DNA of 64,000 nt, from NCBI GenBank assembly GCA_024349765.1, contig AP026073.1, forward strand, positions 3,410,001 through 3,474,000, given 5' to 3'. Within the stretch, counting starts at the first letter, position 1, and every line of letters begins with the position of its first letter. Of this stretch, positions 1 through 64,000 are shown in pieces. The notes beneath the pieces were generated by a model that saw only the letters and a list, made by a program, of their open reading frames with translations, did not search any database and was not told the DNA's origin. The DNA is from Streptomyces nigrescens. Lineage in GTDB: Bacteria > Actinomycetota > Actinomycetes > Streptomycetales > Streptomycetaceae. The translations under genes and the position numbers were made by a program.

Positions 1-172
1 CCACAATGTGGCGGGCGTCACATACCCCGGTCCGTGCCTGCTGCATAATCATGTACTCCCCAAGGGGGCCTCGACGAGGACGTACACGGGAATTCCGTCG
101 CCGTCTCCCTGTCGCGCGGCAACCGACCGGCCGCACGGCGCCGTGTCATCCGACCGCAGGGGGAAGAGCCGT

Positions 173-1369
173 ATGAGCACCGACATTTCGCCGGCCGCGC
201 TCGACGCCGTCGAACTGCACCACCTCGCACAACGGGACGGCGAGAAATGGGCCACGGCCGGTGAGGGCATGCTGTCCTCCTGGGTCGCCGACATGGACTT
301 CCCGACCGCACCCGCCATCCGTGAGGCACTGATACGCCGCGCGGACGGCGATCTCGGCTACCCCACGTGGTTCGACGAGAGTCAGGGCGGCCCGCTCGGG
401 GAGGTCTTCGCCGCCCGGATGCACCGCAAGTACGGCCACCGGCCCGAACCCACCCACGCCCGGCTGTTCACCGACATCAACCAGGCGATGCTCGCCACGC
501 TGCAGGTCGCCACCGACCCGGGCGACGCCGTCCTGCTGCACACCCCGGCCTGTCCGCCGTTCGTCGACGTCATCGAGAAGATCGGTCGCCGGCCGCTGAC
601 CGTGCCCGTCGAAGAGGGGCCGGATGGCTGGGGGTTCGACCAGGAGCGGATGGAACGCGCCGCGGCGGACGGGGACGTGGGGCGGTGCCGGGTGCTCTTC
701 CTGGTGAACCCGCACAACCCCACCGGCCGGGTCTTCCGCCGGGACGAACTGGAGGCGCTGGCCGAACTCGTCCTCCGGCGCGATCTGTTGGTGATCTCCG
801 ACGAGGTGCACGCGGACCTGACCCACGCCCCGCACCGGCACCTCCCCTTCGCCTCGCTCGGCCCGGAGATCGCCGCCCGCACCATCACCCTCACCTCGGG
901 CAGCAAGGCGTTCAACCTCGCCGGGATCCGCTGCGCGCTGGCCCACATCGGCCCGCCGGCCGTCCGCGAGGCCGTCGACGCCCGGCGCGGGCTGCTCTTC
1001 GGACAGGTGGGAGTGCTCGCGGTCGAGGCACTGAAGGCCGCCTGGACGGCCGGTGACGACTGGCTGGCCGACGTCATGGCGGTCCTGGACCGCAACCGGC
1101 GGCGGCTGGCCGAGCGGCTGCCCCACGGGGTCCGCTGCCGCACCCCGGAGGCCACCTTCCTGGCCTGGCTCGACTGCCGGGGCCTCGGGCTCGGCGCCGA
1201 CCCGATGCCGTTCTTCCGCGACCAGGCGAAGGTGCTGCTCTTCTCCGGCCCGGCCTTCGGTGCCGACGGCGAGGGATTCGTCCGGCTCAATTTCGGTACG
1301 TCACCCCAGATCCTCGAAGAGACGCTGGCGCGCATGGACACCGCGCTGCGCCGGCACCGCGGGGAATGA
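173..1369 (+). CDS. PLP-dependent aminotransferase / C-S lyase (PatB/MalY-like)
   Basis: Fold-type I PLP enzyme of about 398 aa, full length for the MalY/PatB (cystathionine beta-lyase-like) group. Visible motifs are NPHNPTGR, SDEVHAD (PLP-pyridine Asp), TSGSKAFNLAG with the Schiff-base lysine at about Lys245, and FVRLNFGT with the carboxylate-binding Arg near the C-terminus. The ATG at 173 follows a purine-rich GGGGGAAG stretch; the longer in-frame extension back to 8 is not protein-like. The next two genes on the same strand are a radical SAM protein and a 2-isopropylmalate synthase paralogue, so an aminotransferase role on a chain-extended 2-oxo acid is as likely as C-S lysis. The family is clear; the substrate is inferred only from context. 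Confidence 0.85.
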   Translation: MSTDISPAALDAVELHHLAQRDGEKWATAGEGMLSSWVADMDFPTAPAIREALIRRADGDLGYPTWFDESQGGPLGEVFAARMHRKYGHRPEPTHARLFTDINQAMLATLQVATDPGDAVLLHTPACPPFVDVIEKIGRRPLTVPVEEGPDGWGFDQERMERAAADGDVGRCRVLFLVNPHNPTGRVFRRDELEALAELVLRRDLLVISDEVHADLTHAPHRHLPFASLGPEIAARTITLTSGSKAFNLAGIRCALAHIGPPAVREAVDARRGLLFGQVGVLAVEALKAAWTAGDDWLADVMAVLDRNRRRLAERLPHGVRCRTPEATFLAWLDCRGLGLGADPMPFFRDQAKVLLFSGPAFGADGEGFVRLNFGTSPQILEETLARMDTALRRHRGE

Positions 1370-1427
1370 AACCCCGGTCCTGGGCGCCCGGGCCGAAAAC
1401 GACAATGTGGACAGTTTTTCTTTGTCG

Positions 1428-1455
1428 TTGACGCGCGCCGGGCCGGGGCTAGTAA
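1428..1455 (+). promoter_or_regulatory. Candidate sigma70-type promoter for the radical SAM gene
   Basis: TTGACG at 1428-1433 and TAGTAA at 1450-1455 are separated by 16 bases, in a 277-base gap where the sequence turns AT-rich compared with its surroundings. It would give a 5' leader of roughly 185 bases before the ATG at 1647. Seen by eye only. Confidence 0.4.
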
Positions 1456-1646
1456 AGTTCGGAAAGATCACGGGGGACAAAGTCGGGGGACTTTCCCGGG
1501 AGTTCAGACGCCCATGCGCAGAACGCCCCGGCACCATCGCGAGAATGCCACCCGCTCTTTTTGTGGCGTCCCACCGGATCCCTTGCGTCACCGATGTCCG
1601 CGTTCCGGGCAAAGACCCCGGGAGAAATCGGAAATCCGGAGGACTG

Positions 1647-3584
1647 ATGGCCACGCACGCCATGGAAAAGGTGTATTCGGGGAACGGCACCGTACGGCTG
1701 CACCGGGCCGGGGACGTGACCGACCCCGACGCCTTCCGGGAACGACGCCGCACCCGCAGAAAACGATTGACCGAGTACCTGGCCGACGGCCGGGCGGAAA
1801 CCCGCTATTTCCCGGTGCTGTCCGTACTGGCACCGGTCATGACCCAGTCCGAGGGCGAAATCACCTACCCGGGCGACCCGATGTGCCTCTACACGGCGCT
1901 GAGCCTCGCCGTGCACCGGGCGGTGGCCGACGCCGGCCCGCTGGCGGACGCCGAGCACTACACCGATCTCGCACCCGAGTGGACCCGGTTCCCCTCCAAG
2001 AAGTACCGGCTCTCCGCCGGCGACGACGGATACCGCGCCTACGGGACGGCCCCGAACACCGACCGGACCGTGTTCGACCCCAGGGTGTGGGACGACACGG
2101 CCCGCGACCTCTGGGTACGGCTGCTCCGCGAGGTCCGGCCCCGGGTCGTCCTCATCAGCGCCGTATCGCCCGCCCACCGCTATGCGCTGCAGATCGCGGA
2201 ACTGGCCAAGCGCGAGGTCCCGGAGGCCTTCGTCATCCTCGGCGGCCGGCACGTCGACGAGACCACCACGGCCACCCCCGACGGCCAGGCGCTGCTGCTC
2301 AAGCCCAGCAGCCCGCTGGCCGTCATGCAGGAGGGCAAGGTGCCCCGGGTGGTCGACGCGGTGATCAGCGGTGAGGCGTACCACGCCGTGGACCTGCTGA
2401 TGCGGGCCCTCGCGCTGGCCACCGACCTCGACCGGACCTGGGTCGACCGCGACCAGGTGCTGCCGTGTCTGCAGGGGCTGCTCGCCGAGGAAGGGCCCGG
2501 AGCCGGCAGCTCCCTCGTCGTCCTGGCCGCGGGGGACGCCCTCGACGCGGTGCCGCTGCGCGGCGGGGCGCTCGACCTCGCCACCCTGCCGTCGCCGTAC
2601 CAGGCCTTCGCCATCCGCTCCCGCTTCCCGATCTTCACCCACCCGGAAACCGGGGACGTGCTCCGCACCGCCCACTTCATGGTGTCCAACGCCTGCCCCT
2701 ACCGCTGCAACTTCTGCTCCGAATCCGCCCAGTTGAGCAACGGCCTCAAGCGGTTCAAGGACGATGCGATCGGCACGGCGGTCCAGCGGGTCTGCGAATA
2801 CCTCGGCTACGGCGCCGAATCACTCTTCTTCGACGACTCGGTCTTCTGGAGCGGCCGCTACCGCGACATCGGCGATTTCTGCGAGGAACTCAGCCGAATA
2901 CGGAGCACCCCGCCCACCGAACTCGACGCCCGTTACCGGCGATTCCTCACCCACGAGGACGACATCGAGCGGCTGCACGGCCTTCAATGGGGCGCCCAGC
3001 TGACCGTCGACACCCTCGTCGCCCTCCACTCCGCGGAGGAATCCCACGCCATTCTGCGGAAGATGAAGGAAGCCGGCTGCAGTTACGTCTACATCGGCAT
3101 CGAAAGCATGTCGACACAGGTCATGACCCATATCCACAAGAACCTCCGCCGGGACGAGCGCAAACCCTGGCGGGAAAAGGTCCGGGAGGCCGCCGCGCTG
3201 GTCAAGGCGCACGGCCTGCAATTGGGCACCTCCGTCCTCTTCGGCCTGGACGGGGAAAACCGGTCGAGCATCGACGAGACCATCCACGAGGTCGGCCGGC
3301 TCATCGACGACAAGCTGATCGACCTGGCCAGCCCGAACATCCTCACCTATCACCCCGCGACGCCCGTCACCCGGGCCCACGGCATGCAGGACCGGCTCGA
3401 CTACCACTCCCCGCGCATCGACAACCGAAAGCCCTACATCTATTTCGAGGAAGCCTTTCCCGACGTCGTCTCCGTCCTGCTGACCGAGGACGACATCTGG
3501 CACATCCACCACGAGACCCAGCACCGCTGGGGCGGCGCCCGCAATGACGCGGCACCGGTCCCCGTCGAGGCCGGCACGGAATGA
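1647..3584 (+). CDS. Radical SAM protein with probable B12-binding-type N-terminal domain
   Basis: Protein of about 645 aa. The radical SAM signature CPYRCNFCSE gives Cys350-x3-Cys354-x2-Cys357, the ligands of the 4Fe-4S cluster that cleaves S-adenosylmethionine. Upstream, roughly residues 150-240 contain a Rossmann-like stretch (RPRVVLISAVSP, then EAFVILGGRHVDE) resembling the cobalamin-binding domain of class B radical SAM enzymes, although no DxHxxG base-off motif is evident. Later motifs YVYIGIESMS and GTSVLFGLDGE fit the SAM barrel. The ATG at 1647 follows CCGGAGGACTG, a strong ribosome site, so the longer frame upstream is not used. The stop is 10 bases before the leuA-like start, indicating one operon. 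It could be a C-methylase or another B12-radical SAM enzyme. Confidence 0.85.
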   Translation: MATHAMEKVYSGNGTVRLHRAGDVTDPDAFRERRRTRRKRLTEYLADGRAETRYFPVLSVLAPVMTQSEGEITYPGDPMCLYTALSLAVHRAVADAGPLADAEHYTDLAPEWTRFPSKKYRLSAGDDGYRAYGTAPNTDRTVFDPRVWDDTARDLWVRLLREVRPRVVLISAVSPAHRYALQIAELAKREVPEAFVILGGRHVDETTTATPDGQALLLKPSSPLAVMQEGKVPRVVDAVISGEAYHAVDLLMRALALATDLDRTWVDRDQVLPCLQGLLAEEGPGAGSSLVVLAAGDALDAVPLRGGALDLATLPSPYQAFAIRSRFPIFTHPETGDVLRTAHFMVSNACPYRCNFCSESAQLSNGLKRFKDDAIGTAVQRVCEYLGYGAESLFFDDSVFWSGRYRDIGDFCEELSRIRSTPPTELDARYRRFLTHEDDIERLHGLQWGAQLTVDTLVALHSAEESHAILRKMKEAGCSYVYIGIESMSTQVMTHIHKNLRRDERKPWREKVREAAALVKAHGLQLGTSVLFGLDGENRSSIDETIHEVGRLIDDKLIDLASPNILTYHPATPVTRAHGMQDRLDYHSPRIDNRKPYIYFEEAFPDVVSVLLTEDDIWHIHHETQHRWGGARNDAAPVPVEAGTE

Positions 3585-3594
3585 GGAGAACCTG

Positions 3595-5385
3595 ATGCCC
3601 GCTTCCCACCCCCTCACCGGTCAGCCGCTGCAACAGCCCTCGGGCATGCCCATACGGAGATACACCGCCTATCCCCGCGTCGACCTCCCGGACCGCTCCT
3701 GGCCGGCGGCCTCCCTCACCCGGGCCCCGCAGTGGTGCGCGGTGGACCTGCGGGACGGAAACCAGGCGCTGGCCGTCCCCATGGACCTCGCCCGCAAGCG
3801 GAAACTCTTCGAACTCCAGGTCCGGATGGGATTCAAGGAGATCGAGGTCGGTTTCCCGGCGGCCAGCAAGACCGACTTCGATTTCATCCGGCTGCTCATC
3901 GAAGAGGACCTGATACCGGACGACGTCGCGATCCAGGTCATCATGCCGGCCCGCGAGGAACTCATCCACCGCACCTTCGAGTCCCTGGCCGGCGCCCACC
4001 GCGCGATAGCCCATCTGTACAACTCCACGTCCTGTCTGCAGCGGGAGGTGGTGTTCGGGATGGACCGCGCACAGATCAAGGACCTGGCGGTGCGCAGCAC
4101 CCGGCTGTGCAAGAAGCTCACCGAGGACCTGGGAATCCCCGGCATCCGTTACGAATACACCCCGGAGTCCTTCACCGGCACCGAGCTGGACTTCGCGCTG
4201 GAGATCAGCGACGCGGTCGCCGAGGTGTGGGACCCGAGCCCGGATCACAAGATGATCCTCAACCTCCCCGCCACCGTCGAGATGTCGACCCCGAACATCT
4301 ACGCCGACCAGATCGAATGGATGCACCGCCACCTCGACCGGCGGGACTCCCTCATCCTCTCCATCCACCCGCACAACGACCGCGGCACCGCCGTCGCCGC
4401 CGCCGAACTCGCCTGCATGGCCGGTGCGGAACGCATCGAGGGCTGCCTCTTCGGCAACGGCGAGCGGACCGGCAACGTCGATCTCGTCACCCTCGGACTC
4501 AACCTCTTCACCCAGGGCGTCGACCCGGAGATCGACTACTCGGATCTCGCCGAGGTCGCCGCCACGGTCGAATACTGCAACCGGCTCCCGGTGCACCCCC
4601 GGCACCCCTACGGCGGCGAACTCGTCCACAGTGCCTTCTCGGGCTCCCACCAGGACGCCATCAAAAAGGGTTTCGAGGCCCTGGAACACCGGGCCGCCGG
4701 CACCGGCACCCCGCTCGACCAACTGCCCTGGGCCGTGCCGTACCTCCCGATCGACCCCAAGGACATCGGCCGGGACTACGAAGCGGTGATCCGCGTCAAT
4801 TCCCAGTCGGGCAAGGCCGGTTCGGCCTACCTGCTGAAAACCGCATGCCATCTGGACCTGCCGCGCCCGCTGCAGGCGGAATTCGCCCGGATCATCCAGG
4901 AGCACACCGACGGCACGGAGGGCGAACTGTCCGCCGACGAAGTCTGGTCGGTATTCCGCCGCACCTACCTGGAAGCCACCCGGCCGCTCGCCCTCCTCGA
5001 CCACACCGCGGCGAGCTCCGACGACGGCGCCACCCGGTCCCTCACCTGCACCCTGCTGACCGGCACCGGCGACACACTGACGCTCGACGGCACCGGAACC
5101 GCACTCGCCGACGCCCTCCTCCACGGCCTCGCGACGCTTGCGCACCCCGACACCCTCGACCCCACCACCCTCGTCCTCGGGGACCTCACCCAGCACCCCC
5201 TTCCACCGGACGGCGACCAGGCCCCGCGGTTCGCCGCCTACGCCCGCCTCGACCAGCACCAGCGCTCCACCTGGGGCGCCGGGGTCGCCCCCGATGCCGC
5301 CACCGCCACCCTGCAAGCCGTCCTCAGCGCGGTGAACCGGCTTTCCGCAGAAAGCGCCGGAGTTTCGTCAGCGGCCAGGTGTTGA
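3595..5385 (+). CDS. 2-isopropylmalate synthase paralogue (LeuA-like)
   Basis: About 596 aa. It aligns by eye with actinobacterial LeuA, which condenses acetyl-CoA with 2-oxoisovalerate. Catalytic motifs are DLRDGNQAL, HPHNDRGTA (metal-binding HxH) and GNGERTGNVD; the substrate-binding region carries PRHPYGGELVHSAFSGSHQD. The C-terminal LeuA dimer/regulatory domain is present but diverged (WGAGVAPDAATATLQAVLSAVNR), so leucine feedback may be altered. It starts at ATG 3595 after TGAGGAGAACCTG, 10 bases behind the radical SAM stop. The conserved end SAVNR is followed by an unusual 14-residue tail overlapping the convergent polX 3' end. Company with radical SAM and aminotransferase genes suggests a dedicated chain-extension role rather than leucine supply. 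Confidence 0.85.
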   Translation: MPASHPLTGQPLQQPSGMPIRRYTAYPRVDLPDRSWPAASLTRAPQWCAVDLRDGNQALAVPMDLARKRKLFELQVRMGFKEIEVGFPAASKTDFDFIRLLIEEDLIPDDVAIQVIMPAREELIHRTFESLAGAHRAIAHLYNSTSCLQREVVFGMDRAQIKDLAVRSTRLCKKLTEDLGIPGIRYEYTPESFTGTELDFALEISDAVAEVWDPSPDHKMILNLPATVEMSTPNIYADQIEWMHRHLDRRDSLILSIHPHNDRGTAVAAAELACMAGAERIEGCLFGNGERTGNVDLVTLGLNLFTQGVDPEIDYSDLAEVAATVEYCNRLPVHPRHPYGGELVHSAFSGSHQDAIKKGFEALEHRAAGTGTPLDQLPWAVPYLPIDPKDIGRDYEAVIRVNSQSGKAGSAYLLKTACHLDLPRPLQAEFARIIQEHTDGTEGELSADEVWSVFRRTYLEATRPLALLDHTAASSDDGATRSLTCTLLTGTGDTLTLDGTGTALADALLHGLATLAHPDTLDPTTLVLGDLTQHPLPPDGDQAPRFAAYARLDQHQRSTWGAGVAPDAATATLQAVLSAVNRLSAESAGVSSAARC

Positions 5386-7057
5386 TGACGTCGTCCTTCG
5401 TGAGCCAGCCGCGCTGCGCCGTGCCCACGCCGTACCGCAGATAGGGCAGATGCGTGGTGGAGTGCGCATCGGAATTCACCGCGAACTTCACGCCGTGGCG
5501 CTTGGCCCGGAGGATGTCCTCGTCGCAGAGGTCGAGTCGTTCGGGATGGGCATTGATCTCCAGCGCGGTGCCCGTCCTGGCGCAGGCCGCGAAGACCGCG
5601 TCGAAATCGGCGTCGATTCCCGGGCGTTTACCGATCCGGCGCGTCGTGGGGTGACCGATCACGCCCACGTACGGATTCTCACAGGCGCGGATCAGGCGGC
5701 GGGTGAGGGCCTGCCGGCTCTGGTTGAAGTGCGAGTGGATGGAGGCCACACAGAGGTCGAAGCCCGCCAGGAAGTCATCCGGCCAGTCGACATCACCGTC
5801 CGGGCCGATATTGAGTTCGGTGCCGTGCAGCAGTCGCATACCGCGGTACCGGCGGTCCATCGCACGCACCTCCTCCCGCTGCGCGAGCATCTTCTCGTCC
5901 GTCATGCGCTGCATGTAGAGGTTCGGGGCGTGGTCGGTGACGGCGTAATAGGCATAACCGCGTTCGGCGGCCGCGGCGACCATGTCGTCCAGGGACGAGA
6001 GCCCGTCGGTGAGGTCGGTATGGGTGTGCAGATCGCCCCGGATGTCGTGCTCGGTGACGAGGTCGGGCAGTTCTCCGCGGAGCCCGGCCGCGACCTCGCC
6101 GCGGTCCTCCCGCAGGGTCGGCGGGATCCACGGCAGCCCGAGCCGGTCGTAGATCCCCTCCTCCGTCTCCGAAGTGACCATCTCGCCGCTCTTGGCGTGG
6201 AACAGCCCGTACTCGGACAGCTTGAGCTTGTGGCGCACCGCGATCGCCCGGGTGCGGATGTTGTGCGCCTTCGACCCGGTGAAGTACTGCAGTCCCGCAC
6301 CCCAGGACACCGGCGGCAGCACCCGCAGGTCCACCTGCAGCCCCTTGGTGGTGCGGATCGACGTCTTCTTCTCGCCGTGCGCGATGACCTCGGCGGTGTA
6401 CGGAAGCCCGGTGAGCGCCGTCATGAACGGCGCGGACCGCTCCGCCGCGACCAGGATGTCGATGTCCCCGATCGTCTCCCGCATCCGGCGCAGCGACCCC
6501 GCGTACGTGCACCGCTTGCACCCCCGGATCCCCGACAGCTCGGCGACGATCTGCTCCGCCAGCTCCATGGCGGCACCCAGCAGGATCCGGCCTTCCCCGG
6601 CCTTCTGCATCAGCGAGATGCCGTGCAGGATGTTCTCCTCGGTCTTCTCACCGAACCCCTTCAGCTCCCGCAGCCGCTCCTCGTGGACGGCGTCGAGCAG
6701 CTGGTCCACGGAGGTGATGCCCAGCACCTCGTAGAGGACCATCGCCTTCCGCGGCCCCAGGGTGGGGATGCTGATCAACTCCCGTACGCCGGCGGGGACC
6801 GACGCCCTGGTCTCCTCGATGGTGGCCACCCGCCCGGACCGCAGATACTCGACGATCTTCTCCGCGATCGAGGCGCCGACGTGCGGAATCTCCCGCAGTC
6901 CCGGCACGTCGAGCTGGGTGACGTCGACGGGGTAGCCGCCGACGGCGCGGGCGGCCTTCTCGTAGGCACGGGCCTTGAAGGCGTCGCCACCACTGATCGC
7001 GATGAGGTCGGCGTACTCCTGCAGCAGCGCCTCGACCTCCTCATTGGCGCGGACCAT
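5324..7057 (-). CDS. polX: DNA polymerase/3'-5' exonuclease PolX
   Basis: 577 aa, the usual length for bacterial PolX repair polymerases. The N-terminal helix-hairpin-helix region (REIPHVGASIAEKI, SIPTLGPRKA, LKGFGEKTEENIL) is followed by the nucleotidyltransferase core with GSLRRMRETIGDIDILV, which carries the catalytic Asp pair. A C-terminal PHP phosphoesterase domain has DLHTHTDLTDG, SIHSHFNQS and NSDAHSTTHL metal ligands. Start ATG at 7057 has GGAGG five bases upstream. It is convergent with, and overlaps by 62 bases, the leuA-like gene, while the divergent ornithine cyclodeaminase-like gene starts 229 bases away. It acts in base-excision or gap repair in the cytoplasm. Confidence 0.92.
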   Translation of the reverse strand: MVRANEEVEALLQEYADLIAISGGDAFKARAYEKAARAVGGYPVDVTQLDVPGLREIPHVGASIAEKIVEYLRSGRVATIEETRASVPAGVRELISIPTLGPRKAMVLYEVLGITSVDQLLDAVHEERLRELKGFGEKTEENILHGISLMQKAGEGRILLGAAMELAEQIVAELSGIRGCKRCTYAGSLRRMRETIGDIDILVAAERSAPFMTALTGLPYTAEVIAHGEKKTSIRTTKGLQVDLRVLPPVSWGAGLQYFTGSKAHNIRTRAIAVRHKLKLSEYGLFHAKSGEMVTSETEEGIYDRLGLPWIPPTLREDRGEVAAGLRGELPDLVTEHDIRGDLHTHTDLTDGLSSLDDMVAAAAERGYAYYAVTDHAPNLYMQRMTDEKMLAQREEVRAMDRRYRGMRLLHGTELNIGPDGDVDWPDDFLAGFDLCVASIHSHFNQSRQALTRRLIRACENPYVGVIGHPTTRRIGKRPGIDADFDAVFAACARTGTALEINAHPERLDLCDEDILRAKRHGVKFAVNSDAHSTTHLPYLRYGVGTAQRGWLTKDDVINTWPLTKLRRFLRKAGSPR

Positions 7058-7286
7058 ACCTCCAGGGTGCGCCCGTATCCGCCCCGCGGCACGGCCGGGC
7101 CGTCACCGTCCGCGCACGGCCGTCACCGACCGTCCCCCTCGGCCCGGCGCGCTCCGCCCTGCCCCGGTCGGCGTTACGGTCGAACTCCTCGGCCGGTGCC
7201 GCACCGGCCGTACGTGGTGATGCAGCGAGATGCGACGAGGCACGACGAGATCCGTCGTGATGCGACGTGACCGGAGGTCGAACCGG

Positions 7287-8276
7287 ATGCTGGTGGTGGG
7301 GCGCTCGGAGGTGGAGGCGCTGCTGGACATGGCGGCGCTGATCGATGCGCTGGCGTCGACGATGGCCGACCTCAGCGCCGGACGGGCCTCGGCGCCGGAC
7401 CGGGTGGCGGCGATGGTGCCGGAGCGGGAGGGCTTCGTCGCCGCCATGCCGGGCCATGTGCCCTCCGCCGGGGCGCTGACGACCAAACTCGTCTCCGTCT
7501 TCCCGCACAACGCCGGCACGCCGCTGCCGACCCATCAGGCGCTCATCGTCGCCTTCGACCCGGACACCGGCGAGCCCACGGCCCTGCTGGACGGTACGGC
7601 GATCACCGCCGCGCGGACCGCCGCCTGTTCGGCGCTCTCGGCGCGGCTGCTCGCCCGTGCGGACGCGTCGGTGTTGGCCCTGCTGGGGACCGGCGCCCAG
7701 GCCCGTTCCCATGCCCGGGCGATGTGCCGGGTCCGCCCCATCCGCCACATCCGGGTCGCCGGCCGCAACCCGGCCCACGCCACCGCCCTCGCCGCCGAAC
7801 TCTCGGCCGAACTCGGCCTCCCCGCCGAGGCGGTGGCCACCTACGCCCAGGCGCTCGACGGTGCGGACATCGCCGCGGCCACCACCCACGCCGTCGACCC
7901 CGTCGTCCGCCGCCCCTGGCTGACCCCGGGCGTGCACGTGACCTCGGTGGGCTTCAATCCCGCCGGCCGCGAGGTCGATGACGCCACGGTCGCCGACGCC
8001 CTGGTCTGCGTCGAATCCCGGCAGGCGGCCCTGGCCCCCTTCCCCGCCGGGAGCAACGACCTGCTGCACCCGATCCGCGACGGCATCATCACCGCGGACC
8101 ACGTACACGCCGACCTCGGCGAACTCCTCACCGGCAGCCGACCCGGCCGCACCGCACCCGCACAGATCACGCTCTACAAGTCCGTCGGCGTCGCGGTCCA
8201 GGACGCCGCGGCGGCAGCCCTCGTCGTCAAGGCCGCCCGGGAACGGTCCGTCGGGACGGACATCGACCTGGGCTGA
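7287..8276 (+). CDS. Ornithine cyclodeaminase / mu-crystallin family protein
   Basis: About 329 aa, the normal family length. A Rossmann NAD(P)-binding motif LALLGTGAQARSHA lies in the middle. The upstream TKLVSVFPHN and DGTAITAARTAA are typical of ornithine cyclodeaminase, alanine dehydrogenase and mu-crystallin homologues, as is the SVGFNPAGREVDD segment near the C-terminus. ATG 7287 has GGAGG nine bases upstream; an in-frame ATG at 7230 lies in a stretch of short GATGCGACG-type repeats and has no good ribosome site. Substrate (ornithine, another amino acid or an imine) cannot be told from sequence. It is not obviously part of the neighbouring operons and ends 25 bases from the convergent exporter gene. 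Confidence 0.8.
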   Translation: MLVVGRSEVEALLDMAALIDALASTMADLSAGRASAPDRVAAMVPEREGFVAAMPGHVPSAGALTTKLVSVFPHNAGTPLPTHQALIVAFDPDTGEPTALLDGTAITAARTAACSALSARLLARADASVLALLGTGAQARSHARAMCRVRPIRHIRVAGRNPAHATALAAELSAELGLPAEAVATYAQALDGADIAAATTHAVDPVVRRPWLTPGVHVTSVGFNPAGREVDDATVADALVCVESRQAALAPFPAGSNDLLHPIRDGIITADHVHADLGELLTGSRPGRTAPAQITLYKSVGVAVQDAAAAALVVKAARERSVGTDIDLG

Positions 8277-8301
8277 GCCGTTCCATGACCTCCGCAGGGT
8301 G

Positions 8302-9813
8302 TTATGCGCCCGTCGTCTCGTAGTCGGGGAGTGCGGCCGGGGTGGTTCGGGCGGCCGGGCGCATGGTCAGGGTCAGTACCGCCAGGCCGGCGAAGAGGAC
8401 CGCGGCGGTGAGACCGGTGACATGCAGGCTGGAGGTGAACGCCTCCCGCGCGGTGTGCAGCAGTTCCGCGCGCCGGCCGGCGGGAAGGTGCCGGCTGGTG
8501 GCGACCGCGCCGGCCAGCGAGTCGGACGTGCCGTGCATCCGGCCGCGGTAGATCACCGCGGCCACCAAACCGAGCAGCGCGAAGCCGAGCGAGCCGCCGA
8601 AGTAGTTGCCGGTCTCCGACATCGACGCCGCCGAACCGGCGCGCTCCGGCGGCACGGATCCGACGACGAGCCCGGTGCCCAGCGCGAACAGCGGGCCGGT
8701 GCCCAGCGCCAGTACGGCGATGCCGGTCATCACCAGCGGCAGGGCGCTCGCCCCGCCGATACCGACGCCGACCAGCAGCAGGCTGCCCAGCGCCGACCCC
8801 ACCAGCCCGCCGGCGATCGCGGTGGTCTGCCGCATCCGCCGGGCCAGCGCCGGCGCGGCCATGGTGCCGACCGCCACGCCCAGGCCCATGGGCGCGAACA
8901 GCACCGCCGACGCGACCGGCGAGAAGCCCAGCACGCTCTGCAGGTACTGCGTCACCAGCAGACCCGTACCGGCCATGGCGAGGCCGGCGAAGACCAGCGC
9001 GACGAGCACGGCGGTGAAGGGGCGGTTGCGCAGCAGCCGCAGGTCCAGCAGCGGCGTCTCGCACCGCAGTTGCCGGCGGACGAACAGCCATCCGGTGGCC
9101 GCGCCGACGACCAGGGCCAGCGCCGGCACGACCGGCACGCTCTCGACGGTCAGCTGCTTGATGCCGTAGATCATCAACAGCACCGACCCGAGCGACAACC
9201 CGACGCCGGCCAGGTCCGGCCGGCCGGCCCGGTCGCCGCGGAACTCCGGCAGCAGGACCGGCCCGGCCAGCAGCAGCACCGCCATCGCCGGCACGGCGAC
9301 CAGGAACACCGATCCCCACCAGAAGCGCTGGAGCAGGAATCCGGCGAGCACGGGCCCGAGCGCGCCGCCGGTGAACTGGCAGGTCGCCCAGACCGCGATG
9401 GCCTGCCCACGAGGTCGCTCGTCGCGGAACATGTTGGTGATCAAGGCCAGGGTGGACGGTGCCAGGGTCGCGCCGGCGACGCCCAGCAGCGCACGCGCGA
9501 CGATCAGCATCAGCGGGCCGACCGCGAAGGCGGCCACCACCGACAGCACCGCGAAGGCCGCTCCGCCGATCATCAGCAGCCGTCGGCGGCCGATCCGGTC
9601 GCCGAGCGTACCCATCGTGATGACCAGCCCGGCCACCATGAGGCCGTAGCTGTCACTGATCCACAGCTGCTGGACGCCGGTGGCACCCAGGTCGGCGCTC
9701 AGCCGCGGGAGCGCGAGGAGCAACGCCGTCATGTCCATCGCGACGAGCAGTGTCGGCAGCATGAGGACGATCAGCCCCAGCCATGCCCGGTTGACTCGCA
9801 GATCCGAAAGCAC
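8302..9813 (-). CDS. MFS drug exporter, DHA2 (EmrB/QacA) family
   Basis: About 503 aa with the regular hydrophobic periodicity of a 14-helix major facilitator. The DHA motifs LGDRIGRRRLL (loop 2-3), LIVARALLGVAGATLAPSTLAL (helix 4 to motif C region) and LGPVLAGFLL are readable. It should export hydrophobic compounds in exchange for protons. I prefer the GTG at 9813, six bases after AGGGGCC; a TTG at 9816 is in frame but too close to that site. A cluster of ACGTG half-sites lies immediately upstream (9827-9865). The YCII/ECF42 pair is divergent, so the exporter could be a target of that sigma factor or of a regulator not in this window. Confidence 0.88.
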   Translation of the reverse strand: MLSDLRVNRAWLGLIVLMLPTLLVAMDMTALLLALPRLSADLGATGVQQLWISDSYGLMVAGLVITMGTLGDRIGRRRLLMIGGAAFAVLSVVAAFAVGPLMLIVARALLGVAGATLAPSTLALITNMFRDERPRGQAIAVWATCQFTGGALGPVLAGFLLQRFWWGSVFLVAVPAMAVLLLAGPVLLPEFRGDRAGRPDLAGVGLSLGSVLLMIYGIKQLTVESVPVVPALALVVGAATGWLFVRRQLRCETPLLDLRLLRNRPFTAVLVALVFAGLAMAGTGLLVTQYLQSVLGFSPVASAVLFAPMGLGVAVGTMAAPALARRMRQTTAIAGGLVGSALGSLLLVGVGIGGASALPLVMTGIAVLALGTGPLFALGTGLVVGSVPPERAGSAASMSETGNYFGGSLGFALLGLVAAVIYRGRMHGTSDSLAGAVATSRHLPAGRRAELLHTAREAFTSSLHVTGLTAAVLFAGLAVLTLTMRPAARTTPAALPDYETTGA

Positions 9814-9826
9814 CAAAGGCCCCTGT

Positions 9827-9865
9827 TCTCTCGACGTGTTCTCGCCACGTCATCTCTCGACGTGT
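9827..9865. promoter_or_regulatory. Direct and inverted ACGTG repeats, candidate operator
   Basis: The 13-mer TCTCTCGACGTGT occurs at 9827-9839 and again at 9853-9865 (26-base period). Between them, CACGTC at 9846-9851 forms a 6-bp inverted repeat with GACGTG at 9833-9838 across 7 bases. The three half-sites sit just upstream of the exporter start, where a repressor or activator would act. Confidence 0.5.
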
Positions 9866-9966
9866 CGCCGGTTGGTCGGAGCCGCCGGGAGCTTCTTGAC
9901 GTCGCGGCGGACGGATGCGGCGGCGAAAAACCCATGCGAAATTTCTGGCGGGGGAGGTGCCGGAGA

Positions 9967-9994
9967 TGTCAAGACGACGGCGGCGGCTCCGACC
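9967..9994 (+). promoter_or_regulatory. Candidate ECF-type promoter for the YCII-sigma pair
   Basis: TGTCAA at 9968-9973 is followed after about 17 bases by CGACC near 9991, a layout resembling autoregulated ECF promoters. It lies roughly 60 bases before the YCII gene. Read by eye, with no confirmation. Confidence 0.3.
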
Positions 9995-10051
9995 ACCGGT
10001 CGAAGGGCCCGGCCAGGGCCCGCGAACCACGAGAAGCACCAGGAGTACGAC

Positions 10052-10423
10052 ATGAAGTTCCTGATCAGCCTGCACATCAACCCGGCCGTGCTGGACGCGC
10101 TGACCGACGAGGAGAAGGCGGCCATCGGCGACGGCCACGCCACGTTCATCGAGTCGCTGAAGAAGTCCGGCGAGCTGATCACCACGCAGGCGCTGGTCGA
10201 CCCGTCCCAGGCCGCGGTGGTGCGCGTGCGCAACGGTCAGCCGGTGGTGACCGACGGTCCTTTCCTGGAGGCCAAGGAGTACCTGGGCGGCTTCTACCTG
10301 ATCGACTGCGAGCACAAGGAGCGGGCGATCGAGCTGGCGGCGCAGATCCCGGACACCGCGATCGAGGGCCTGGGGGTCGAGGTGCGGCAGGTGATGTTCG
10401 CTGACGGACAATTGGAGGCATGA
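10052..10423 (+). CDS. YCII/DGPF-domain protein, ECF42 partner
   Basis: 123 aa, small alpha-beta protein of the YCII superfamily. It carries the DGPF motif (VTDGPFLEAKEYLGGFYLI) that names the DGPF group; the family's biochemical role is unknown. ATG 10052 follows CAGGAGTACGAC. Its stop overlaps the start of the sigma gene in an ATGA, so the two are translationally coupled. In actinobacteria, genes of this type are regularly found next to ECF42 sigma factors and are thought to be their targets or partners. Confidence 0.88.
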   Translation: MKFLISLHINPAVLDALTDEEKAAIGDGHATFIESLKKSGELITTQALVDPSQAAVVRVRNGQPVVTDGPFLEAKEYLGGFYLIDCEHKERAIELAAQIPDTAIEGLGVEVRQVMFADGQLEA

Positions 10424-11631
10424 CCGCACGAGCCATGGAGGACCTGCTGCGTGAGCTCACGCCGCAGGTCCTCGGCGCATTGGTACGCCGGTACGGCCAG
10501 TTCGAAGGGTGTGAGGACGCCGTACAGGAGGCCGTCCTCGCCGCCACCGTGCAGTGGCCGGCCGAGGGGGTGCCGGACAACCCGCGCGGCTGGCTGATGA
10601 CCGTCGCGTCCCGGCGGCTCATCGACCAGATGCGCAGCGACCACGCGCGCCGCGAGCGGGAGTCCGCGATGGCCACCGAGCTGGTGCCCGAGGACGTTCC
10701 GGACACCGACGACACGCTCGTCCTGCTGTTCCTCTGCTGCCATCCGACGCTGACCGCGGCCTCCCAGACCGCCCTGACGCTCCGGGCGGTCGGCGGCCTG
10801 ACCACGGCCGAGATCGCCCGCGCCTTCCTGGTGCCGGAGGCCACGATGGCGGCCAGGATCAGCCGGGCCAAGCAGCGCATCAAGGCGGCCGGCAGCTCGT
10901 TCAGCCTGCCGGACGGCGCGGAGCGCGAGGAGCGGCTACGGGTCGTCCTGCACGTCCTCTACCTGATCTTCAACGAGGGCTACACCGCCTCGTCGGGCAG
11001 CGAACTGCACCGCGCCGACCTCGCGCACGAGGCGATCCGGCTGACCAGGACGGTGCACACGCAACTGCCCGAGGACGGCGAGGTGACCGGGCTGCTCGCG
11101 CTGATGCTGCTGACCCACGCCCGCCGGGAGGCACGTACGACGGCGGCCGGCGATCTGGTGCCGCTGGACGAGCAGGACCGTACGACGTGGGACCGCGCCC
11201 TGATCGACGAGGGCACCGAACTGATCAAGGCCGCGCTGGCCGCCCCGGCCCTCGGCCCCTACCAGCTGCAGGCCGCCATCGCCGCCACGCACGCGGACGC
11301 GGCCACGGCCGAGGAGACCAACTGGCCGCAGGTACACGCCCTTTACCTGATCCTGGAACGCATCGCGCCCAACCCCATGGTCACCCTCAACCGGGCCATC
11401 GCACTCGCCGAGACCGAGGGCCCGCCGGCCGGTCTGGCCCTGCTGGCCACCTTGGACGGCGACGCGCGGATGGCCGGGCATCACCGCCTGCTGTCCGTAC
11501 GCGCGCACCTGCTGGAGAAGACCGGTGACCCGGCCGCGGCGTACGAGCACTACCGGCGCGCCGCGAAGGCCACCGCCAGCATCGCCGAGCAACGCTACCT
11601 GGAGTCCAGGGCGAGCCGGCTGAGGACCTAG
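10420..11631 (+). CDS. RNA polymerase sigma factor, ECF42 group with C-terminal extension
   Basis: 403 aa, about twice a minimal ECF sigma factor. Region 2 (FEGCEDAVQEAVLAATVQW, NPRGWLMTVASRRLIDQMR) and region 4 (LTLRAVGGLTTAEIARAFLVPEATMAARISRAKQRI) occupy the first 170 residues. A long helical C-terminal half contains NEGYTASSG, LIDEGTEL, NPMVTLNRAIALAE and YEHYRRAA, resembling the TPR-like extension of ECF42 proteins that tunes activity instead of an anti-sigma factor. No anti-sigma gene is adjacent, consistent with that group. ATG 10420 overlaps the YCII stop. Signal and regulon are unknown; the divergent exporter is a plausible target. Confidence 0.9.
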   Translation: MTARAMEDLLRELTPQVLGALVRRYGQFEGCEDAVQEAVLAATVQWPAEGVPDNPRGWLMTVASRRLIDQMRSDHARRERESAMATELVPEDVPDTDDTLVLLFLCCHPTLTAASQTALTLRAVGGLTTAEIARAFLVPEATMAARISRAKQRIKAAGSSFSLPDGAEREERLRVVLHVLYLIFNEGYTASSGSELHRADLAHEAIRLTRTVHTQLPEDGEVTGLLALMLLTHARREARTTAAGDLVPLDEQDRTTWDRALIDEGTELIKAALAAPALGPYQLQAAIAATHADAATAEETNWPQVHALYLILERIAPNPMVTLNRAIALAETEGPPAGLALLATLDGDARMAGHHRLLSVRAHLLEKTGDPAAAYEHYRRAAKATASIAEQRYLESRASRLRT

Positions 11632-11758
11632 GTTCTGTCCCAACTCCCGCTCGGGCAGCCGTAGTTGTCGCGATGCGAGGTGTGGCGAGGCAAGGCGCGG
11701 GCACGCTGGCGCGCCCTCACGCAACCACCCACCAGCTCCTCTGTGTCATGATCGGCAC

Positions 11759-12613
11759 ATGGGCCAGGACAAGGGATCTCGGGACGAGGGATCTCAGGGC
11801 GAGGTACCTGAGGGCAAGGGCTACCTTCTGGACAACCGGCAGGTCGAGGCGGGTACCCGCTTCGACGCGCTGTCGGCCCTCTTCGACGCCTCGACGTTCC
11901 GGCACTTCGAGACGGTCGGGATCGACGAGGGGTGGCGGTGCTGGGAGGTCGGTGCCGGTGGGCCGACCGTCGCCGCGTGGCTCGCCGACCGGGTCGGTCC
12001 CCGCGGCCGCGTACTGGCCACCGACATCGACGTCTCCTGGACCGGGACCGCCGCCGAGGGCGTCGAGGTGCTCCGCCACGACGTCGCCCGCGACGAACCC
12101 CCGGCCGGCCCCTTCGACCTGATCCACGCTCGTCTGGTCCTCGTCCACGTCCCCGACCGTGCGGCGGCGCTGCGCTCCATGGTCCGGGCGCTGCGCCCCG
12201 GCGGGTGGCTGCTGCTGGAGGACGCCGACCCCGCGCTGCAGCCGCTGATCTGCCCCGACGAGTACGGCCCCGAACAGGAGCTCGCCAACCGGCTGCGCCG
12301 CGGCTTCCGTCACCTGCTGCAGCAGCGCGGTGCCGACCTCGCCTACGGCCGCAAACTGCCGCGACTGCTGCGCGAGGCCGGCCTCGTCGACGTCGCGGCC
12401 GACGCCTACTTCCCGATCGCCTCACCCGCGTGTGACGTCCTTGAGACCGCCACCGTCCACCAGGTACGTGACAAGCTCACCGCCGCGGGCCTCGCCACCG
12501 ACGAGGAGATCGACCGGCACCTCGCCCACATCGCGGCGGGCCGCCTCGACCTCGCCACCTCCCCGATGATCTCGGCCTGGGGCCGCCGCTCCTCGGAAGG
12601 CGGCGCCTGCTGA
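11759..12613 (+). CDS. Class I SAM-dependent methyltransferase
   Basis: 284 aa. The motif I region reads WRCWEVGAGGPTVAAWLADRVGPRGRVLATDID, and the later FDLIHARLVLVHVPDRAAALRSMVRALRPGGWLLLEDAD is the usual motif IV/post-motif pattern of methyltransferases with a Rossmann-like fold. Gly-rich motif I is intact, so SAM binding is expected; the acceptor is unknown. The N-terminal 20 residues are low-complexity (short GGGATCTCGGGACGAG-type repeats), so a later start is possible, but no stronger ribosome site is visible. It follows the ECF42 gene after 127 bases and is probably a separate unit. Confidence 0.75.
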   Translation: MGQDKGSRDEGSQGEVPEGKGYLLDNRQVEAGTRFDALSALFDASTFRHFETVGIDEGWRCWEVGAGGPTVAAWLADRVGPRGRVLATDIDVSWTGTAAEGVEVLRHDVARDEPPAGPFDLIHARLVLVHVPDRAAALRSMVRALRPGGWLLLEDADPALQPLICPDEYGPEQELANRLRRGFRHLLQQRGADLAYGRKLPRLLREAGLVDVAADAYFPIASPACDVLETATVHQVRDKLTAAGLATDEEIDRHLAHIAAGRLDLATSPMISAWGRRSSEGGAC

Positions 12614-12664
12614 CGACGCCGCGGGGGAGCCTCGACGTCTGCTGACCACGCCGCGAGAGCGTGA

Positions 12665-12687
12665 GGGTTTCCCTCCACAGGAAACCC
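12665..12687. promoter_or_regulatory. 8-bp perfect inverted repeat upstream of the zinc-ribbon/TCS genes
   Basis: GGGTTTCC at 12665-12672 is mirrored by GGAAACCC at 12680-12687 with a 7-base spacer. It lies in the AT-richer stretch between the methyltransferase stop and the micro-ORF, so it may be an operator, or a weak terminator of the methyltransferase. Confidence 0.45.
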
Positions 12688-12773
12688 ACAAGATTGCCTC
12701 CTACCTTCCCGATGCGGCTACCGTGCACGGATGCCGCCGGCGGGTGGGTCGGGAAACCGGGACGGCATGGACA

Positions 12774-12857
12774 GTGAACTGCACACGATGCGGTGGCGCG
12801 GTGGTCCAGGGGCCGGACGGCCGATGGTGCTGCGGCAACTGCGGGGCGAGCGGATGA
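12774..12857 (+). CDS. Candidate zinc-ribbon micro-protein
   Basis: A 27-residue frame starting at GTG 12774 encodes two CxxC knuckles: NCTRCGG, then a 10-residue linker, then CCGNCGASG before TGA. In-frame GTGs at 12744 and 12723 would give longer versions of 37 and 44 residues. Third codon positions are mostly G or C in the Cys-rich part. It ends 37 bases before the response regulator ATG, so it could share its transcript. The paired CxxC spacing is what a zinc ribbon needs and is unlikely by chance, but no ribosome site is strong and expression is unproven. Confidence 0.5.
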   Translation: MNCTRCGGAVVQGPDGRWCCGNCGASG

Positions 12858-12893
12858 GCCGAGGCGCCCGATGAGACGAGAGTGGAGCCCTCC

Positions 12894-13604
12894 ATGTGCG
12901 CGGCCAAGCGCCTCGACCGAGTCCTGGTCGTCGACGACGACGCGATGATCCTGCGGTCCCTCGGGCGCGGCCTGCGGCTGAACGGCTTCGCCGTCACGCT
13001 CGCCGAGGACGGTCCGACGGCTCTCGCGGAACTGGCGGAGACACCGCCGGACGTGATCGTCCTCGACGTCTCGCTGCCGGGGATCAGCGGCATCGAGGTG
13101 TGCAGCACGCTGCGGGCCAACGGTGACGAGGTGCCGGTGCTGATGCTGTCCGCACTGGACGAGCTGGCGGACCGGGTCGCGGGCCTCCAGGCCGGGGCCG
13201 ATGACTACCTGGTCAAACCCTTCGCCCTGAAGGAACTGGTCCTGCGGCTGCAGGCCCTGCTTCGCCGCCGCCCGGCCGGTGACCGGGACCTCGTGCAGGT
13301 CGGTGACCTGGTCCTCGACACGGCCGCGCGCGAGGTGACGTACGGGGGCGTGGCGGTCGGGCTCACCCGGCGGGAGTTCGAGCTGCTGGAGGTCCTCGCC
13401 CGCAACGCGGGCGTCGTCCTCACCCGCGACCAGCTCCTGGACCGGGTGTGGGGCTACGACTTCGAGGTGCGCACCGACGCCGTCGACACGTTCGTGAGCT
13501 ATCTCCGGCGCAAGACGGAGGCCGGGGGCCGGCCGCGCCTGGTGCACACGGTCCGCGGCGTCGGCTTCGTCCTGCGGGCATCCGGAACGGACACCGCGCG
13601 ATGA
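12894..13604 (+). CDS. OmpR/PhoB-type response regulator
   Basis: 236 aa. The receiver domain has VLVVDDD at the acidic pocket, phospho-acceptor Asp58 in VIVLDVSLPG, and Lys in DDYLVKPF. The winged-helix output domain has LTRREFELLEVLARNAGVVLTRDQLLDRVWG and VHTVRGVGFVLR. I place the start at ATG 12894 with GTGGAG six bases upstream; a GTG at 12882 is in frame. The stop overlaps the kinase start in ATGA. Genes downstream of the kinase and the tandem repeats at 15897-15926 are possible targets. Confidence 0.93.
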   Translation: MCAAKRLDRVLVVDDDAMILRSLGRGLRLNGFAVTLAEDGPTALAELAETPPDVIVLDVSLPGISGIEVCSTLRANGDEVPVLMLSALDELADRVAGLQAGADDYLVKPFALKELVLRLQALLRRRPAGDRDLVQVGDLVLDTAAREVTYGGVAVGLTRREFELLEVLARNAGVVLTRDQLLDRVWGYDFEVRTDAVDTFVSYLRRKTEAGGRPRLVHTVRGVGFVLRASGTDTAR

Positions 13605-15208
13605 GGCTCACCACCCGTATCGCCCTCGTCATGGGCCTCGCCATGCCCCTGCTCGTGCTCGGCTCGGGGGCGCTGCTGCTGCGCCTGGTCACCCGCGACG
13701 TGCACGCCGAGCAGGACGCCCATCTGCGGGAACGGGCCGCGGTGCTGCTGCCGATGGCCAGGGGACTGCTGCGGACCGAGGACAGCGGACAGCCGCGGAA
13801 GGCCGCGAACCGGGAGCGGCAGCTGCTCGACGCGGGCCTCGACGTCGGCGTGCGTCTCCTCACCGCCGGAGGCGGATCGGCGGTGGCCGGGAACGACGGC
13901 GGCACCGCGGTCGTGCCCGGTCGGAACGCGACCACGGGCGATGGCCGGCAGGAGTACCGGGTGGTGGCCGCGGCAGGTCCTCAGCCGGCCGCCACCGCGC
14001 CGTTGCCGGTCGCCGCACCCGACCCGGTGACCGTACGGGCCCGCGGCCACGCCTGGCGGGCGCTGTCGGTGGAGGTGGGCGGCGCGAACGCCCGAAAGGG
14101 CCCGCGCGGCACGTTGTGGGTGTTCTCCCGCGGAGCGGCCGGGAGCGCCGAGATCACCGCCGTACAGCACCGCATCCTGGTGGTGGCGCTGATCGCCGCC
14201 CCACTGGCCGGGCTGCTCTCCTGGGCCATCGCCGAACGTGCCACCCGGCCGCTGCGCCGCCTGCAACGGCGGGCCGGCGGCCTCGACCCCGGCACCAGCG
14301 CGGCGCGCCTGGACCACGCCCCGTCGCGGATCACCGAGGTGGACGACCTGGCCCGCACCCTGCAGACCGTGCTGTCCCGGTACGACGAGCAGGCGGCGCG
14401 TACCCAGGAGGCCCTGGCGACCGCGCGGGCCTTCTCCGCGACCGCGTCCCATGAACTGCGCACGCCGCTGATGGGCATGCAGACCAATCTGGACGTCCTC
14501 ACCGACCACCCCGACCTCGATCCGGCCGACCGCGCCGACGTCCTCGACGACCTGCGCTCCGGACAGCAGCGGCTGATGGCCACGCTGATCGCGCTGAGGG
14601 CGCTGGCCCAGGGCGACTTGGTGGAGGCCGACGCTTTCGGTGTCGTGGACCTCTCCGAGCTGGTGGCCGCGGCGGTGGCGGATGTGGAACGGCACGTGGC
14701 ACGCCACCACCCCGGCGTCCGGCTGACCCTCCGGCTCACCCCCGGGCTGCACTTGAGCGCCTGGGAGCCGGGGCTGCGGATGGCCGTCGACAACCTGCTC
14801 CGCAACGCGGTGGTGCACGGGAGCCGGGCGGGCCTGCCGGCGCGGATCGAGGTGGCACTACGGCCGGGCGGTCGGCCGGCGGATCCGATGGCCGTGCTCA
14901 CCGTGGACGACGACGGCCCGGGCATCGCACCCGAGGAGCGCCACCAGGTCTTCCAACGGTTCCATCGACGCGCCGGCAGCCCGGGGTCGGGGTTGGGACT
15001 GACCCTCGTGGCCCAGCAGATCGCCCTGCACCGCGGCACCGTACGCATCCTGGACCGGCCGGCGGGGACCGGCGTCCGCTTCGAGGTCCACCTGCCCCGC
15101 CCCGGCGACCCGGCGGCCGATACCCGCACCCTGGAACTGCCGCTGCACCGCACCTGGCTGAGCGAGGTCCCGGGGGAGGGCCCGCACGAGCTGCCGACCC
15201 GGGCCTGA
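13601..15208 (+). CDS. Sensor histidine kinase, membrane-bound
   Basis: About 535 aa. A first membrane helix (residues 7-30), an extracytoplasmic region of about 160 residues and a second helix (LVVALIAAPLAGLLSWAIAE) lead into a HAMP-like segment. The dimerisation box FSATASHELRTPLMGM has phospho-acceptor His284. The ATPase part shows DNLLRNAVVHG (N box), VDDDGPGIAPEE (G1) and GSGLGLTLVAQQ (G2). It is translationally coupled to the response regulator and ends 5 bases before a convergent hypothetical gene. The stimulus is unknown. Confidence 0.93.
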   Translation: MRLTTRIALVMGLAMPLLVLGSGALLLRLVTRDVHAEQDAHLRERAAVLLPMARGLLRTEDSGQPRKAANRERQLLDAGLDVGVRLLTAGGGSAVAGNDGGTAVVPGRNATTGDGRQEYRVVAAAGPQPAATAPLPVAAPDPVTVRARGHAWRALSVEVGGANARKGPRGTLWVFSRGAAGSAEITAVQHRILVVALIAAPLAGLLSWAIAERATRPLRRLQRRAGGLDPGTSAARLDHAPSRITEVDDLARTLQTVLSRYDEQAARTQEALATARAFSATASHELRTPLMGMQTNLDVLTDHPDLDPADRADVLDDLRSGQQRLMATLIALRALAQGDLVEADAFGVVDLSELVAAAVADVERHVARHHPGVRLTLRLTPGLHLSAWEPGLRMAVDNLLRNAVVHGSRAGLPARIEVALRPGGRPADPMAVLTVDDDGPGIAPEERHQVFQRFHRRAGSPGSGLGLTLVAQQIALHRGTVRILDRPAGTGVRFEVHLPRPGDPAADTRTLELPLHRTWLSEVPGEGPHELPTRA

Positions 15209-15213
15209 GCCCG

Positions 15214-15678
15214 TCATCCCGTACGCGGCCGGGACTCCTTGACCACCCGCGTGGTTGCCCGGACCGCCCCCGCGGCGCACCTCACCGAGCGGAACCGGCC
15301 GCCGACCTCCGCGACCCAGAAGGCGTCGGCCACCGTGAGCGCCTGGACACACCGGTCGCGCCGCCATCCCCCGAAACAAGCCTGGACGACATCGGCGCCG
15401 GGTGGCAGCTGCCCCCACGCCAGCGTCCAGTGCGCTCCCGCCCGGCCGCCGTACCGGCCACCTCGGAGCGGGGAGACGCAGAGCGTACTCACGACGGACA
15501 CATCGATCAGTCCGGCGCCGCTGTGCACCTCCAGCGCCGGACGCTCCTCGGAGCCCCGGCCGACGCGCAGCAGCCAGCCGCTCAGGGGCAGCCGGATCTC
15601 ACGGGGTCCAGGGGCGGCGAGGACGGTGGAGCCCGCAGGGGAGGGCTCGTCCGTCACGAGGAAACCATCAGAGTCCAC
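15214..15678 (-). CDS. Hypothetical protein
   Basis: About 154 aa from a GTG at 15678 that follows GGGAGAGACT. The sequence has a structured mid-section (IRLPLSGWLLRVGRGSEERPALEV, then IDVSVVSTLCVSP) and a tryptophan/cysteine-containing second half (HWTLAWGQLPP, VVQACFGGWRRDRC). No signal peptide or membrane helix is evident and I do not recognise a family. It is convergent with the histidine kinase and divergent from the secreted-protein gene at 15970, sharing a 291-base upstream region full of short repeats. Confidence 0.55.
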   Translation of the reverse strand: MDSDGFLVTDEPSPAGSTVLAAPGPREIRLPLSGWLLRVGRGSEERPALEVHSGAGLIDVSVVSTLCVSPLRGGRYGGRAGAHWTLAWGQLPPGADVVQACFGGWRRDRCVQALTVADAFWVAEVGGRFRSVRCAAGAVRATTRVVKESRPRTG

Positions 15679-15750
15679 AGTCTCTCCCGGGTTCGAGGCT
15701 CGATGTGCGTGACCGTCACTGACGCTCAACCGGCCCGGAGCATAAGGACG

Positions 15751-15810
15751 TTCCTTGTGGATTCCTTGTGCCGCGCCGCCCCCGTCCTGCCCGGCCGGCG
15801 GCTCACAAGG
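15751..15810. promoter_or_regulatory. CCTTGTG repeats, candidate regulator sites
   Basis: TTCCTTGTG occurs at 15751-15759 and 15762-15770, an 11-base period, and the inverted heptamer CACAAGG follows at 15804-15810. One helical turn between the direct copies is the arrangement expected for an OmpR-family regulator. Which gene it serves is unclear. Confidence 0.4.
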
Positions 15811-15896
15811 TCCCCACAAAAAACGCTCCTATGTTCTGCAGCACGGCCCCGCCCGCCTCGTGTGAGCCCCGTACGGCGGCCGCGCTCATCCATTCC

Positions 15897-15926
15897 CGGA
15901 CACCCCCGGACACCCCCAGACACTCC
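15897..15926. repeat. Three tandem 10-bp repeats, candidate response-regulator site
   Basis: CGGACACCCC is repeated exactly at 15897-15906 and 15907-15916, with a diverged third copy CAGACACTCC at 15917-15926. They sit 44 to 73 bases before the start of the exported protein at 15970. Phasing by one helical turn suits OmpR-family binding. Confidence 0.45.
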
Positions 15927-15969
15927 AGTCATTCCAAGAAACCCATTCCTTCCTGAAGGGAGCACCACC

Positions 15970-16422
15970 ATGCAGCGTCCCAAGATCGTTGTGGCGGGAG
16001 CCCTGTCCACCCTCGCGCTCACCGGTTGTCTGCTGACCGGGGCAGCGTCGGCGAACGCCGCGGACTCCGGCAGCCCGTCGTCCTCCGAGGCCTCGGCGAC
16101 CGCCCCGCACCACGGCAAGGGGCAGGGCAACGGTCACGGCAAGGGCATCTGCCACCGCGTGCCCAAGTTGGAGAAGCGCATCGACAAGGCGCTCGACCGG
16201 CTCAACGGCGACGCCCACACCCGTGGTTCGATCGCGCGCATGGAACAGCGGGTGAAGAACGCCCGGGCCAAGCACCGCGACGCGGTCGCCACGTTCCTCC
16301 AGGACCGGCTCACCCACCGCAAGGAGCTCAAGCCCACCCTCACCCGCGAGCGCACCGACCTGAAGGCCGTCGCGGCGTGGTGCGCCAAGAAGAACGGTGG
16401 TAACCAGGGCACCGGCTCATGA
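15970..16422 (+). CDS. Exported small protein with Cys pair (hypothetical)
   Basis: 150 aa. An N-terminal signal peptide ends either in a lipobox LTGC (Cys20) or at an ANA-AD signal peptidase I site about 12 residues later. A Ser/His/Gly-rich linker (HHGKGQGNGHGKG) leads to an Arg/Lys-rich helical domain with two cysteines (GICHRVPKLEKRIDKAL and AAWCAKKNGG) that could form a disulphide. ATG 15970 has GAAGGGAG upstream. It overlaps the next lipoprotein gene by ATGA. The family is unknown to me; the location behind a two-component system suggests envelope-related regulation. Confidence 0.75.
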   Translation: MQRPKIVVAGALSTLALTGCLLTGAASANAADSGSPSSSEASATAPHHGKGQGNGHGKGICHRVPKLEKRIDKALDRLNGDAHTRGSIARMEQRVKNARAKHRDAVATFLQDRLTHRKELKPTLTRERTDLKAVAAWCAKKNGGNQGTGS

Positions 16423-16700
16423 AGCAACGTGCCCGGCGCGCCACACTGCTGCTGACCGCGGCACTCGCGGTGCCCCTCCTGGCGGTCACCGGTTGTTCGC
16501 AGGACTCCGGCCGGCAGGCACCCTCGGGAGGCTCCGCGGAAAGCGGTGCGTCCTCGGCGTCGCCCACACCGTCCGCCGCCCCGACCTCAGACACGTCCTC
16601 CGGTTCGTCCACCGAGGAACAGGAGATGGCGAAGAAGGTCCAGGAGGCCGAGAAGGCAGCGGACGCGGCCGACGCCGACGCGGCCGAGGACTCGCGGTGA
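16419..16700 (+). CDS. Small lipoprotein (hypothetical)
   Basis: 93 aa with a clear lipoprotein signal: MKQRARR n-region, hydrophobic core and lipobox AVTGC. The mature part is a Ser/Gly/Pro-rich linker followed by a short charged helix (EEQEMAKKVQEAEKAADAADADAAEDSR). ATGA overlap with the preceding exported protein indicates co-translation. Function unknown. Confidence 0.7.
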   Translation: MKQRARRATLLLTAALAVPLLAVTGCSQDSGRQAPSGGSAESGASSASPTPSAAPTSDTSSGSSTEEQEMAKKVQEAEKAADAADADAAEDSR

Positions 16701-16807
16701 GGAAGTGAGGGGCCGGTAGGGAAAGGGGCGGGGCGCGGCCGCTGGAAGGCAGCTGGAAGGCTTCCCCCCGGAACAAAGCATTCCACCGGGCCATTACAGG
16801 CGCACAC

Positions 16808-16844
16808 GACGGATCCACGCAGCCCGAAGCCGCGTGGATCCGTC
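16808..16844. terminator. Strong bidirectional hairpin terminator
   Basis: A perfect 13-bp inverted repeat, arms 16808-16820 and 16832-16844 with an 11-base loop, lies between the convergent lipoprotein genes ending at 16700 and 16861. No T-tract follows on either strand, which is common for high-GC actinobacterial terminators. Confidence 0.8.
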
Positions 16845-16860
16845 AGCCGATCCGGTCGCG

Positions 16861-17361
16861 TCAGTCCAGATCTTCCGAGTAGTCGGTGGTGGCGCAGCCG
16901 TCCACTTCACCGTCGTCGGCGGTCTTGCCCTCGGGTGCGTGGAAGCCCGGCTTGCAGTTGAGGAACAGCAGCCCGGCATCGAGCAGCTTCCGTCGTTGGT
17001 CGTCACTGCCCGGGTCGACGGCGAAGTCGTCCCCGATCATCAGGTCGTCCTGCTCGCTCTTGTCCGCCTTGACGGCGGTCTGGAACGCCGCCATGTCCTC
17101 GATGGTGAGGAAGTCGGCATCACCGCCGCCGACCGCCGGGTCGTCGCACTCGCCGCCGCCGTTGATGCCCTTCATGCCCATGGCCTCGACCCGCGCCACC
17201 TCCGGCGGCGTGGCGATGTCGACCTTCTCGCAGTGGAGTGCCGTTCTGAGGAGTTCCGCGGTCTCCTGGGGTGACCCGCCGGAGGGCAGGCTGCTGCAAG
17301 CGGAAACCGATGCCAGGGCAACTACGGTGCCGGCCGCGGCGAGTATTCGATGGAAACGCAT
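16861..17361 (-). CDS. Lipoprotein, hypothetical
   Basis: 166 aa from ATG 17361 with AAAGGGA just upstream. The signal peptide MRFHRILAAAGTVVALASVSAC ends in lipobox VSAC, followed by a mature acidic domain with several cysteines (ALHCEKVD, GGGECDDP, FLNCKPGF, DGCATTDY) that may pair in the oxidising exterior. It is an envelope-anchored protein of unknown function and is monocistronic by position. Confidence 0.75.
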   Translation of the reverse strand: MRFHRILAAAGTVVALASVSACSSLPSGGSPQETAELLRTALHCEKVDIATPPEVARVEAMGMKGINGGGECDDPAVGGGDADFLTIEDMAAFQTAVKADKSEQDDLMIGDDFAVDPGSDDQRRKLLDAGLLFLNCKPGFHAPEGKTADDGEVDGCATTDYSEDLD

Positions 17362-17519
17362 GAGTCCCTTTGCAGTGGTGGCTTCGAGACGAGCACCGAA
17401 CGGCTGTGACGGTGCATCGGCTGCCGAAAGGCAAAGAAAGCCATGCACTCCCCCGTTCCCCCGCTCTGATCATTTGACCGGAACATGGTAAACGCAGACG
17501 GTGCCGGCTGCGTCGCCGC

Positions 17520-18095
17520 TCAGGGGCGTGGGACGCTCAGCACGACCGCCGTTCCGGCGACGGTCCGGTCTTCGTGCATGGTGATCACTTGGCCGGGCTG
17601 CAGGTGCTGCCACTGGGGCGGGGTGAGGGGGGCCAGGCGCACCGTGGCCCGTCCGCCGGGCTCCAGGTGAGGCGCGAACTCCACCCATGGGCCGGCGATG
17701 TTGAGTGCCGGCTCGCCGGCGGGGGTTCGATTCCCGATGTTCCACATCGGCCGAAGGACCCCGGCTCCCGAGAAGGGTGTCTGCCGGCGTCCCACGTCGG
17801 CCGGTACGAGGGTGAGGTCCGCCCGGATGATGCCGTGCTGCGTTTCGTAGCAGCGCCAGCGACACCAGGCCGCGCTGCGCTCCAGTCGCATCTGCTCGGC
17901 GGCGGTGGCGAGGGTCTCCCAGAAGTCGAGCGGAAGCGGATGGACGTCGCCGAGTTCCTCCAGCAGGTCGAGAGCCACGTCCCACTCATCGTGGGTGAGG
18001 TACCCCCAGACATCGTGCACCGTGATGTCGTTCTCGGTGGCGGTCTGTTCGGGGACCAGCAGGCAGGCGGCTTCCAGCAGTTCGGGGACGTCCAT
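17520..18095 (-). CDS. Hypothetical protein with C-terminal beta-barrel-like segment
   Basis: 191 aa. The N-terminal half is helical and acidic (ELLEAACLLVP, LTHDEWDVALDLLEELGD). The C-terminal 60 residues (WVEFAPHLEPGG, ATVRLAPLTPPQW, PGQVITMHEDRTVAGTAVVLSV) recall the beta-barrel ends of translation-factor-like domains in several Streptomyces hypotheticals. No signal peptide. I cannot assign a function; the neighbours are unrelated exported proteins. Confidence 0.65.
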   Translation of the reverse strand: MDVPELLEAACLLVPEQTATENDITVHDVWGYLTHDEWDVALDLLEELGDVHPLPLDFWETLATAAEQMRLERSAAWCRWRCYETQHGIIRADLTLVPADVGRRQTPFSGAGVLRPMWNIGNRTPAGEPALNIAGPWVEFAPHLEPGGRATVRLAPLTPPQWQHLQPGQVITMHEDRTVAGTAVVLSVPRP

Positions 18096-18230
18096 GGCCC
18101 GATTCTCGCCGATGGTCTCCGCGCGTGCGGCTCGGCGATGGGGCTGGTGTGGGAACGCGCTCTCCCGGCCGGGATCAGGCCATGGTCCCGGCCGGGAGCT
18201 TCGCGAGGGTCGGGCCCGGCGCGTGCCGCG

Positions 18231-19811
18231 CTACTTCGCGCCCGGTCCGGCGGGGACGGGGAGCGGGCCGGCCGCACACGTGGTGTCGTGCTTCGGTGCC
18301 GCGCCGGTCAGCAGGTATGTGCTGACGATGCCGTCCACGCACGCGTTGCCGTTGCGGTACTGCCCGTGGTCGCCTCCGCCGGTGACGGTGACCAGGCGGG
18401 AGCCGCGCAGGGCCCGGTGGTCCCGGAGTGCGGCCTCGTAGTACGTGGCCGGGTCGTGCACCGAGTTGAGCATCAGGGTCGTCGGCAGTCCGGACCCGGT
18501 GACCTTCACCTTCGGCGCGGTGGTCGCGGGCCAGTACGCGCACACCGAGGAGAAGGCCAACTCGCGGGCCCCGACGAGCGGTTGGGCCGCCGCGTCCTTC
18601 GCGCTCTGCCGGACCCAGTGCCCGACATCGCGGTTCCAGGCGGTGTCGTTGCAGGTGACCGAGAAGAACTCGGCCAGGAAGGCCGGACTGAGATACGAGC
18701 CGAAGACCTTTTCCACGAGCTGCCGCTCCGGAGCCCCCGCCCCGTCCCCGTGGTCGAGCGCGACGAGCGCCGACGCCAGCGCGGGGAAGCCCTCCTTCGC
18801 GTTGTACACGGCTTGGATCGTGCCGTTGTCCAGTTGGTTCGGGCCGATGACGACCGAGCCGACGGTCACCGGGTGCTCCGCCAGCGCCCGCCGGCGCGCC
18901 TCCCACCTGGCCTTGGTCTGCGCGACCGTCCGCCCGTAGTGGTAGACGGCGTCGTATTTCGCCAGCCAGGGCAGGAAGTCCTGCTCGAAACGGCGCTGGA
19001 AACTCTTCGGCTGTCCCGTCTCGAAATCCTCCCAGGAACCCGACCAGCCGACGTTGCTGTCCAGTACGGTCCGCTCGACGCGCCGCGGGTACAGCGTCGC
19101 GTAGTACGCGCCGAGCATCGTGGCGTAGGAGGGCCCGTAGTAGGAGATCTTCTTCGCCCCGAGCAGTGAGCGGAACAGGTCCATGTCCCGGGCCGTCTGT
19201 TCGGTGGTCAGGTACGGCAGCAGTCCGCCGCTGCGTGCCTGGCAGTCCCGCGCCAGTTTGCGCGACCGCGCCAGCACGCCTTGGACGGCGGCGGGGGAGC
19301 GGTCCCGGAAGTCGTGCGCGAAGAACTCCTGGAACTCCTCGTCCGTCTGGCACACCGGGTGCGTGCTGCGGCCGACGCCGCGCTGGTCGAAACTGACCAC
19401 GTCGTACGCGGCGCCCACCGCGGGCTCGTCCTTGACGAAGCCCTCCGGCCGGTTCAGCCCCGAGGCACCCGGCCCGCCCGCCGCCATCATCAGCACCCCG
19501 CGCCGCTCGGCGGGGCTGCTCGCCCGGTGCCGGGAGACCGCCACGGTGAGGTCCACCCCGGCATCCGGCCGGTGCCAATCGCGCGGCACCGTCATCCTCG
19601 CGCACTCCAGCGACGAACCGCCCCCGCAGGGCTGCCAGTCCAGCCGCTGCTGCGCGTACCGGGCGGGCACCCGCAATCCCGCCCCGTTGGCCTGTGCCCC
19701 GCCCGCCGGCAGCAGCGTCGCGGCCACGACCACTGCGGCCACGCCCGCCAACGCGGACGCGCCCCACCACCGCGTACGCGGCACCCTCCCCGAAACCGAC
19801 AACCCCGCCAT
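18231..19811 (-). CDS. Secreted alpha/beta-hydrolase, SlpD/Tap (S33) type
   Basis: About 526 aa from ATG 19811 with GGGAGGG upstream; an earlier ATG at 19838 has no good ribosome site. A long signal peptide is followed by the S33-like layout: AAGGPGASG oxyanion region, FDQRGVGRST, nucleophile elbow YYGPSYATMLG (Ser228), then late Asp in NSVHDPATYYEAA and His in GGGDHGQY. Family members are extracellular tripeptidyl aminopeptidases and related hydrolases. The elbow reads G-P-S-Y-A rather than G-x-S-x-G, a small substitution that may affect activity. It is separated from the upstream lipase gene by a 34-base perfect palindrome. Confidence 0.85.
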   Translation of the reverse strand: MAGLSVSGRVPRTRWWGASALAGVAAVVVAATLLPAGGAQANGAGLRVPARYAQQRLDWQPCGGGSSLECARMTVPRDWHRPDAGVDLTVAVSRHRASSPAERRGVLMMAAGGPGASGLNRPEGFVKDEPAVGAAYDVVSFDQRGVGRSTHPVCQTDEEFQEFFAHDFRDRSPAAVQGVLARSRKLARDCQARSGGLLPYLTTEQTARDMDLFRSLLGAKKISYYGPSYATMLGAYYATLYPRRVERTVLDSNVGWSGSWEDFETGQPKSFQRRFEQDFLPWLAKYDAVYHYGRTVAQTKARWEARRRALAEHPVTVGSVVIGPNQLDNGTIQAVYNAKEGFPALASALVALDHGDGAGAPERQLVEKVFGSYLSPAFLAEFFSVTCNDTAWNRDVGHWVRQSAKDAAAQPLVGARELAFSSVCAYWPATTAPKVKVTGSGLPTTLMLNSVHDPATYYEAALRDHRALRGSRLVTVTGGGDHGQYRNGNACVDGIVSTYLLTGAAPKHDTTCAAGPLPVPAGPGAK

Positions 19812-19893
19812 CGAACCCTCCCGGACGTGTTCCTTCATCTGCCGGTACAGATCCTTCCGCCGGGCACGCGGTCGCTCGATCCCGCCAGTATCC

Positions 19894-19927
19894 GTCCTGG
19901 AGGTGGTACTGGTACCACCTCCAGGAC
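19894..19927. terminator. 34-base perfect palindrome (16-bp arms), terminator or operator
   Basis: Arms 19894-19909 and 19912-19927 are exact reverse complements around a 2-base centre. It begins 12 bases beyond the stop of the lipase gene (19939, minus strand) and about 83 bases upstream of the hydrolase start, so it may terminate the first transcript or act as an operator for the second. Confidence 0.65.
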
Positions 19928-19938
19928 CTGCGGGCGAC

Positions 19939-21780
19939 TCAGTCAGCGGTGAGGCCCCGGGCGGCCTCGACCAGGACCTTCCCGCCGCCCGGGCCGGTCA
20001 TCACCAGGCGGGGCAGCCAGGGCCCCTTGCGGTCGTAGGCATGGGTGAGGGCCGGCTCGCCGGTTTCCTGTTGGGTGCCGTCGCCGAAGTACCAGTGGTA
20101 GCGGTAGCCGGGGGCGGGCGGCGCTCCGTTCACCGTCACCGACATGCGCACCTCGCTGCCGACGGGGGCGTGCTCCGGGACGTTCAGCTGAGCCTGGGGG
20201 CCCTGCCGGGGGAGGTGGAACCACTCGCGCACATGTGGGTTGAGGAGGAAGGCATCGGCGTACTGGCGGGCGCCCTCGATGTCGGGGTGGCCGACGGCCG
20301 CGCTCAGGCACTGCACCGGAGTCGCGCTCAGCTCGGGGCAGGCCCGTGTGCGCAGGGGGAACGCCGGGTCGGTCACCGGAGTGTTCCAGACCTTGGAGTC
20401 CGGGGTGAGCAGGGCATTGTCCACGGTGAACAGCCCGTCGGCCGCCACGGCGTACGGGCCGTCGTGGGACGCCTTGTTGGCGGCGGCCGCTGCCTGGCGG
20501 TAGGCGGCGTTGGCGAGTTGCGTGTACTGCTCGTAGCGCTCGGCCACGTTGCCGAGGGCGGCCTTGCAGGAGGCCAGCCGCGCCCCGGCCACGCCGGGGA
20601 CCGAACAGGTCTTCACCGGGATCGGAGAGCTGCTGCGGCTCAGCGCGTAGTAGAAGTCGGCCACGATCACCTTCGGCCGGCCCGGCAGGGAGTGGGCCTT
20701 CTCGATCGCCGCCCGCATCCCGCGTCCGCCGTAGCCGACCTTCGCGCCGCTGAAGTAGGGCACGTTCTTGGCCGGGTTCTCCGCTGCCGCGCCGATGCCG
20801 GAGCACTCGCGCTTCACCGCTTTGGGCAGGTCTTCCGAGCCGGGAGTGATGCCGACGCCGATACCGAAGAAGGGATCGAGGTCGTTGATGCACCCGTTGA
20901 TCACGACCAGATCGAGTCCGTAGCCGCCCGACCGTGCCTGCGCGCCCGCTCTTTCCAACTGGCAGAACACATCCGGCGTTTGCTGGGTGACCTCGCCGAA
21001 CTCCATCTCCCCGTCGCCGTCCGGGTCCTGCTTCTCCGTCGTGCGCAGGCAGTCCGCGTCATGGTTGCCCGCGGGCAGATCGGGAGCGTCGAGCACCGCG
21101 CCGGAGATCGAGTAGTCCTTGAGCTGGAAGCCCCGGCCGGTCGCCCGGCCGAGCGACTGCCCGGTCAGATGGGAGAACTTCTGGTCGTGGTCCAGACCCT
21201 GGCCCCAGACCACCGAATCACCGACGGACGCCACCCGCACCGGGTGGCACCCGCGGCGTAGCGTGTCCCGCCAGACCTTCCCGTAGCGGCCGGGCGCCTG
21301 GCCGTCGGACGAGGGGGCGATACGGGCGTCGACCTGGAGGGCGGTCTCGGTCGAGGGCACCCGGTCGAAGGGGATGCTGAACTCCGCCGTGCCGACATGG
21401 GCGGTCATGTCGAGGCGGCCGCCGGCCAGTTGCTTCTCCCCGGCGCGTACCCGCCACTCCACGGTGGCCCCGGCCTTCGCCGCGGCGGGGTCATAGACCT
21501 CCACCCGGCCGCGCACAGGTCCCGTGCACACCGGATCGGGCGTCAGATCCACATCGAGGACGAGGGGGAACGCCGATCCGGGTAAGGCCAGGGGCTGCGC
21601 CGCAGCGGGGAGTCCGCTGACGAGTTGGCCCAACAGCACGGCGGCCGCGCCGACCGCCCCGACGCGCCTCGCTGCCGACGAGCGGCGGGCCACCGCCCCT
21701 GGCTCGATCGGCGCGGAGCCGGTGTCTGTGCCGGTGCCCGACCGCCTCCGTGTAACCCACCGCGACCACGCCGATCTCAC
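19939..21780 (-). CDS. Secreted SGNH-hydrolase (lipase-like) with C-terminal PKD-type domain
   Basis: About 613 aa from GTG 21780, preceded by AGGACAGGGG; the in-frame extension to 21912 is not needed. Arg-rich n-region and hydrophobic helix (VGAVGAAAVLLGQLVSG) then signal cleavage near AAAQP. Block I VASVGDSVVWGQG carries the SGNH nucleophile Ser; block III is INGCINDLD and the C-terminal block contains GHPDIEGARQYADAF with the Asp-His pair. The last 70 residues (YRYHWYFGDGTQQETGEP, LTHAYDRKG) look like a PKD repeat, often used for polymer binding. Probably an extracellular esterase or lipase. Confidence 0.82.
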   Translation of the reverse strand: MRSAWSRWVTRRRSGTGTDTGSAPIEPGAVARRSSAARRVGAVGAAAVLLGQLVSGLPAAAQPLALPGSAFPLVLDVDLTPDPVCTGPVRGRVEVYDPAAAKAGATVEWRVRAGEKQLAGGRLDMTAHVGTAEFSIPFDRVPSTETALQVDARIAPSSDGQAPGRYGKVWRDTLRRGCHPVRVASVGDSVVWGQGLDHDQKFSHLTGQSLGRATGRGFQLKDYSISGAVLDAPDLPAGNHDADCLRTTEKQDPDGDGEMEFGEVTQQTPDVFCQLERAGAQARSGGYGLDLVVINGCINDLDPFFGIGVGITPGSEDLPKAVKRECSGIGAAAENPAKNVPYFSGAKVGYGGRGMRAAIEKAHSLPGRPKVIVADFYYALSRSSSPIPVKTCSVPGVAGARLASCKAALGNVAERYEQYTQLANAAYRQAAAAANKASHDGPYAVAADGLFTVDNALLTPDSKVWNTPVTDPAFPLRTRACPELSATPVQCLSAAVGHPDIEGARQYADAFLLNPHVREWFHLPRQGPQAQLNVPEHAPVGSEVRMSVTVNGAPPAPGYRYHWYFGDGTQQETGEPALTHAYDRKGPWLPRLVMTGPGGGKVLVEAARGLTAD

Positions 21781-21922
21781 ACCAACACCCCTGTCCTTGC
21801 CGTCATTTGGGTTCGTGCGGAGCCAACCGAATTCCGCATCGGTAGGGATCATGGCAGTTGGGAGATGGGGTTGGACCGCGCGCAGCGTCCCATACGCAGT
21901 GAAACTGATCACTTACCTGCAG

Positions 21923-23224
21923 TTACGCGAGGTCGGCAAGGTCGGCAGTGAGCGTGGTGCATGGCACGCTGATCACCGCGTCGTACGCGTCCAGGGCCGG
22001 CACGGGCAGAAAGCCGTCGTCCATGCGGATGCGTGCCGGTTCGGGGAGGCCGTGCTGCCGGGCGTGCGCGCGCAGCGCGCGGGTGTCCACCAGAGCCGGC
22101 GCTTCCGGCACGCCTGCGAACAGCGCCTCCACGCTGTCGGGTGTCGCTCGGGGCGCGTTGGTTGCGGACTGGCGCATCCCGGCGGGGTGCGCCGGGTCGG
22201 GTACGTTCGCCACGGTGCGGCCGCCGCCGTTGGTGAGCGCCATGGACACGTAGTCCGTCCCGAGTGTCTGGGCGAGGGCATGGCCCATGGGTGTGCGGGC
22301 GAGCGGGCTGCCTGGGGGGTTGGCGGTGCGCTGGATGTGGGCGTTGTGCGCGGCGATCACGATGCGGGTGCCGGGTGCGGACCGGTCGAGGAGTCCCAGC
22401 AGGCTGTCGGCCAGGTAGCGGTCGCGGGCGGCGAGGTCGGCGGCGTCCGGTGTGCCACCGAGCAGTTCGGACATCGCGCGCTGCATCTGGTCGGTGCGCC
22501 AGGCCGCCCAGACATCCGTGAGGGCCTCCTCGTATGCCTGGCGGCCGCTCTGCTCGACGTAGATCTCGCGCATGACGGTGACCCGGTTGAGGAGTCGGCC
22601 GAGCGTGCCGGAGAGCCGGTCCTGGACCGTGGGGGCGAGGCTGAGGCGGGCGTGGGCAGGGACCAGGCCGGAGCCGCCTGCCAGCGGCTCCGCCAGGTCC
22701 AGGGCGGTGCGGGCATAGCGCACCGCGCCGGGGTCCACCTCGGCCAGATACCTGGCGACCGGCTCCAGTGCGGGAGCCAGTGAGCCGCCGGCCGCAGGGA
22801 CGTCGAGCCCGGCGAACCGCACCGGATGCGGGGCGCCGGCGTTGTGGGCGCGCAGCCATCGGAGGGTGTCGCGGCCCTCGGCGGACTGCCCGGGATACCC
22901 ATCGGCCCGGGGCGTCAGCAGTGCGTCGAGGTCGCCTTCGCCGCCCCGAATCCAGGCATCGACGGCACGGCCGGAGGCGGCACCGAACTCCGCGGCGTAC
23001 ACGGTGAATCCGCATTCCGCGACGAGAAAACGCACCATCCGGTCGCGCAGCAGCCCGAACTCCCGTATCTGGTGGGAGTTTTCGCCCAGGGCGACCACGC
23101 GCGCGTCGCCGACGAGGCGGCGCAGCGGCTCCAGGTCGCCGAGCGGGGCATTCGGCTCCGTCGCGAGGCGGACGGCGTTGCGGACGGTCCACTCGGGGAG
23201 GGTGAGCGATTGCGCCGGGTTCAT
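21923..23224 (-). CDS. Erythromycin esterase-family protein
   Basis: 433 aa from ATG 23224. It has the family hallmarks ALGENSHQIREFGLLRDRMVRFLVAECGF (His/Glu active-site region) and AHNAHIQRTANP (second conserved His). Members hydrolyse macrolide lactones in some pathogens, but most actinobacterial relatives have unknown substrates. No signal peptide is seen, so it is probably cytoplasmic. It lies behind the GH35 gene (46 bases) in the same direction and could be co-transcribed. Resistance function should not be assumed. Confidence 0.82.
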   Translation of the reverse strand: MNPAQSLTLPEWTVRNAVRLATEPNAPLGDLEPLRRLVGDARVVALGENSHQIREFGLLRDRMVRFLVAECGFTVYAAEFGAASGRAVDAWIRGGEGDLDALLTPRADGYPGQSAEGRDTLRWLRAHNAGAPHPVRFAGLDVPAAGGSLAPALEPVARYLAEVDPGAVRYARTALDLAEPLAGGSGLVPAHARLSLAPTVQDRLSGTLGRLLNRVTVMREIYVEQSGRQAYEEALTDVWAAWRTDQMQRAMSELLGGTPDAADLAARDRYLADSLLGLLDRSAPGTRIVIAAHNAHIQRTANPPGSPLARTPMGHALAQTLGTDYVSMALTNGGGRTVANVPDPAHPAGMRQSATNAPRATPDSVEALFAGVPEAPALVDTRALRAHARQHGLPEPARIRMDDGFLPVPALDAYDAVISVPCTTLTADLADLA

Positions 23225-23270
23225 ATGCGCGACCCTAACAATCGCCCACCGCTGCACGGCCGGCGGTTCC

Positions 23271-25133
23271 TCATGCCTCCTCACCGATGTCGGGCTCGGA
23301 CCGTACGTCGATCCGGTCGCCCCGCCGTTCCATTTCCAGCACCACGAGCTCGTTGCGGCCCTTCCGCCACAGATGGCTGGGCGCGTACAGGGTGACCTGT
23401 GGCCCGAGGGACCAGTAGCGGCCGAGCGCGAACCCGTTGAGCCAGACCATGCCCTTGTCCCATCCCGGGAAGGCGAGGAAGCCGTCCGCGGGGGTGTCGA
23501 CATGGACCTGGGCCCGGTGGAAGGCGGGGCCGGTCGGGGTGTCGTGGTTGCGGAATGTCAGAGCCGAGAGGTTGTCCAGGGGGAGGCGGCGGATTTCCCA
23601 GTCGTGCAGTTCCTCGTCGCCGAGGAGTACCTGGCCGCTGATTCCCTTGGGATCGTTGAGGCCCTGGCCGAAGTTGACCCGCCCGGTGGGGTCCACCAGG
23701 AGGTCGAGGGTGCTGGACGCGTCGGCCACGGTGAAGTCGACGGTGTGGAGCGGCTGGTTGCGGTCGAAGGTGCCGATCCGCTTGCCGTCGCCGAACACCA
23801 GCGCACGGTCGCCCAGCCCCGTGATCCGCAGGCCCTTGGTCCCCTGCGGCCCGCGCACCCGTGTGCGGTAGTGGATGAGTCCGTGCGGCTGCCCGAGCGC
23901 CTCCATATGGACGGGAGCGGTACGCCGGACCGGGGCGCTGCTCAGCGCGTCGAGGGCGTCCATCAGCGGCACCGACTCGCGGACGGCGACCCGCTGGGCC
24001 GGCATCCGGCGCGGCGTGGCCGGCAGGGGAGTGTGGGGCACGGTGGTGTATTTGGCGAGTACGTCGCGCACCGCGTGGAACTTCTCCGTGAGTTCGCCGG
24101 ATTCGCTGATCGGTGCGTCGTAGTCGTAGCTGGTGACGGTGGGTTCATAGGCGGTGCCGCTCTGATTGGCACCCGCGTACCAGCCGAAGTTCGTTCCGCC
24201 CACCGCCATGTAGAAATTGATCGATGCTCCCGCTGCGAGCATCTTCTCCACATTGGCGGCCGTCTGCGCGGGGTCGGAGGTGTGGTGCCGCTCGCCCCAG
24301 TGGTCGAACCAGCCGTCCCAGAACTCCGTGCAGAACAGTGGCTTGTCCGGCTGGAACTTGCGCAGTTCCGCGAACGGGCCGGTGGGATCACCGTCGAAAT
24401 TCACGGTGGAGAGGAGATCCGGAAGGCTGCCTGCCTTCAGCGCCTCCTGGGTCGCCCCGTTGGAGCAGAACAGCAGGCTGTCGATGCCCTGCGCCCGCAT
24501 GGTGTCCCGCAGGTGTTCCAGGTATGCGTGGTCGTCGCCGTAACTGCCGTACTCGTTCTCGACCTGCATGGCGATGATGGGCCCGCCGCGGGTGGCCTGC
24601 AGGTCGACGAACCGGGGAAGCAGTTCCGCGAACCAGGCGTCGACCGCTCGCTCGTAGGCGGGGTCGGAGCGGCGCAGCGGCGCGTCCTTCTTCTTGAGGA
24701 GCCAGGCGGGCAGGCCGCCGAAGTCCCATTCCGCGCAGATGTACGGCCCCGGTCGCACGATCACCTTCAGTCCCACCGCGTCCGCGGTGCGCACGAAGGC
24801 GGCGACGTCGCGCCATCCGGTGAAGTCGGCCTTCCTCTCGTACGGTTGGTGGAAGTTCCAGGCGACATAGGTCTCGACCGTGTTCAGGCCCATGGCCCGC
24901 ACCCGGAGCAACCGGTCGCGCCAGTCCTTGGGGTGCGTCCTGAAGTAGTGGAAGGCACCCGAGAGGATCCGGAACGGCTTGCCGTCCAGCAGGAATTCCT
25001 TCCCGCGGAGGGTCAGTCCCCGCGGGCTTGCGGCCTGTGCCAGGGGCGTACGGCAACCGCCCAGGGCGATACCCACGGACGCGGCCCCCACCATGGCCGA
25101 GCTCAGGAATCTCCGTCGGCTGAACTGCGTCAT
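23271..25133 (-). CDS. Secreted glycoside hydrolase family 35 beta-galactosidase
   Basis: 620 aa. A Tat-type signal (SRRRFLSSAMVG) is followed by LGGC, so it may be a Tat-exported lipoprotein. The GH35 barrel shows GAFHYFRTHPKDW, RPGPYICAEWDFGGLPAWLL, acid/base Glu194 in VENEYGSYG and nucleophile Glu270 in CTEFWDGWFDHWG. C-terminal jelly-roll segments (WDKGMVWLNGFALGRYWSLGPQ) complete the family architecture. It would release terminal beta-galactose outside the cell. The upstream region contains an inverted repeat at 25194-25230 in an AT-rich pocket. Confidence 0.93.
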   Translation of the reverse strand: MTQFSRRRFLSSAMVGAASVGIALGGCRTPLAQAASPRGLTLRGKEFLLDGKPFRILSGAFHYFRTHPKDWRDRLLRVRAMGLNTVETYVAWNFHQPYERKADFTGWRDVAAFVRTADAVGLKVIVRPGPYICAEWDFGGLPAWLLKKKDAPLRRSDPAYERAVDAWFAELLPRFVDLQATRGGPIIAMQVENEYGSYGDDHAYLEHLRDTMRAQGIDSLLFCSNGATQEALKAGSLPDLLSTVNFDGDPTGPFAELRKFQPDKPLFCTEFWDGWFDHWGERHHTSDPAQTAANVEKMLAAGASINFYMAVGGTNFGWYAGANQSGTAYEPTVTSYDYDAPISESGELTEKFHAVRDVLAKYTTVPHTPLPATPRRMPAQRVAVRESVPLMDALDALSSAPVRRTAPVHMEALGQPHGLIHYRTRVRGPQGTKGLRITGLGDRALVFGDGKRIGTFDRNQPLHTVDFTVADASSTLDLLVDPTGRVNFGQGLNDPKGISGQVLLGDEELHDWEIRRLPLDNLSALTFRNHDTPTGPAFHRAQVHVDTPADGFLAFPGWDKGMVWLNGFALGRYWSLGPQVTLYAPSHLWRKGRNELVVLEMERRGDRIDVRSEPDIGEEA

Positions 25134-25193
25134 CTCTGCTCTCCTCGACTCGACCGGTCGTCGCCCAAGACTCGAACATGTTCAGGAGTGCGC

Positions 25194-25230
25194 GTTTCTG
25201 TGTGTTGAGAGTGTTGTATAGAACAGAAAC
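25194..25230. promoter_or_regulatory. Inverted repeat in the GH35 promoter region
   Basis: GTTTCTGT at 25194-25201 is mirrored by ACAGAAAC at 25223-25230 over a 21-base spacer rich in A and T, which contains TATACA on the minus strand as a possible -10. It lies 61 to 97 bases upstream of the GH35 start. Confidence 0.45.
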
Positions 25231-25357
25231 AAGCACAAGGGTTCGTGGCCGCGCGCGGTGAACCGGCAGGAGGGCGCGCCTGAACTCCCGGTCGGATGGA
25301 CGAGGTTGGGGCCGCCGGTGAGCTGGTGCGACGGCGGCCCGGAGGGGGCGCTCCGGA

Positions 25358-25745
25358 CTAGGAGAGGGCGGTCCGGGGGATGAGACGTTCCGCGGCGGAG
25401 CGGGCCGAGGCCAGCGCCCGGCGGTGGTCGGTGCCGCGCTGGCCGAGGACGACCCGGGTGCTCAACCCGTCGAGCAGCGCCAGGAGTTCGGAGGCGCGCG
25501 CCGCCACGTCCAGCGGTGCGAACCGGCCGCGTTCCACGCCCTTGGACAGCAGCGCCTCCAGGTCGTCCTGCCAGGCCTGGTCCAACTCCCCCTGGGCCTG
25601 GTGCAGCGACTCGTTCGACGGCGTACGGGCCCAGAGCTCGATCCACAACGTCCAGCGGGCGTCGCGCGGACCGCGCGGCAGATACAGCTCCAGGAACAGG
25701 TCGAGTTTGCGCTCGGCGGTCAGCCGGCGGGTCAGCAGCGTGCGC
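25358..25745 (-). pseudogene. TetR-family regulator, 5'-truncated remnant
   Basis: The frame ends at 25358 and contains the ligand-binding half of a TetR regulator: AERKLDLFLELYLPRGPRDARWTLWIELWAR, DLEALLSKGVERGRF and ELLALLDGLSTRVVLGQRG. The expected DNA-binding helix-turn-helix of about 50 residues is absent. Upstream of about 25745 the frame runs antisense through a different gene end (an amidohydrolase C-terminus on the plus strand). A 150-aa frame from 25810 is open but its first 25 residues are not TetR-like. It is therefore a decayed regulator, unable to bind DNA in the usual way. Confidence 0.7.
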
Positions 25746-25892
25746 CGCAAGGAACGCGGTTCACTGACCGTGGGCAAGCTCGCCGACTTCGTCGTCCTCT
25801 CCCGGGACATCCTGCGGGCCGCCCCTCAGGACATCCCCGGCACGATCGCGGAGACGGTCGTCGTCGGTGGTGACATCGTGCACCAGAGGTGA
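25746..25892 (+). pseudogene. Amidohydrolase (YtcJ-like) C-terminal remnant
   Basis: The plus-strand frame ending at 25892 encodes ERGSLTVGKLADFVVLSRDI and, after APQDIPG, TIAETVVVGGDIVHQR. This is the typical end of YtcJ-type metal-dependent amidohydrolases (GxLxxGKLADFVVLS ... TVVGGxVV). Everything upstream of the last 48 or so residues is missing, and the sequence instead switches to the TetR remnant on the other strand. Both remnants lack their 5' ends at the same point, so one deletion in a divergent pair explains them. Confidence 0.65.
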
Positions 25893-25954
25893 CCGACCGG
25901 CCCTTTCCGCCCGACGACGTGACCGCTGTCGCCCGATGACACGGCCGCGGCGAT

Positions 25955-26761
25955 TCACGTCGTCGGTCTGGCCGTTGGGCCTGGTGCACTCCGTATGATC
26001 CGGGCGATTTCCGGGGCATGGGTGAAGACCAGCCCGTGATCGGCATCGAGCCAGGACGTGGCGATGTGCGGCCGCTCGCGGACGAGCCGGTCGATGCCGG
26101 CGCGCCAGAGCTGGTTGTAGTGCGGCGCACGCCCTTCGCCGCTGTCACCGGCCATCGAGGTCGACATGATCATGCTGATGGGACAGTCGACCTTTCGGTA
26201 CCGGTCGAGGAGGTGGGTCCGCAGCACATCGAGCTCGACATTGAGGTCGAGGATGTCCCGTCCGGTGAGCACCACCTGACGCGCGGTGCCGTTGGCCCGC
26301 TCGGTCTCTTGCCGTGCCGCCTGGTCCTCCCACATGGCGCGGAACAGCGGCAGGTCGGTCTCGGTGATGAACGGTTCCGGCACCGGGTTCGCCCCGTCGA
26401 TGAGCACAAGCCCGGCGACGGTGTCCGGGCGCTCGGAGGCGTAGTGGAGGGCCAGGTCCGCGCCCAGGGAGTAGCCCACGAGGACGGGCGCTTCGGGCAG
26501 GTCGAGACGTGCGCAGTCCGCCATCACGGCGGCGAGATCGCCGAGGAAGGCCCCGAAGGAGTACCGGTCGGCCGCCGAGGCGAGGCCATGGCCCCTGAGG
26601 TCGAAGGTCACCACGTCGTGGTCGCGCCGCAGCAGCGCGATCAGTTCGTGCAGATCGGCCTGTGTCGAGCTCAGCCCGGGGCACAGGACCAGCGGGCGTC
26701 CCCGGCCGCCACGGGACACCGGGATCGTGACACCGTCGTGGTGCACCGTGAATTGCCGCAT
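25955..26761 (-). CDS. Alpha/beta-fold hydrolase
   Basis: 268 aa from ATG 26761 with AAGGACG immediately before it. The fold is readable: oxyanion region LVLCPGLSS, strand VVTFDLRGHGLAS, nucleophile Ser98 in LVGYSLGADLAL and the catalytic His in LDADHGLVFTH. Cytoplasmic, no signal peptide. The substrate cannot be told. It follows the cupin gene after 184 bases in the same direction and may or may not share its promoter. Confidence 0.82.
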   Translation of the reverse strand: MRQFTVHHDGVTIPVSRGGRGRPLVLCPGLSSTQADLHELIALLRRDHDVVTFDLRGHGLASAADRYSFGAFLGDLAAVMADCARLDLPEAPVLVGYSLGADLALHYASERPDTVAGLVLIDGANPVPEPFITETDLPLFRAMWEDQAARQETERANGTARQVVLTGRDILDLNVELDVLRTHLLDRYRKVDCPISMIMSTSMAGDSGEGRAPHYNQLWRAGIDRLVRERPHIATSWLDADHGLVFTHAPEIARIIRSAPGPTARPTT

Positions 26762-26945
26762 CGTCCTTGTCGCTCCTCCCGGCCCGCCACCGTCGTCACC
26801 GGTCGGAAGCCCGCGGCCCCCGGTGGTTCCCCCCACCGGGGACGCTTTCCCCACTCCTCAGGTTGCCGAGGCGGCGCACGGGGCGCGGTCGGCCGGCGAT
26901 TGCGGATCCGGCACGGCCGGCCGGGCGGTGTCGTCCTCCCGGCCG

Positions 26946-27440
26946 TCAGGACACGTCAGTTGCGGGCTCGGTGGCATAGCGGCTCATTGCCCGGATGTTC
27001 GCCTGGGGAGTCAATGGCCGGCCGTCGGCGATCAGGTCTTGCAGGTCCCGGAAGTACTGCACGTACAGGTCCGGCGTGAACGTGCTGAGCATGACGGCCG
27101 GTTGGTCGGTCACATTGGCGAACGTGTGCGGGGCGCCGGGCGGGACCATCACGAGCGTGCCCGCGGTCGCGTCATGGTCCGTGTCCCCGACCGTGAACCG
27201 CACCGTGCCGGAGATGACGTAGAAGCCCTCGTCGTGCTGGGCGTGGCGGTGCTGTGGCGGTCCGGGGGTGTGCGGCGCGAGGACGGACTCGGCCATCCCT
27301 AGACGGTGTCCGGTGTTGCTGCCGTCCTCGAGGACGCGCATGCGCGTGGTGCCCAGGAGGATCGTCTCCCCGTCGTCCGGGCCGACCACGGACACGGTGG
27401 GGGCGGCGATCGGCTCGAAGGCCTTCGGCTCATCAGTCAT
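26946..27440 (-). CDS. Cupin-domain protein
   Basis: 164 aa. The double cupin motif is complete: PPQHRHAQHDEGFYVISG (metal-binding His/His/Glu) and LVMVPPGAPHTFANVTDQPA (second His). Small single-domain cupins act as dioxygenases, isomerases or metabolite sensors. ATG 27440 lies 80 bases from a divergent LysR gene, and the intergenic region carries a LysR-type palindrome, so the cupin is its probable target. Confidence 0.85.
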   Translation of the reverse strand: MTDEPKAFEPIAAPTVSVVGPDDGETILLGTTRMRVLEDGSNTGHRLGMAESVLAPHTPGPPQHRHAQHDEGFYVISGTVRFTVGDTDHDATAGTLVMVPPGAPHTFANVTDQPAVMLSTFTPDLYVQYFRDLQDLIADGRPLTPQANIRAMSRYATEPATDVS

Positions 27441-27494
27441 GCTGCGATCCCACCGCCAGGGCACCGCACCTGTCCAAGACCGGTTCCGTGCGGT

Positions 27495-27513
27495 CGATAC
27501 CGTACGGGTATCG
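27495..27513. promoter_or_regulatory. LysR-type T-N11-A operator between cupin and LysR genes
   Basis: CGATACC at 27495-27501 and GGTATCG at 27507-27513 form a perfect inverted repeat with a 5-base centre; T27498 and A27510 give the T-N11-A core. It ends 7 bases before the LysR ATG, fitting autoregulation and control of the divergent cupin. Confidence 0.65.
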
Positions 27514-27520
27514 TCGCGCC

Positions 27521-28372
27521 ATGGAGCTACGCACGCTGCGCTATTTCGTGGCGGTCGCCGAGGAACTCCACTTCGGCCGGGCCGCCGCCCGGCTGCACAT
27601 GAGTCAGCCGCCCCTCAGCCGGGCGATCAAGCAGCTGGAGACCGAAGCCGGCGCGGCGCTGTTCGACCGATCGTCCGCCGGTGTCAGGCTCACCCCGGTG
27701 GGGGCGGTGCTGCTCGACGAGGCGCGCGCCCTGCTCGACCAGGCCGACCGGGTACGCGTCCGGGTGGCCGCGGCGGCCGGCACCGCCACCCTCACCGTCG
27801 GCATCCTGGGCGACAGCAGCGACCCGGGCGCGACCCGGCTGGCCCGCGCGTACCACCGGCGGCACCCGCACGTCGAGGTACGCATCCGCGACACGGACCT
27901 GACCGACCCCACCTGCGGGTTGCACGCCGGAGCGGTCGATGTCGCCCTGACCCGCGGGCCGTTCGACGAGACCGGCCTGTGCGTGCACGAGTTGCGTGCC
28001 GACCCGGTGGGCGCCCTGCTGCGTGCCGACGATCCGCTGGCCCGCCGCGACGGCCTGAAGCTGGCCGACCTGGCCGACCGCCGCTGGTTCCGGTTCCCGG
28101 AGGGCACCGACCCCCTCTGGCAGTCCTACTGGAACGGCGGGGAATCTCGTGAGGGTCCGGTGGTGCGCGCGGTCCAGGAATGCCGGCAAGCCGTTCTCTG
28201 GAACGGCACGGTCGGCATGACCCTCCTGGACCACGAGCCGGCAACGGGGCTCACCGTGGTGCCGCTGATCGACATGCCACCGAGCCGCGTGGTGGTGGCA
28301 TGGCACGCAGGTGACACGAACCCACTGATCAGCTCGTTCGTCCGGACCGCGATCGCCGCCTACCGCGCCTGA
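27521..28372 (+). CDS. LysR-family transcriptional regulator
   Basis: 283 aa. The N-terminal winged helix reads MELRTLRYFVAVAEELHFGRAAARLHMSQPPLSRAIKQLE, a textbook LysR DNA-binding region. The effector domain (TLTVGILGDSS, HPHVEVRIRDTDLTDP, VDVALTRGPF) is full length. ATG 27521 sits just downstream of a T-N11-A palindrome. It is divergent from the cupin gene and its 3' end overlaps the convergent membrane-protein gene by 13 bases. Confidence 0.92.
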   Translation: MELRTLRYFVAVAEELHFGRAAARLHMSQPPLSRAIKQLETEAGAALFDRSSAGVRLTPVGAVLLDEARALLDQADRVRVRVAAAAGTATLTVGILGDSSDPGATRLARAYHRRHPHVEVRIRDTDLTDPTCGLHAGAVDVALTRGPFDETGLCVHELRADPVGALLRADDPLARRDGLKLADLADRRWFRFPEGTDPLWQSYWNGGESREGPVVRAVQECRQAVLWNGTVGMTLLDHEPATGLTVVPLIDMPPSRVVVAWHAGDTNPLISSFVRTAIAAYRA

Positions 28373-28914
28373 GCCCTCCCACCACCGCCCAGCCTCCGGT
28401 AGCGCCGGGCCGCGATGCCCCAACACGTGCCGAAGAGCAGCCAGTACGGCGACCACAGCAACAGGTCCCACTGCGCCTGGAGGTGCGCGAGGCCGGCGTC
28501 ATCGGGCGGAACGGAAGCCCAACCGGCCAGCACCCGCAGGTCACCGGCGAATCCGTAGCCCAGCAGGCCGAGCGCACGCACCACCATGAACGCGCACCCC
28601 GCCCAGGAGCCGGCGAGCAGCAATCCGCGACGGAACCTCCCGTGCGGTCCGAAGCGACCGGACAGATGCAGCGCCGCCGCCATGCCGACCAGCGCCAGCG
28701 CGACGGACGCCCAGCTTCCGGCAACCGCTCCCGGAGCGGCGTTCAACAAATCGTCCCGGACGCCCCTCGGCAGCGGGGTCTGGCGCATCAGCAGCTCCCC
28801 GCCCAGCGCCCATTCGAGCTTCATCGCACCGTAGGCGCAGGCGCACCAGAAGGCGATGTGGGCGGCGGCCGCCGCCGGGTCACGGCGTTCGGTCCGGGCA
28901 CCGCGCGCGGTCAC
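28360..28914 (-). CDS. Integral membrane protein, hypothetical
   Basis: About 184 aa from GTG 28914, coupled by GTGA to the gene before it. Four hydrophobic stretches are visible (AAAHIAFWCACAYGAMKL, AGSWASVALALVGMAAAL, RGLLLAGSWAGCAFMVVRALGLLGYGF, WDLLLWSPYWLLFGTCWGIAA). The C-terminus is Gly/Arg-rich. I do not recognise a functional family; the partner is also a membrane protein. Confidence 0.7.
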   Translation of the reverse strand: MTARGARTERRDPAAAAAHIAFWCACAYGAMKLEWALGGELLMRQTPLPRGVRDDLLNAAPGAVAGSWASVALALVGMAAALHLSGRFGPHGRFRRGLLLAGSWAGCAFMVVRALGLLGYGFAGDLRVLAGWASVPPDDAGLAHLQAQWDLLLWSPYWLLFGTCWGIAARRYRRLGGGGRAQAR

Positions 28915-29447
28915 GGGTGCGCCCCGGCCACCACGCCGGCGTGCGGACGGCTGCGCAGGACGTACGACACCGCCACCACGATCCACGCCGCGATCCCGAC
29001 GCTGCCCATGACGACCTCGTCGACGGGGCCCCAGCCAAGGTGTGCCAGGTCGAGGTCCGCGCGCTGGATGGTGATCGCCGCGCCCAGCGACTGCAGCACC
29101 ACGGTGGGTGCGAGCGCGCAGAGCAGCGCCCAGCGAGGGATGCGCGCTGCCCAGCGCGCGGTGGTCGCCCAAGCCACCAACGCCGCGAGGAGACCGAGCG
29201 AAGCGTTGCCCGCTTGCGCCCATCCCGGGTGTGCGAACTGCGCCTGCACAGGGGCGGGCGCGGGGTGGCCGGGCATACCGACCTCCCCGCGCGCCGCCAT
29301 GTACACCTTCTGCCCCACGTACACCAGCGAGCAGGCCACCGTCAGCCACACCGCGACCCGGACGCGGATCCCGGCGGGCGCCGGCCGGGCCGGCCGGAGC
29401 AGTGTGCGGCGGACCTCGGCAATGCGGGTGATTGCGTCAACTCTCAT
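28911..29447 (-). CDS. Integral membrane protein, hypothetical
   Basis: 178 aa from ATG 29447. Four likely helices: VRVAVWLTVACSLVYVGQKVY, NASLGLLAALVAWATTARW, RWALLCALAPTVVLQSLG and EVVMGSVGIAAWIVVAVSYVL. Translationally coupled to the following membrane gene through GTGA, so the two proteins probably form one complex or act together. No function assigned. Confidence 0.7.
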   Translation of the reverse strand: MRVDAITRIAEVRRTLLRPARPAPAGIRVRVAVWLTVACSLVYVGQKVYMAARGEVGMPGHPAPAPVQAQFAHPGWAQAGNASLGLLAALVAWATTARWAARIPRWALLCALAPTVVLQSLGAAITIQRADLDLAHLGWGPVDEVVMGSVGIAAWIVVAVSYVLRSRPHAGVVAGAHP

Positions 29448-29635
29448 GGAGTCGATGCTGGCCCGGCACCCCCACCGCCCACTTCCTGCCCTGGAACCAC
29501 CCACTCCGCCGAGCGGGCGAACCGCGCGTCCGTCTGAAGGACGAGAGGGAGGGCAGTCAGCCGGCCGGTTGGGCGGTGCCGGCGGAGGAGCGTGGAGTGG
29601 CCCCGGGCCGCCGCATCGCCCGTCATGCCGTACCG

Positions 29636-31285
29636 CTACATCGCCAGCCACACCGCCTGGTCCGGGGCCAGCCGGCCGTCCTCGACCACGCCGCTTGCCA
29701 GCAGTACCGCCTCGTGCGCGGGCAGTTCGTACGGCTCGGAGGAGAGGTTGACGATGCAGGCGAAGCCCGGTTCGCGGTGGTAGGCGAGCACGCCGGCCGG
29801 CGCGTCGAGCCAGGTCAGGTCGCCCTCGCCGAGGGCGGGGTGGTCCCGGCGCAGGTGCAGGGCGCACCGGTAGAGCTCCAGCATGGAGGCCGGGTCGCCG
29901 GTCTGGGCCGCGACGCTGAGGTCCTTCCAGTGCGCGGGCTGCGGCAGCCAGGGCCGGCCGGTGGCGTCCTCGGGGCTGAAGCCGTACGGGGTGCTCTGCC
30001 CGGACCACGGGATCGGGACGCGGCAGCCGTCGCGTCCGGGGTCGGTGTGGCCGGAGCGTTCCCAGATCGGGTCCTGCAGGACGTCCTCGGGGAGGTCCTC
30101 GACCTCGGCGAGCCCCAGTTCCTCGCCCTGGTAGACGTAGGCGCCGCCCGGGAGGGAGAGCATCAGCAGGGCGGCCGCGCGGGCCCGCCGGACGCCGAGT
30201 TCGAGGTCGAGGGGGCCTTCGGGCCGGTAGGGCGTGTTGGCGACCCACTTCTTCGCCACCGTGCGGCCGAAGCGGCTGGGGTGGCGCACCACGTCGTGGT
30301 TGGAGAGCACCCAGGTGGCGGGGGCGCCCACGGAGCCGAGCGTGCTCAGCGAGCGGTCGATGACCTCGCGCAGGTCCGCGGCTTCCCAACTGGTCATCAG
30401 GAAGTCGAAGTTGAAGGCGGTGTGCAGCGCGTCCGGCCGCACGTAGGCGGCGAGCCGCTCGGGGGTGTCGGCCCACGCCTCGGCGACGAACGACCGGTCG
30501 CCGGGGAACTCGTCGGCGACCCGGCGCCAGGCCTGGTAGATCGCGTGCACCTCGTCGCGGTTCCAGTACGGGTGGTCCGTGTCCTCCCCGGGCGCCGGCG
30601 CGTCCGGCGCGCCGTGGGCCGGCAGGTCGGGCAGCTTTGGATCCTTGACCAGGCCGTGCGCCACGTCGATGCGGAAGCCGTCGACGCCGCGGCGGAACCA
30701 GAACCGCAGGACGTCCTCGAACTCGGCCAGGACGTCCGGGTGTTGCCAGTTGAGGTCCGGCTGCTCGGGCGCGAAGAGGTGCAGGTACCACTGGCCGTCG
30801 GGAAGCCGGGTCCAGGCCGGGCCGCCGAAGACGGACCGCCAGTTGTTGGGCGGCTCGGACCCGTCGGGTCCGCGGCCGTCGCGGAAGTGGTAGCGCGCCC
30901 GCTCCGGGCTGCCGGGCCCCGCGGCCAGCGCCGCCCGGAACCAGGCGTGCTGGTCGGAGGTGTGGTTGGGCACGATGTCGGGGATGACGCGGATGCCGTG
31001 CCGGTGTGCCTCCTCGATCAGCGCCTCGGCGTCGGCCAGGGTCCCGAAGAGCGGGTCGATCGCGCGGTAGTCCGCCACGTCGTAACCGTGGTCGGCCATC
31101 GGCGACTTGTACCACGGGTTGATCCAGATGGCGTCGATCCCGAGCGACTTCAGGTAGGGCAGCCGGGAGCGGATGCCGGCGATGTCACCGACTCCGTCAC
31201 CGTTCCCGTCGGCGAAGCTGCGGACGTAGACCTGGTAGATGACGGCGCTGCGCCACCACGGTGCGGGGTTGGGGTTGCTGGGCAT
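29636..31285 (-). CDS. Alpha-glucosidase, glycoside hydrolase family 13
   Basis: 549 aa, the length of oligo-1,6-glucosidase/alpha-glucosidase members. Conserved regions: IPDIVPNHTS (region I), DGFRIDVAHG with nucleophile Asp207 (region II), FVAEAW with acid/base Glu269 (region III) and VLSNHDVVRH with Asp331 (region IV). N-terminal WWRSAVIYQVYVRSFADGNGDGVGD is diagnostic. No signal peptide: it hydrolyses imported alpha-glucosides in the cytoplasm. It is the last gene of the ABC import operon, 50 bases after the second permease. Confidence 0.94.
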   Translation of the reverse strand: MPSNPNPAPWWRSAVIYQVYVRSFADGNGDGVGDIAGIRSRLPYLKSLGIDAIWINPWYKSPMADHGYDVADYRAIDPLFGTLADAEALIEEAHRHGIRVIPDIVPNHTSDQHAWFRAALAAGPGSPERARYHFRDGRGPDGSEPPNNWRSVFGGPAWTRLPDGQWYLHLFAPEQPDLNWQHPDVLAEFEDVLRFWFRRGVDGFRIDVAHGLVKDPKLPDLPAHGAPDAPAPGEDTDHPYWNRDEVHAIYQAWRRVADEFPGDRSFVAEAWADTPERLAAYVRPDALHTAFNFDFLMTSWEAADLREVIDRSLSTLGSVGAPATWVLSNHDVVRHPSRFGRTVAKKWVANTPYRPEGPLDLELGVRRARAAALLMLSLPGGAYVYQGEELGLAEVEDLPEDVLQDPIWERSGHTDPGRDGCRVPIPWSGQSTPYGFSPEDATGRPWLPQPAHWKDLSVAAQTGDPASMLELYRCALHLRRDHPALGEGDLTWLDAPAGVLAYHREPGFACIVNLSSEPYELPAHEAVLLASGVVEDGRLAPDQAVWLAM

Positions 31286-31335
31286 GCTGCTGCGTGCTCC
31301 TCGGGGTTCTTGGGGCATCGGTGTGCGGTGCGGGA

Positions 31336-32172
31336 CTACTTCGCCGCACCGGCGGTGAGGCCGGCGACGATCCGGCGTTGGAAGACCAGCACCATGATCA
31401 CGAGCGGGATGGTGACCAGTACGCCCGCCGCCATCTGGCTGCCGAACGGGGTCTCGAACTGGCTCGCTCCGGAGAATTTGGAGATGGCCACGGGTGCCGT
31501 CTGCATCTCCGGCTTGTTCGTCATCGACAGGGCGATGAGGAATTCGTTCCAGGCGGCGATGAAGGTGATGATCGCGGTGGTGAACATGCCCGGCGCGGCG
31601 AGCGGGACGATGATCCTGCGGAACGCCTGGCCGCGGGTGCAGCCGTCGACCATGGCGGCGTGCTCCAGCTCCTGCGGCATCTGCCGGAAGAAGGCGGTCA
31701 GGTTCCACACCGCGAGCGGCAGCGTGAAGGACATGCTGGGCACGATCATCGCCTGGTAGCTGTTGATCCAGCCGAAGTCGACGAACATCTTCAGCAGCGG
31801 GACGACGATCGACACCACGGGGAACATGGAGGTGGCGATGATCAGGGTGAGCACCAGCCGCTTGAACCGGAACTCCAGCCGCGCCATCGCGTAGGCGGTG
31901 AAGGTGGCCAGGACCAGCGCCACGGCGGTGGTGATGCCGGCCACCACGACGCTGTTGAGCAGCGCCCGGGTGAAGGACTCGGACGGGTCGAGGACGGCGA
32001 GGTAGTTCTCGAACGAAAGGCGGGTCGGGAAGGGCGAGTTGGCGAAGATGTCGGAGGTCCGCCGCAGGCTGGAGACCAGCATCCAGTAGAACGGTGCCAG
32101 GCAGTAGGCGACGACCGCGGCGACCCCCGCGTACAGCAGCCCCTTGCGCAGTTTCGGGGAGAGGGTGTTCAT
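31336..32172 (-). CDS. ABC sugar transporter permease, MalG type
   Basis: 278 aa with six predicted helices. The EAA loop reads EHAAMVDGCTRGQAFRRIIVPLAAPG, where the ATPase docks, and the protein ends at LVFQRRIVAGLTAGAAK as MalG-type permeases do. ATG 32172 overlaps the stop of the MalF-type gene (ATGA), so the two permeases are co-translated in equal amounts. Confidence 0.94.
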   Translation of the reverse strand: MNTLSPKLRKGLLYAGVAAVVAYCLAPFYWMLVSSLRRTSDIFANSPFPTRLSFENYLAVLDPSESFTRALLNSVVVAGITTAVALVLATFTAYAMARLEFRFKRLVLTLIIATSMFPVVSIVVPLLKMFVDFGWINSYQAMIVPSMSFTLPLAVWNLTAFFRQMPQELEHAAMVDGCTRGQAFRRIIVPLAAPGMFTTAIITFIAAWNEFLIALSMTNKPEMQTAPVAISKFSGASQFETPFGSQMAAGVLVTIPLVIMVLVFQRRIVAGLTAGAAK

Positions 32173-33182
32173 GCCGCCACCTCCGTGCGTCGGTGCGAGC
32201 GCCACCGGCGGCGCGGGCGGGCCGGGCCGTCGTCACCGACGACGTCGGCGCCCAGCAGCCGGACGAAGGCCAGCGCGATCAGGAAGACATAGACGAAGAG
32301 GATCACCGCGTAGGCCGCGGCGGGACCGAAGCGCACGTTGGCCGCCTGGTCCTGGGCGAGCATGGACAGCGTCTCCACCGAGGTCTTCTGCGCGCCGATG
32401 AGGATGTACGGCAGGTCGAACATCCGCAGCGCGTCCAGCGTCCGGAACAGCACGGCCACCAGCAGTGCGGGCTTCACCAGCGGCAGGGTGATGTTCCAGA
32501 ACTGCCGCAGCGCGCCCGCCCCGTCGATCCTGGCGGCCTCGTAGACCTCCTTGTCGATCACCTGCAGTCCCGCGAGGACGAGCAGGCCGATGAACGGTGC
32601 GGTCTTCCAGACATCGGCGATGATGACCGCGAGCTTGGCGTGGAACCCCTCGGTGGTCCACAGGATGTGCTGCCCGGTGAGGGCGTTGGCCACGCCGTTG
32701 CTGTTGAAGATCCAGCGCCAGAGCAGACCGCTCACCGCGGTGGGGATGGCCCACGGCACCAGGATGCTGGCCCGTACGAGAGCCCGTCCCTGGAACGCAC
32801 GGTGCATGATCAGCGCCATCGCGATGCCGATCACCGTCTCCAGTGCGACCGTGGTGGCGGTCAGGAACGTGGTGTTCCAGAAGGCGTTCCAGAAGCGTGC
32901 GCCGGCCGCGCCGAAGATCGCGCCGTAGTTCTGCAGCCCGACGAACGGGTCGGTCTCGTTGACGAATCCGGTCTTCGGGTTGAGGCCGGGCGTGCCGTAG
33001 AGCGAGTCCTTGAGCGCCACGATCGTCGGGTAGAGCACCACGACCGCCAGCACCAGCAGCGTGGGGGAGACCAGCAGGGCCGCGAGCCGGCCGGAACCGG
33101 AGGTGGCCCGGGGCCGGCGCCGCGGGGGCGTGGCCGGTAGGGACAGCGCGGGTGGCGCGGCCGGGTTCTGCGTCGTCACCAT
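32169..33182 (-). CDS. ABC sugar transporter permease, MalF type
   Basis: 337 aa. A Pro-rich cytoplasmic N-terminus precedes the first helix (LAALLVSPTLLVLAVVVLYPTIVAL). The EAA motif is YEAARIDGAGALRQFWNITLPLVKPA. It forms the channel heterodimer with the MalG-type product and receives sugar from the binding protein encoded 10 bases upstream. The C-terminal tail is Arg-rich. Confidence 0.94.
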   Translation of the reverse strand: MVTTQNPAAPPALSLPATPPRRRPRATSGSGRLAALLVSPTLLVLAVVVLYPTIVALKDSLYGTPGLNPKTGFVNETDPFVGLQNYGAIFGAAGARFWNAFWNTTFLTATTVALETVIGIAMALIMHRAFQGRALVRASILVPWAIPTAVSGLLWRWIFNSNGVANALTGQHILWTTEGFHAKLAVIIADVWKTAPFIGLLVLAGLQVIDKEVYEAARIDGAGALRQFWNITLPLVKPALLVAVLFRTLDALRMFDLPYILIGAQKTSVETLSMLAQDQAANVRFGPAAAYAVILFVYVFLIALAFVRLLGADVVGDDGPARPRRRWRSHRRTEVAA

Positions 33183-33192
33183 GGTGTGCTCC

Positions 33193-34497
33193 TCACTCTC
33201 CCGCAGCCTGCTGCCGAAGGGTCTGCTGAAGGTCCTTCAGGGCCTGCGCGCTGCTCGTGCTGCCGGTCAGGGCCGCGTACGCCTGCTGCTGGATCGCCGC
33301 CGTGACATCGCCGTACCGGAAGACCCGGGGCCGCGGCACGGCGTGCAGGATCGACTGCTTGAGGGTGGGGAGGTACGGATACTGCTTGACCAGCTTCGGG
33401 TCCTTGTACAGCGCGTCGTAGGTCGGCGCGCCCGGTGCGCGGGACAGCGTGAAGCGCTGGATCTCCTGACTGGCGAGGAACTTCATGAAGTCGATCGCCG
33501 TCGCCTTGTTCTCCGCCGACGCGGACAGGGCCAGGTTGTGGCCGCCCAGGCTGGAGGCGCCGGGGCCGTTCAGACCGGGCAGCGGTGCGGCACGGAAGTG
33601 GCCGGCGACCTTGTTGGCGTCGTCCTTCTGGGCCATCAGGGGGTAGGCGTAGGGCCAGTTCCGCAGGAAGACCAGCTTTCCGGCCTGGAAGTCGCGGCGG
33701 CCGTCCTCCTCCTGGTAGGTGACGGCGTCCCTAGGGATCGTGCCGTCCTTGAAGGAGTTGACCAGGAAGTCCAGGCCCCGCTTGGCCTGCGGGGTGTCCA
33801 CGTGCGGGTTGCCCTTGGCGTCGGTGACGACACCGCCGGCGGAGTTCACGGCTTCGGCGAAGTTGACGGTCAGGCCCTCGTACTTCTGGAACTGCCCCGC
33901 GTAGCAGGACATCCCCCGCGCCTCGGGCAGTCGCTTCACCTTCGCGCAGTCCGCCTTCATCTCCGCCCAAGTGGCCGGCGGTTCGGCGATGCCGGCCTTC
34001 TTGAGCAGGTCGGTGCGGTAGTAGAGCATGCCGCCGTCGGAACTGAACGGCAGGGCGTACAGACCGCCGCGGTACTTCCCGGTCTCGACGATCGGCTTGA
34101 GCATCTGCCGCAACGGAAACTGCTCTTCGGGCAGCCGGTCGACCCAGCGGTGCGCGGCGAACTCCGAGGTCCACACGGCGTCGAGCGCCAGTACCGTATA
34201 GGCATCGGACTTCGTCTGGGCGTTCTGGATCATCTGCTCGCGCTGCGCGTCGGGGTCCGTGGGCAGCTGGACGAAGGTGACCTTCTCCTTGGGGTGTCGC
34301 TTGTTCCAGCGGTCGATCACCGCCTGAATGGACCCGGAGGCGTCCTTGCCGGCGACGTAGGTGATGGGGCCGCGTCCCTCGAACGTGGGCCGGCCGCCGG
34401 CCGTGGTGGCGCCGCCGGGGCCGCAGGCGGCGAGGGCGGCGAGCCCCGCGCAGGCCGCGCCCGCGCCCTGCAGCGCTCTGATGGTTCTGCTCTTCAC
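33193..34497 (-). CDS. ABC sugar-binding lipoprotein
   Basis: About 434 aa from GTG 34497, preceded by AGGAGAGACA. The signal peptide ends in lipobox LAAC. The mature protein shows the family 1 solute-binding fold: IQAVIDRWNKRHPKEKVTFVQLP, ALDAVWTSEFAAHRWVDRL, YALPFSSDGGMLYYRTDLLKKAG and LGGHNLALSASAENKATAIDFMKFLAS. It is anchored outside the membrane and delivers an alpha-glucoside-type sugar to the permeases. Which sugar (maltose, trehalose, isomaltose-type) is not decidable by eye. Confidence 0.92.
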   Translation of the reverse strand: MKSRTIRALQGAGAACAGLAALAACGPGGATTAGGRPTFEGRGPITYVAGKDASGSIQAVIDRWNKRHPKEKVTFVQLPTDPDAQREQMIQNAQTKSDAYTVLALDAVWTSEFAAHRWVDRLPEEQFPLRQMLKPIVETGKYRGGLYALPFSSDGGMLYYRTDLLKKAGIAEPPATWAEMKADCAKVKRLPEARGMSCYAGQFQKYEGLTVNFAEAVNSAGGVVTDAKGNPHVDTPQAKRGLDFLVNSFKDGTIPRDAVTYQEEDGRRDFQAGKLVFLRNWPYAYPLMAQKDDANKVAGHFRAAPLPGLNGPGASSLGGHNLALSASAENKATAIDFMKFLASQEIQRFTLSRAPGAPTYDALYKDPKLVKQYPYLPTLKQSILHAVPRPRVFRYGDVTAAIQQQAYAALTGSTSSAQALKDLQQTLRQQAAGE

Positions 34498-34534
34498 TGT
34501 CTCTCCTGGGGGTGCGAACCGGGGCGGTGGCCGG

Positions 34535-35680
34535 TCACTCGTTGGGAAGCCGCTCGCCGGTCGTGGCCGAGAAGAAGTACGTGCCGTCGGGCCGGAGCCG
34601 CAGGGTGATCCGTTCGCCCTTCCGGGGCGGGGTCCGCGGGTCGACCCGGGCGACGACGCCGGCCCCGGTTCCGGCGGCCAGGCTCCCGGTGCCGCTGCCG
34701 GCGCCCGTGCCGCCGTCGTGGTCACCCTGGAGGGTTCCGTAGGCGTACGCCTCGGAGCCGAGCTCCTCCACCATCGACACCGCCATGCCGAGTCCCGGCT
34801 CGCCCGGTGCGACGGTGTCCAGCGCCTCGGGCCGGAAGCCCACCACGACGCGGTCGCCTCCCTCGGCCGCGACCGCGGCGAGCACACCGCGGGGCAACGG
34901 CACCCGGCCGCCGCCGAGCGGGACTCCGTCGTCGGCTATCCGGGCCTCCTGGAGGTTCATGGCCGGCGAGCCGATGAACGAGGCCACGAACACATTGGCC
35001 GGCTCGTCGTAGAGGACGCGCGGGGCGGCGCACTGCTGGAGCACCCCGTCCTTCAGCACGGCGACCCGGTCGCCCATCGTCATCGCCTCGATCTGGTCGT
35101 GCGTGACGTAGACGGTGGTGACGCCCAACCGGCGTTGGAGCGCGGCGATCTGGGTGCGGGTCTGGGTGCGCAGCTTGGCGTCCAGGTTGGACAGCGGCTC
35201 GTCCATCAGGAACACCTGCGGCTCCCGCACGATGGCGCGGCCCATCGCGACCCGCTGCCGCTGCCCGCCGGACAGCGCCTTCGGCCTGCGGCCGAGGTAC
35301 GCCTCCAGGTCGAGGATCCTGGCCGCTTCCTGCACCCGGCGGCGGATCTCGTCCTTCGGCGTACCGGCGACCTTCAGGGCGAACCCCATGTTGTCGGCGA
35401 CGCTCATGTGCGGGTAGAGCGCGTAGTTCTGGAACACCATGGCGATGTCCCGGTCCTTGGGCGGCAGGTGGGTCACGTCCCGGTCGCCGATGCGGATCAC
35501 GCCGTCGTCCACGTCCTCCAGACCGGCCAGCATCCGCAGGCTGGTGGACTTGCCGCACCCGGAAGGGCCGACGAGGACCAGGAACTCGCCGTCGGCGATG
35601 TCCAGATGGAGTGCGTCGACCGCGGGGCGGTCGGCACCCGGATAGCGCCGGGTGACCTTTTCGAAACTCACTGTGGTCAT
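34535..35680 (-). CDS. ABC sugar transporter ATP-binding protein (MalK/MsiK/UgpC type)
   Basis: 381 aa. Walker A GPSGCGKST (residues 38-46), Q-loop VFQNYALYPHM, signature LSGGQRQRVAMGRA, Walker B VFLMDEPLSNLD and H-loop VYVTHD are intact; the C-terminal OB-type regulatory region follows, with a Gly/Thr-rich insertion (DHDGGTGAGSGTGSLAAGTGAG). Streptomycetes usually rely on a single shared MsiK, so a dedicated ATPase within the operon is a mild oddity. It is the first gene of the operon, and its promoter region carries two LacI-type palindromes. Confidence 0.93.
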   Translation of the reverse strand: MTTVSFEKVTRRYPGADRPAVDALHLDIADGEFLVLVGPSGCGKSTSLRMLAGLEDVDDGVIRIGDRDVTHLPPKDRDIAMVFQNYALYPHMSVADNMGFALKVAGTPKDEIRRRVQEAARILDLEAYLGRRPKALSGGQRQRVAMGRAIVREPQVFLMDEPLSNLDAKLRTQTRTQIAALQRRLGVTTVYVTHDQIEAMTMGDRVAVLKDGVLQQCAAPRVLYDEPANVFVASFIGSPAMNLQEARIADDGVPLGGGRVPLPRGVLAAVAAEGGDRVVVGFRPEALDTVAPGEPGLGMAVSMVEELGSEAYAYGTLQGDHDGGTGAGSGTGSLAAGTGAGVVARVDPRTPPRKGERITLRLRPDGTYFFSATTGERLPNE

Positions 35681-35747
35681 GCGGAAGCTCAACCCTTCCC
35701 GGCAGCGGCCGCCGGATGGCATGGACAGGGGCGTGCAGAGCGTTACT

Positions 35748-35759
35748 GATTGCGCTGTC
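35748..35759. promoter_or_regulatory. LacI-type operator, site 3
   Basis: GATTGCGCTGTC matches the palindrome at 35970-35983 at 10 of 12 core positions. It lies 68 bases upstream of the ATPase start. Confidence 0.55.
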
Positions 35760-35835
35760 TCCGTCATCAAGTGGATGAGCTGGCAGGTCAGGGAAGGTGG
35801 AGGATCGCTCCTGGGAATAACGGTGACACCGCCGA

Positions 35836-35847
35836 GACAGCGCTTTC
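35836..35847. promoter_or_regulatory. LacI-type operator, site 2
   Basis: GACAGCGCTTTC shares the central AGCGCT and outer bases of the perfect site at 35970. It sits mid-way in the divergent control region. Confidence 0.6.
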
Positions 35848-35969
35848 AAGCTAAGAGGGCACCCAGGGGAAGTCAATGCGTTACGCCCTGGTAATCCGCA
35901 GGTCATCCGGCTGTACCGTGCAGCTTCTATAAGGGAAAATCACCCGATACCGACCGGGGATTGAGTGCG

Positions 35970-35983
35970 TGACAGCGCTGTCA
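35970..35983. promoter_or_regulatory. LacI-type operator, site 1 (perfect palindrome)
   Basis: TGACAGCGCTGTCA is a perfect 14-base palindrome with the central CG typical of LacI-family operators, 43 bases before the regulator ATG. Together with sites 2 and 3 it fills the 345-base region between the regulator and the transport operon. Confidence 0.75.
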
Positions 35984-36025
35984 TGAATCCCCGGGAGCTC
36001 GTGCTCACCGTGCTACCGTCCGTGC

Positions 36026-37117
36026 ATGTCACCAGCTCAACGGCACCCCACGATGGCCGACGTCGCCGAACGCGCCGGCGTCTCCGCCTCCACCGTCTCG
36101 CGCACCCTGCGCGGCTACGCCTCCGTCTCGGCCGAGGTCCGGGAGCGGGTCGAGCGCGCGGCCCGAGAGCTGAACTTCGCCATCTCGCGACAGGCGGCCA
36201 GCCTGGTCACCGGCAAGACCGGGGTGGTGGCCGTGCTCGTGCCGATACTCAACTCCTGGTTCGTCGGCTCGGCACTGGAAGGACTCGGGCCGGTGCTGCG
36301 CGCGGCGGGCCTGGAGCTGGTGGTCTACTACGTGCCCGACATGGCCGCCCGGGCCGACTTCTTCGAGCGCCTGCCCGCCCGCCGGAACGCCGATGCGCTG
36401 CTGGTGTTCTCCTTCGACCTCACCGAGGAGGAGAGCGCCCGCCTGGACGATCTGCAGATGCCGGTCATATACGTCAGCCAGCACGCCGAAGGCCGGGCGA
36501 GCGTGTACGTCGACGATGTGGCCGGGGCGCTCGGCGGAACCCGGCATCTGCTCAACCTCGGACACCGCCGGATCGGCTTCCTGCGGGCGATCGGCGTCAG
36601 CGGTTTCACCTTCAGCTCCAACGAACGGCTGACCGGCTACCGGAAGGCGCTCACCGAGGCGGGCGTCCCCCTGGACGACGATCTGGTGGTCGGTGCCGTA
36701 CTGGGGCAGGACCGCACGGTCGTCGAGGCGGTCGGCCGGCTGCTCAGCCTGCAGCAACCGCCGACCGCACTCTTCGTCGAACAGGACGAGCTCGCCGTGG
36801 CGGTCCTGTCGACCCTGCGCACGAGCGGCTTCGACGTCCCCGAGCGGCTGTCCGTGCTCGGCTTCGACGACCACGACATCGCCCGCTGGGCGGGGCTGTC
36901 CACGATCGCCCAGTCACCCACGGACATCGGCCGGGCCGCCGGCGAGCTGGCCTGCGCGCTCATCGAGACCCCCGACGCCGACCGGGAGCGGCACATCGTC
37001 CTGCCCACGCATCTCATCCCCCGGGCCAGCACCGCCCCGCTCATGCCGCCGTCCGCGACGCCCGAGGAAAGCCGGGGGGCGGCATCGGACAGGGGCGGTA
37101 CCGCTTCCGGAGCCTGA
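36026..37117 (+). CDS. LacI-family repressor of the sugar import operon
   Basis: 363 aa. Helix-turn-helix and hinge: TMADVAERAGVSASTVSRTLRGYASVSAEVRERV, then ELNFAISRQAASLVTGKTGVVAVLVP. The periplasmic-binding-like sensor domain contains GTRHLLNLGHRRIGFL, ERLTGYRKAL and SVLGFDDHDIARW. Divergent from the ABC/GH13 operon with three similar palindromes between them, so it very probably represses that operon and itself until an imported sugar binds. Confidence 0.93.
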   Translation: MSPAQRHPTMADVAERAGVSASTVSRTLRGYASVSAEVRERVERAARELNFAISRQAASLVTGKTGVVAVLVPILNSWFVGSALEGLGPVLRAAGLELVVYYVPDMAARADFFERLPARRNADALLVFSFDLTEEESARLDDLQMPVIYVSQHAEGRASVYVDDVAGALGGTRHLLNLGHRRIGFLRAIGVSGFTFSSNERLTGYRKALTEAGVPLDDDLVVGAVLGQDRTVVEAVGRLLSLQQPPTALFVEQDELAVAVLSTLRTSGFDVPERLSVLGFDDHDIARWAGLSTIAQSPTDIGRAAGELACALIETPDADRERHIVLPTHLIPRASTAPLMPPSATPEESRGAASDRGGTASGA

Positions 37118-37218
37118 TCGACGTCCTCCTGATGTCGTTCAAACGGGAATCAACTTCCTTGCCCCGCCTTCGAGGTGCGGCCTCATGCCCCTCCTCCTAC
37201 GCTGGCATCAACGGCACG

Positions 37219-37260
37219 TCGATGTGCAGGGTGCTTCGATGTGCATCTCGCTTCGATGCG
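37219..37260. repeat. TCGATG repeats with exact 17-base period
   Basis: TCGATGTGCA occurs at 37219-37228 and 37236-37245, and TCGATGCG follows at 37253-37260, each start 17 bases after the last. They lie about 90 bases before the membrane-protein gene at 37350. Confidence 0.4.
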
Positions 37261-37349
37261 TCCGGATGCTGAGTGTGGCTCCGTGCTCCGTCGCAGGCTC
37301 TCGTGCCTGGCAGTCGCCGAAGCCACGGCGTCCCGCAGGGAGATCCACC

Positions 37350-37763
37350 ATGGTCAAGCGACCGGCCCACCGTCCGGCCTCGGTTTACGCACTCGCCGGA
37401 ATCCGGCTCTTCAACGGCGTCACCGGGCTCCTGACACCGTCCGTGCTCATCCGGCGCCTCGACCCGGACCATGAGCCCAGCCCGGCGGCCGTCTACGCCT
37501 TCCGGCTCTTCGGGATCCGTACGATCCTGCTCGGGCTCGCTCTGCTGACCCACGACGGCGCCCGGCTGCGTGCGGACCTGCGCGAGGGCGTCCTCATCCA
37601 CGCCAGTGACACCGTGACCGCCGCGATGCTCGGCATCCGCGGCCAGGTACCACCGCGCACCGCCGCCCTGACCACGCTCATCTCGGCCACCAACACGTAC
37701 CTGGCCGCCACCGGCGAGTGCGCCGCCAGCGACGGGTGCGCCGGGCAGAGGAAGCGGAGGTGA
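37350..37763 (+). CDS. Small membrane protein, hypothetical
   Basis: 137 aa from ATG 37350 with AGGGAG upstream. Hydrophobic stretches VYALAGIRLFNGVTGLL, AFRLFGIRTILLGLALL and a weaker C-terminal one suggest three or four helices, with an RLFG(I) pattern seen in small uncharacterised actinobacterial membrane proteins. The stop overlaps a GTG that opens a 36-codon frame. Unknown function. Confidence 0.65.
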   Translation: MVKRPAHRPASVYALAGIRLFNGVTGLLTPSVLIRRLDPDHEPSPAAVYAFRLFGIRTILLGLALLTHDGARLRADLREGVLIHASDTVTAAMLGIRGQVPPRTAALTTLISATNTYLAATGECAASDGCAGQRKRR

Positions 37764-37870
37764 CCGAGGGGCCCGGTGCTTCTCCGATCGACCTGTCGCG
37801 CGACGTGCGCGACGCGATCGCTGCCGTGACGAGCGACCACCGCTACGCCCCGGCGACCCGTGCCACCTGA
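37760..37870 (+). CDS. Candidate 36-aa ORF coupled to the membrane protein
   Basis: A GTG at 37760 overlaps the preceding stop (GTGA) behind AGAGGAAGCGGAG, a good ribosome site, and opens a frame of 36 residues (SPIDLSRDVRDAIAAVTSDHRY in the middle) ending at 37870, 25 bases before the peroxidase ATG. Codon use is Streptomyces-like. It could be a real micro-protein or the N-terminal stub of a lost gene. Confidence 0.35.
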   Translation: MTEGPGASPIDLSRDVRDAIAAVTSDHRYAPATRAT

Positions 37871-37895
37871 CCAGTACCGAGCAAGGAGCACTGCG

Positions 37896-39758
37896 ATGGG
37901 TATGCAACGACGCACCACCTCCCGGCGCCCCTCCGCCGGATACCGTACGTCCCTCCCGTGGCGGGTCGTCACCGGCATTGCCACCGCCGTCGACCGACGC
38001 ATCGGCTGGGACAAACTGCCCGTCCTGCCCGGCCTGTTGACGCTCTTCGGGCTGCGTGTCAAGCTCCGGCAGAAGAACCTGCACGACACCACCGGACTGC
38101 CGTTCGCCCATCGCCCCGACCCCGCACCACCGTCACCGAGCCAGCGGGTCAACCGCACCGCCGACGGCAGCCACAACGACCTCGGCGCGCCGCGCATGGG
38201 CATGGCGGGAAGCCGCTTCGGCCGCAACATCCCGCTGGACCGCATCGCGCCGACCACGCCCGAGTCGGTCCTGGCCCGGCCGAACCCCCGAGAGGTCAGC
38301 CGGGCCCTCCTCACCCGCCACGAGATGACCCCCGCCGACTCGGTCAACTCCCTGGTCACCGCCTGGCTCCAGTTCATGGTCCGCGACTGGTTCAGCCACG
38401 GCACGAGCCCCACGGAACGCCCCTGGGAAGTGCCGCTCGTGGACGACGACCCCTGGCCGGAACACCCGATGCGGATCATGCGGACACCGGACGACCCGAC
38501 CCGGGACCCCCAAGCCCCCGCCGGGACGCCCGACACCCGCGTCAATGTCAACTCCCACTGGTGGGACGCGTCGCAGATCTACGGGTCCAGCGCGGAGGAG
38601 CAACAGCGGCTGCGCACCGGCGAGTTGGGCAAACTGCACCTCTGGAACAACGGGAAGTCCCCGTCCTCCCTGGATCCGGCCACCGACCCGTCCCTCGTCC
38701 CGGGGTTCTGGCTGGGCCTGGCCATGATGCAGAACCTGTTCGCCCACGAGCACAACGCGATCTGCGACCATCTGCACGCCGCCTATCCGTCCTGGGGTGA
38801 CGAGGAGCTGTTCCAGCGTGCCCGGCTGGTCAACGCCGCGCTGCTCGCCAAGATCCACACCGTGGAGTGGACACCCGCCGTGATCAGCCACCCCACCACC
38901 GTCAAGGCGCTACGGGCGAACTGGTGGGGCCTGGCCGGCGAGCGGGTTCACGACCTCTTCGGCCGGATCAGCGGCAGCGAGGTGCTCAGCGGCATCCCCG
39001 GCGGCGAGACCGACCACTACGGCGTCCCGTACGCGCTCACCGAGGAGTTCGTGGCCGTCTACCGCATGCACCCCCTCGTCCGGGACGAATGGCATCTGCG
39101 CTCCGCCGCGGACGACGCCACACTGGGTGAACGGACCTTCCGGGAGATCGCCGGCCCGGAGGCGCTGAAGGTCCTCGAAACCGTGCCCATGGCCGATCTC
39201 CTCTACAGCTTCGGAACGCTCCATCCCGGTCTGGTGACCCTGCACAACTTCCCCAAGTTCCTGCAGGAATACGAGCGTCCCGACGGGCATCTGCAGGACC
39301 TGGCCGCCACCGACATCCTGCGCAGCCGGGAACTGGGCGTCCCCCGCTACAACGAATTCCGCCGGCTGCTGCGGTTGAAGCCCGCGGAGAGCTTCGAGGA
39401 GCTGACGGACAACCCGGCGTGGGCGAGGGAGATCAAGCAGGTCTACGGTGACGACATCGAAAAGGTCGACCTGACGGTCGGGATGTACGCGGAGAAGCTC
39501 CCCAAGGGGTTCGCCTTCAGCGACACGGCATTCCGCATCTTCATCCTGATGGCTTCCCGACGGCTGAACAGCGACCGCTTCTTCACCGAGTACTACACGC
39601 CCGAGGTGTACTCCAAGGCAGGTATGGCCTGGATCGACGACAACTCCATGGTCACCGTCCTCCTGCGTCACTACCCCGAGCTCCGCACCGCCCTCGCAGG
39701 TCTGCACAACGCATTCGTGCCCTGGCACACCGCCCAGGACAGCAAGAATCCCGCCTAG
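37896..39758 (+). CDS. Animal-heme-peroxidase / alpha-dioxygenase-family protein
   Basis: 620 aa from ATG 37896 with AAGGAG seven bases upstream. The cyclooxygenase/alpha-dioxygenase core is readable: NSLVTAWLQFMVRDWFSHG, NVNSHWWDASQIYGSS, LWNNGK, AHEHNAICDHL, IHTVEWTPA and EEFVAVYRMHPLV. The last carries the catalytic-type Tyr389 and proximal heme ligand His392 in the YxxH spacing. By motif alignment, the position of the distal heme His is Arg163 (MVRDW instead of MIHDW). Relatives oxygenate fatty acids with O2. Expected to bind heme; the altered distal residue makes peroxidase activity doubtful. No signal peptide. Confidence 0.82.
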   Translation: MGMQRRTTSRRPSAGYRTSLPWRVVTGIATAVDRRIGWDKLPVLPGLLTLFGLRVKLRQKNLHDTTGLPFAHRPDPAPPSPSQRVNRTADGSHNDLGAPRMGMAGSRFGRNIPLDRIAPTTPESVLARPNPREVSRALLTRHEMTPADSVNSLVTAWLQFMVRDWFSHGTSPTERPWEVPLVDDDPWPEHPMRIMRTPDDPTRDPQAPAGTPDTRVNVNSHWWDASQIYGSSAEEQQRLRTGELGKLHLWNNGKSPSSLDPATDPSLVPGFWLGLAMMQNLFAHEHNAICDHLHAAYPSWGDEELFQRARLVNAALLAKIHTVEWTPAVISHPTTVKALRANWWGLAGERVHDLFGRISGSEVLSGIPGGETDHYGVPYALTEEFVAVYRMHPLVRDEWHLRSAADDATLGERTFREIAGPEALKVLETVPMADLLYSFGTLHPGLVTLHNFPKFLQEYERPDGHLQDLAATDILRSRELGVPRYNEFRRLLRLKPAESFEELTDNPAWAREIKQVYGDDIEKVDLTVGMYAEKLPKGFAFSDTAFRIFILMASRRLNSDRFFTEYYTPEVYSKAGMAWIDDNSMVTVLLRHYPELRTALAGLHNAFVPWHTAQDSKNPA

Positions 39759-39858
39759 CGGCCCCGGCCCCTCGCCCCCGACAGCGTCCCGGCACTGTCA
39801 GACCCCGTCGATACGCTCATGGCTTCGCGTCCATCCGACCGGCACCCGCGGAGATTTC

Positions 39859-40431
39859 GTGAGCACCAGCGCCTATTCCCCCATACCGGAACTCAACCGT
39901 CTCAAGGAATTCGAGGAGCACGTCGAGGGCAAGTCCTTCTCCGACGGATTCGAGCTCTTCGCCTACGGCAGGGTTTCCGCCCTTGGGCCGAACCCACCCG
40001 CCGAAATGCGGGCCCGTCTCATTCCCTTCGCGCAGGCCACGCACTCCGGCTCCTTCTACGCCCTGTGGAAGTGCGACGACCGTACGGACCTCGCCGCACT
40101 GCCGGTGATCTTCTGCGGGGACGAGGGCGACCTGTTCATCGCCGCGCGCAGTCTGCGTGAGCTCTTTCGCCTGCTCGCCGTCGACGACGCCGATGACGCG
40201 GACGACGTGCCCGCCCGGGACGCCTATGTCCGCTGGCTCAAGCACACCTTCGACCTGACCCCTGCCGGGGATCCCGGCGCGGAATACGACGCAGCGCTCT
40301 CGGAGTACGGCCGTGCCTTCTGCGACTGGTGGCTGACCTTCGATGACGAGGACTCCATCATCTCCGACCTGCTGGAGGAGGTGGAGGACGTGGAGGGCGC
40401 CACGCCGCATGCAGGCGAGCAGGAGGGCTGA
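39859..40431 (+). CDS. Hypothetical protein, possibly SMI1/KNR4 (SUKH)-related
   Basis: 190 aa from GTG 39859 after GCGGAGATTTC. The sequence FELFAYGRVSALG, LIPFAQATHSGSFYALW, LPVIFCGDEGDLFIAARSLRELFRLLA resembles the SUKH fold found in immunity and housekeeping proteins, though I cannot confirm it. A repeated acidic loop (DDADDADD) and acidic C-terminus follow. No toxin gene is adjacent, so an immunity role is not supported. Confidence 0.6.
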   Translation: MSTSAYSPIPELNRLKEFEEHVEGKSFSDGFELFAYGRVSALGPNPPAEMRARLIPFAQATHSGSFYALWKCDDRTDLAALPVIFCGDEGDLFIAARSLRELFRLLAVDDADDADDVPARDAYVRWLKHTFDLTPAGDPGAEYDAALSEYGRAFCDWWLTFDDEDSIISDLLEEVEDVEGATPHAGEQEG

Positions 40432-40460
40432 AGCGGTCTGCGGAACGATCGGCGTGCCGC

Positions 40461-41180
40461 TCATGTCACCCAGCGCGGAGTGAACGCCACATGGAACTCC
40501 GCCTGATCGTGCCCAGGCAGGCCCTGCGAGGTGTAGAAGCTCCGGCAGGCGTGGTAGTTGCAGCCGGGCCCCGGAAGGTACAGCTCGGTCGCGGCAGCGG
40601 GCGGACCCTCCTTCGTCACGGCGAAGACATGTCGGGCCGATTCCCTGAACGCGCTCGTGGTGCCGGTCAGGAACAGCGTCTCGGCATGGAGGCACCGGCG
40701 GAGCGGGTCCCCGTTCCGCCGGCCGCCCGTGGCCGCGTGAGCGATCCTCCTGTCCGGCAGTACGTCCTGCTCCGGGACGCTCGCGGTCCGTAGCTCCCGC
40801 GGCGCATTCCCCGCGGTGATGCGCTCGCGCAGCCGCTTCCAGCGGGACGGCCGGAACTGCAACGACCGGTGGGCCAGCACGAGATCGAGCGGCTTCTCGT
40901 CCTGCCAGCCGGTTCCGGGCGCGCTCGGGGTGGTGCGCATCGGCAGATACACCAACGACCGCGGGGACCGCGCCGCGAGCAGCCACAGCGTTCCGATGCG
41001 CCGACCGTCCGTCCGGTCCACATACATCTCGTCCCGATGATTGGTTTCGTACAGCGCCCCGTTGTTCAGCGGCGCCGCCGGGCGGATCACCCGGAATTCC
41101 TCGCCGCCCAGCCGCACCCGCTGCACAGCGATCTTCACCCGCAGGTCGTGCCGCCCGATCGCGGCCCTCGACGCCGTCAC
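40461..41180 (-). CDS. Hypothetical protein
   Basis: About 239 aa from GTG 41180, preceded by AGGGGACGGCAGG; a TTG at 41219 is in frame but weak. It has a mixed strand/helix pattern (VKIAVQRVRLGGEEFRVIRP, RRIGTLWLLAARSPRSLVYLPM) and several cysteines near the end (CLHAETLF, GPGCNYHACRSFYTSQG). No family recognised. It is divergent from the repeat-rich membrane protein at 41367. Confidence 0.55.
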   Translation of the reverse strand: MTASRAAIGRHDLRVKIAVQRVRLGGEEFRVIRPAAPLNNGALYETNHRDEMYVDRTDGRRIGTLWLLAARSPRSLVYLPMRTTPSAPGTGWQDEKPLDLVLAHRSLQFRPSRWKRLRERITAGNAPRELRTASVPEQDVLPDRRIAHAATGGRRNGDPLRRCLHAETLFLTGTTSAFRESARHVFAVTKEGPPAAATELYLPGPGCNYHACRSFYTSQGLPGHDQAEFHVAFTPRWVT

Positions 41181-41366
41181 CCTGCCGTCCCCTGCCTCTC
41201 GTCTCGACCTCTCACGCAATTCTTCCGCGCTGCCACGGGGAAAGTCCCGGAACGGTACCTCCGGGGGCTATGGCTCCAGGCGGAGCGGGAAGACCATCGG
41301 ATCGTGCCATGACGTCTTCTCCGTACGGCAGTTGACAGCCGGAACCCGGCACGTCACAGTCCCGGC

Positions 41367-42833
41367 GTGAATGCGACCAACGATCTGACGCCGGCCGAGG
41401 AACGTATCCGGCGGGCCTTTCCGCGAGGCGAGTCCGTCGACTTCCGTGCCGCCGAGAACGAGGATCCGGCCCTCGGCGATGCCTGGGGCGCCGAGCGGAC
41501 CGTACGGGCGAGTGTGCTGCGGGCGCTGCTGCTCAAGGCGCCTCGGGAGGACGGGGAGATTGCCGCGCTCAAGATCACGGGGGCGCGGATCACCGGCGTA
41601 CTGGACCTGAAGTACGCCACGATCGACGCGGCGATCCGGTTGAGCCACTGCCACTTCGACGACGTTCCCGACCTGTACGGCGCCCAGCTGCGGCAGCTCA
41701 ATCTGAGTGCCTCCGTTCTGCCGGGCCTGACCTCGGCGACCTTGCGGGTCGAGGGGGTGCTGCGGATGACGGATTGCCGTATGCGGGGGCCGGTGCGGCT
41801 CGGCGGGGCGCAGATCTCCGGGGCGCTGTTCATGGAACGGGCGGAATTCACGGCGCCGGACGACTCCGAACCGGTGCTGCAGCTCAACCAGGCCTCGATC
41901 GGGGACGACTTGTGGGCGCCGGAGATCCGCGCACACGGACAGGTACGGCTCACCGGGGCCTCCGTCGCCGGGCGGATCAACGTGCAGGACGCGGAGTTCA
42001 CCACTTCCCATGGCACCGCGCTGGACGCGCAGAACCTCAATGTGGGAGGCCATGTACGGGCGCGGTGTATACGGGCGCAGGGCCGGGTCGAACTCCGCGG
42101 CTCCCGCATCTCGGGCCGTCTCGACCTGCTCCACGCCCACCTGTCGCATCCGGGCGACACGGCACTGCGGGCGAGCAGTTGTGTCATCGGCGAACTCTGG
42201 CTGCGCAGGGGCGATCGCATCGAGGGCGCCCTGAACTTGCGGCGTTCCCATATAGAGATCCTGACCCTTGAACCGGAGATGCTGCCGGACCAGGTGTTCC
42301 TCAGCAATCTCACGTACACCGTGCTCACCCCGCACGAGCCGGCCGAGCGCCGCCTGCCGATGCTGGAGCGGGACGGCGAGCCGTATGATCCGCACGGCTA
42401 CGAGCAGTTGCTGGCGGCCTACCGCCACGTCGGTGACGACGACGCGGCCCGGCTCGTCCAACTCGCCAAGCAGCGCCGCCGACGCACCACGCTCACCTGG
42501 TACGGACGGCTGTGGGGGTACGTCCAGGACGCCACCGTCGGCTACGGCTTCCGCCCGTTGCGGGCTGCGGTCTGGCTGCTGTCCCTCATGGCCATCGGAT
42601 CGATCGCGTACGGCCTGGACCATCCGCGCCCCGTCAAGGCGGACGAGGCCCCCGACTTCAATCCCGTCTTCTACACCCTCGACCTGCTCCTGCCGATCAT
42701 CAACTTCGGCCAGGAGTCGGCTTTCGCCCCTGCCGGCTGGCACCAGTGGCTGTCGTACGCCCTGATCATCACCGGATGGATCCTGGCGACGACGATCGTC
42801 GCGGGCGTGACCCGCACGGTCAGCCGCCAATGA
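41367..42833 (+). CDS. Membrane protein with pentapeptide-like solenoid
   Basis: 488 aa from GTG 41367. Residues 65-300 form quasi-repeats with regularly spaced A/L-x-x-x (ALKITGARITGVLDLKYATI, LRQLNLSASVLPGL, GPVRLGGAQISGALFMERAEF, GQVRLTGASVAGRINVQDAEF), a right-handed beta-helix pattern. Near the C-terminus two membrane helices (PLRAAVWLLSLMAIGSIAYGL and WLSYALIITGWILATTIVAGV) anchor it. Similar proteins are often annotated as membrane-associated oxidoreductases without evidence; I see no cofactor motif. Confidence 0.7.
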   Translation: MNATNDLTPAEERIRRAFPRGESVDFRAAENEDPALGDAWGAERTVRASVLRALLLKAPREDGEIAALKITGARITGVLDLKYATIDAAIRLSHCHFDDVPDLYGAQLRQLNLSASVLPGLTSATLRVEGVLRMTDCRMRGPVRLGGAQISGALFMERAEFTAPDDSEPVLQLNQASIGDDLWAPEIRAHGQVRLTGASVAGRINVQDAEFTTSHGTALDAQNLNVGGHVRARCIRAQGRVELRGSRISGRLDLLHAHLSHPGDTALRASSCVIGELWLRRGDRIEGALNLRRSHIEILTLEPEMLPDQVFLSNLTYTVLTPHEPAERRLPMLERDGEPYDPHGYEQLLAAYRHVGDDDAARLVQLAKQRRRRTTLTWYGRLWGYVQDATVGYGFRPLRAAVWLLSLMAIGSIAYGLDHPRPVKADEAPDFNPVFYTLDLLLPIINFGQESAFAPAGWHQWLSYALIITGWILATTIVAGVTRTVSRQ

Positions 42834-42885
42834 CCCTGCCCGTACGGGGAGTTGTCCCAGTGGACCGGCGCTTCCCGATCGTGGA

Positions 42886-43749
42886 TCAACCCACCGGTGA
42901 ACCTTCCTGAGCCCAGGCAGACAGCAGATGGAGGGCGGTCTCGGAGGGGGAGCCCTCCTCGACCGTGTGGGCGATCAGGGCCTGGTCCGGGTCGTCGGGG
43001 AGGCGCAGGGTTTCGAAGCCGAGGTCCAGCTTGCCGACCACGGGATGGAGGTAGGTGTACCGCCCGTGGGTCTTGTCCTTGAGCTCGTGTTCTGCCCAGG
43101 CCTCCCGGAACTCTGGGCTGGCGTCGCAGAGTTCGTCCAGCAGGTCCGCCGTGCGCGGGTCATCGGGGTGGCGTCCCGCATCGAGTCTGAGGTAGGCGGC
43201 CACATCGCCGGCCTTGCCGCGCCAGTCGGCGTACAGGCTGCGCATCCCCTCGTCCAGGAACACCAGGCGGGCCAGGTTCCGCTGCCGCGGTGGCAGGGCA
43301 CCGAAATCGGTGATCAGCGCTGCGGCAAGGCGGTTCCAGGCCAGGACATCGGTGTTCCGCCCGACGATGTAGGCCGGGACGTCGGCTGCCGAATCCAGCA
43401 GCCGGCGCAGCCCGGGCCGTACCTGCTGGGGCTGGGCGGCTGCTTCCGTGCGGTCCGATTCGGACCAGGGGCGTGCCAGCCGGTAGAGGTGCTCGCGCTC
43501 CACGGCGTCCAGGCGCAGGGCGCGGGCGACCGCGTCCAGGACCGCCTCGGAGAAGTGGAGGGTACGGCCCTGCTCCAGCCGGACGTAGTGGTCCACGCTC
43601 ACCCCGGCCAGCTGGGCCAGTTCCTCCCTGCGGAGCCCGGGGACCCGGCGACGGCCTCCGTAGTGCGGCAGCCCCAGGCTCTCCGGTCGCAGTCGGGCGC
43701 GGCGGGATCGCAGGAACTCACCCAGTTCTGCACGTCTGTCCAATGGCAT
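42886..43749 (-). CDS. XRE-family regulator, MmyB-like ligand domain
   Basis: 287 aa from ATG 43749. HTH: GELFLRSRRARLRP-type start (LGEFLRSRRARLRPE), RRVPGLRREELAQLAGVSVDHYVRLEQGR. The following MmyB/MLTR domain shows PAYIVGRNTDVLAWNRLAAAL, NLARLVFLDEGMRSLYADW and GKLDLGFETLRLPDDPDQAL. This family commonly controls an adjacent short-chain or aldo/keto reductase gene, as here, where the divergent neighbour at 43934 is an aldo/keto reductase. Confidence 0.92.
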   Translation of the reverse strand: MPLDRRAELGEFLRSRRARLRPESLGLPHYGGRRRVPGLRREELAQLAGVSVDHYVRLEQGRTLHFSEAVLDAVARALRLDAVEREHLYRLARPWSESDRTEAAAQPQQVRPGLRRLLDSAADVPAYIVGRNTDVLAWNRLAAALITDFGALPPRQRNLARLVFLDEGMRSLYADWRGKAGDVAAYLRLDAGRHPDDPRTADLLDELCDASPEFREAWAEHELKDKTHGRYTYLHPVVGKLDLGFETLRLPDDPDQALIAHTVEEGSPSETALHLLSAWAQEGSPVG

Positions 43750-43933
43750 GGGGCAAGTATCCCCGCCCCGCTCCCGCCCGCGGCCCCGCAAGCCTGGTCA
43801 TGCCGTGCCCAGGCACCGGCAGGCCCTGGGTGGGGCGTCCGCGGGCGACGACAGTGGTGGGCACCGGAAAGGTTCCGGTCCACCGGTTGCCCCGCGGCAC
43901 CTGGTGATCCGCTCTCACGGGGAGTTCTCCGAC

Positions 43934-44992
43934 ATGACAACCCACCACGACCTGCCGACCGTTCCCCTCGGCAGCACCGGCATGGACATCACCCGCCTCG
44001 GCTTCGGCTCGTGGGCGGTGGCGGGTTCCGGATGGCACTTCGGCTGGGGTGCCACCGACGATGCCGAGTCGATCGCCGCGATCCGCCACGCCGTCGATTC
44101 CGGTGTCAACTGGATCGACACCGCCGCCGTGTACGGACTCGGTCATGCCGAGGAACTGGTCGGCAAGGCCGTCGCCGGCCTGTCCGACGCCGAGCGCCCG
44201 TACGTCTTCACCAAGGTCGGGCTGGTCTGGGATCCGGCCGACCCGCACGCCGCACCCCGGCGGAGCATGAGGCCCGACAGTGTGCGCCGGGAGATCGAGG
44301 ACTCACTGCGGCGCCTCGGCGTCGAGCGCATCGACCTGTACCAGGTGCACTGGCCGGACACCGGCGCGTCCCTGGAGTACGCCGGTGACGGCAGCGGCGC
44401 CGTTTCGCCGAACGCCACTCCGCTGGAGGAGTACTGGCAGGTCATGGCCGACCTGAAGAAGGAGGGCAAGGTCCGAGCGATCGGACTGTCCAACCACTCG
44501 CCCGAGCAGCTTCAGGCCGCCGAGCAGATCGCCCCTGTCGACGTCATCCAGCCGCCGTTCTCGGCCATCAACCGCTCCGCCGCACCCGAGATCGCCTGGG
44601 CCCGCGCCCACGGCACCGGCGTGATCGTCTACTCCCCGCTCCAGTCCGGGCTGCTCACCGGCGCCTTCTCCGCCGAACGCGCCGCGAACCTGTCCGCCGA
44701 TGACTGGCGCTCTTCGCACCACGACTTCACCACGGGGCTGGCGGCCAACCTCCGTCTGGCCGATGCCCTGCGTCCCGTCGCCGAGCGGCACGGTGCCTCC
44801 GTTGCCGAGGTGGCCCTCGCCTGGGTACTGGCCTGGCCCGGTATCACCGGGGCCATTGTCGGTGCCCGCCAACCCGCCCAGGTCGACGGCTGGATCGGGG
44901 CGGGCGCCGTCCACCTGACCCCGGCCGACCTCGACGAGATCACCGCCGCGATCAGCCGCTCCGGTGCGGGAACCGGCCCCGCCCGCCCGTAA
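43934..44992 (+). CDS. Aldo/keto reductase
   Basis: 352 aa. The NADPH-dependent AKR barrel has the tetrad positions readable: NWIDTAAVYGLGHAEE (Asp, Tyr), YVFTKVGL (Lys), DLYQVHWPD (His). IGLSNHSPEQL and VIVYSPLQSGLLTG are also typical. It is divergent from the MmyB-like regulator and followed after 28 bases by a monooxygenase-domain gene, forming a likely two-gene operon controlled by that regulator. Substrate unknown. Confidence 0.92.
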   Translation: MTTHHDLPTVPLGSTGMDITRLGFGSWAVAGSGWHFGWGATDDAESIAAIRHAVDSGVNWIDTAAVYGLGHAEELVGKAVAGLSDAERPYVFTKVGLVWDPADPHAAPRRSMRPDSVRREIEDSLRRLGVERIDLYQVHWPDTGASLEYAGDGSGAVSPNATPLEEYWQVMADLKKEGKVRAIGLSNHSPEQLQAAEQIAPVDVIQPPFSAINRSAAPEIAWARAHGTGVIVYSPLQSGLLTGAFSAERAANLSADDWRSSHHDFTTGLAANLRLADALRPVAERHGASVAEVALAWVLAWPGITGAIVGARQPAQVDGWIGAGAVHLTPADLDEITAAISRSGAGTGPARP

Positions 44993-45020
44993 CCGTCCAC
45001 CTCATACCAGGAGACCCGTT

Positions 45021-45317
45021 ATGTCCCTCATCGTCGTCGCCGAGTGCCTGGCCGAACCCGGCCAGGAGGACCGCCTTCGCACCGCCTTGGAAGCAATGAT
45101 CGAACCCTCCCTGGAGGAACCCGGCTGCCTGGCCTACCGGCCCTACACCGACCTCAACCAGCCCGCCCGCATGGTGATCGTCGAGGAATGGACGGACCCT
45201 CAGGCCCTCGCCGAACACTTCACCACGCCCCACTTCCACCACGTCAAGCACGTGCTGGACCTGATCCTCGCCGAGCCGATGACGATCCGGAAGCTGACGG
45301 CCGCCGCTGTCGAATGA
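45021..45317 (+). CDS. Antibiotic biosynthesis monooxygenase (ABM)-domain protein
   Basis: 98 aa, a single ABM dimeric alpha-beta barrel: MSLIVVAECLAEPGQEDRL, LEEPGCLAYRPYTDLNQP, MVIVEEWTDPQALAEHFTTPHF. Some members oxidise quinone-forming polyketides without a cofactor; YgiN-type relatives act on quinols. ATG 45021 follows AGGAGA, 28 bases after the aldo/keto reductase, so co-expression is expected. Not evidence for antibiotic synthesis in itself. Confidence 0.85.
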   Translation: MSLIVVAECLAEPGQEDRLRTALEAMIEPSLEEPGCLAYRPYTDLNQPARMVIVEEWTDPQALAEHFTTPHFHHVKHVLDLILAEPMTIRKLTAAAVE

Positions 45318-45341
45318 CGCGCCGCCGGGCATGAGGCCCCT

Positions 45342-45923
45342 TCAGTCCTCCTCCTCGCCCTCCTCGCCCTCCTCGTCCTCCTCCTGATCCAGCTCCATCC
45401 GACGGAGCTCCTCATAGACAGCCGTGCCCGGCTTCGCCACGTACACCTCGAAGCCCGACCAGTCGAAGTCGTGGTTCTCGCGGAAGAACAGGTTGGCGAT
45501 GCTGTCGTTGATCTCGACGCCGGCCACATGGAGGGCCGGTATGCGGAAGGGCTTTTCACGCGGCCACGGCTCGTCGTCCTCCTCGTCCAGGTGGATGTCG
45601 ATGCCCAGCAGCGGGAGATCGTCGGAGGCGAAGGTCTCGGCATCGGCCAGATAGAGGTGGTCGTAAGGCAGGTCGTGCCCGGTGTAGGGAGCCGCAGCAA
45701 GCACCATGTCGGCGAGCAGGCCCCGGTACTTCTCCTTTCCGACCGGGTTGACGTACGAGGTCGCACGCTCGTAGGCGAAGGGGTCCTCCGAGCCTTCGTC
45801 GAAGGTGACGGGCGTCTCCAGGACCTGCACCAGGCGGTCCCAGCCGGCGGGGTCGGAGAAGTCGGTCCGGAGGACGGGAACGGCGTCCGTGCGGGGCAGC
45901 TTCGGCTTGTGCTCACGATTCAT
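45342..45923 (-). CDS. DUF6924-like hypothetical protein
   Basis: 193 aa from ATG 45923. The N-terminal LPRTDAVPVLRTDFSDPAGWDRLVQVL is the recognisable part of this uncharacterised actinobacterial family. The C-terminus is an extreme acidic run (Glu/Asp for the last 15 residues). No signal or membrane segment. Convergent with the monooxygenase gene. Confidence 0.65.
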   Translation of the reverse strand: MNREHKPKLPRTDAVPVLRTDFSDPAGWDRLVQVLETPVTFDEGSEDPFAYERATSYVNPVGKEKYRGLLADMVLAAAPYTGHDLPYDHLYLADAETFASDDLPLLGIDIHLDEEDDEPWPREKPFRIPALHVAGVEINDSIANLFFRENHDFDWSGFEVYVAKPGTAVYEELRRMELDQEEDEEGEEGEEED

Positions 45924-46024
45924 ACCCCGGACCGTAGCGCCGGGCACTGACAGTACGAGGGGCGCGCGACGGGGGCCCGCGCCGCAGAGTCGCCTGCGGT
46001 GTACCGGAGTTGTGCGCGGCAGCA

Positions 46025-46624
46025 CTACTCGTAGGGCCCGCCCCGAAAGAGGCTGCTCCCGCGCAGACGCGGCCGGTCGTCCCTGCGATGCGCGGCATCA
46101 GACCGCTCATCCGGTGCGGAGCGTTCGGCCAGTGCCCGCAATCTCCCCAGGTCGGCCAGGACTTCGGGGCGGTTGTCGGCCCGCTTCATCCACACGGGAA
46201 GCCTCGGGATCATCGCCATCGTCGGCGAAGCGCGGTGTTGCCGCAGCACGGCGCTGACGTACGCGGCCAGCTCATCGATGTGCTCCTCGTTGTAGGCCCA
46301 CAGGATGTGCCCGACGCAACGGGTCTGCAGCCAGAGCGGCCGCCGGAAGAACGGATCCTCGGTGCCGCCCAGCGCCGCCCCCACCAGGGCGGCGCCCTGC
46401 ACCTCGGCTTGCCATTCGTCGGTGGCCCCGCACGCCGCGCACACGAGACGGCGCGGCATGAACATCAGCTCACTGAAGAACCGAGGCGCCTCAAGGCCCG
46501 GCCTGGGCACGACGAGAGCACGGCCCCCGCACCGCGGGCACACCACAAGAATCCGGCCGGCGAACTGCGCCAGCCACCGCCCCCGGTCGAGGTGACGTAC
46601 CGGACCGCTCGACTCAGACTTCAT
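46025..46624 (-). CDS. Hypothetical protein with zinc-ribbon
   Basis: 199 aa from ATG 46624. One four-cysteine knuckle pair is present: VVCPRCGGRALVV near residue 30 and RRLVCAACGATDEW about 30 residues later, the spacing of a TFIIB-type zinc ribbon. The middle (GTEDPFFRRPLWLQTRCVGHILWAYNEEHIDELAAYVSAVLR) is strongly predicted helical. The C-terminus is Arg/Asp-rich. Function unknown. Confidence 0.65.
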   Translation of the reverse strand: MKSESSGPVRHLDRGRWLAQFAGRILVVCPRCGGRALVVPRPGLEAPRFFSELMFMPRRLVCAACGATDEWQAEVQGAALVGAALGGTEDPFFRRPLWLQTRCVGHILWAYNEEHIDELAAYVSAVLRQHRASPTMAMIPRLPVWMKRADNRPEVLADLGRLRALAERSAPDERSDAAHRRDDRPRLRGSSLFRGGPYE

Positions 46625-46940
46625 GGCGAGCACGATGGCACATGAGCAGCGCGGCCTGGGATTGCGGGCTTTCGCTGCGCGCTTGTGCCGCTGCATGCCA
46701 TGGCAAGCCCAAGCTTGCTTTGGTACGACTCCTGATCCGGGCTGCGTCGTACTGCTCGGCGCGGCAGAAGGCCCTGGGGACGCGGGGGCGGATCGTACGA
46801 TGCGGAAGCCGTACGCCAGTATCGTCCGCTCGGCTGGAGACAGTGAGGTTGTGGACGTGGAGCGCTACGGAGACCTTGAGTACCTGCGCTCTTCGAGGTG
46901 AGTACGAACCACGATGCCTGGGTGGCCCGGGCGGGACAGG
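46625..46940. other. Gene-free stretch
   Basis: Both strands have short open frames here but none with a good ribosome site or recognisable protein pattern. It holds an AT-richer stretch around CCCAAGCTTGCTTTGG (46709-46724) that may contain promoter elements for the divergent neighbours. I see nothing else in it. Confidence 0.5.
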
Positions 46941-47300
46941 ATGGCGGGCATGAACGCACCCGATCCGCATGTCCCTGAGGCGCCCGTGGCGGAGACCGAC
47001 CCGTTCGCGCCGTCCACGTCGGCACTCCGCGGGTTCGCCGCCCTCGGCCTCGTGCTGCTCGTCGTCGCCTACGGGGCGTTCATCATCATCGTCCTCCACC
47101 AGGCCTACAGCGGCGACGGGGCGAGCGGGCCCCTGCTGGATGTGGCCGAGTGGGCGATGGGCCTGTCCGCAATCGTGGGGCTGTCGGCGCTTTGCCTGCC
47201 CGGCGATGTCGTGAGCTACGCAGCGCGACGAGGAGCCGTACGGCTGCAGTACGCGCTGGCCTTCGCCGGTCCCGTGCTGGCGGCCGTCGACTTCGCCTAG
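46941..47300 (+). CDS. Small membrane protein, hypothetical
   Basis: About 119 aa from ATG 46941 (an ATG at 46950 is equally possible). Pro/Asp-rich N-terminus, then helices ALRGFAALGLVLLVVAYGAFIIIVL, AMGLSAIVGLSALCLPG and VRLQYALAFAGPVLAAVDF. Convergent with the ctaD paralogue, 23 bases apart. Family unknown. Confidence 0.6.
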   Translation: MAGMNAPDPHVPEAPVAETDPFAPSTSALRGFAALGLVLLVVAYGAFIIIVLHQAYSGDGASGPLLDVAEWAMGLSAIVGLSALCLPGDVVSYAARRGAVRLQYALAFAGPVLAAVDFA

Positions 47301-47323
47301 GTGTATTGACCCAGGGGCCGCCG

Positions 47324-48817
47324 TCACCTCCTGGACGGGGCCGCGGCGGACCCGTCCGCGGTGGGATGGTGGAGGTCGAAGGCGGGCGATTCGCTGCGGA
47401 TCCGGGGCAGCGAGGTGAAGTTGTGGCGCGGGGGCGGGCAGGAGGTCGCCCATTCCAGGGAGCGGCCGTAGCCCCAGGGATCGTCGCAGCCGACCTCGGT
47501 GCCGTATTTGGCGGTCTTCCAGACGTTGTAGAGGAACGGGAGCAAGGAGAGACCGAGGAGGAAGGAGCCGATGGTGGAGAGGGTGTTGAGGGTGGTGAAG
47601 CCGTCGGCGGCGAGGTAGTCCGCGTACCGGCGGGGCATGCCGGCGGCGCCGAGCCAGTGCTGGACGAGGAAGGTGAGGTGGAAGCCGACGGTCAGGCCAC
47701 CGAAGACGAAGGTGACCAGGAATCCGGTGGCCCACAGCATCGGGGTTTCGAAGGACAGCGAGCCGCGCCACATGGTGCCGACCCAGTTGAAGAACTTCAC
47801 CCCGGTGGGGACGGCGATCAAGAAGGTCATGAAGGAGAAGAACGGCAGCAGGACGCCGCCGGTGACGTACATGTGGTGCGCCCAGACCGTCACCGAGAGG
47901 CCCGCGATCGAGATCGTCGCGGCGATCAGGCCGAGGTAGCCGAACATCGGCTTGCGGGCGAAGACCGGGATGACCTCGGAGACGATGCCGAAGAACGGCA
48001 GGGCGAGGACGTACACCTCGGGGTGGCCGAAGAACCAGAACAGGTGCTGCCACAACAGGGCGCCCCCGTTGGCCGCGTCGAAGACGTGGGAGCCGAACTT
48101 GCGGTCCATCTCCAGGGCGAACAGCGCGGCGGCGAGGACCGGGAAGACCATCAGGATCAGCACCGCGGTCAGCAGCACGTTCCAGGTGAAGATCGGCATC
48201 CGGAACATCGTCAGGCCGGGGGCGCGCATACAGACGATGGTGGTGATGAAGTTGACCGCGCCCAGGATCGAGCCGAATCCGGAGAGTGCCACTCCCATGA
48301 TCCACATGTCGGCGCCCACACCGGGGGAGTGGACGGCGTCGGACAGGGGCGCATAGGCGAACCAGCCGAAGTCCGCGGCGCCCTGCGGGGTGAGGAAGCC
48401 GGCCGCGGCGACCAGCGAGCCGAACAGGAACAGCCAGAAGGCGAGCATGTTCAGCCGAGGGAAGGCCACATCGGGGGCGCCGATCTGGAGCGGCATCAGC
48501 CAGTTGGCGAAGCCGGTGAACAGCGGCATGGCGAACAGCAGCAGCATCACCGAACCGTGCATGGTGAACGCCTGGTTGAACTGCTCGTTGGAGAGGATCT
48601 GGGTGCCGGGGCGGGCCAGTTCGGCACGCATCAGCAGGGCCATCAGACCGCCGACGAGGAAGAAGGCGAACGCCGAGACGAGGTAGAGCGTGCCGATCTG
48701 CTTGTGGTCGGTGGTCGTGAGCCACTGCACCACCTTGCGCCGGCGCGGCGGCCGGACCGTGACCCGGCGGCGCAGCGGTTCCCTGACCGCCGACGTCCGT
48801 ACTTCCCCATCATCCAC
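47324..48817 (-). CDS. Cytochrome c oxidase subunit I paralogue lacking helix X
   Basis: 497 aa from GTG 48817; streptomycete CtaD is normally about 560-580. Retained: heme a ligand His87 (FTMHGSVM), CuB ligands His265 with crosslink Tyr269 (GHPEVYV) and His314-His315 (WAHHMY). Between Thr376 and Val377 (about 47687-47692) the roughly 64 residues that normally hold the DxxFVVAHFHYV segment are absent, so GGLT runs straight into [12 protein letters not shown]. That removes helix X and both of its heme-ligand histidines while keeping the frame. The C-terminal [21 protein letters not shown] is intact. It has no ctaC or ctaE neighbour. Catalytic oxidase function is not expected; it may be a pseudogene. 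Confidence 0.9.
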
Positions 48818-49035
48818 GGTGCTGTGTCCTCCTCCATCGCGGAAACGCGAACCGCTTCGTCAGCCGGGTCGTCAGCTGGGCCCTCAGCCAGGCTGTGAAC
48901 CGGGCCTCGAACCGGGCCATGCATCGGGGCCGTGACCCGGGCGGGAACGGCCGGAGCCGGGAAGAGCCATGGACACGGGGGAGACCGGCCCTTCCCGGCG
49001 GACACATCGTCAGCCGGGACCCGTTGCGGCCTTCA

Positions 49036-49049
49036 GGGCCGAACGGCCC
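49036..49049. promoter_or_regulatory. DosR/DevR-like box A
   Basis: GGGCCGAACGGCCC (with A/T flanks, 49035-49050) has the GGGxC-N4-GxCCC layout of DosR boxes. It sits in the 387-base gap between the divergent ctaD paralogue and the DevS-type kinase, 155 bases before the kinase ATG. The rest of the gap (48880-48950) holds degenerate ACCGGGCC repeats and no gene. Confidence 0.7.
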
Positions 49050-49204
49050 TCCTTCGCACGGCAACCGGCCCTCGCAGGGGCGGGACGGTCGGCCCCTGTG
49101 CAGGCCCCTGCGGATGGCCGGACGGCATCGGTGCCCGCCGGTGCTCCGGCGCTGATCCCGTACGCTGCCGCACAGACGTACGGGATCTTTGGAGCAGCAC
49201 GGTC

Positions 49205-51028
49205 ATGTCCGAATCGCAGCAGTACGCACCGGTCGCCGGCGGTCCGCGCGGGCCGCAGCTCCACGAGCCGGACCGGATGCGCAGCCTGCTCGACGCCGTG
49301 ATGAGCCTGGGGCGGGGGCTCGAACTCCCACAGGTGCTCAGGGGCATCGTGGAGGCGGCGGTCACCCTCACCGACGCGGAATACGGGGCGCTCGGCGTCG
49401 TCGGGGACGGTCAGCTGTCGCAGTTCCTGCCCGTGGGGATGTCCGACGAGCTCATCGGGCTGATCGGCCGGACGCCGTGCGGCCGCGGCATCCTCGGGGA
49501 GCTGATCCGCAACCCGGCGCCGCTGCGGCTCACCGACCTGACCAGGCATCCGCACAGCTATGGCTTTCCGGCCAACCATCCGCCGATGAGGACCTTCCTC
49601 GGGGTGCCGGTCCGGGTCCGCGACGAGGTGTTCGGCAATCTCTACCTCACCGAGAAGCGGGGCGGCGGCGCGTTCGACGCGGACGACGAGGCCGTGTTGA
49701 CCACGCTGTCCACCGCGGCGGGAGTGGCGATCGACAACGCCCGCATGTACCACGAGAGCCGCCGCCGCGAACGGTGGCTCGAGGCGCTGGGTGAGATCAC
49801 CCGCAGTCTGCTGTCCGGCACCGATGCCGACGAGGTGCTGCGGCTGATCGCGGAGCGCGCGCAGGAGGTCGCGGGCGCGGACTGTGCGGCGGTCCTGCTC
49901 CCGGCCTCCGCGCCTGTGCCTGTGTCTGCGTCTGCGTCTGCGTCTGCGTCGTCCGTGTCCGTGTCCGTGCCCGCGTCCGCGGATCGGCTGACGGTGGCGG
50001 TGGCGTGCGGTACGGGCGCGAGCCGGATCCTCGGGCTGGCCGTGCCGGTTGACGGTTCCCTGCCCGGGATGGCCGTCCGCGGCGGCCGGCCGGTGGTCAG
50101 CGCCGACCTACGGTCCGACCCACGGGCGTATCCGCTCGGCCCCGACGCGGGTGGGAACGGGGCGGTGAAGCCGTCCGCGGAGAAGCCGTCCGCGGGGGAG
50201 GAGGTGAACGGCGACGCGCTGAGTGGGGACCGTGGAGAGGCCGACGGACCGACGGTCGCGGTTCCGCTGCAGGTGGACGCCGGCTGTGGTGCACTGCGGC
50301 TGAGCCGCCTGGCCGGGCGGCCCGCCTTCGACGACGCCGAGGTCACCCTGATATCGGGCTTCGCCGACCAGGCCGTGATCGCCCTGGAACTCGCCCGCCG
50401 ACGGGCCGAGTCCGAGGAGCTGACGGTCCTTCATGACCGTGACCGGATCGCCCGGGACCTGCACGACCTCGCCATTCAGCGACTGTTCGCCACCGGCATC
50501 ACCCTGCAGAGCGCGACCCGGCTGATCGACCGCCCGGAGGCCGCCGAACGGGTCGGCCGCGCGGTCAACGACCTGGACACCACCATCAAGATCATCCGCT
50601 CCACCATCTTCGGACTGCGCACCACCGGGGACGGCAAGGACGGCCGCGGTCTGCGCCGTGACGTGACCGAGGTCGTGCAACGGGCGGCCGGCCCGCTCGG
50701 CTTCACCCCGGCGCTTCGGATCGACGGCCCGGTGGACGCAGCGGTCCCGGAGAACCTGACCCCGCACCTCCTGGCAGTGACCGCCGAGGCCCTCAGCAAC
50801 GCCGCCCGGCACGCCGATGCCCACCACCTGGACGTGACGCTGTCGGTGACCGCGGACACGGTGACGCTGACGGTGGCGGACGACGGGACGGGTGTCGGGG
50901 ACGCACCACACACCGGAGGGCTGGCCAACATGCGGGCCCGCGCGGAGATGCACGGTGGTCGGCTCGCCGTCGAACGGCCGGAGGATGGTGGCACCCGCAT
51001 CGTCTGGCGGGTGCCGCTGTCCGACTGA
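49205..51028 (+). CDS. DevS/DosS-type GAF sensor histidine kinase
   Basis: About 607 aa, no membrane helix. The first GAF domain has the DevS-like run SYGFPANHPPMRTFLGVPVRVRDEVFGNLYLTEK; the His in NHPPM corresponds by motif to the heme-ligand region of mycobacterial DevS. The second GAF (VAGADCAAVLL ... VPLQVDAGCGALRLSRL) contains a low-complexity insert encoded by hexanucleotide repeats. The dimerisation box LHDRDRIARDLHDLAIQRLFATG has His420, and the HATPase part is EALSNAARHADA, DDGTGVGD, GGLANMRARAEMHGG. Likely senses O2, NO or redox state and phosphorylates the regulator encoded at 51113-51859. Confidence 0.92.
   Translation: MSESQQYAPVAGGPRGPQLHEPDRMRSLLDAVMSLGRGLELPQVLRGIVEAAVTLTDAEYGALGVVGDGQLSQFLPVGMSDELIGLIGRTPCGRGILGELIRNPAPLRLTDLTRHPHSYGFPANHPPMRTFLGVPVRVRDEVFGNLYLTEKRGGGAFDADDEAVLTTLSTAAGVAIDNARMYHESRRRERWLEALGEITRSLLSGTDADEVLRLIAERAQEVAGADCAAVLLPASAPVPVSASASASASSVSVSVPASADRLTVAVACGTGASRILGLAVPVDGSLPGMAVRGGRPVVSADLRSDPRAYPLGPDAGGNGAVKPSAEKPSAGEEVNGDALSGDRGEADGPTVAVPLQVDAGCGALRLSRLAGRPAFDDAEVTLISGFADQAVIALELARRRAESEELTVLHDRDRIARDLHDLAIQRLFATGITLQSATRLIDRPEAAERVGRAVNDLDTTIKIIRSTIFGLRTTGDGKDGRGLRRDVTEVVQRAAGPLGFTPALRIDGPVDAAVPENLTPHLLAVTAEALSNAARHADAHHLDVTLSVTADTVTLTVADDGTGVGDAPHTGGLANMRARAEMHGGRLAVERPEDGGTRIVWRVPLSD
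49913..49978 (+). repeat. In-frame hexanucleotide repeats within the DevS-type gene
   Basis: TCTGCG is repeated four times exactly at 49925-49948, flanked by TGTGCC/TCCGTG variants, encoding alternating Ser-Ala and Ser-Val. Units are multiples of three, so slippage changes linker length without a frameshift. Confidence 0.75.
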
Positions 51029-51112
51029 CCCGAACGGTTCCGGCGCCGGCCGCGGCCGGCGCGGGTGGCGGGCTCACCGTCCGACAGCGCCTCGGGGCTC
51101 CCGGTGCCGCGG

Positions 51113-51859
51113 TCACGGCCGTGGTCCCTTCAGTCGTTCGACGACCATCGCCGCCTGGACCCGGCGGCCCACCCCCAGCTTCGACAGGATCGCGGACACC
51201 CGGTTCTTGACCGTCTTCTCGGACAGGAACAGCCGGTCCGCGATCTGACGGTTCGTCAGCCCGAGGCCGATCAGGTCCAGCACCTCCCGTTCGCGCGGCG
51301 AGAGCCGGTCGAGTTCGGACGGCTCTGCCTCCGCTCCCGCGCCGGCCGACTGGCACCGGCCCGGGTCGCGCAGTCGCTCCATCACCCGCGTCGCGGTGCG
51401 CGGATCCAACATCGACTGCCCCGCCGCGACCGTACGGACCGCATGCACCAGCGCAGAGCCGTCGATCTGCTTGAGCACATAGCCGGCCGCCCCGGCCATG
51501 ATGGCGTCGAACAGCGCCTCGTCGTCATCGAAGGACGTCAGCATCAGACAGGCGAGATCCGGCACGCGAGCCCGTAATTCCCGGCAGACCACGATCCCTT
51601 CGTGGTCGCTGTCGGGCCCGTCGGTGCCGCCCAGCCGGACGTCGAGGACGGCGACCTGCGGCCGGACCGCCGGCACCCGGGCGAGGGCCTGCCGGGCGTC
51701 CCCCGCCTCCCCGACGACCACGATGTCCTCCTCCGCCTCCAACAGGTCCCGCACACCGCGGCGGACGACCTCGTGGTCGTCGAGGATGAAGACGCGCAGC
51801 GGCGTGTCCGGGGCGGCGGCGGGCGTGCCGGGGGCAGGGTGGACGGGCTGGTGGTTCAT
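51113..51859 (-). CDS. DevR/NarL-type response regulator
   Basis: 248 aa from ATG 51859. Receiver: RVFILDDHE, phospho-acceptor Asp73 in VAVLDVRLGG, TSFDDDEALF and YVLKQIDG. LuxR-type HTH: LSPREREVLDLIGLGLTNRQIADRLFLSEKTVKNRVSAILSKLGV. The C-terminal layout is like DevR/DosR. It is convergent with the kinase gene and divergent from the flavohemoglobin gene, and box B lies 85 bases before its start, so autoregulation and activation of the globin are expected. Confidence 0.93.
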   Translation of the reverse strand: MNHQPVHPAPGTPAAAPDTPLRVFILDDHEVVRRGVRDLLEAEEDIVVVGEAGDARQALARVPAVRPQVAVLDVRLGGTDGPDSDHEGIVVCRELRARVPDLACLMLTSFDDDEALFDAIMAGAAGYVLKQIDGSALVHAVRTVAAGQSMLDPRTATRVMERLRDPGRCQSAGAGAEAEPSELDRLSPREREVLDLIGLGLTNRQIADRLFLSEKTVKNRVSAILSKLGVGRRVQAAMVVERLKGPRP

Positions 51860-51943
51860 GGACTCTCGCTCTGTGGTTCTCGCGGATCGACGGGGCGCAA
51901 CGGTCCCGACCACGAGGTTCGTCGGGCCCGGCGGCCGGCGCAA

Positions 51944-51957
51944 GGGCCGAACGGCCC
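51944..51957. promoter_or_regulatory. DosR/DevR-like box B
   Basis: The same 14-mer as box A, GGGCCGAACGGCCC, 72 bases before the flavohemoglobin ATG and 85 before the devR-like start. A weaker related sequence, GGGCCCTTCGGGCA at 51968-51981, follows 24 bases later, as in tandem DosR sites. Confidence 0.7.
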
Positions 51958-52028
51958 TGGGGGAGCGGGGCCCTTCGGGCAGGGCAGCACGTTGCGATAC
52001 TGGCGCCCCCGTTCAGGAGGTCGATCCC

Positions 52029-53480
52029 ATGCCGCAGTCCTACCAGCCCGCGCGTCCCGCTCCGTCCGTGCGGTCCGGGCCGTCCGCACCGTCTGTGCCG
52101 TCCGTACTGCCTGTGCCGTCCGGGCGGTCCGTCGCGGGTACCGTCGGCGGCGAGTACCACGCCTTGCTCGCCCGGCACGACGCCATGCGGCTGCGGCGGC
52201 GCATCCTCGGTCAGGGCCGGGCACCCGCGCGGGAGTTAACGGCAGCCTCCTACGACGGCGCCGCGGACCAGCGGCTGATCACCCAGTACCTCGACCTGGT
52301 CACCCCCTTCGGCGACCTGATCGGCCGCCTCTACGACGAGATGTTCGCCCGGTGGCCCTACCTGCGGTCGCTGTTCCCCGCGTCCATGGACTTCCAGCGT
52401 GCGCATCTGGCCCGCGCCTTCTGGTACCTGATCGAGAACCTGCACCGCCCCGCCGAGGTGGCCGCCTACTTCCGGCAGCTCGGCCATGACCACCGGAAGC
52501 TCGGGGTGCGTCCCGCGCACTACGAGGCGTTCGAGGCCGCGTTGCGCGCGGCGCTCCGGCGCACCGCCGGGCCGCGCTGGGTCGAGGCGGTGGAAGAGGC
52601 ATGGGTGCGAATGGTGCGGTTCGCCGTCGCGTCGATGGTCGAAGGCGCCGACGCCGCGCTCGCCGAACCCCCGTGTTGGCAGGGCACGGTGACCGCCCAC
52701 GAGCGGCGCCGCCCGGACCTCGCGGTACTGCGGGTCCGGCTGCACGAGCCGTACCCGTACCGGGCCGGCCAGTTCGCGGCCGTCGAGTCCCCGCTGATGC
52801 CCCAGGCCTGGCGGCACTATTCCTTCGCGTCGGCGCCGGGGCCCGACGGCGAGGTGGCGTTCCACGTCCGGCGGACCGGCCCCGGCGGGGTCAGCGAGGC
52901 CCTGGTCAACGGCACCCGGGTCGGCGACCTCCTGCGGCTGGGCCCGCCGCACGGCACGATGACGCTCCAGGACGAGGACCGCACCCGCGATCTGCTGATG
53001 GTGGCGGGCGGCACGGGCTGGGCGCCGATCAAGGCACTGCTGGAGGAGTGGGCGGGCCGTCGCCGCGGAGCCGACGCACTTCCGCCGCGCCCGGCCGGCC
53101 GGGTCCACCTCTTCGTCGGCGCCCGCAGCCGCGCCGACCTGTACGACGCCGCGGCACTGGACCGGTTGGCGGCGTGCTACGACCGGCTGCGGGTGGTCCG
53201 GGTGTTGAACGAGGACATCGTCCCGGGAAGCGACGACCGCCAGGCGGAGCTCGGTGCACGCGAAAACGCCACGGGAAGCGACGACCTGTCGGCCGGATTC
53301 GGCCCGCTGGCCGAGGCGGTGGCGCGGGACGGGCAGTGGACGCCTCACCTGGCCTTCGTCAGCGGTCCGGCGGCCATGGTCGGCGCCACCGTCGCACGGC
53401 TGACCGCGGCCGGCTTGCAGGCCGACCGGATCCGCCACGACCCGGTGCCGGACCCACTGACCCCGCCGGCCGGTCGCTGA
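52029..53480 (+). CDS. Flavohemoglobin-like NO dioxygenase
   Basis: About 483 aa; ATG 52029 with AGGAGG eight bases upstream. A 70-residue Pro/Ser-rich N-terminal extension precedes the globin (DLVTPFGDLIGRLYDEMFARWPYLRSLFPASM), whose proximal heme ligand is His155 in LGHDHRKLGV. The FAD domain has QAWRHYSFASAPG; the NAD domain has DLLMVAGGTGWAPIKALLEEW and HLAFVSGP. Flavohemoglobins convert NO and O2 to nitrate using NADPH. The long N-terminal extension is unusual. Control by the adjacent DevS/DevR-type pair is likely. Confidence 0.88.
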   Translation: MPQSYQPARPAPSVRSGPSAPSVPSVLPVPSGRSVAGTVGGEYHALLARHDAMRLRRRILGQGRAPARELTAASYDGAADQRLITQYLDLVTPFGDLIGRLYDEMFARWPYLRSLFPASMDFQRAHLARAFWYLIENLHRPAEVAAYFRQLGHDHRKLGVRPAHYEAFEAALRAALRRTAGPRWVEAVEEAWVRMVRFAVASMVEGADAALAEPPCWQGTVTAHERRRPDLAVLRVRLHEPYPYRAGQFAAVESPLMPQAWRHYSFASAPGPDGEVAFHVRRTGPGGVSEALVNGTRVGDLLRLGPPHGTMTLQDEDRTRDLLMVAGGTGWAPIKALLEEWAGRRRGADALPPRPAGRVHLFVGARSRADLYDAAALDRLAACYDRLRVVRVLNEDIVPGSDDRQAELGARENATGSDDLSAGFGPLAEAVARDGQWTPHLAFVSGPAAMVGATVARLTAAGLQADRIRHDPVPDPLTPPAGR

Positions 53481-53610
53481 GCGGCGTACCCGGCAGGCGC
53501 GGAGGGCGGGGGCGCGGTAAGCGGAGGGGGCGGTGACTGGAGTGGCGGGATGACCGGAGCGGCGGGGTGACGCCCAGCGAGCCCGGAAACAGGCCGTGCG
53601 GTCCCGAGAC

Positions 53611-53624
53611 GGGCCGAACGGCCC
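53611..53624. promoter_or_regulatory. DosR/DevR-like box C
   Basis: Third exact copy of GGGCCGAACGGCCC, 120 bases before the GTG of the PNPOx-family gene. The intervening leader carries short CAGCAGCGTCAA-type repeats at 53685-53725. Confidence 0.7.
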
Positions 53625-53743
53625 TTGGCGGGCGGCTGCCGAGGGCCTTCTACTGGCCGGCAGCTCAGTGCGTGAGCAGGGTGCAGCAGCGTCAAGCAGA
53701 GTCCAGCAGTGCCCAGCAGCGTCAAAAGGAGAGGGAGCACGCC

Positions 53744-54292
53744 GTGAACGACATCCCGGCCCGGCACACCAGAGGGGCCGCCAGCGACTCCGGGGCCGCC
53801 ACCGACTCCGCCCGGACTGCCATTGCCACTGTCACTGCCGCCGACTCCGCGCTGGTGACCTGGGCGGATCGCGAGGCGTCCCGCCGCGGCACCGAATTGG
53901 ACCGTGCCGAGGCCCTCCGCCTGTTGGGCAGCGTTTCGCTGGGCCGGATCGTCTTCACCCAGGACGCCCTGCCGGCCATCCGCCCCGTCAACCACCTCCT
54001 CCACCACGGCCAGGTCATCATCCGCACCCACGAGGGCGCGGCGCTGACGAGCTTGACCCAACACGCGGATGCCGAGGGGGTGGTCGTCGCCTACGAGGCC
54101 GACGCCATCGACCCGGCCACCCACTGCGGCTGGAGCGTGGTGGTGACCGGCTACTGCCACCTGGTGACCGACCCCGACGACCTGGCGCACTACCAGGCAT
54201 TGCTGCATCCCTGGGCCGACCGGCGGATGTCCTACGCGCTACGCATCCGCCCGGACTTGGTCACGGGGTTGCGACTGTCTCCGAGGACGTGA
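53744..54292 (+). CDS. Pyridoxamine 5'-phosphate oxidase-family protein
   Basis: 182 aa from GTG 53744 after AGGAGAGGGAG. After a 45-residue Ala/Thr-rich N-terminus, the split-barrel flavin-binding domain reads ALRLLGSVSLGRIVFTQDALPAIRPVNHLLHHGQVIIRTHEGAAL and CGWSVVVTGYCHLVTDPDDL. In actinobacteria such proteins bind FMN or F420 and are frequent members of DosR-type regulons. A strong hairpin follows the stop. Its DosR-like box places it with the globin and kinase. Confidence 0.85.
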   Translation: MNDIPARHTRGAASDSGAATDSARTAIATVTAADSALVTWADREASRRGTELDRAEALRLLGSVSLGRIVFTQDALPAIRPVNHLLHHGQVIIRTHEGAALTSLTQHADAEGVVVAYEADAIDPATHCGWSVVVTGYCHLVTDPDDLAHYQALLHPWADRRMSYALRIRPDLVTGLRLSPRT

Positions 54293-54300
54293 CCGGGCGA

Positions 54301-54334
54301 TGCCGGTACGGCCGGCGAGCCCGCCGTACCGGCA
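54301..54334 (+). terminator. Hairpin terminator after the PNPOx gene
   Basis: A perfect 12-bp inverted repeat (54301-54312 and 54323-54334, 10-base loop) begins 9 bases after the stop at 54292. No T-tract follows. Confidence 0.7.
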
Positions 54335-54445
54335 GCCGTCTGCGAGGCCCACTCCTTGGGCTGCACCAACGACCCAAACGATCCCAACTGCCCCAACAAC
54401 CCAACGTGCTGAAGGTGTCGCGAATCGCGGAGGGGGCCGGTCCGG

Positions 54446-54907
54446 TCAGCGGGTGTGGTTGACAGGCCAGCTGGTCAGGGACTCCTGCTCGCCGCAGTCC
54501 TTGGTGTCCTTGTCGCCGCGGCAGATGAAGACCGAGCCAGTGGTGGTGAAGGTGTAGCTGGCCAGGCTCAAGTCGACCGACTTGGTGCCCTTGCCGCACA
54601 GGGTCGCCTGCTTGACGGGCGGCCTGGGCACCAGGTCATAGGTCCACTGGGTCCACACCGAATAGCAGTCACTGCCGGTGTTCTTGAAGTCGCCCTTGAT
54701 GACGAGCTTGGAGAACACGGAGCCGTCCTTGGGCTGCAACGACCTGGTGCCGGATGCCGTGGCCGTGCCGTGCGTGGCCTTCCACGGGACGGCCGCGCCC
54801 GCCGCCGTGACACCGGCTGCCGATGCGGAGGCCTGCCCGAGAGTCAGGAGGACAGCGGTGGAAGCCAGAACGGCGGCTCCCGACGTTAAAATACGGCTGG
54901 ATTTCAC
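54446..54907 (-). CDS. Secreted protein, hypothetical
   Basis: About 153 aa from GTG 54907 behind GAAAGGAAACTCA. Classical signal peptide (KSSRILTSGAAVLASTAVLLTLGQASASA). The mature domain appears beta-rich with four cysteines (GSDCYSVW, QATLCGKG, VFICRGDKD, KDCGEQES), suiting two disulphides in an extracellular fold. Function unknown; the gene stands alone with a long upstream region. Confidence 0.72.
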   Translation of the reverse strand: MKSSRILTSGAAVLASTAVLLTLGQASASAAGVTAAGAAVPWKATHGTATASGTRSLQPKDGSVFSKLVIKGDFKNTGSDCYSVWTQWTYDLVPRPPVKQATLCGKGTKSVDLSLASYTFTTTGSVFICRGDKDTKDCGEQESLTSWPVNHTR

Positions 54908-55464
54908 TGAGTTTCCTTTCCGGAGTGGTGCAGAGCAGAAGTGGCCGTACTGCCCGCATGCGGCCGCGGGGAATGCCGACGCGCCGCTGTCGACACCTGC
55001 TGGCACCTGCTGATACGTCGGCTCCTGCCGACATCGCATTCGACCCGGTCTTCGGGCTAAAGCGAAGGGCGGTCAATATCGAGGTGCCGACGGTGGCCGC
55101 CTGTGCCCCTTGCCGAGCTACCCATCGTGAAATCCCCCCTGCTGTGGCGCTGTACACCGCGCCGCCAACCCGTCGAACGAGCGCAGTCGTTTCTAGCACG
55201 GGAAGCGCTTGCTAAAGAAAGGCGTTATTTGGGTGGTTGAGCGTTCTCCGACTGGATGCGCCCATGCGAGGGTGGGATTCCGCTCGCGAACTGTGCGTGG
55301 AGTGAACCTCAACCGGCCCGGCCGACCCTGAGAGACATCAGGGTCCGATCAGCCCCCAGGACGACGGCTGACGCGACCGTGGTCTGACGATCTCGCCAAC
55401 TCCCGCCGCTACCTTCGGTCGTTGGTAACAGATCCATGCGGCAGGCGAGAGGTACGGGAGCGGT
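54908..55464. other. Long gene-free control region
   Basis: 557 bases between the divergent secreted-protein and protease genes with no convincing coding frame. It holds GGAAGCGCTTGC at 55201-55212, a near-palindrome of LacI-operator type, embedded in AT-richer sequence (55185-55240). Promoters for both neighbours are expected here. Confidence 0.45.
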
Positions 55465-56397
55465 ATGAGCAGCGAACTGGCGGATGCGACGGATGCGACG
55501 GACATGGCGGACGTGGCGGACGTGGTGGCCCGGCGGCCAAGGGCGCGACGTCGCCGCCGGTCGCATACGGGGGCGGTCTTCGGCGCGGTGGTGGTCGGGG
55601 TGGCCGCCGTCATGAGCACGGCCGGTGCGGCACAGGCCATGTCGGGTGGCACGCAGCTGCCGCAGCGTGGGGCGGCACCGTGGCTTGCCACGCTCGCGGT
55701 GAAGGGCGATGCCCCGTTGCTGGACCGCGCCTCGTGCGGCGGGGCCCTCATTGCCCCGGACCGGGTGCTCACCGCTGCCCACTGCCTCGACGGCCAGGAC
55801 TTCCGCCGGGCGGAGGTGCACATCGGCTCGTCGGTCCTGTCACGGGATGCCGGCACGGTGCGCGATATCCGCGCGGTCACCCTGCACCCGGGGTACAAGC
55901 TGCTGCCCTCACCCGCAGATCCCCATAACCCCGCACTGTCGTCGGCGGCCTCCGACATCGCGGAGATCCGGCTCAGCGCCCCGGTACGCGGTGTCACGCC
56001 GCTCCGGATCGCCCCGCATCGGCCGGGCCCCGGCACTCACGTGTCGATCTTCAGCCACGGCACCACGGCGGCCCCGGACCCGTCCCGGCCGGGCCGGGAA
56101 ATCCGCGGTGATGTCCTGAGGCGCGGTGATCTCACCGTCCGCACCCATGCGCAGTGCGCCGCCCAGACACCGGCCGTCGTGGACGAGGCGTCGGTCCTCT
56201 GCGCACGTGATGTGCCCGGCGGCCGGACGACCATGTGCTTCGGGGACAGCGGCAGTCCGCTGGTCATCTGGGGACGGCGCGGCCCGGAACTGGCCGGAGT
56301 GTTCAGCTTCGCCGGTGAGACGGCGGGCAAGGTCTGCGGACAGCCGGCGGACGCCGGATTCGCCGATGTCCCGGCGCTCGTAGGGGGGTTGGGCTGA
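55465..56397 (+). CDS. Secreted trypsin-like serine protease (S1)
   Basis: 310 aa. A long Arg-rich n-region precedes a signal helix (GAVFGAVVVGVAAVMSTAGAAQA). The catalytic triad is His106 (LTAAHCL), Asp164 (SDIAEIRL) and Ser262 (CFGDSGSPLV). Pairs of cysteines flank the active site as in trypsin. The usual Ile-Val-Gly-Gly mature N-terminus is replaced by MSGGTQLP, so activation may differ. Acts outside the cell on proteins. Confidence 0.87.
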   Translation: MSSELADATDATDMADVADVVARRPRARRRRRSHTGAVFGAVVVGVAAVMSTAGAAQAMSGGTQLPQRGAAPWLATLAVKGDAPLLDRASCGGALIAPDRVLTAAHCLDGQDFRRAEVHIGSSVLSRDAGTVRDIRAVTLHPGYKLLPSPADPHNPALSSAASDIAEIRLSAPVRGVTPLRIAPHRPGPGTHVSIFSHGTTAAPDPSRPGREIRGDVLRRGDLTVRTHAQCAAQTPAVVDEASVLCARDVPGGRTTMCFGDSGSPLVIWGRRGPELAGVFSFAGETAGKVCGQPADAGFADVPALVGGLG

Positions 56398-56491
56398 CCG
56401 GGAACGAAGCCGGCGGAGGGCAGATACGCTCAGGGCAGTGACGCTCGGAGGATTTCCGTCGGGCCGCGTCGGTGCAGGCGAGCGCACGGGT

Positions 56492-57064
56492 TCAGCGGTC
56501 GGGGGTGCCCTGCCGTTGGGAGAAGGTGAGCCTGCGGCGTTCGCGGTCGACTTCGGTGACGATGACCGTGACGTCGTCACCGACCTGGACGAAGCCTTCC
56601 GGAGCTGGTGCTTCCGTGGACGTCGAGGAGCGCTCTGGAAAAGGGACCAGACCCTCGATCCCGTCGGCGACTTGAACGAAGAAGCCGAATGGCGCCAACT
56701 TGGTCACCTTTCCCTGTAGTTCCTCGCCTGGGGCAGTGCATTGGACGAACGCTGGGAAGGGGTCGGGCTGCGTTGCGCGCAACGACAGCCTGGCCTCTGC
56801 GTTCCAGGTGTCGAACTGGAGGAACGCGCAAGAAACGCGCTGTCCGATCTGCACGATGTCGGAAGCCGCTTCGAAGCGCCGCCAGGACAGTTCGGGGACC
56901 GTGATGAATCCGACGCCGGGGAAGACCGGATGTTCCGGGCCATCATCCAGAGCCACGAATACGCCGAACCGTTCTATCGTCGCGACCGTACCGGACAGGA
57001 TTTCGCCGCGGTGCAGTGACCCCAGGAATGCCCAGAGTTCGGGGCTTTCGGACTGCCAATCCAT
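56492..57064 (-). CDS. S1 RNA-binding domain protein (two S1 domains)
   Basis: 190 aa. Two S1 OB-folds: GEILSGTVATIERFGVFVALDDGPEHPVFPGVGFITVPELSW with VQIGQRVSCAFLQFD, and GEELQGKVTKLAPFGFFVQVADGIEGLVPFPE with VQVGDDVTVIVTEVD. A stand-alone protein of this size may bind mRNA or the ribosome. Convergent with the protease gene. Confidence 0.87.
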   Translation of the reverse strand: MDWQSESPELWAFLGSLHRGEILSGTVATIERFGVFVALDDGPEHPVFPGVGFITVPELSWRRFEAASDIVQIGQRVSCAFLQFDTWNAEARLSLRATQPDPFPAFVQCTAPGEELQGKVTKLAPFGFFVQVADGIEGLVPFPERSSTSTEAPAPEGFVQVGDDVTVIVTEVDRERRRLTFSQRQGTPDR

Positions 57065-57152
57065 GCCGGCCAGCCTTTCACGGCCAGGTGGTGCCGGCCG
57101 TCCGCGATCGCCCGGTCCGACTCATCACATCCGTCCCATCGCATCCGCCCCA

Positions 57153-57884
57153 TCACATGCGCCTCAGCACGCAGTCTCCGCACAGCCCACCGCCCGGCAC
57201 GCGGTAGTACAGGCAGCAGCTGCGTCGTGAGAATGCGGGGACGGTGGGGTCCAGGGTTCCGCAGTCGCGCAGCGGTGGGGTGTCGAGCAGGGATGCGGTC
57301 AGTGCCACGGCGCGCTCCGCGGCTTCCCCCCTCCCCGTGCTGCGGCACCAGCCATGCAGTACACGGAGGGTGCCGACCAGCGCCGACGCCGCGTTGCCCC
57401 ACAGCACCCGCGGAGAGATCGGTGATGCGGCGGTGATGGCGTGGTGCAGCGGCACCAGGTGCTCGCGCAGGACCGCTGCCCGTAGCAGGCTTGTGACGTC
57501 TTCCCCGGAGGCCGACCGCGGGGAGGAGGGGGAGGGAAGCCAGAGTTCGTCGGGTGTGCTCCGGTCCGGATGCCACCACAGGGCGTCGCCGCCCAGGTCG
57601 GGGACGCGTCCGGCCAGCGCCGCCGGCCCGAGGGCGACCGACCACAGGCGCCCGGCCAGTCCCTGCTGGACGAGCGAGGCGGCGACCCGCCGCTCTGCCG
57701 TGCCGAGCCGCGTGGCCACCGTCTCCAGGCGCTTGCGCAGTGTGGGTGAGTCGCCCTCTCGGTACAGTTCCGCGAGGGGGATGAAGCCCTGTTCGCGGGG
57801 TACTCCGGCATCGGTCCGTACGGAGAAGAACGGCCCTACGGCGGCGGCGCGGCCGAGCACCGCGGTCATCGGCTCCTGCGGCAC
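57153..57884 (-). CDS. FhuF-like (2Fe-2S) ferric-reductase-family protein
   Basis: About 243 aa from GTG 57884 (GGAGG four bases upstream) or ATG 57869. The C-terminus carries the FhuF signature: SCCLYYRVPGGGLCGDCVL, a Cys-Cys-x10-Cys-x2-Cys cluster-binding motif. The N-terminal IucA/FhuF helical region (VLREHLVPLHHAITAASPISPRVLWGNAASAL) is as expected. It should reduce ferric siderophores in the cytoplasm. No siderophore transport gene is adjacent. Confidence 0.88.
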   Translation of the reverse strand: MPQEPMTAVLGRAAAVGPFFSVRTDAGVPREQGFIPLAELYREGDSPTLRKRLETVATRLGTAERRVAASLVQQGLAGRLWSVALGPAALAGRVPDLGGDALWWHPDRSTPDELWLPSPSSPRSASGEDVTSLLRAAVLREHLVPLHHAITAASPISPRVLWGNAASALVGTLRVLHGWCRSTGRGEAAERAVALTASLLDTPPLRDCGTLDPTVPAFSRRSCCLYYRVPGGGLCGDCVLRRM

Positions 57885-58250
57885 CTGTCCTCCTCGGTTC
57901 GGGCTGGTTGCCCGTGCCGGATCGTAACGGCCGGTCGGATCGGGTGCCGGATCGGGCGCCGGACCGGGCGGCGCACGGGGATGAGCCCGGGCCCATGGGT
58001 GGGCGTGGCCCAGCTCCATGCCTGCATCCACGTCGGTGGCGGTGGCGAAGCAGGCCTCCACCATCCGGATCGCCGAGGCCGGGCCACTACGGCCCGCCGT
58101 ACGGCGGCAGTTGACGCGCCGAGTGCGTGGCATTCGCTTCGGCTATCGCCGTGCCGGCCGCGGTCAACGGGTAGCCTTACGACCAAGATCACGCCATCGG
58201 GGGAGGCGGTTCGACGTGCGGGCTGGCCTCCAGCATCGGAGGGACAGCGT
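57885..58250. other. Gene-free stretch
   Basis: 366 bases upstream of two divergent genes. It contains short GGATCGGGTGCC repeats at 57937-57965 and an open minus-strand frame continuous with the FhuF-like gene, which I judge not to be coding. A promoter for the lipoprotein gene probably lies near 58165-58200. Nothing else seen. Confidence 0.4.
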
Positions 58251-59564
58251 ATGAGGAAGGGACTGGCCAAGGCGGCCGTCGCGGTCATCGCCATCGGATC
58301 GCTCGCAGCGTGCGGCGGCGGAGGGTCGAAAGGGGCGCCGGAGACCTCCGGCGGTGGCAAGAAGCCGTCCGGACACGACTCGGCGCCGGCGCCCTCGCTC
58401 AAGCTCAAGGTCCCTGCCACGTACGACACGTCACACGGCTGGCAGCTCTCCGGCCGTCAGGTCGGAACGTACGCTGTGCTGCCAAAGGCGGGCGCGGTGG
58501 CCGTGATGACCGGCACGAAGTCCGGCTACCGGGTGACCGTTCGTGACGCGGCGACGGGCGAGATCCGCTGGACCGGCAAATCCTTCAAGGACCTGGCCGA
58601 GGGCGAGGCACCAGGGATCTTCGTGTCCACCGTAGGCGACAAGGAATACCTGGTCACGTGGTCTCGCGGAGAGAAGGGCGAGGATGCCGTCACCAAGGCC
58701 AAGTTGGTCTATGCGGTAGATGTCTATTCCGCGGACGGCTCGGGCGGCGGGGTCGCCCCCGCCCGCCACATCGAGCTCCCGGCGAGCGACTTCGGCAAGG
58801 GCCGGATCATCGACGGCGGGGAGCGCCTGCTGATACCCGAGACGGACAAGCGCATCGCCGCCCTCGACGTGACCACGGGCAAAATCACCCCCTACGACAC
58901 CGATTCGGTCAAGGCGCCCGACCACTGCTCGTCGTGCTCCTACGGCAACGAGATCGTCGCCCTCACAGCGCAGGACCCGGTGGTGTCCAACGAGGGGGCC
59001 GGCTCCTTCGGTGTCCCCGGTTCCTGGGACAGCAGCCGGATCGCCCCGGCCGAGGCCGATCCCGCCACCGGCGCGGTGTGGCCGAGCACCGGCGGGAACC
59101 TCATCGCCCGTTGGGAGCAGAAGAAGGGGGGCGACCACAATGTGTGGGCCGTCCTCGACAGCAAGACGGGTCAGGTCCGGGCGTCGGTGCTGTGCGCCAA
59201 GCCGCTCATCGGGCCGGGCAGTGACCCCGACTCGACCCTTTCCCCGAAGGGCCGCTACCTCGTCTCGGAACACCTCGCCTTCGACCTGGAGTCGAAGAAG
59301 GGCTACTGCTTCGAGGAGACCGACAGCAGCAAGCCCCTCACCTTCGACGCCGTCACCGACGACGGTATCGCCTACGGGAACTCACTCACCAAGGGCAGCC
59401 TGACCGGTACCAAGGCCCCGGTCCAGCTCTCACTGGCCACGGGCGCGCCGAAGGCGCTCCCCGACAACTCCGACGTACCGATCGCCGACTTCGCGGGTGT
59501 CGGCATCTTCAACCACGCGGAGGGCAATGTCCCCTACCTGATCGTCTACCGACACAAGGGCTAG
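58251..59564 (+). CDS. Lipoprotein with PQQ-like beta-propeller features
   Basis: 437 aa from ATG 58251 after CGGAGGGACAGCG. The signal ends in lipobox LAAC followed by GGGGS linker. The body has propeller-blade-like repeats (YRVTVRDAATGEIRW, KRIAALDVTTGKITPY, NVWAVLDSKTGQVRA, SVLCAKPL) of PQQ/WD type and cysteine pairs (CSSCSYG). Such lipoproteins are common in Streptomyces; the role is unknown. It ends before the 8-bp repeat tract at 59577. Confidence 0.8.
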   Translation: MRKGLAKAAVAVIAIGSLAACGGGGSKGAPETSGGGKKPSGHDSAPAPSLKLKVPATYDTSHGWQLSGRQVGTYAVLPKAGAVAVMTGTKSGYRVTVRDAATGEIRWTGKSFKDLAEGEAPGIFVSTVGDKEYLVTWSRGEKGEDAVTKAKLVYAVDVYSADGSGGGVAPARHIELPASDFGKGRIIDGGERLLIPETDKRIAALDVTTGKITPYDTDSVKAPDHCSSCSYGNEIVALTAQDPVVSNEGAGSFGVPGSWDSSRIAPAEADPATGAVWPSTGGNLIARWEQKKGGDHNVWAVLDSKTGQVRASVLCAKPLIGPGSDPDSTLSPKGRYLVSEHLAFDLESKKGYCFEETDSSKPLTFDAVTDDGIAYGNSLTKGSLTGTKAPVQLSLATGAPKALPDNSDVPIADFAGVGIFNHAEGNVPYLIVYRHKG

Positions 59565-59576
59565 ACGCTTCCGTTT

Positions 59577-59614
59577 CGGCCAGTCGGCCAGTCGGCCAGT
59601 CGGCCAGTGGCCAG
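59577..59614. repeat. 8-bp tandem repeat tract
   Basis: CGGCCAGT is repeated four times exactly (59577-59608) and ends in GGCCAG. It lies 12 bases after the lipoprotein stop, between convergent genes; GGCCAGTGGCC at its end is palindromic and may aid termination. Confidence 0.7.
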
Positions 59615-59701
59615 GGTGTGCCGTGTGCCGTGCGTGGGTGTGCGCTCGTCCCGCAGACCGTCACGCCGTTGGTCACGGACCCCGCGTGCCCGGGACAGGT
59701 T

Positions 59702-60994
59702 TCAGTCCTGCGGTAGCTGCCGCCCGTCCACCAGGCGGAGGGTGGCGACCGCGCCGCCGTCGGGTGCGTTGGTGAAGTGCAGGGTGGCGCCGAGGACGTG
59801 GGTCTGGCCGGCGGCGATGGTCAGGCCCAGGCCGTGGCCGCTCTTCCGGCCGTTTCCCGAACGGGTCTTGAACCGTTGGGGGCCATGGTCGAGGAGGTCT
59901 TCCGGGTAGCCGTCGCCGTGGTCCCGTACGGTGACGACCGGGCCGTCGACGGTCAGCACCACCGGCGCGCGGCCGTGCTTGTGGGCATTGGTGATCAGGT
60001 TGCCCAGGACGCGTCCGAGACGGCGCCGGTCGGTCTCGACCTGCGCGTCCCGTACGACGTCGACGTCGACCTCCAGCCCCGTGGCCTGGACTGCGCGCTC
60101 GGCCAGCGGCCCCAGTTGGTGGACGGCGAGGTCTACCTGCTCGACCCGGGCGTCCAGCCGGGAGATCTCCAGCAGGTCCTCGGTAAGCCGTCGCATGGTC
60201 TGGATGCGTTCCTGGACCATCTCGGTCGGGCGGCCCGGTGGCAGTAGTTCGGCCGCCGCGTGCAGTCCCGTCAGTGGGGTGCGCAGTTCGTGGGAGACGT
60301 CGGCGGTGAAGCGTTGTTCGCTGTGGAGCTTGCTCTGGAGGGTGGCGGCCATGGTGTCGAGGGCGGAAGCCACTGCCGCTGCCTCGTCCTGCGCCAGGTC
60401 GGGGCGCAGTGCGCGCGGGTCGCCTACCCGGGCGTCGAGGTCGCCGGTGCTGATCCGGCGGGCGACCCGGGCGGTGTGGTGCAGCCGACGGGTGAGGCGG
60501 GAGACCGCGAGGAGGCCGATGAGCAGGGTCGCGCCGATCGCGGCGGCGGAGGAGCCGATGATGGCCTGATCCAGTCCGTGGAGGGTGGCGGCCCGGTCGG
60601 TGTAGTCCAGGCGCACGGCCAGTACCCGGTCGCCGTCGGCGGGGGCGACGGCCCACATCGTCGGCCGGCCCTGGTGGTCCGCGAGTTGGGTGCCGCGCTC
60701 CTTGCGGTGCACGGCCATTTCACGGAGGTTGTGGGGGAGGTCCGGAGGGTCCACCGAGGCGTTCCGGCCGAGCGGTTCACCGGCGACGTAGGTGGCCACC
60801 GCGTCATCGAGTACTTCCAGGGCGGCGCCGCGGGCCTGGTTCTCGGTCTGCCGGCCAACGAGGACGTGCACCAGGATGCCGAGCAGTGCGGCGAGCGTGC
60901 AGCACATGACGGTGATGAAGACGGCGAACTTCCAGTAGAGGGACGCCGTCCAGGAAGGCAGCCGCAGTGCGGCCCGCCGCCGGGCGCGGCTCAT
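59702..60994 (-). CDS. Sensor histidine kinase, CseC-like
   Basis: 430 aa. Helix 1 (WKFAVFITVMCCTLAALLGILV), a sensor loop of about 95 residues and helix 2 (GSSAAAIGATLLIGLLAVSRL) lead to HAMP and the box FTADVSHELRTPLTG (His235). The ATPase shows NLITNAHKHG, VRDHGDGYPED and SGHGLGLTIAAGQ. The final FTNAPDGGAVATLRL resembles CseC, the envelope-stress kinase. The gene is coupled by ATGA to a lipoprotein gene, the position of CseA. No response-regulator gene (CseB) or sigE is next to it, so its partner must be elsewhere. Confidence 0.88.
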   Translation of the reverse strand: MSRARRRAALRLPSWTASLYWKFAVFITVMCCTLAALLGILVHVLVGRQTENQARGAALEVLDDAVATYVAGEPLGRNASVDPPDLPHNLREMAVHRKERGTQLADHQGRPTMWAVAPADGDRVLAVRLDYTDRAATLHGLDQAIIGSSAAAIGATLLIGLLAVSRLTRRLHHTARVARRISTGDLDARVGDPRALRPDLAQDEAAAVASALDTMAATLQSKLHSEQRFTADVSHELRTPLTGLHAAAELLPPGRPTEMVQERIQTMRRLTEDLLEISRLDARVEQVDLAVHQLGPLAERAVQATGLEVDVDVVRDAQVETDRRRLGRVLGNLITNAHKHGRAPVVLTVDGPVVTVRDHGDGYPEDLLDHGPQRFKTRSGNGRKSGHGLGLTIAAGQTHVLGATLHFTNAPDGGAVATLRLVDGRQLPQD

Positions 60995-61779
60995 GACGTG
61001 TGGCCCGGTGCGTGGGTGCGTACTGGGGAGGGAGTGCGTTCCGGTGAGCGGGTGCGTTCCGGTGAGGGGGTGCGTTCCGGGGCGGGGGAGGAGACCTTCT
61101 GATCGAACTCCATCGTCCGGATCTCCATGGTCTGCCGACGCTCGTCCCATGCGTGCACGGTGCGCATCTCGTAGCCCGGGGAGTCGGTGGGTTCCCGCAT
61201 GATCACGTCGCCATCGGATACGTCCACGGACAGTGGGATGCCGGCGGTGTCCAGGATCCGGTTCACCACTCCGCCCCGGAGCATGTAGGCCCAGATCGCC
61301 AGGGCGTGCTCCTTCCCCTCGATGCCGACGATCAGTTCGTCCTTCCCGTCGTGCGTCAGATCCTGGTATTCGGGAGCCCGGACGGGACAGCGCCGCGGAT
61401 GGTCGCCACACTGGTTGATCTCCCGCTCGGTGGCCTTGTCGAAGGCCGGTGAGTCGTGTCGTGCGTCCTCGGCGATCTGTGCCTTGACCACGTCCAGCGC
61501 GTTCAGCGTGCGGATGTTGCCGGACGGCACCCGGGGCAGCCCGGGGAGGGGTGAGGGCCCGTCCAGGCCGGTCTTGTCCGGGGGCGGCTGGGGAGCGGGC
61601 GCTCGGTCGGGCCAGAGGCGGGCGGGCGCCGACGCTACGGAAGTGGCTCCGGCGCTGCGGGGTTCCCCGCTCGTCCCTGTGCACCCCGTCGCCACCAGTG
61701 TCACCGCGACCATCGCCGCAAGGACGAAGGCGACGGTCCATGCCCGGCGGGGGAGCGGCAGGGAGCGGTGGAGCGACAC
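60991..61779 (-). CDS. Lipoprotein, CseA-like
   Basis: About 262 aa from GTG 61779 (GGAAG upstream). Signal peptide (RRAWTVAFVLAAMVAVTLVATGC) ends in lipobox VATGC. The mature part includes ALDVVKAQIAEDARHDSPAF, HDGKDELIVGIEGKEHALAIWAYML and a C-terminal tandem of ERTPSPERTRSP hexapeptide-type repeats. CseA in S. coelicolor is a lipoprotein that dampens SigE signalling; the coupling to a CseC-like kinase supports an analogous modulator. Assignment rests on context and general resemblance. Confidence 0.7.
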   Translation of the reverse strand: MSLHRSLPLPRRAWTVAFVLAAMVAVTLVATGCTGTSGEPRSAGATSVASAPARLWPDRAPAPQPPPDKTGLDGPSPLPGLPRVPSGNIRTLNALDVVKAQIAEDARHDSPAFDKATEREINQCGDHPRRCPVRAPEYQDLTHDGKDELIVGIEGKEHALAIWAYMLRGGVVNRILDTAGIPLSVDVSDGDVIMREPTDSPGYEMRTVHAWDERRQTMEIRTMEFDQKVSSPAPERTPSPERTRSPERTPSPVRTHAPGHTS

Positions 61780-61881
61780 AGGACTTCCAGACAGCGCGGG
61801 ACGGCAGCGTATGGGGGCCATGATGTTCGCTGACCCGCATGACGGCAATCCCACGGTTGTGTAACGGCGGCCCATAGATGG

Positions 61882-62071
61882 GCCCACAGTGACTAGTGGG
61901 TCCGAAGCGACCAGTCAGTCCGAAGTGACCCGTCAAGGCGAAGTGATACGTCGGTCCGAAGCGGCCAGTCGGTCATAAGTGCCCCGTCGGTCCGAAGCCA
62001 TCAGTCAGTGCGGGGTGACCCGTCAGCGCGAAGTGACCCGTCAGTGCGAAGTGATACGTCGGTCCGATAGG
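61882..62071. repeat. 18-bp tandem repeat array (about 10 units)
   Basis: Nine consecutive 18-base units run from 61900 to 62061 with consensus GTCCGAAGTGACCCGTCA, preceded by a degraded unit (61882-61899) and followed by a partial one (62062-62071). Each unit contains TGAC-CC-GTCA, an inverted repeat, so the array alternates facing half-sites. It lies 103-292 bases upstream of the CseA-like start. On the minus strand the units would encode repeating FALTGH hexapeptides, but a stop interrupts the frame, so I regard it as non-coding. Confidence 0.85.
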
Positions 62072-62238
62072 TTCGGCCTCCCCTTTGGTGGGGTGTCTTT
62101 GGGTGCGCGTCCGTCGATGGCGCCGATGCCGTCCGGCCGGGGCGGCCGGCTCGATGACGAGTAGGGCGGCGGGTGCGGCGAGTCCGAAGCGGACAAGGCG
62201 CAGCGGGTGCGGTCGTACACAGGCGGCGGGATCCGTGC

Positions 62239-62670
62239 TCAGCCGGCGGTCGGCCAGGGCCAGCCGAGTTGGAGGAACATGCCGAGACGGTCGCTGACGG
62301 CGCGTATTTCCGAGATCTTGCCGTCGGTGACGGTGAACCACCAGATCTGCTCGACCTCGAAGGCGCGGTTGGTGGGCTCGGGCATGCGCGGGTGGTAGCC
62401 GGTGTGCGTACCGGTGACGGTCAGTCGGGCGACGACGGTGTCGTCCTCGGCGACCAGGGCGTCCGGCTGCATCACACCTTCGCCGAAGGCGTCGAGCTGC
62501 TGGCGGAAGCCGTCGAAGGCCGCGCCGGGCTCGTCCGCCTCGCCGAAAATGATCTTGTTGTGGTCGATCACGTCGAGCGCCATGTATTGCGGCAGATCGT
62601 CGAGTCGCCGCTCGTTGATCGCTCGGAAGAAATCCGCGACGACCTGCTTGTTCGCCATCGGTGACAGCAT
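62239..62670 (-). CDS. SnoaL-like polyketide-cyclase-fold protein
   Basis: 143 aa from ATG 62670 after GGGGGATTCC. Typical SnoaL/ester-cyclase pattern: VVADFFRAINERRLDDLPQYMALDVIDHN, DALVAEDDTVVARLTVTGTHTG, FEVEQIWWFTVTDGKISEIRAVSDRLGMFLQLGW. These small cone-shaped proteins include cyclases, isomerases and many of unknown role. Divergent from a TetR gene with two palindromes between them, so it is the probable TetR target. Confidence 0.85.
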   Translation of the reverse strand: MLSPMANKQVVADFFRAINERRLDDLPQYMALDVIDHNKIIFGEADEPGAAFDGFRQQLDAFGEGVMQPDALVAEDDTVVARLTVTGTHTGYHPRMPEPTNRAFEVEQIWWFTVTDGKISEIRAVSDRLGMFLQLGWPWPTAG

Positions 62671-62682
62671 GGAATCCCCCAA

Positions 62683-62701
62683 AGACTTACGATGTAAGAA
62701 A
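62683..62701. promoter_or_regulatory. TetR operator, copy 1
   Basis: AGACTTACGATGTAAGAAA contains CTTAC-N3-GTAAG, an inverted repeat beginning 13 bases from the SnoaL start. Confidence 0.7.
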
Positions 62702-62719
62702 GCTTCCGTGCACCACGGT

Positions 62720-62738
62720 AGACTTACGACGTAAGAAA
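62720..62738. promoter_or_regulatory. TetR operator, copy 2
   Basis: AGACTTACGACGTAAGAAA repeats copy 1 at 18 of 19 positions, 37 bases further, and ends 34 bases before the TetR start. Two near-identical palindromes in a divergent TetR promoter region indicate its own binding sites. Confidence 0.75.
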
Positions 62739-62772
62739 AACAAGAGCGCTCGGCGAAGTCGGAGGAGCCACG

Positions 62773-63459
62773 GTGGGAAAACGGACACGCGGCGAGCGGG
62801 CGGGCCTGTCCCGGACGCGGGTACTGGATGCTGCGCTGGCCCTGGTGGACCGGGAAGGGGCCGGAGCGTTGACGATGCGTCGCCTGGGAGTCGAGCTGGA
62901 CGTGGAGGCGATGACGCTCTATCACTACGTGCCCAACAAGGACGCCCTGCTGGACGGCCTGGTGGAGCGGCTGTTCGCCCAGGCACTGCCATTCGCCGAC
63001 GAGAAGACGGAGCCCGACGCAGACGCGGAAAGCGCCGACTGGCGTGCACTGCTGCGCACGTACGCGGTCTCGCTGCGCCAAGCGCTGCTGCGCCACCCGG
63101 GCGTGCTCTCCTTCGCGGCGAGCCGCCCAGCGGTGACCCCGGCAACGCTCGATGCGGTGGAACGCGGTTTGACGGCCCTGACGGCGTCGGGATTTCCGCT
63201 GGGGTCGGCGGTGCACGCCCTCAACACACTCTCGCTCTTCGTCGTCGGCCACACCGCGGCCGAAGCCGCGCAGCCCACCCAGGCTGACGCCCCCGGTTCC
63301 CCCGCCTGGCTGGCCGAGCTGGACGCAACCCGCTATCCACTACTCACCCAGGCTGCCCGCAACGGCGCGGGAACGGACGACGCCGAGCGGTTCGACTTCG
63401 CCATCAACGCACTGGTCACTGGCTTTGGCGCCGCGCTCGACCAGGGGGTGTCCGGCTGA
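62773..63459 (+). CDS. TetR-family transcriptional regulator (TetR_C class)
   Basis: 228 aa from GTG 62773 with GGAGGAG upstream. N-terminal HTH: RTRVLDAALALVDREGAGALTMRRLGVELDVEAMTLYHYVPNKDALLDGL. The C-terminal domain (LRTYAVSLRQALLRHPGVLSF, LTASGFPLGSAVHALNTLSLFVVGH, FDFAINALVTGFGAAL) matches the tetracycline-repressor-like C-terminal class. It probably represses itself and the SnoaL gene through the palindromes at 62683 and 62720. Confidence 0.93.
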   Translation: MGKRTRGERAGLSRTRVLDAALALVDREGAGALTMRRLGVELDVEAMTLYHYVPNKDALLDGLVERLFAQALPFADEKTEPDADAESADWRALLRTYAVSLRQALLRHPGVLSFAASRPAVTPATLDAVERGLTALTASGFPLGSAVHALNTLSLFVVGHTAAEAAQPTQADAPGSPAWLAELDATRYPLLTQAARNGAGTDDAERFDFAINALVTGFGAALDQGVSG

Positions 63460-63462
63460 ACA

Positions 63463-63553
63463 CGAAGGGAGCCAGAGGGCGGTGGCTGCAGCGGTGACCG
63501 TGCCGGGGAAGACACAGCCGCGCTTGTCATAGCGGGTGGCCACCGCCCGCGCT
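63463..63553 (-). pseudogene. Transposase C-terminal remnant (IS5-type DDE)
   Basis: The minus strand encodes VATRYDKRGCVFPGTVTAAATALWLPS, the usual end of Streptomyces IS5-family transposases (xxTRYDKRxxxFLGTVTxAALxxWLR). Only about 30 residues remain; nothing upstream resembles the DDE domain and no inverted repeats are apparent. It begins 3 bases after the TetR stop. Confidence 0.65.
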
Positions 63554-63625
63554 GGCGGACCGTTGCAGCCCACCCAACGAGACACCCGGTACGAGGGACA
63601 CAACCACGGTGCCTACCCTCGTAGG

Positions 63626-63916
63626 GTGAACGGTCAGGAAACCACGGCGCATTTGGAGTGGTGGGCCAACCCATCAACCTCCCTGGCCCGTATCCCTGTC
63701 AGTGTGACGGCCACGCCCGGCGGCGGGTGGGACGCCACCGCCTCGCCCGCACTCGATCATGACGCCCGCGAAGACCTGCAACTGCTCATCGACGCCAGCC
63801 CGGTCTTCACGCTGCGCTTCCAGGACGGTTCGGTCACCGAGGTCACGGCGGAACACTCAGGAGACGTCAACCAGCTACGGCTGAGCGCCACCCCGGGTGC
63901 GGATGCGGACCTCTGA
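63626..63916 (+). CDS. Small hypothetical protein
   Basis: 96 aa from GTG 63626. Sequence features: WWANPSTSLARIPVSVTATPGGGWDATA, LIDASPVFTLRFQDGSVTEVTAEH, a beta-rich pattern without signal or helix. No ribosome site is visible; TACCCT seven bases before the GTG could be a -10 of a leaderless transcript, which is common in actinobacteria. Family unknown. Confidence 0.6.
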   Translation: MNGQETTAHLEWWANPSTSLARIPVSVTATPGGGWDATASPALDHDAREDLQLLIDASPVFTLRFQDGSVTEVTAEHSGDVNQLRLSATPGADADL

Positions 63917-63949
63917 TGAGAAGCACATGATTGCCCGGACCGGCTCTGG

Positions 63950-64000
63950 TCACTCAGCCGGCCGCCGCATCCGCGAAACGGCCCGCGCGAAGCTGTCGGC
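63950..64000 (-). CDS. Possible 3' end of a gene continuing outside the window
   Basis: A minus-strand frame reading ADSFARAVSRMRRPAE then TGA (stop at 63950) has streptomycete codon use and runs off the window edge. A plus-strand frame from ATG 63928 is also open, so the strand assignment is weak. Confidence 0.25.
   Translation of the reverse strand, partial: ADSFARAVSRMRRPAE

Follow-up and report, generated by a model that had tools for sequence, protein, structure and literature searches.

The window analysed here, a 64,000-nt stretch of the Streptomyces nigrescens genome (contig AP026073.1), carries a ctaD-like gene that is transcribed divergently from a histidine kinase gene within a block at 48817-54292 (Table 1). 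Among solved structures, the closest to the response regulator of this block is 3c3w, a DevR (E 1e-61) which we take to be that of Mycobacterium tuberculosis, and those related to the kinase are GAF domains of the DosT/DevS type (2vzw, presumably DosT itself; E 8e-50). The neighbours, which include kinase and regulator genes of DevS-like and DevR-like type and a gene for a flavohaemoglobin-like protein, are of the hypoxia/NO type that the original prediction had named.

Table 1. Features of the ctaD block in the window and full-length CtaD copies elsewhere in the genome
Feature	Position	Strand	Remarks
ctaD-like gene for aa3 oxidase subunit I, 64 residues short	47324..48817	-	497 aa, GTG start
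Deletion junction, CTGACCG remaining after 192-bp loss	47689..47695	-	edges of nearest relative compared
Shine-Dalgarno-like GGAGGAGGA	48827..48835	-	9 nt 5' of GTG; largely kept in L143 (alignment)
OsdR/DevR-type box AGGGCCGAACGGCCCT	49035..49050	.	218 bp from ctaD start; site model of PMC5069765 Table 1
OsdR/DevR-type box GGGGCCGACCGTCCCG	49081..49096	-	264 bp upstream of ctaD; 15/16 like S. coelicolor SCO0200 site; L143 counterpart
DevS/DosT/OsdK-like GAF-GAF histidine kinase	49205..51028	+	ORF from 48932; ATG 49205 likely
DevR/OsdR-like response regulator	51113..51943	-	ORF; true start probably near 51859
Flavohaemoglobin-like protein	51498..53480	+	globin, FAD and NAD domains; ORF, true start downstream
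OsdR/DevR-type box AGGGCCGAACGGCCCT	51943..51958	.	between regulator and flavohaemoglobin-like gene
Pyridoxamine 5'-phosphate oxidase-family protein	53567..54292	+	ORF; true start probably downstream of box
OsdR/DevR-type box CGGGCCGAACGGCCCT	53610..53625	.	site model scan
Four full-length CtaD copies	G000:C1:1310498, C1:1526731, C1:4200429, C2:407577		one on second contig

Homology places the ctaD product among the descendants of heme-copper oxidase subunit I (Pfam COX1, 410.9 bits against a cut-off of 34.8), and its reading frame, with a third-position G+C of 0.95, contains neither internal stops nor frameshifts. The 9.33-Mb, two-contig assembly encodes five CtaD proteins, the other four of which are full length, so that the gene was rightly described as a paralogue. 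When the window protein is aligned with these four, its sole large internal gap lies exactly between GGLT and VGFH, where 64 residues (192 bp) are absent with the reading frame kept; the segment between the same two edges is exactly 64 residues long in all ten relatives inspected there, in full agreement with the predicted in-frame loss of the HFHYV segment, and the Pfam COX1 match covers profile positions 1-324 and then 388-436.

In this family the HxH pair of helix X ligates hemes a3 and a, the HPEVY histidine and the HH pair are CuB ligands, and the histidine of helix II is a heme a ligand. The helix X motif is absent from the window protein, while H87 of helix II, HPEVY (265-269) and HHM (314-316) are all kept; H87, H265, H314 and H315 occupy invariant columns in an alignment of 42 sequences, as expected from the earlier claim that the rest of the protein is conserved. 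The protein is thus like actinobacterial aa3 CtaD (NF050116, PF00115; 6adq, 7rh5, 7q21) in its CuB ligands, HPEVY and helix II histidine, but it lacks the 64 residues and remains below the cut-off of NCBIfam cyt_aa3_Actin (NF050116; 846 against 880 bits), which the full-length relative L037 exceeds with 1001 bits, and below that of TIGR02891 (580 against 671 bits), which L037 also exceeds. Judged by these residues, the truncated product should bind no heme a3 and should not reduce oxygen, and it should be left with a single heme a ligand instead of two.

The original prediction also held that the loss of one helix flips the topology of all that follows, a claim that the helix limits of a full-length model do not support. 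In the model of L037 (mean pLDDT 68), helix IX spans residues 358-381, helix X 392-423 and helix XI 429-455, and the lost residues, 377-440 in L037 numbering, run from the end of helix IX through the whole of helix X to the middle of helix XI, leaving a 34-residue hybrid IX/XI segment. In known CtaD, helices IX and XI both run from inside to outside, and a hybrid of two helices of the same direction would probably leave the later segments on their side of the membrane. On these models, which are of modest confidence, topology and crossing parity are most likely kept. The hybrid is hydrophobic in a hydropathy scan, which is weak evidence, as the threshold used failed to register three helices (X, XI and XII) of full-length L037. 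A model of the truncated protein (pLDDT 60, and below 50 at residues 335-382 and 387-395) breaks the hybrid into 357-372 and 377-391, and this low-confidence split makes a short hairpin in place of the hybrid helix conceivable.

The nearest relative of the gene in our sample, the ctaD of genome G199 (locus L143), is full length and 95% identical over residues 2-376, and it is found in the same block, with the kinase, regulator, flavohaemoglobin-like and pyridoxamine oxidase-like genes following ctaD in the same order. Within 18 kb round this relative's ctaD, no similarity to the window genes on the other side of ctaD was detected. None of the window ORFs tried in 38037-47300 matched this region, so the two blocks lie in different chromosomal surroundings.

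A search for orthologues with the same deletion had been proposed together with the original prediction. The junction pattern occurs in one of 392 Streptomyces genomes, the window's own, and no ungapped match over residues 1-497 elsewhere was among the matches listed for the same genomes (up to three candidates scored in each). Relaxing the junction pattern to GGLTVGF with H or N as the next residue gave eight matches, one per genome in eight genomes, among 392 genomes round G199, a sample so nearly identical to the main one that this result adds little; the four matches inspected were unrelated proteins without HPEVY or HHM. Every one of the other 148 CtaD frames retains the H[FLYM]H[YFL] motif, as HFHY in 138 and as HLHY or HMHY in 10 (152 loci minus four views of the window gene, including the four paralogues of the same genome and some repeated loci). 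The deletion is apparently private to the window genome.

Predicted binding sites would connect the gene with the nearby regulator. With a site model built from the OsdR sites in Table 1 of PMC5069765, four sites of 14.4-21.8 bits (at 49035, 49081, 51943 and 53610) were found, all inside the block, against 0.15 expected per 64 kb from 20 first-order random sequences, none of which held more than one, the threshold of at least 14.4 bits having been chosen after the sites were known; the next-best site (13.4 bits, at 46069) is outside the block. Two of the four are located 218 and 264 bp upstream of the ctaD start, so that the DosR-like box predicted there exists in the form of Streptomyces OsdR-type sites. 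Mycobacterial-style DosR patterns had been tried and rejected, their counts being below those of shuffled sequences (118 against 185 expected, and 22 against 48); support for the boxes appeared on changing to the Streptomyces site set. A loose pattern allowing up to two mismatches was not enriched either (73 against 69 expected), and only exact or high-scoring DevR/OsdR-type sites are informative. The corresponding region of L143 contains four sites of 14.1-21.9 bits, and sites of at least 14 bits occur in the regions of five of nine further relatives and in none of the other four (L145, L147, L148, L149). About 80 bp of the ctaD-kinase intergenic region (about 48860-48943), which hold 12-nt-spaced repeats at 48860-48907, are missing from L143. 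Among 59 loci, mostly from Streptomyces and Kitasatospora (80 loci, of which 21 were left out), a site of the class of at least 14 bits is found up to 600 bp upstream of the ctaD match in seven, including L037 of G199, downstream in two and inside in none, and no such box precedes the three full-length paralogues of the window genome that were scored (best 3.0, 8.2 and 4.8 bits). The predicted DevR-type box is therefore a property of some of these ctaD genes and not of ctaD generally.

Taken together, we estimate at roughly 80% the probability that the window ctaD is a DevR-linked orphan copy recently inactivated by a single in-frame 192-bp deletion. This reading is supported by the four full-length paralogues, the full-length relative in the same block and the restriction of the junction to one of 392 genomes, as well as by the conservation of HxHY in all other CtaD frames, the near-identical motif at the two edges and the failure to reach the NCBIfam cut-offs. 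As four full-length CtaD remain, the gene would be dispensable. What counts against it is the lack of decay: the frame is open, the ribosome-binding site and the boxes are present, and few of the substitutions on its branch are nonsynonymous. In a nine-sequence set comprising 460 codons, the window gene and L143 differ by a dN of 0.016 and a dS of 0.149; polarised by outgroup majority (five of seven outgroups for residues, four of seven for codons), the window branch carries 6 nonsynonymous and 27 synonymous changes and that of L143 5 and 12, with the remainder of the 16 residues that differ overall unpolarised. For the window branch, three-taxon arithmetic on pairwise values with L144 yields an omega of about 0.09. 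A wholly neutral branch would be expected to carry 64-163 nonsynonymous changes under nine neutral mutation models, and the part of the branch that follows the deletion can be no more than 7-19% (95% bound) if the gene evolved neutrally from then on. Either the deletion is young, as inactivation requires, or the gene is still under constraint. The original prediction had left the choice between a recent pseudogene and a maintained non-catalytic paralogue; purifying selection on the branch fits both alike, and it is the private distribution that favours the former, making a spare copy recently broken the most likely state of the gene.

A maintained heme-less subunit I, which would fold with the common CtaC and CtaE and act as a DevR-controlled brake, a scaffold or a competitor in aa3 assembly, is in our view unlikely. 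The open frame, the conserved start signals, the strong DevR-type boxes and the low omega would all suit it, and for its five CtaD the whole genome contains a single COX2 match and a single COX3 match, which any extra CtaD copies in use would have to share. The truncated model also matches mycobacterial CtaD (TM-score 0.73, rmsd 7 A), a match to be expected as the model was built from an alignment of full-length relatives. Against maintenance stand the absence of the junction from every other genome of the sample and the poor quality of the truncated model, and the low omega would be inherited if the deletion is young. Still more speculative, and very improbable, is a dominant-negative brake, in which the DevR-induced heme-less CtaD, its topology kept by the hybrid helix, takes the catalytic subunit's place in the single CtaC/CtaE complex and thereby shuts down respiration through aa3 at low oxygen or in the presence of NO.

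The sequence round the junction, at position 47690/47689 with an ambiguity within CTGACCG (47695-47689), offers a route for the deletion. In the nearest relative the edges read CTGACCG and CTCACCG, 192 bp apart and matching at six of seven positions (CT-ACCG); CTGACCG is found at the left edge in eight of ten relatives, and the right edge is CTCACCG in six of ten and CTGACCG in one. Both edges code for Leu-Thr in the same codon phase, and when the window gene is compared with L143, the breakpoint placements with the fewest mismatches (5 in 160 nt) fall in and just beyond this motif. Short-homology joining at CT[G/C]ACCG is the likely route, though the motif is short and could be due to chance; since it stands in the same codon phase at both edges, one such deletion can explain both the exactness of the loss and the preserved frame. 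An orphan, DevR/OsdR-linked subunit I copy, full length until recently, would thus have lost 192 bp in one event, probably by slippage or short-homology joining, and with them all of helix X, including its two heme-ligating histidines, together with the adjoining parts of helix IX (its end) and helix XI (its first half), while its frame survived. That the real gene is full length and the gap an error of sequencing or assembly is quite improbable. An error might be suspected because no other genome of the sample has the deletion and because four similar paralogues are present in this genome, but the assembly consists of two contigs only and the loss is exactly in frame. In addition, L143 contains no direct repeat of at least 8 nt with 192-bp spacing round the edges on which a repeat collapse could have acted; the longest exact word common to its two edges is 8 nt, at an offset other than 192 bp. 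That the protein still works as an oxidase of modified design, with other residues as heme ligands, is hardly credible despite the retained CuB ligands and helix II histidine, as no replacement helix is present, the six polarised changes avoid H87, H265, H314 and H315, and H380 beside the junction, which differs from L143, is no new ligand, being common to the genome's own paralogues and several full-length relatives.

Among the titles and abstract openings listed by a literature search, in which subscription journals were thinly covered, none dealt with a CtaD lacking helix X. In its DevR-like regulator, DevS/DosT-like GAF kinase and boxes the locus is like OsdKR of Streptomyces coelicolor and the mycobacterial DevRS (DosRS), from which it differs in that an orphan ctaD is transcribed away from the kinase gene. 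In the OsdR paper (PMC5069765), the word 'cytochrome' is absent from the main text and Table 1 names no ctaD. In S. coelicolor a comparable case is the orphan QcrB3, a paralogue of one bcc-aa3 subunit; it too is a surplus subunit of this supercomplex whose gene lies elsewhere in the genome. It is a cytochrome b and not subunit I, however, and the passages on it in PMC7931247 mention no deletion. SCO7021, a secreted protein with a predicted OsdR site according to Table 1 of PMC5069765, appears in PMC7931247 as the cytochrome b paralogue QcrB2, and spare respiratory subunits may therefore be a wider part of the OsdR regulon.

If the window ctaD is a young null allele, its inactivation represents the ordinary loss of a redundant paralogue; a maintained gene would instead encode an oxidase subunit that is catalytically dead and serves as a regulator. 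The association of a DevR/OsdR-type locus with an orphan subunit I in the window and its nearest relative, together with the boxes before some other ctaD genes, suggests an exchange of subunit I at low oxygen.
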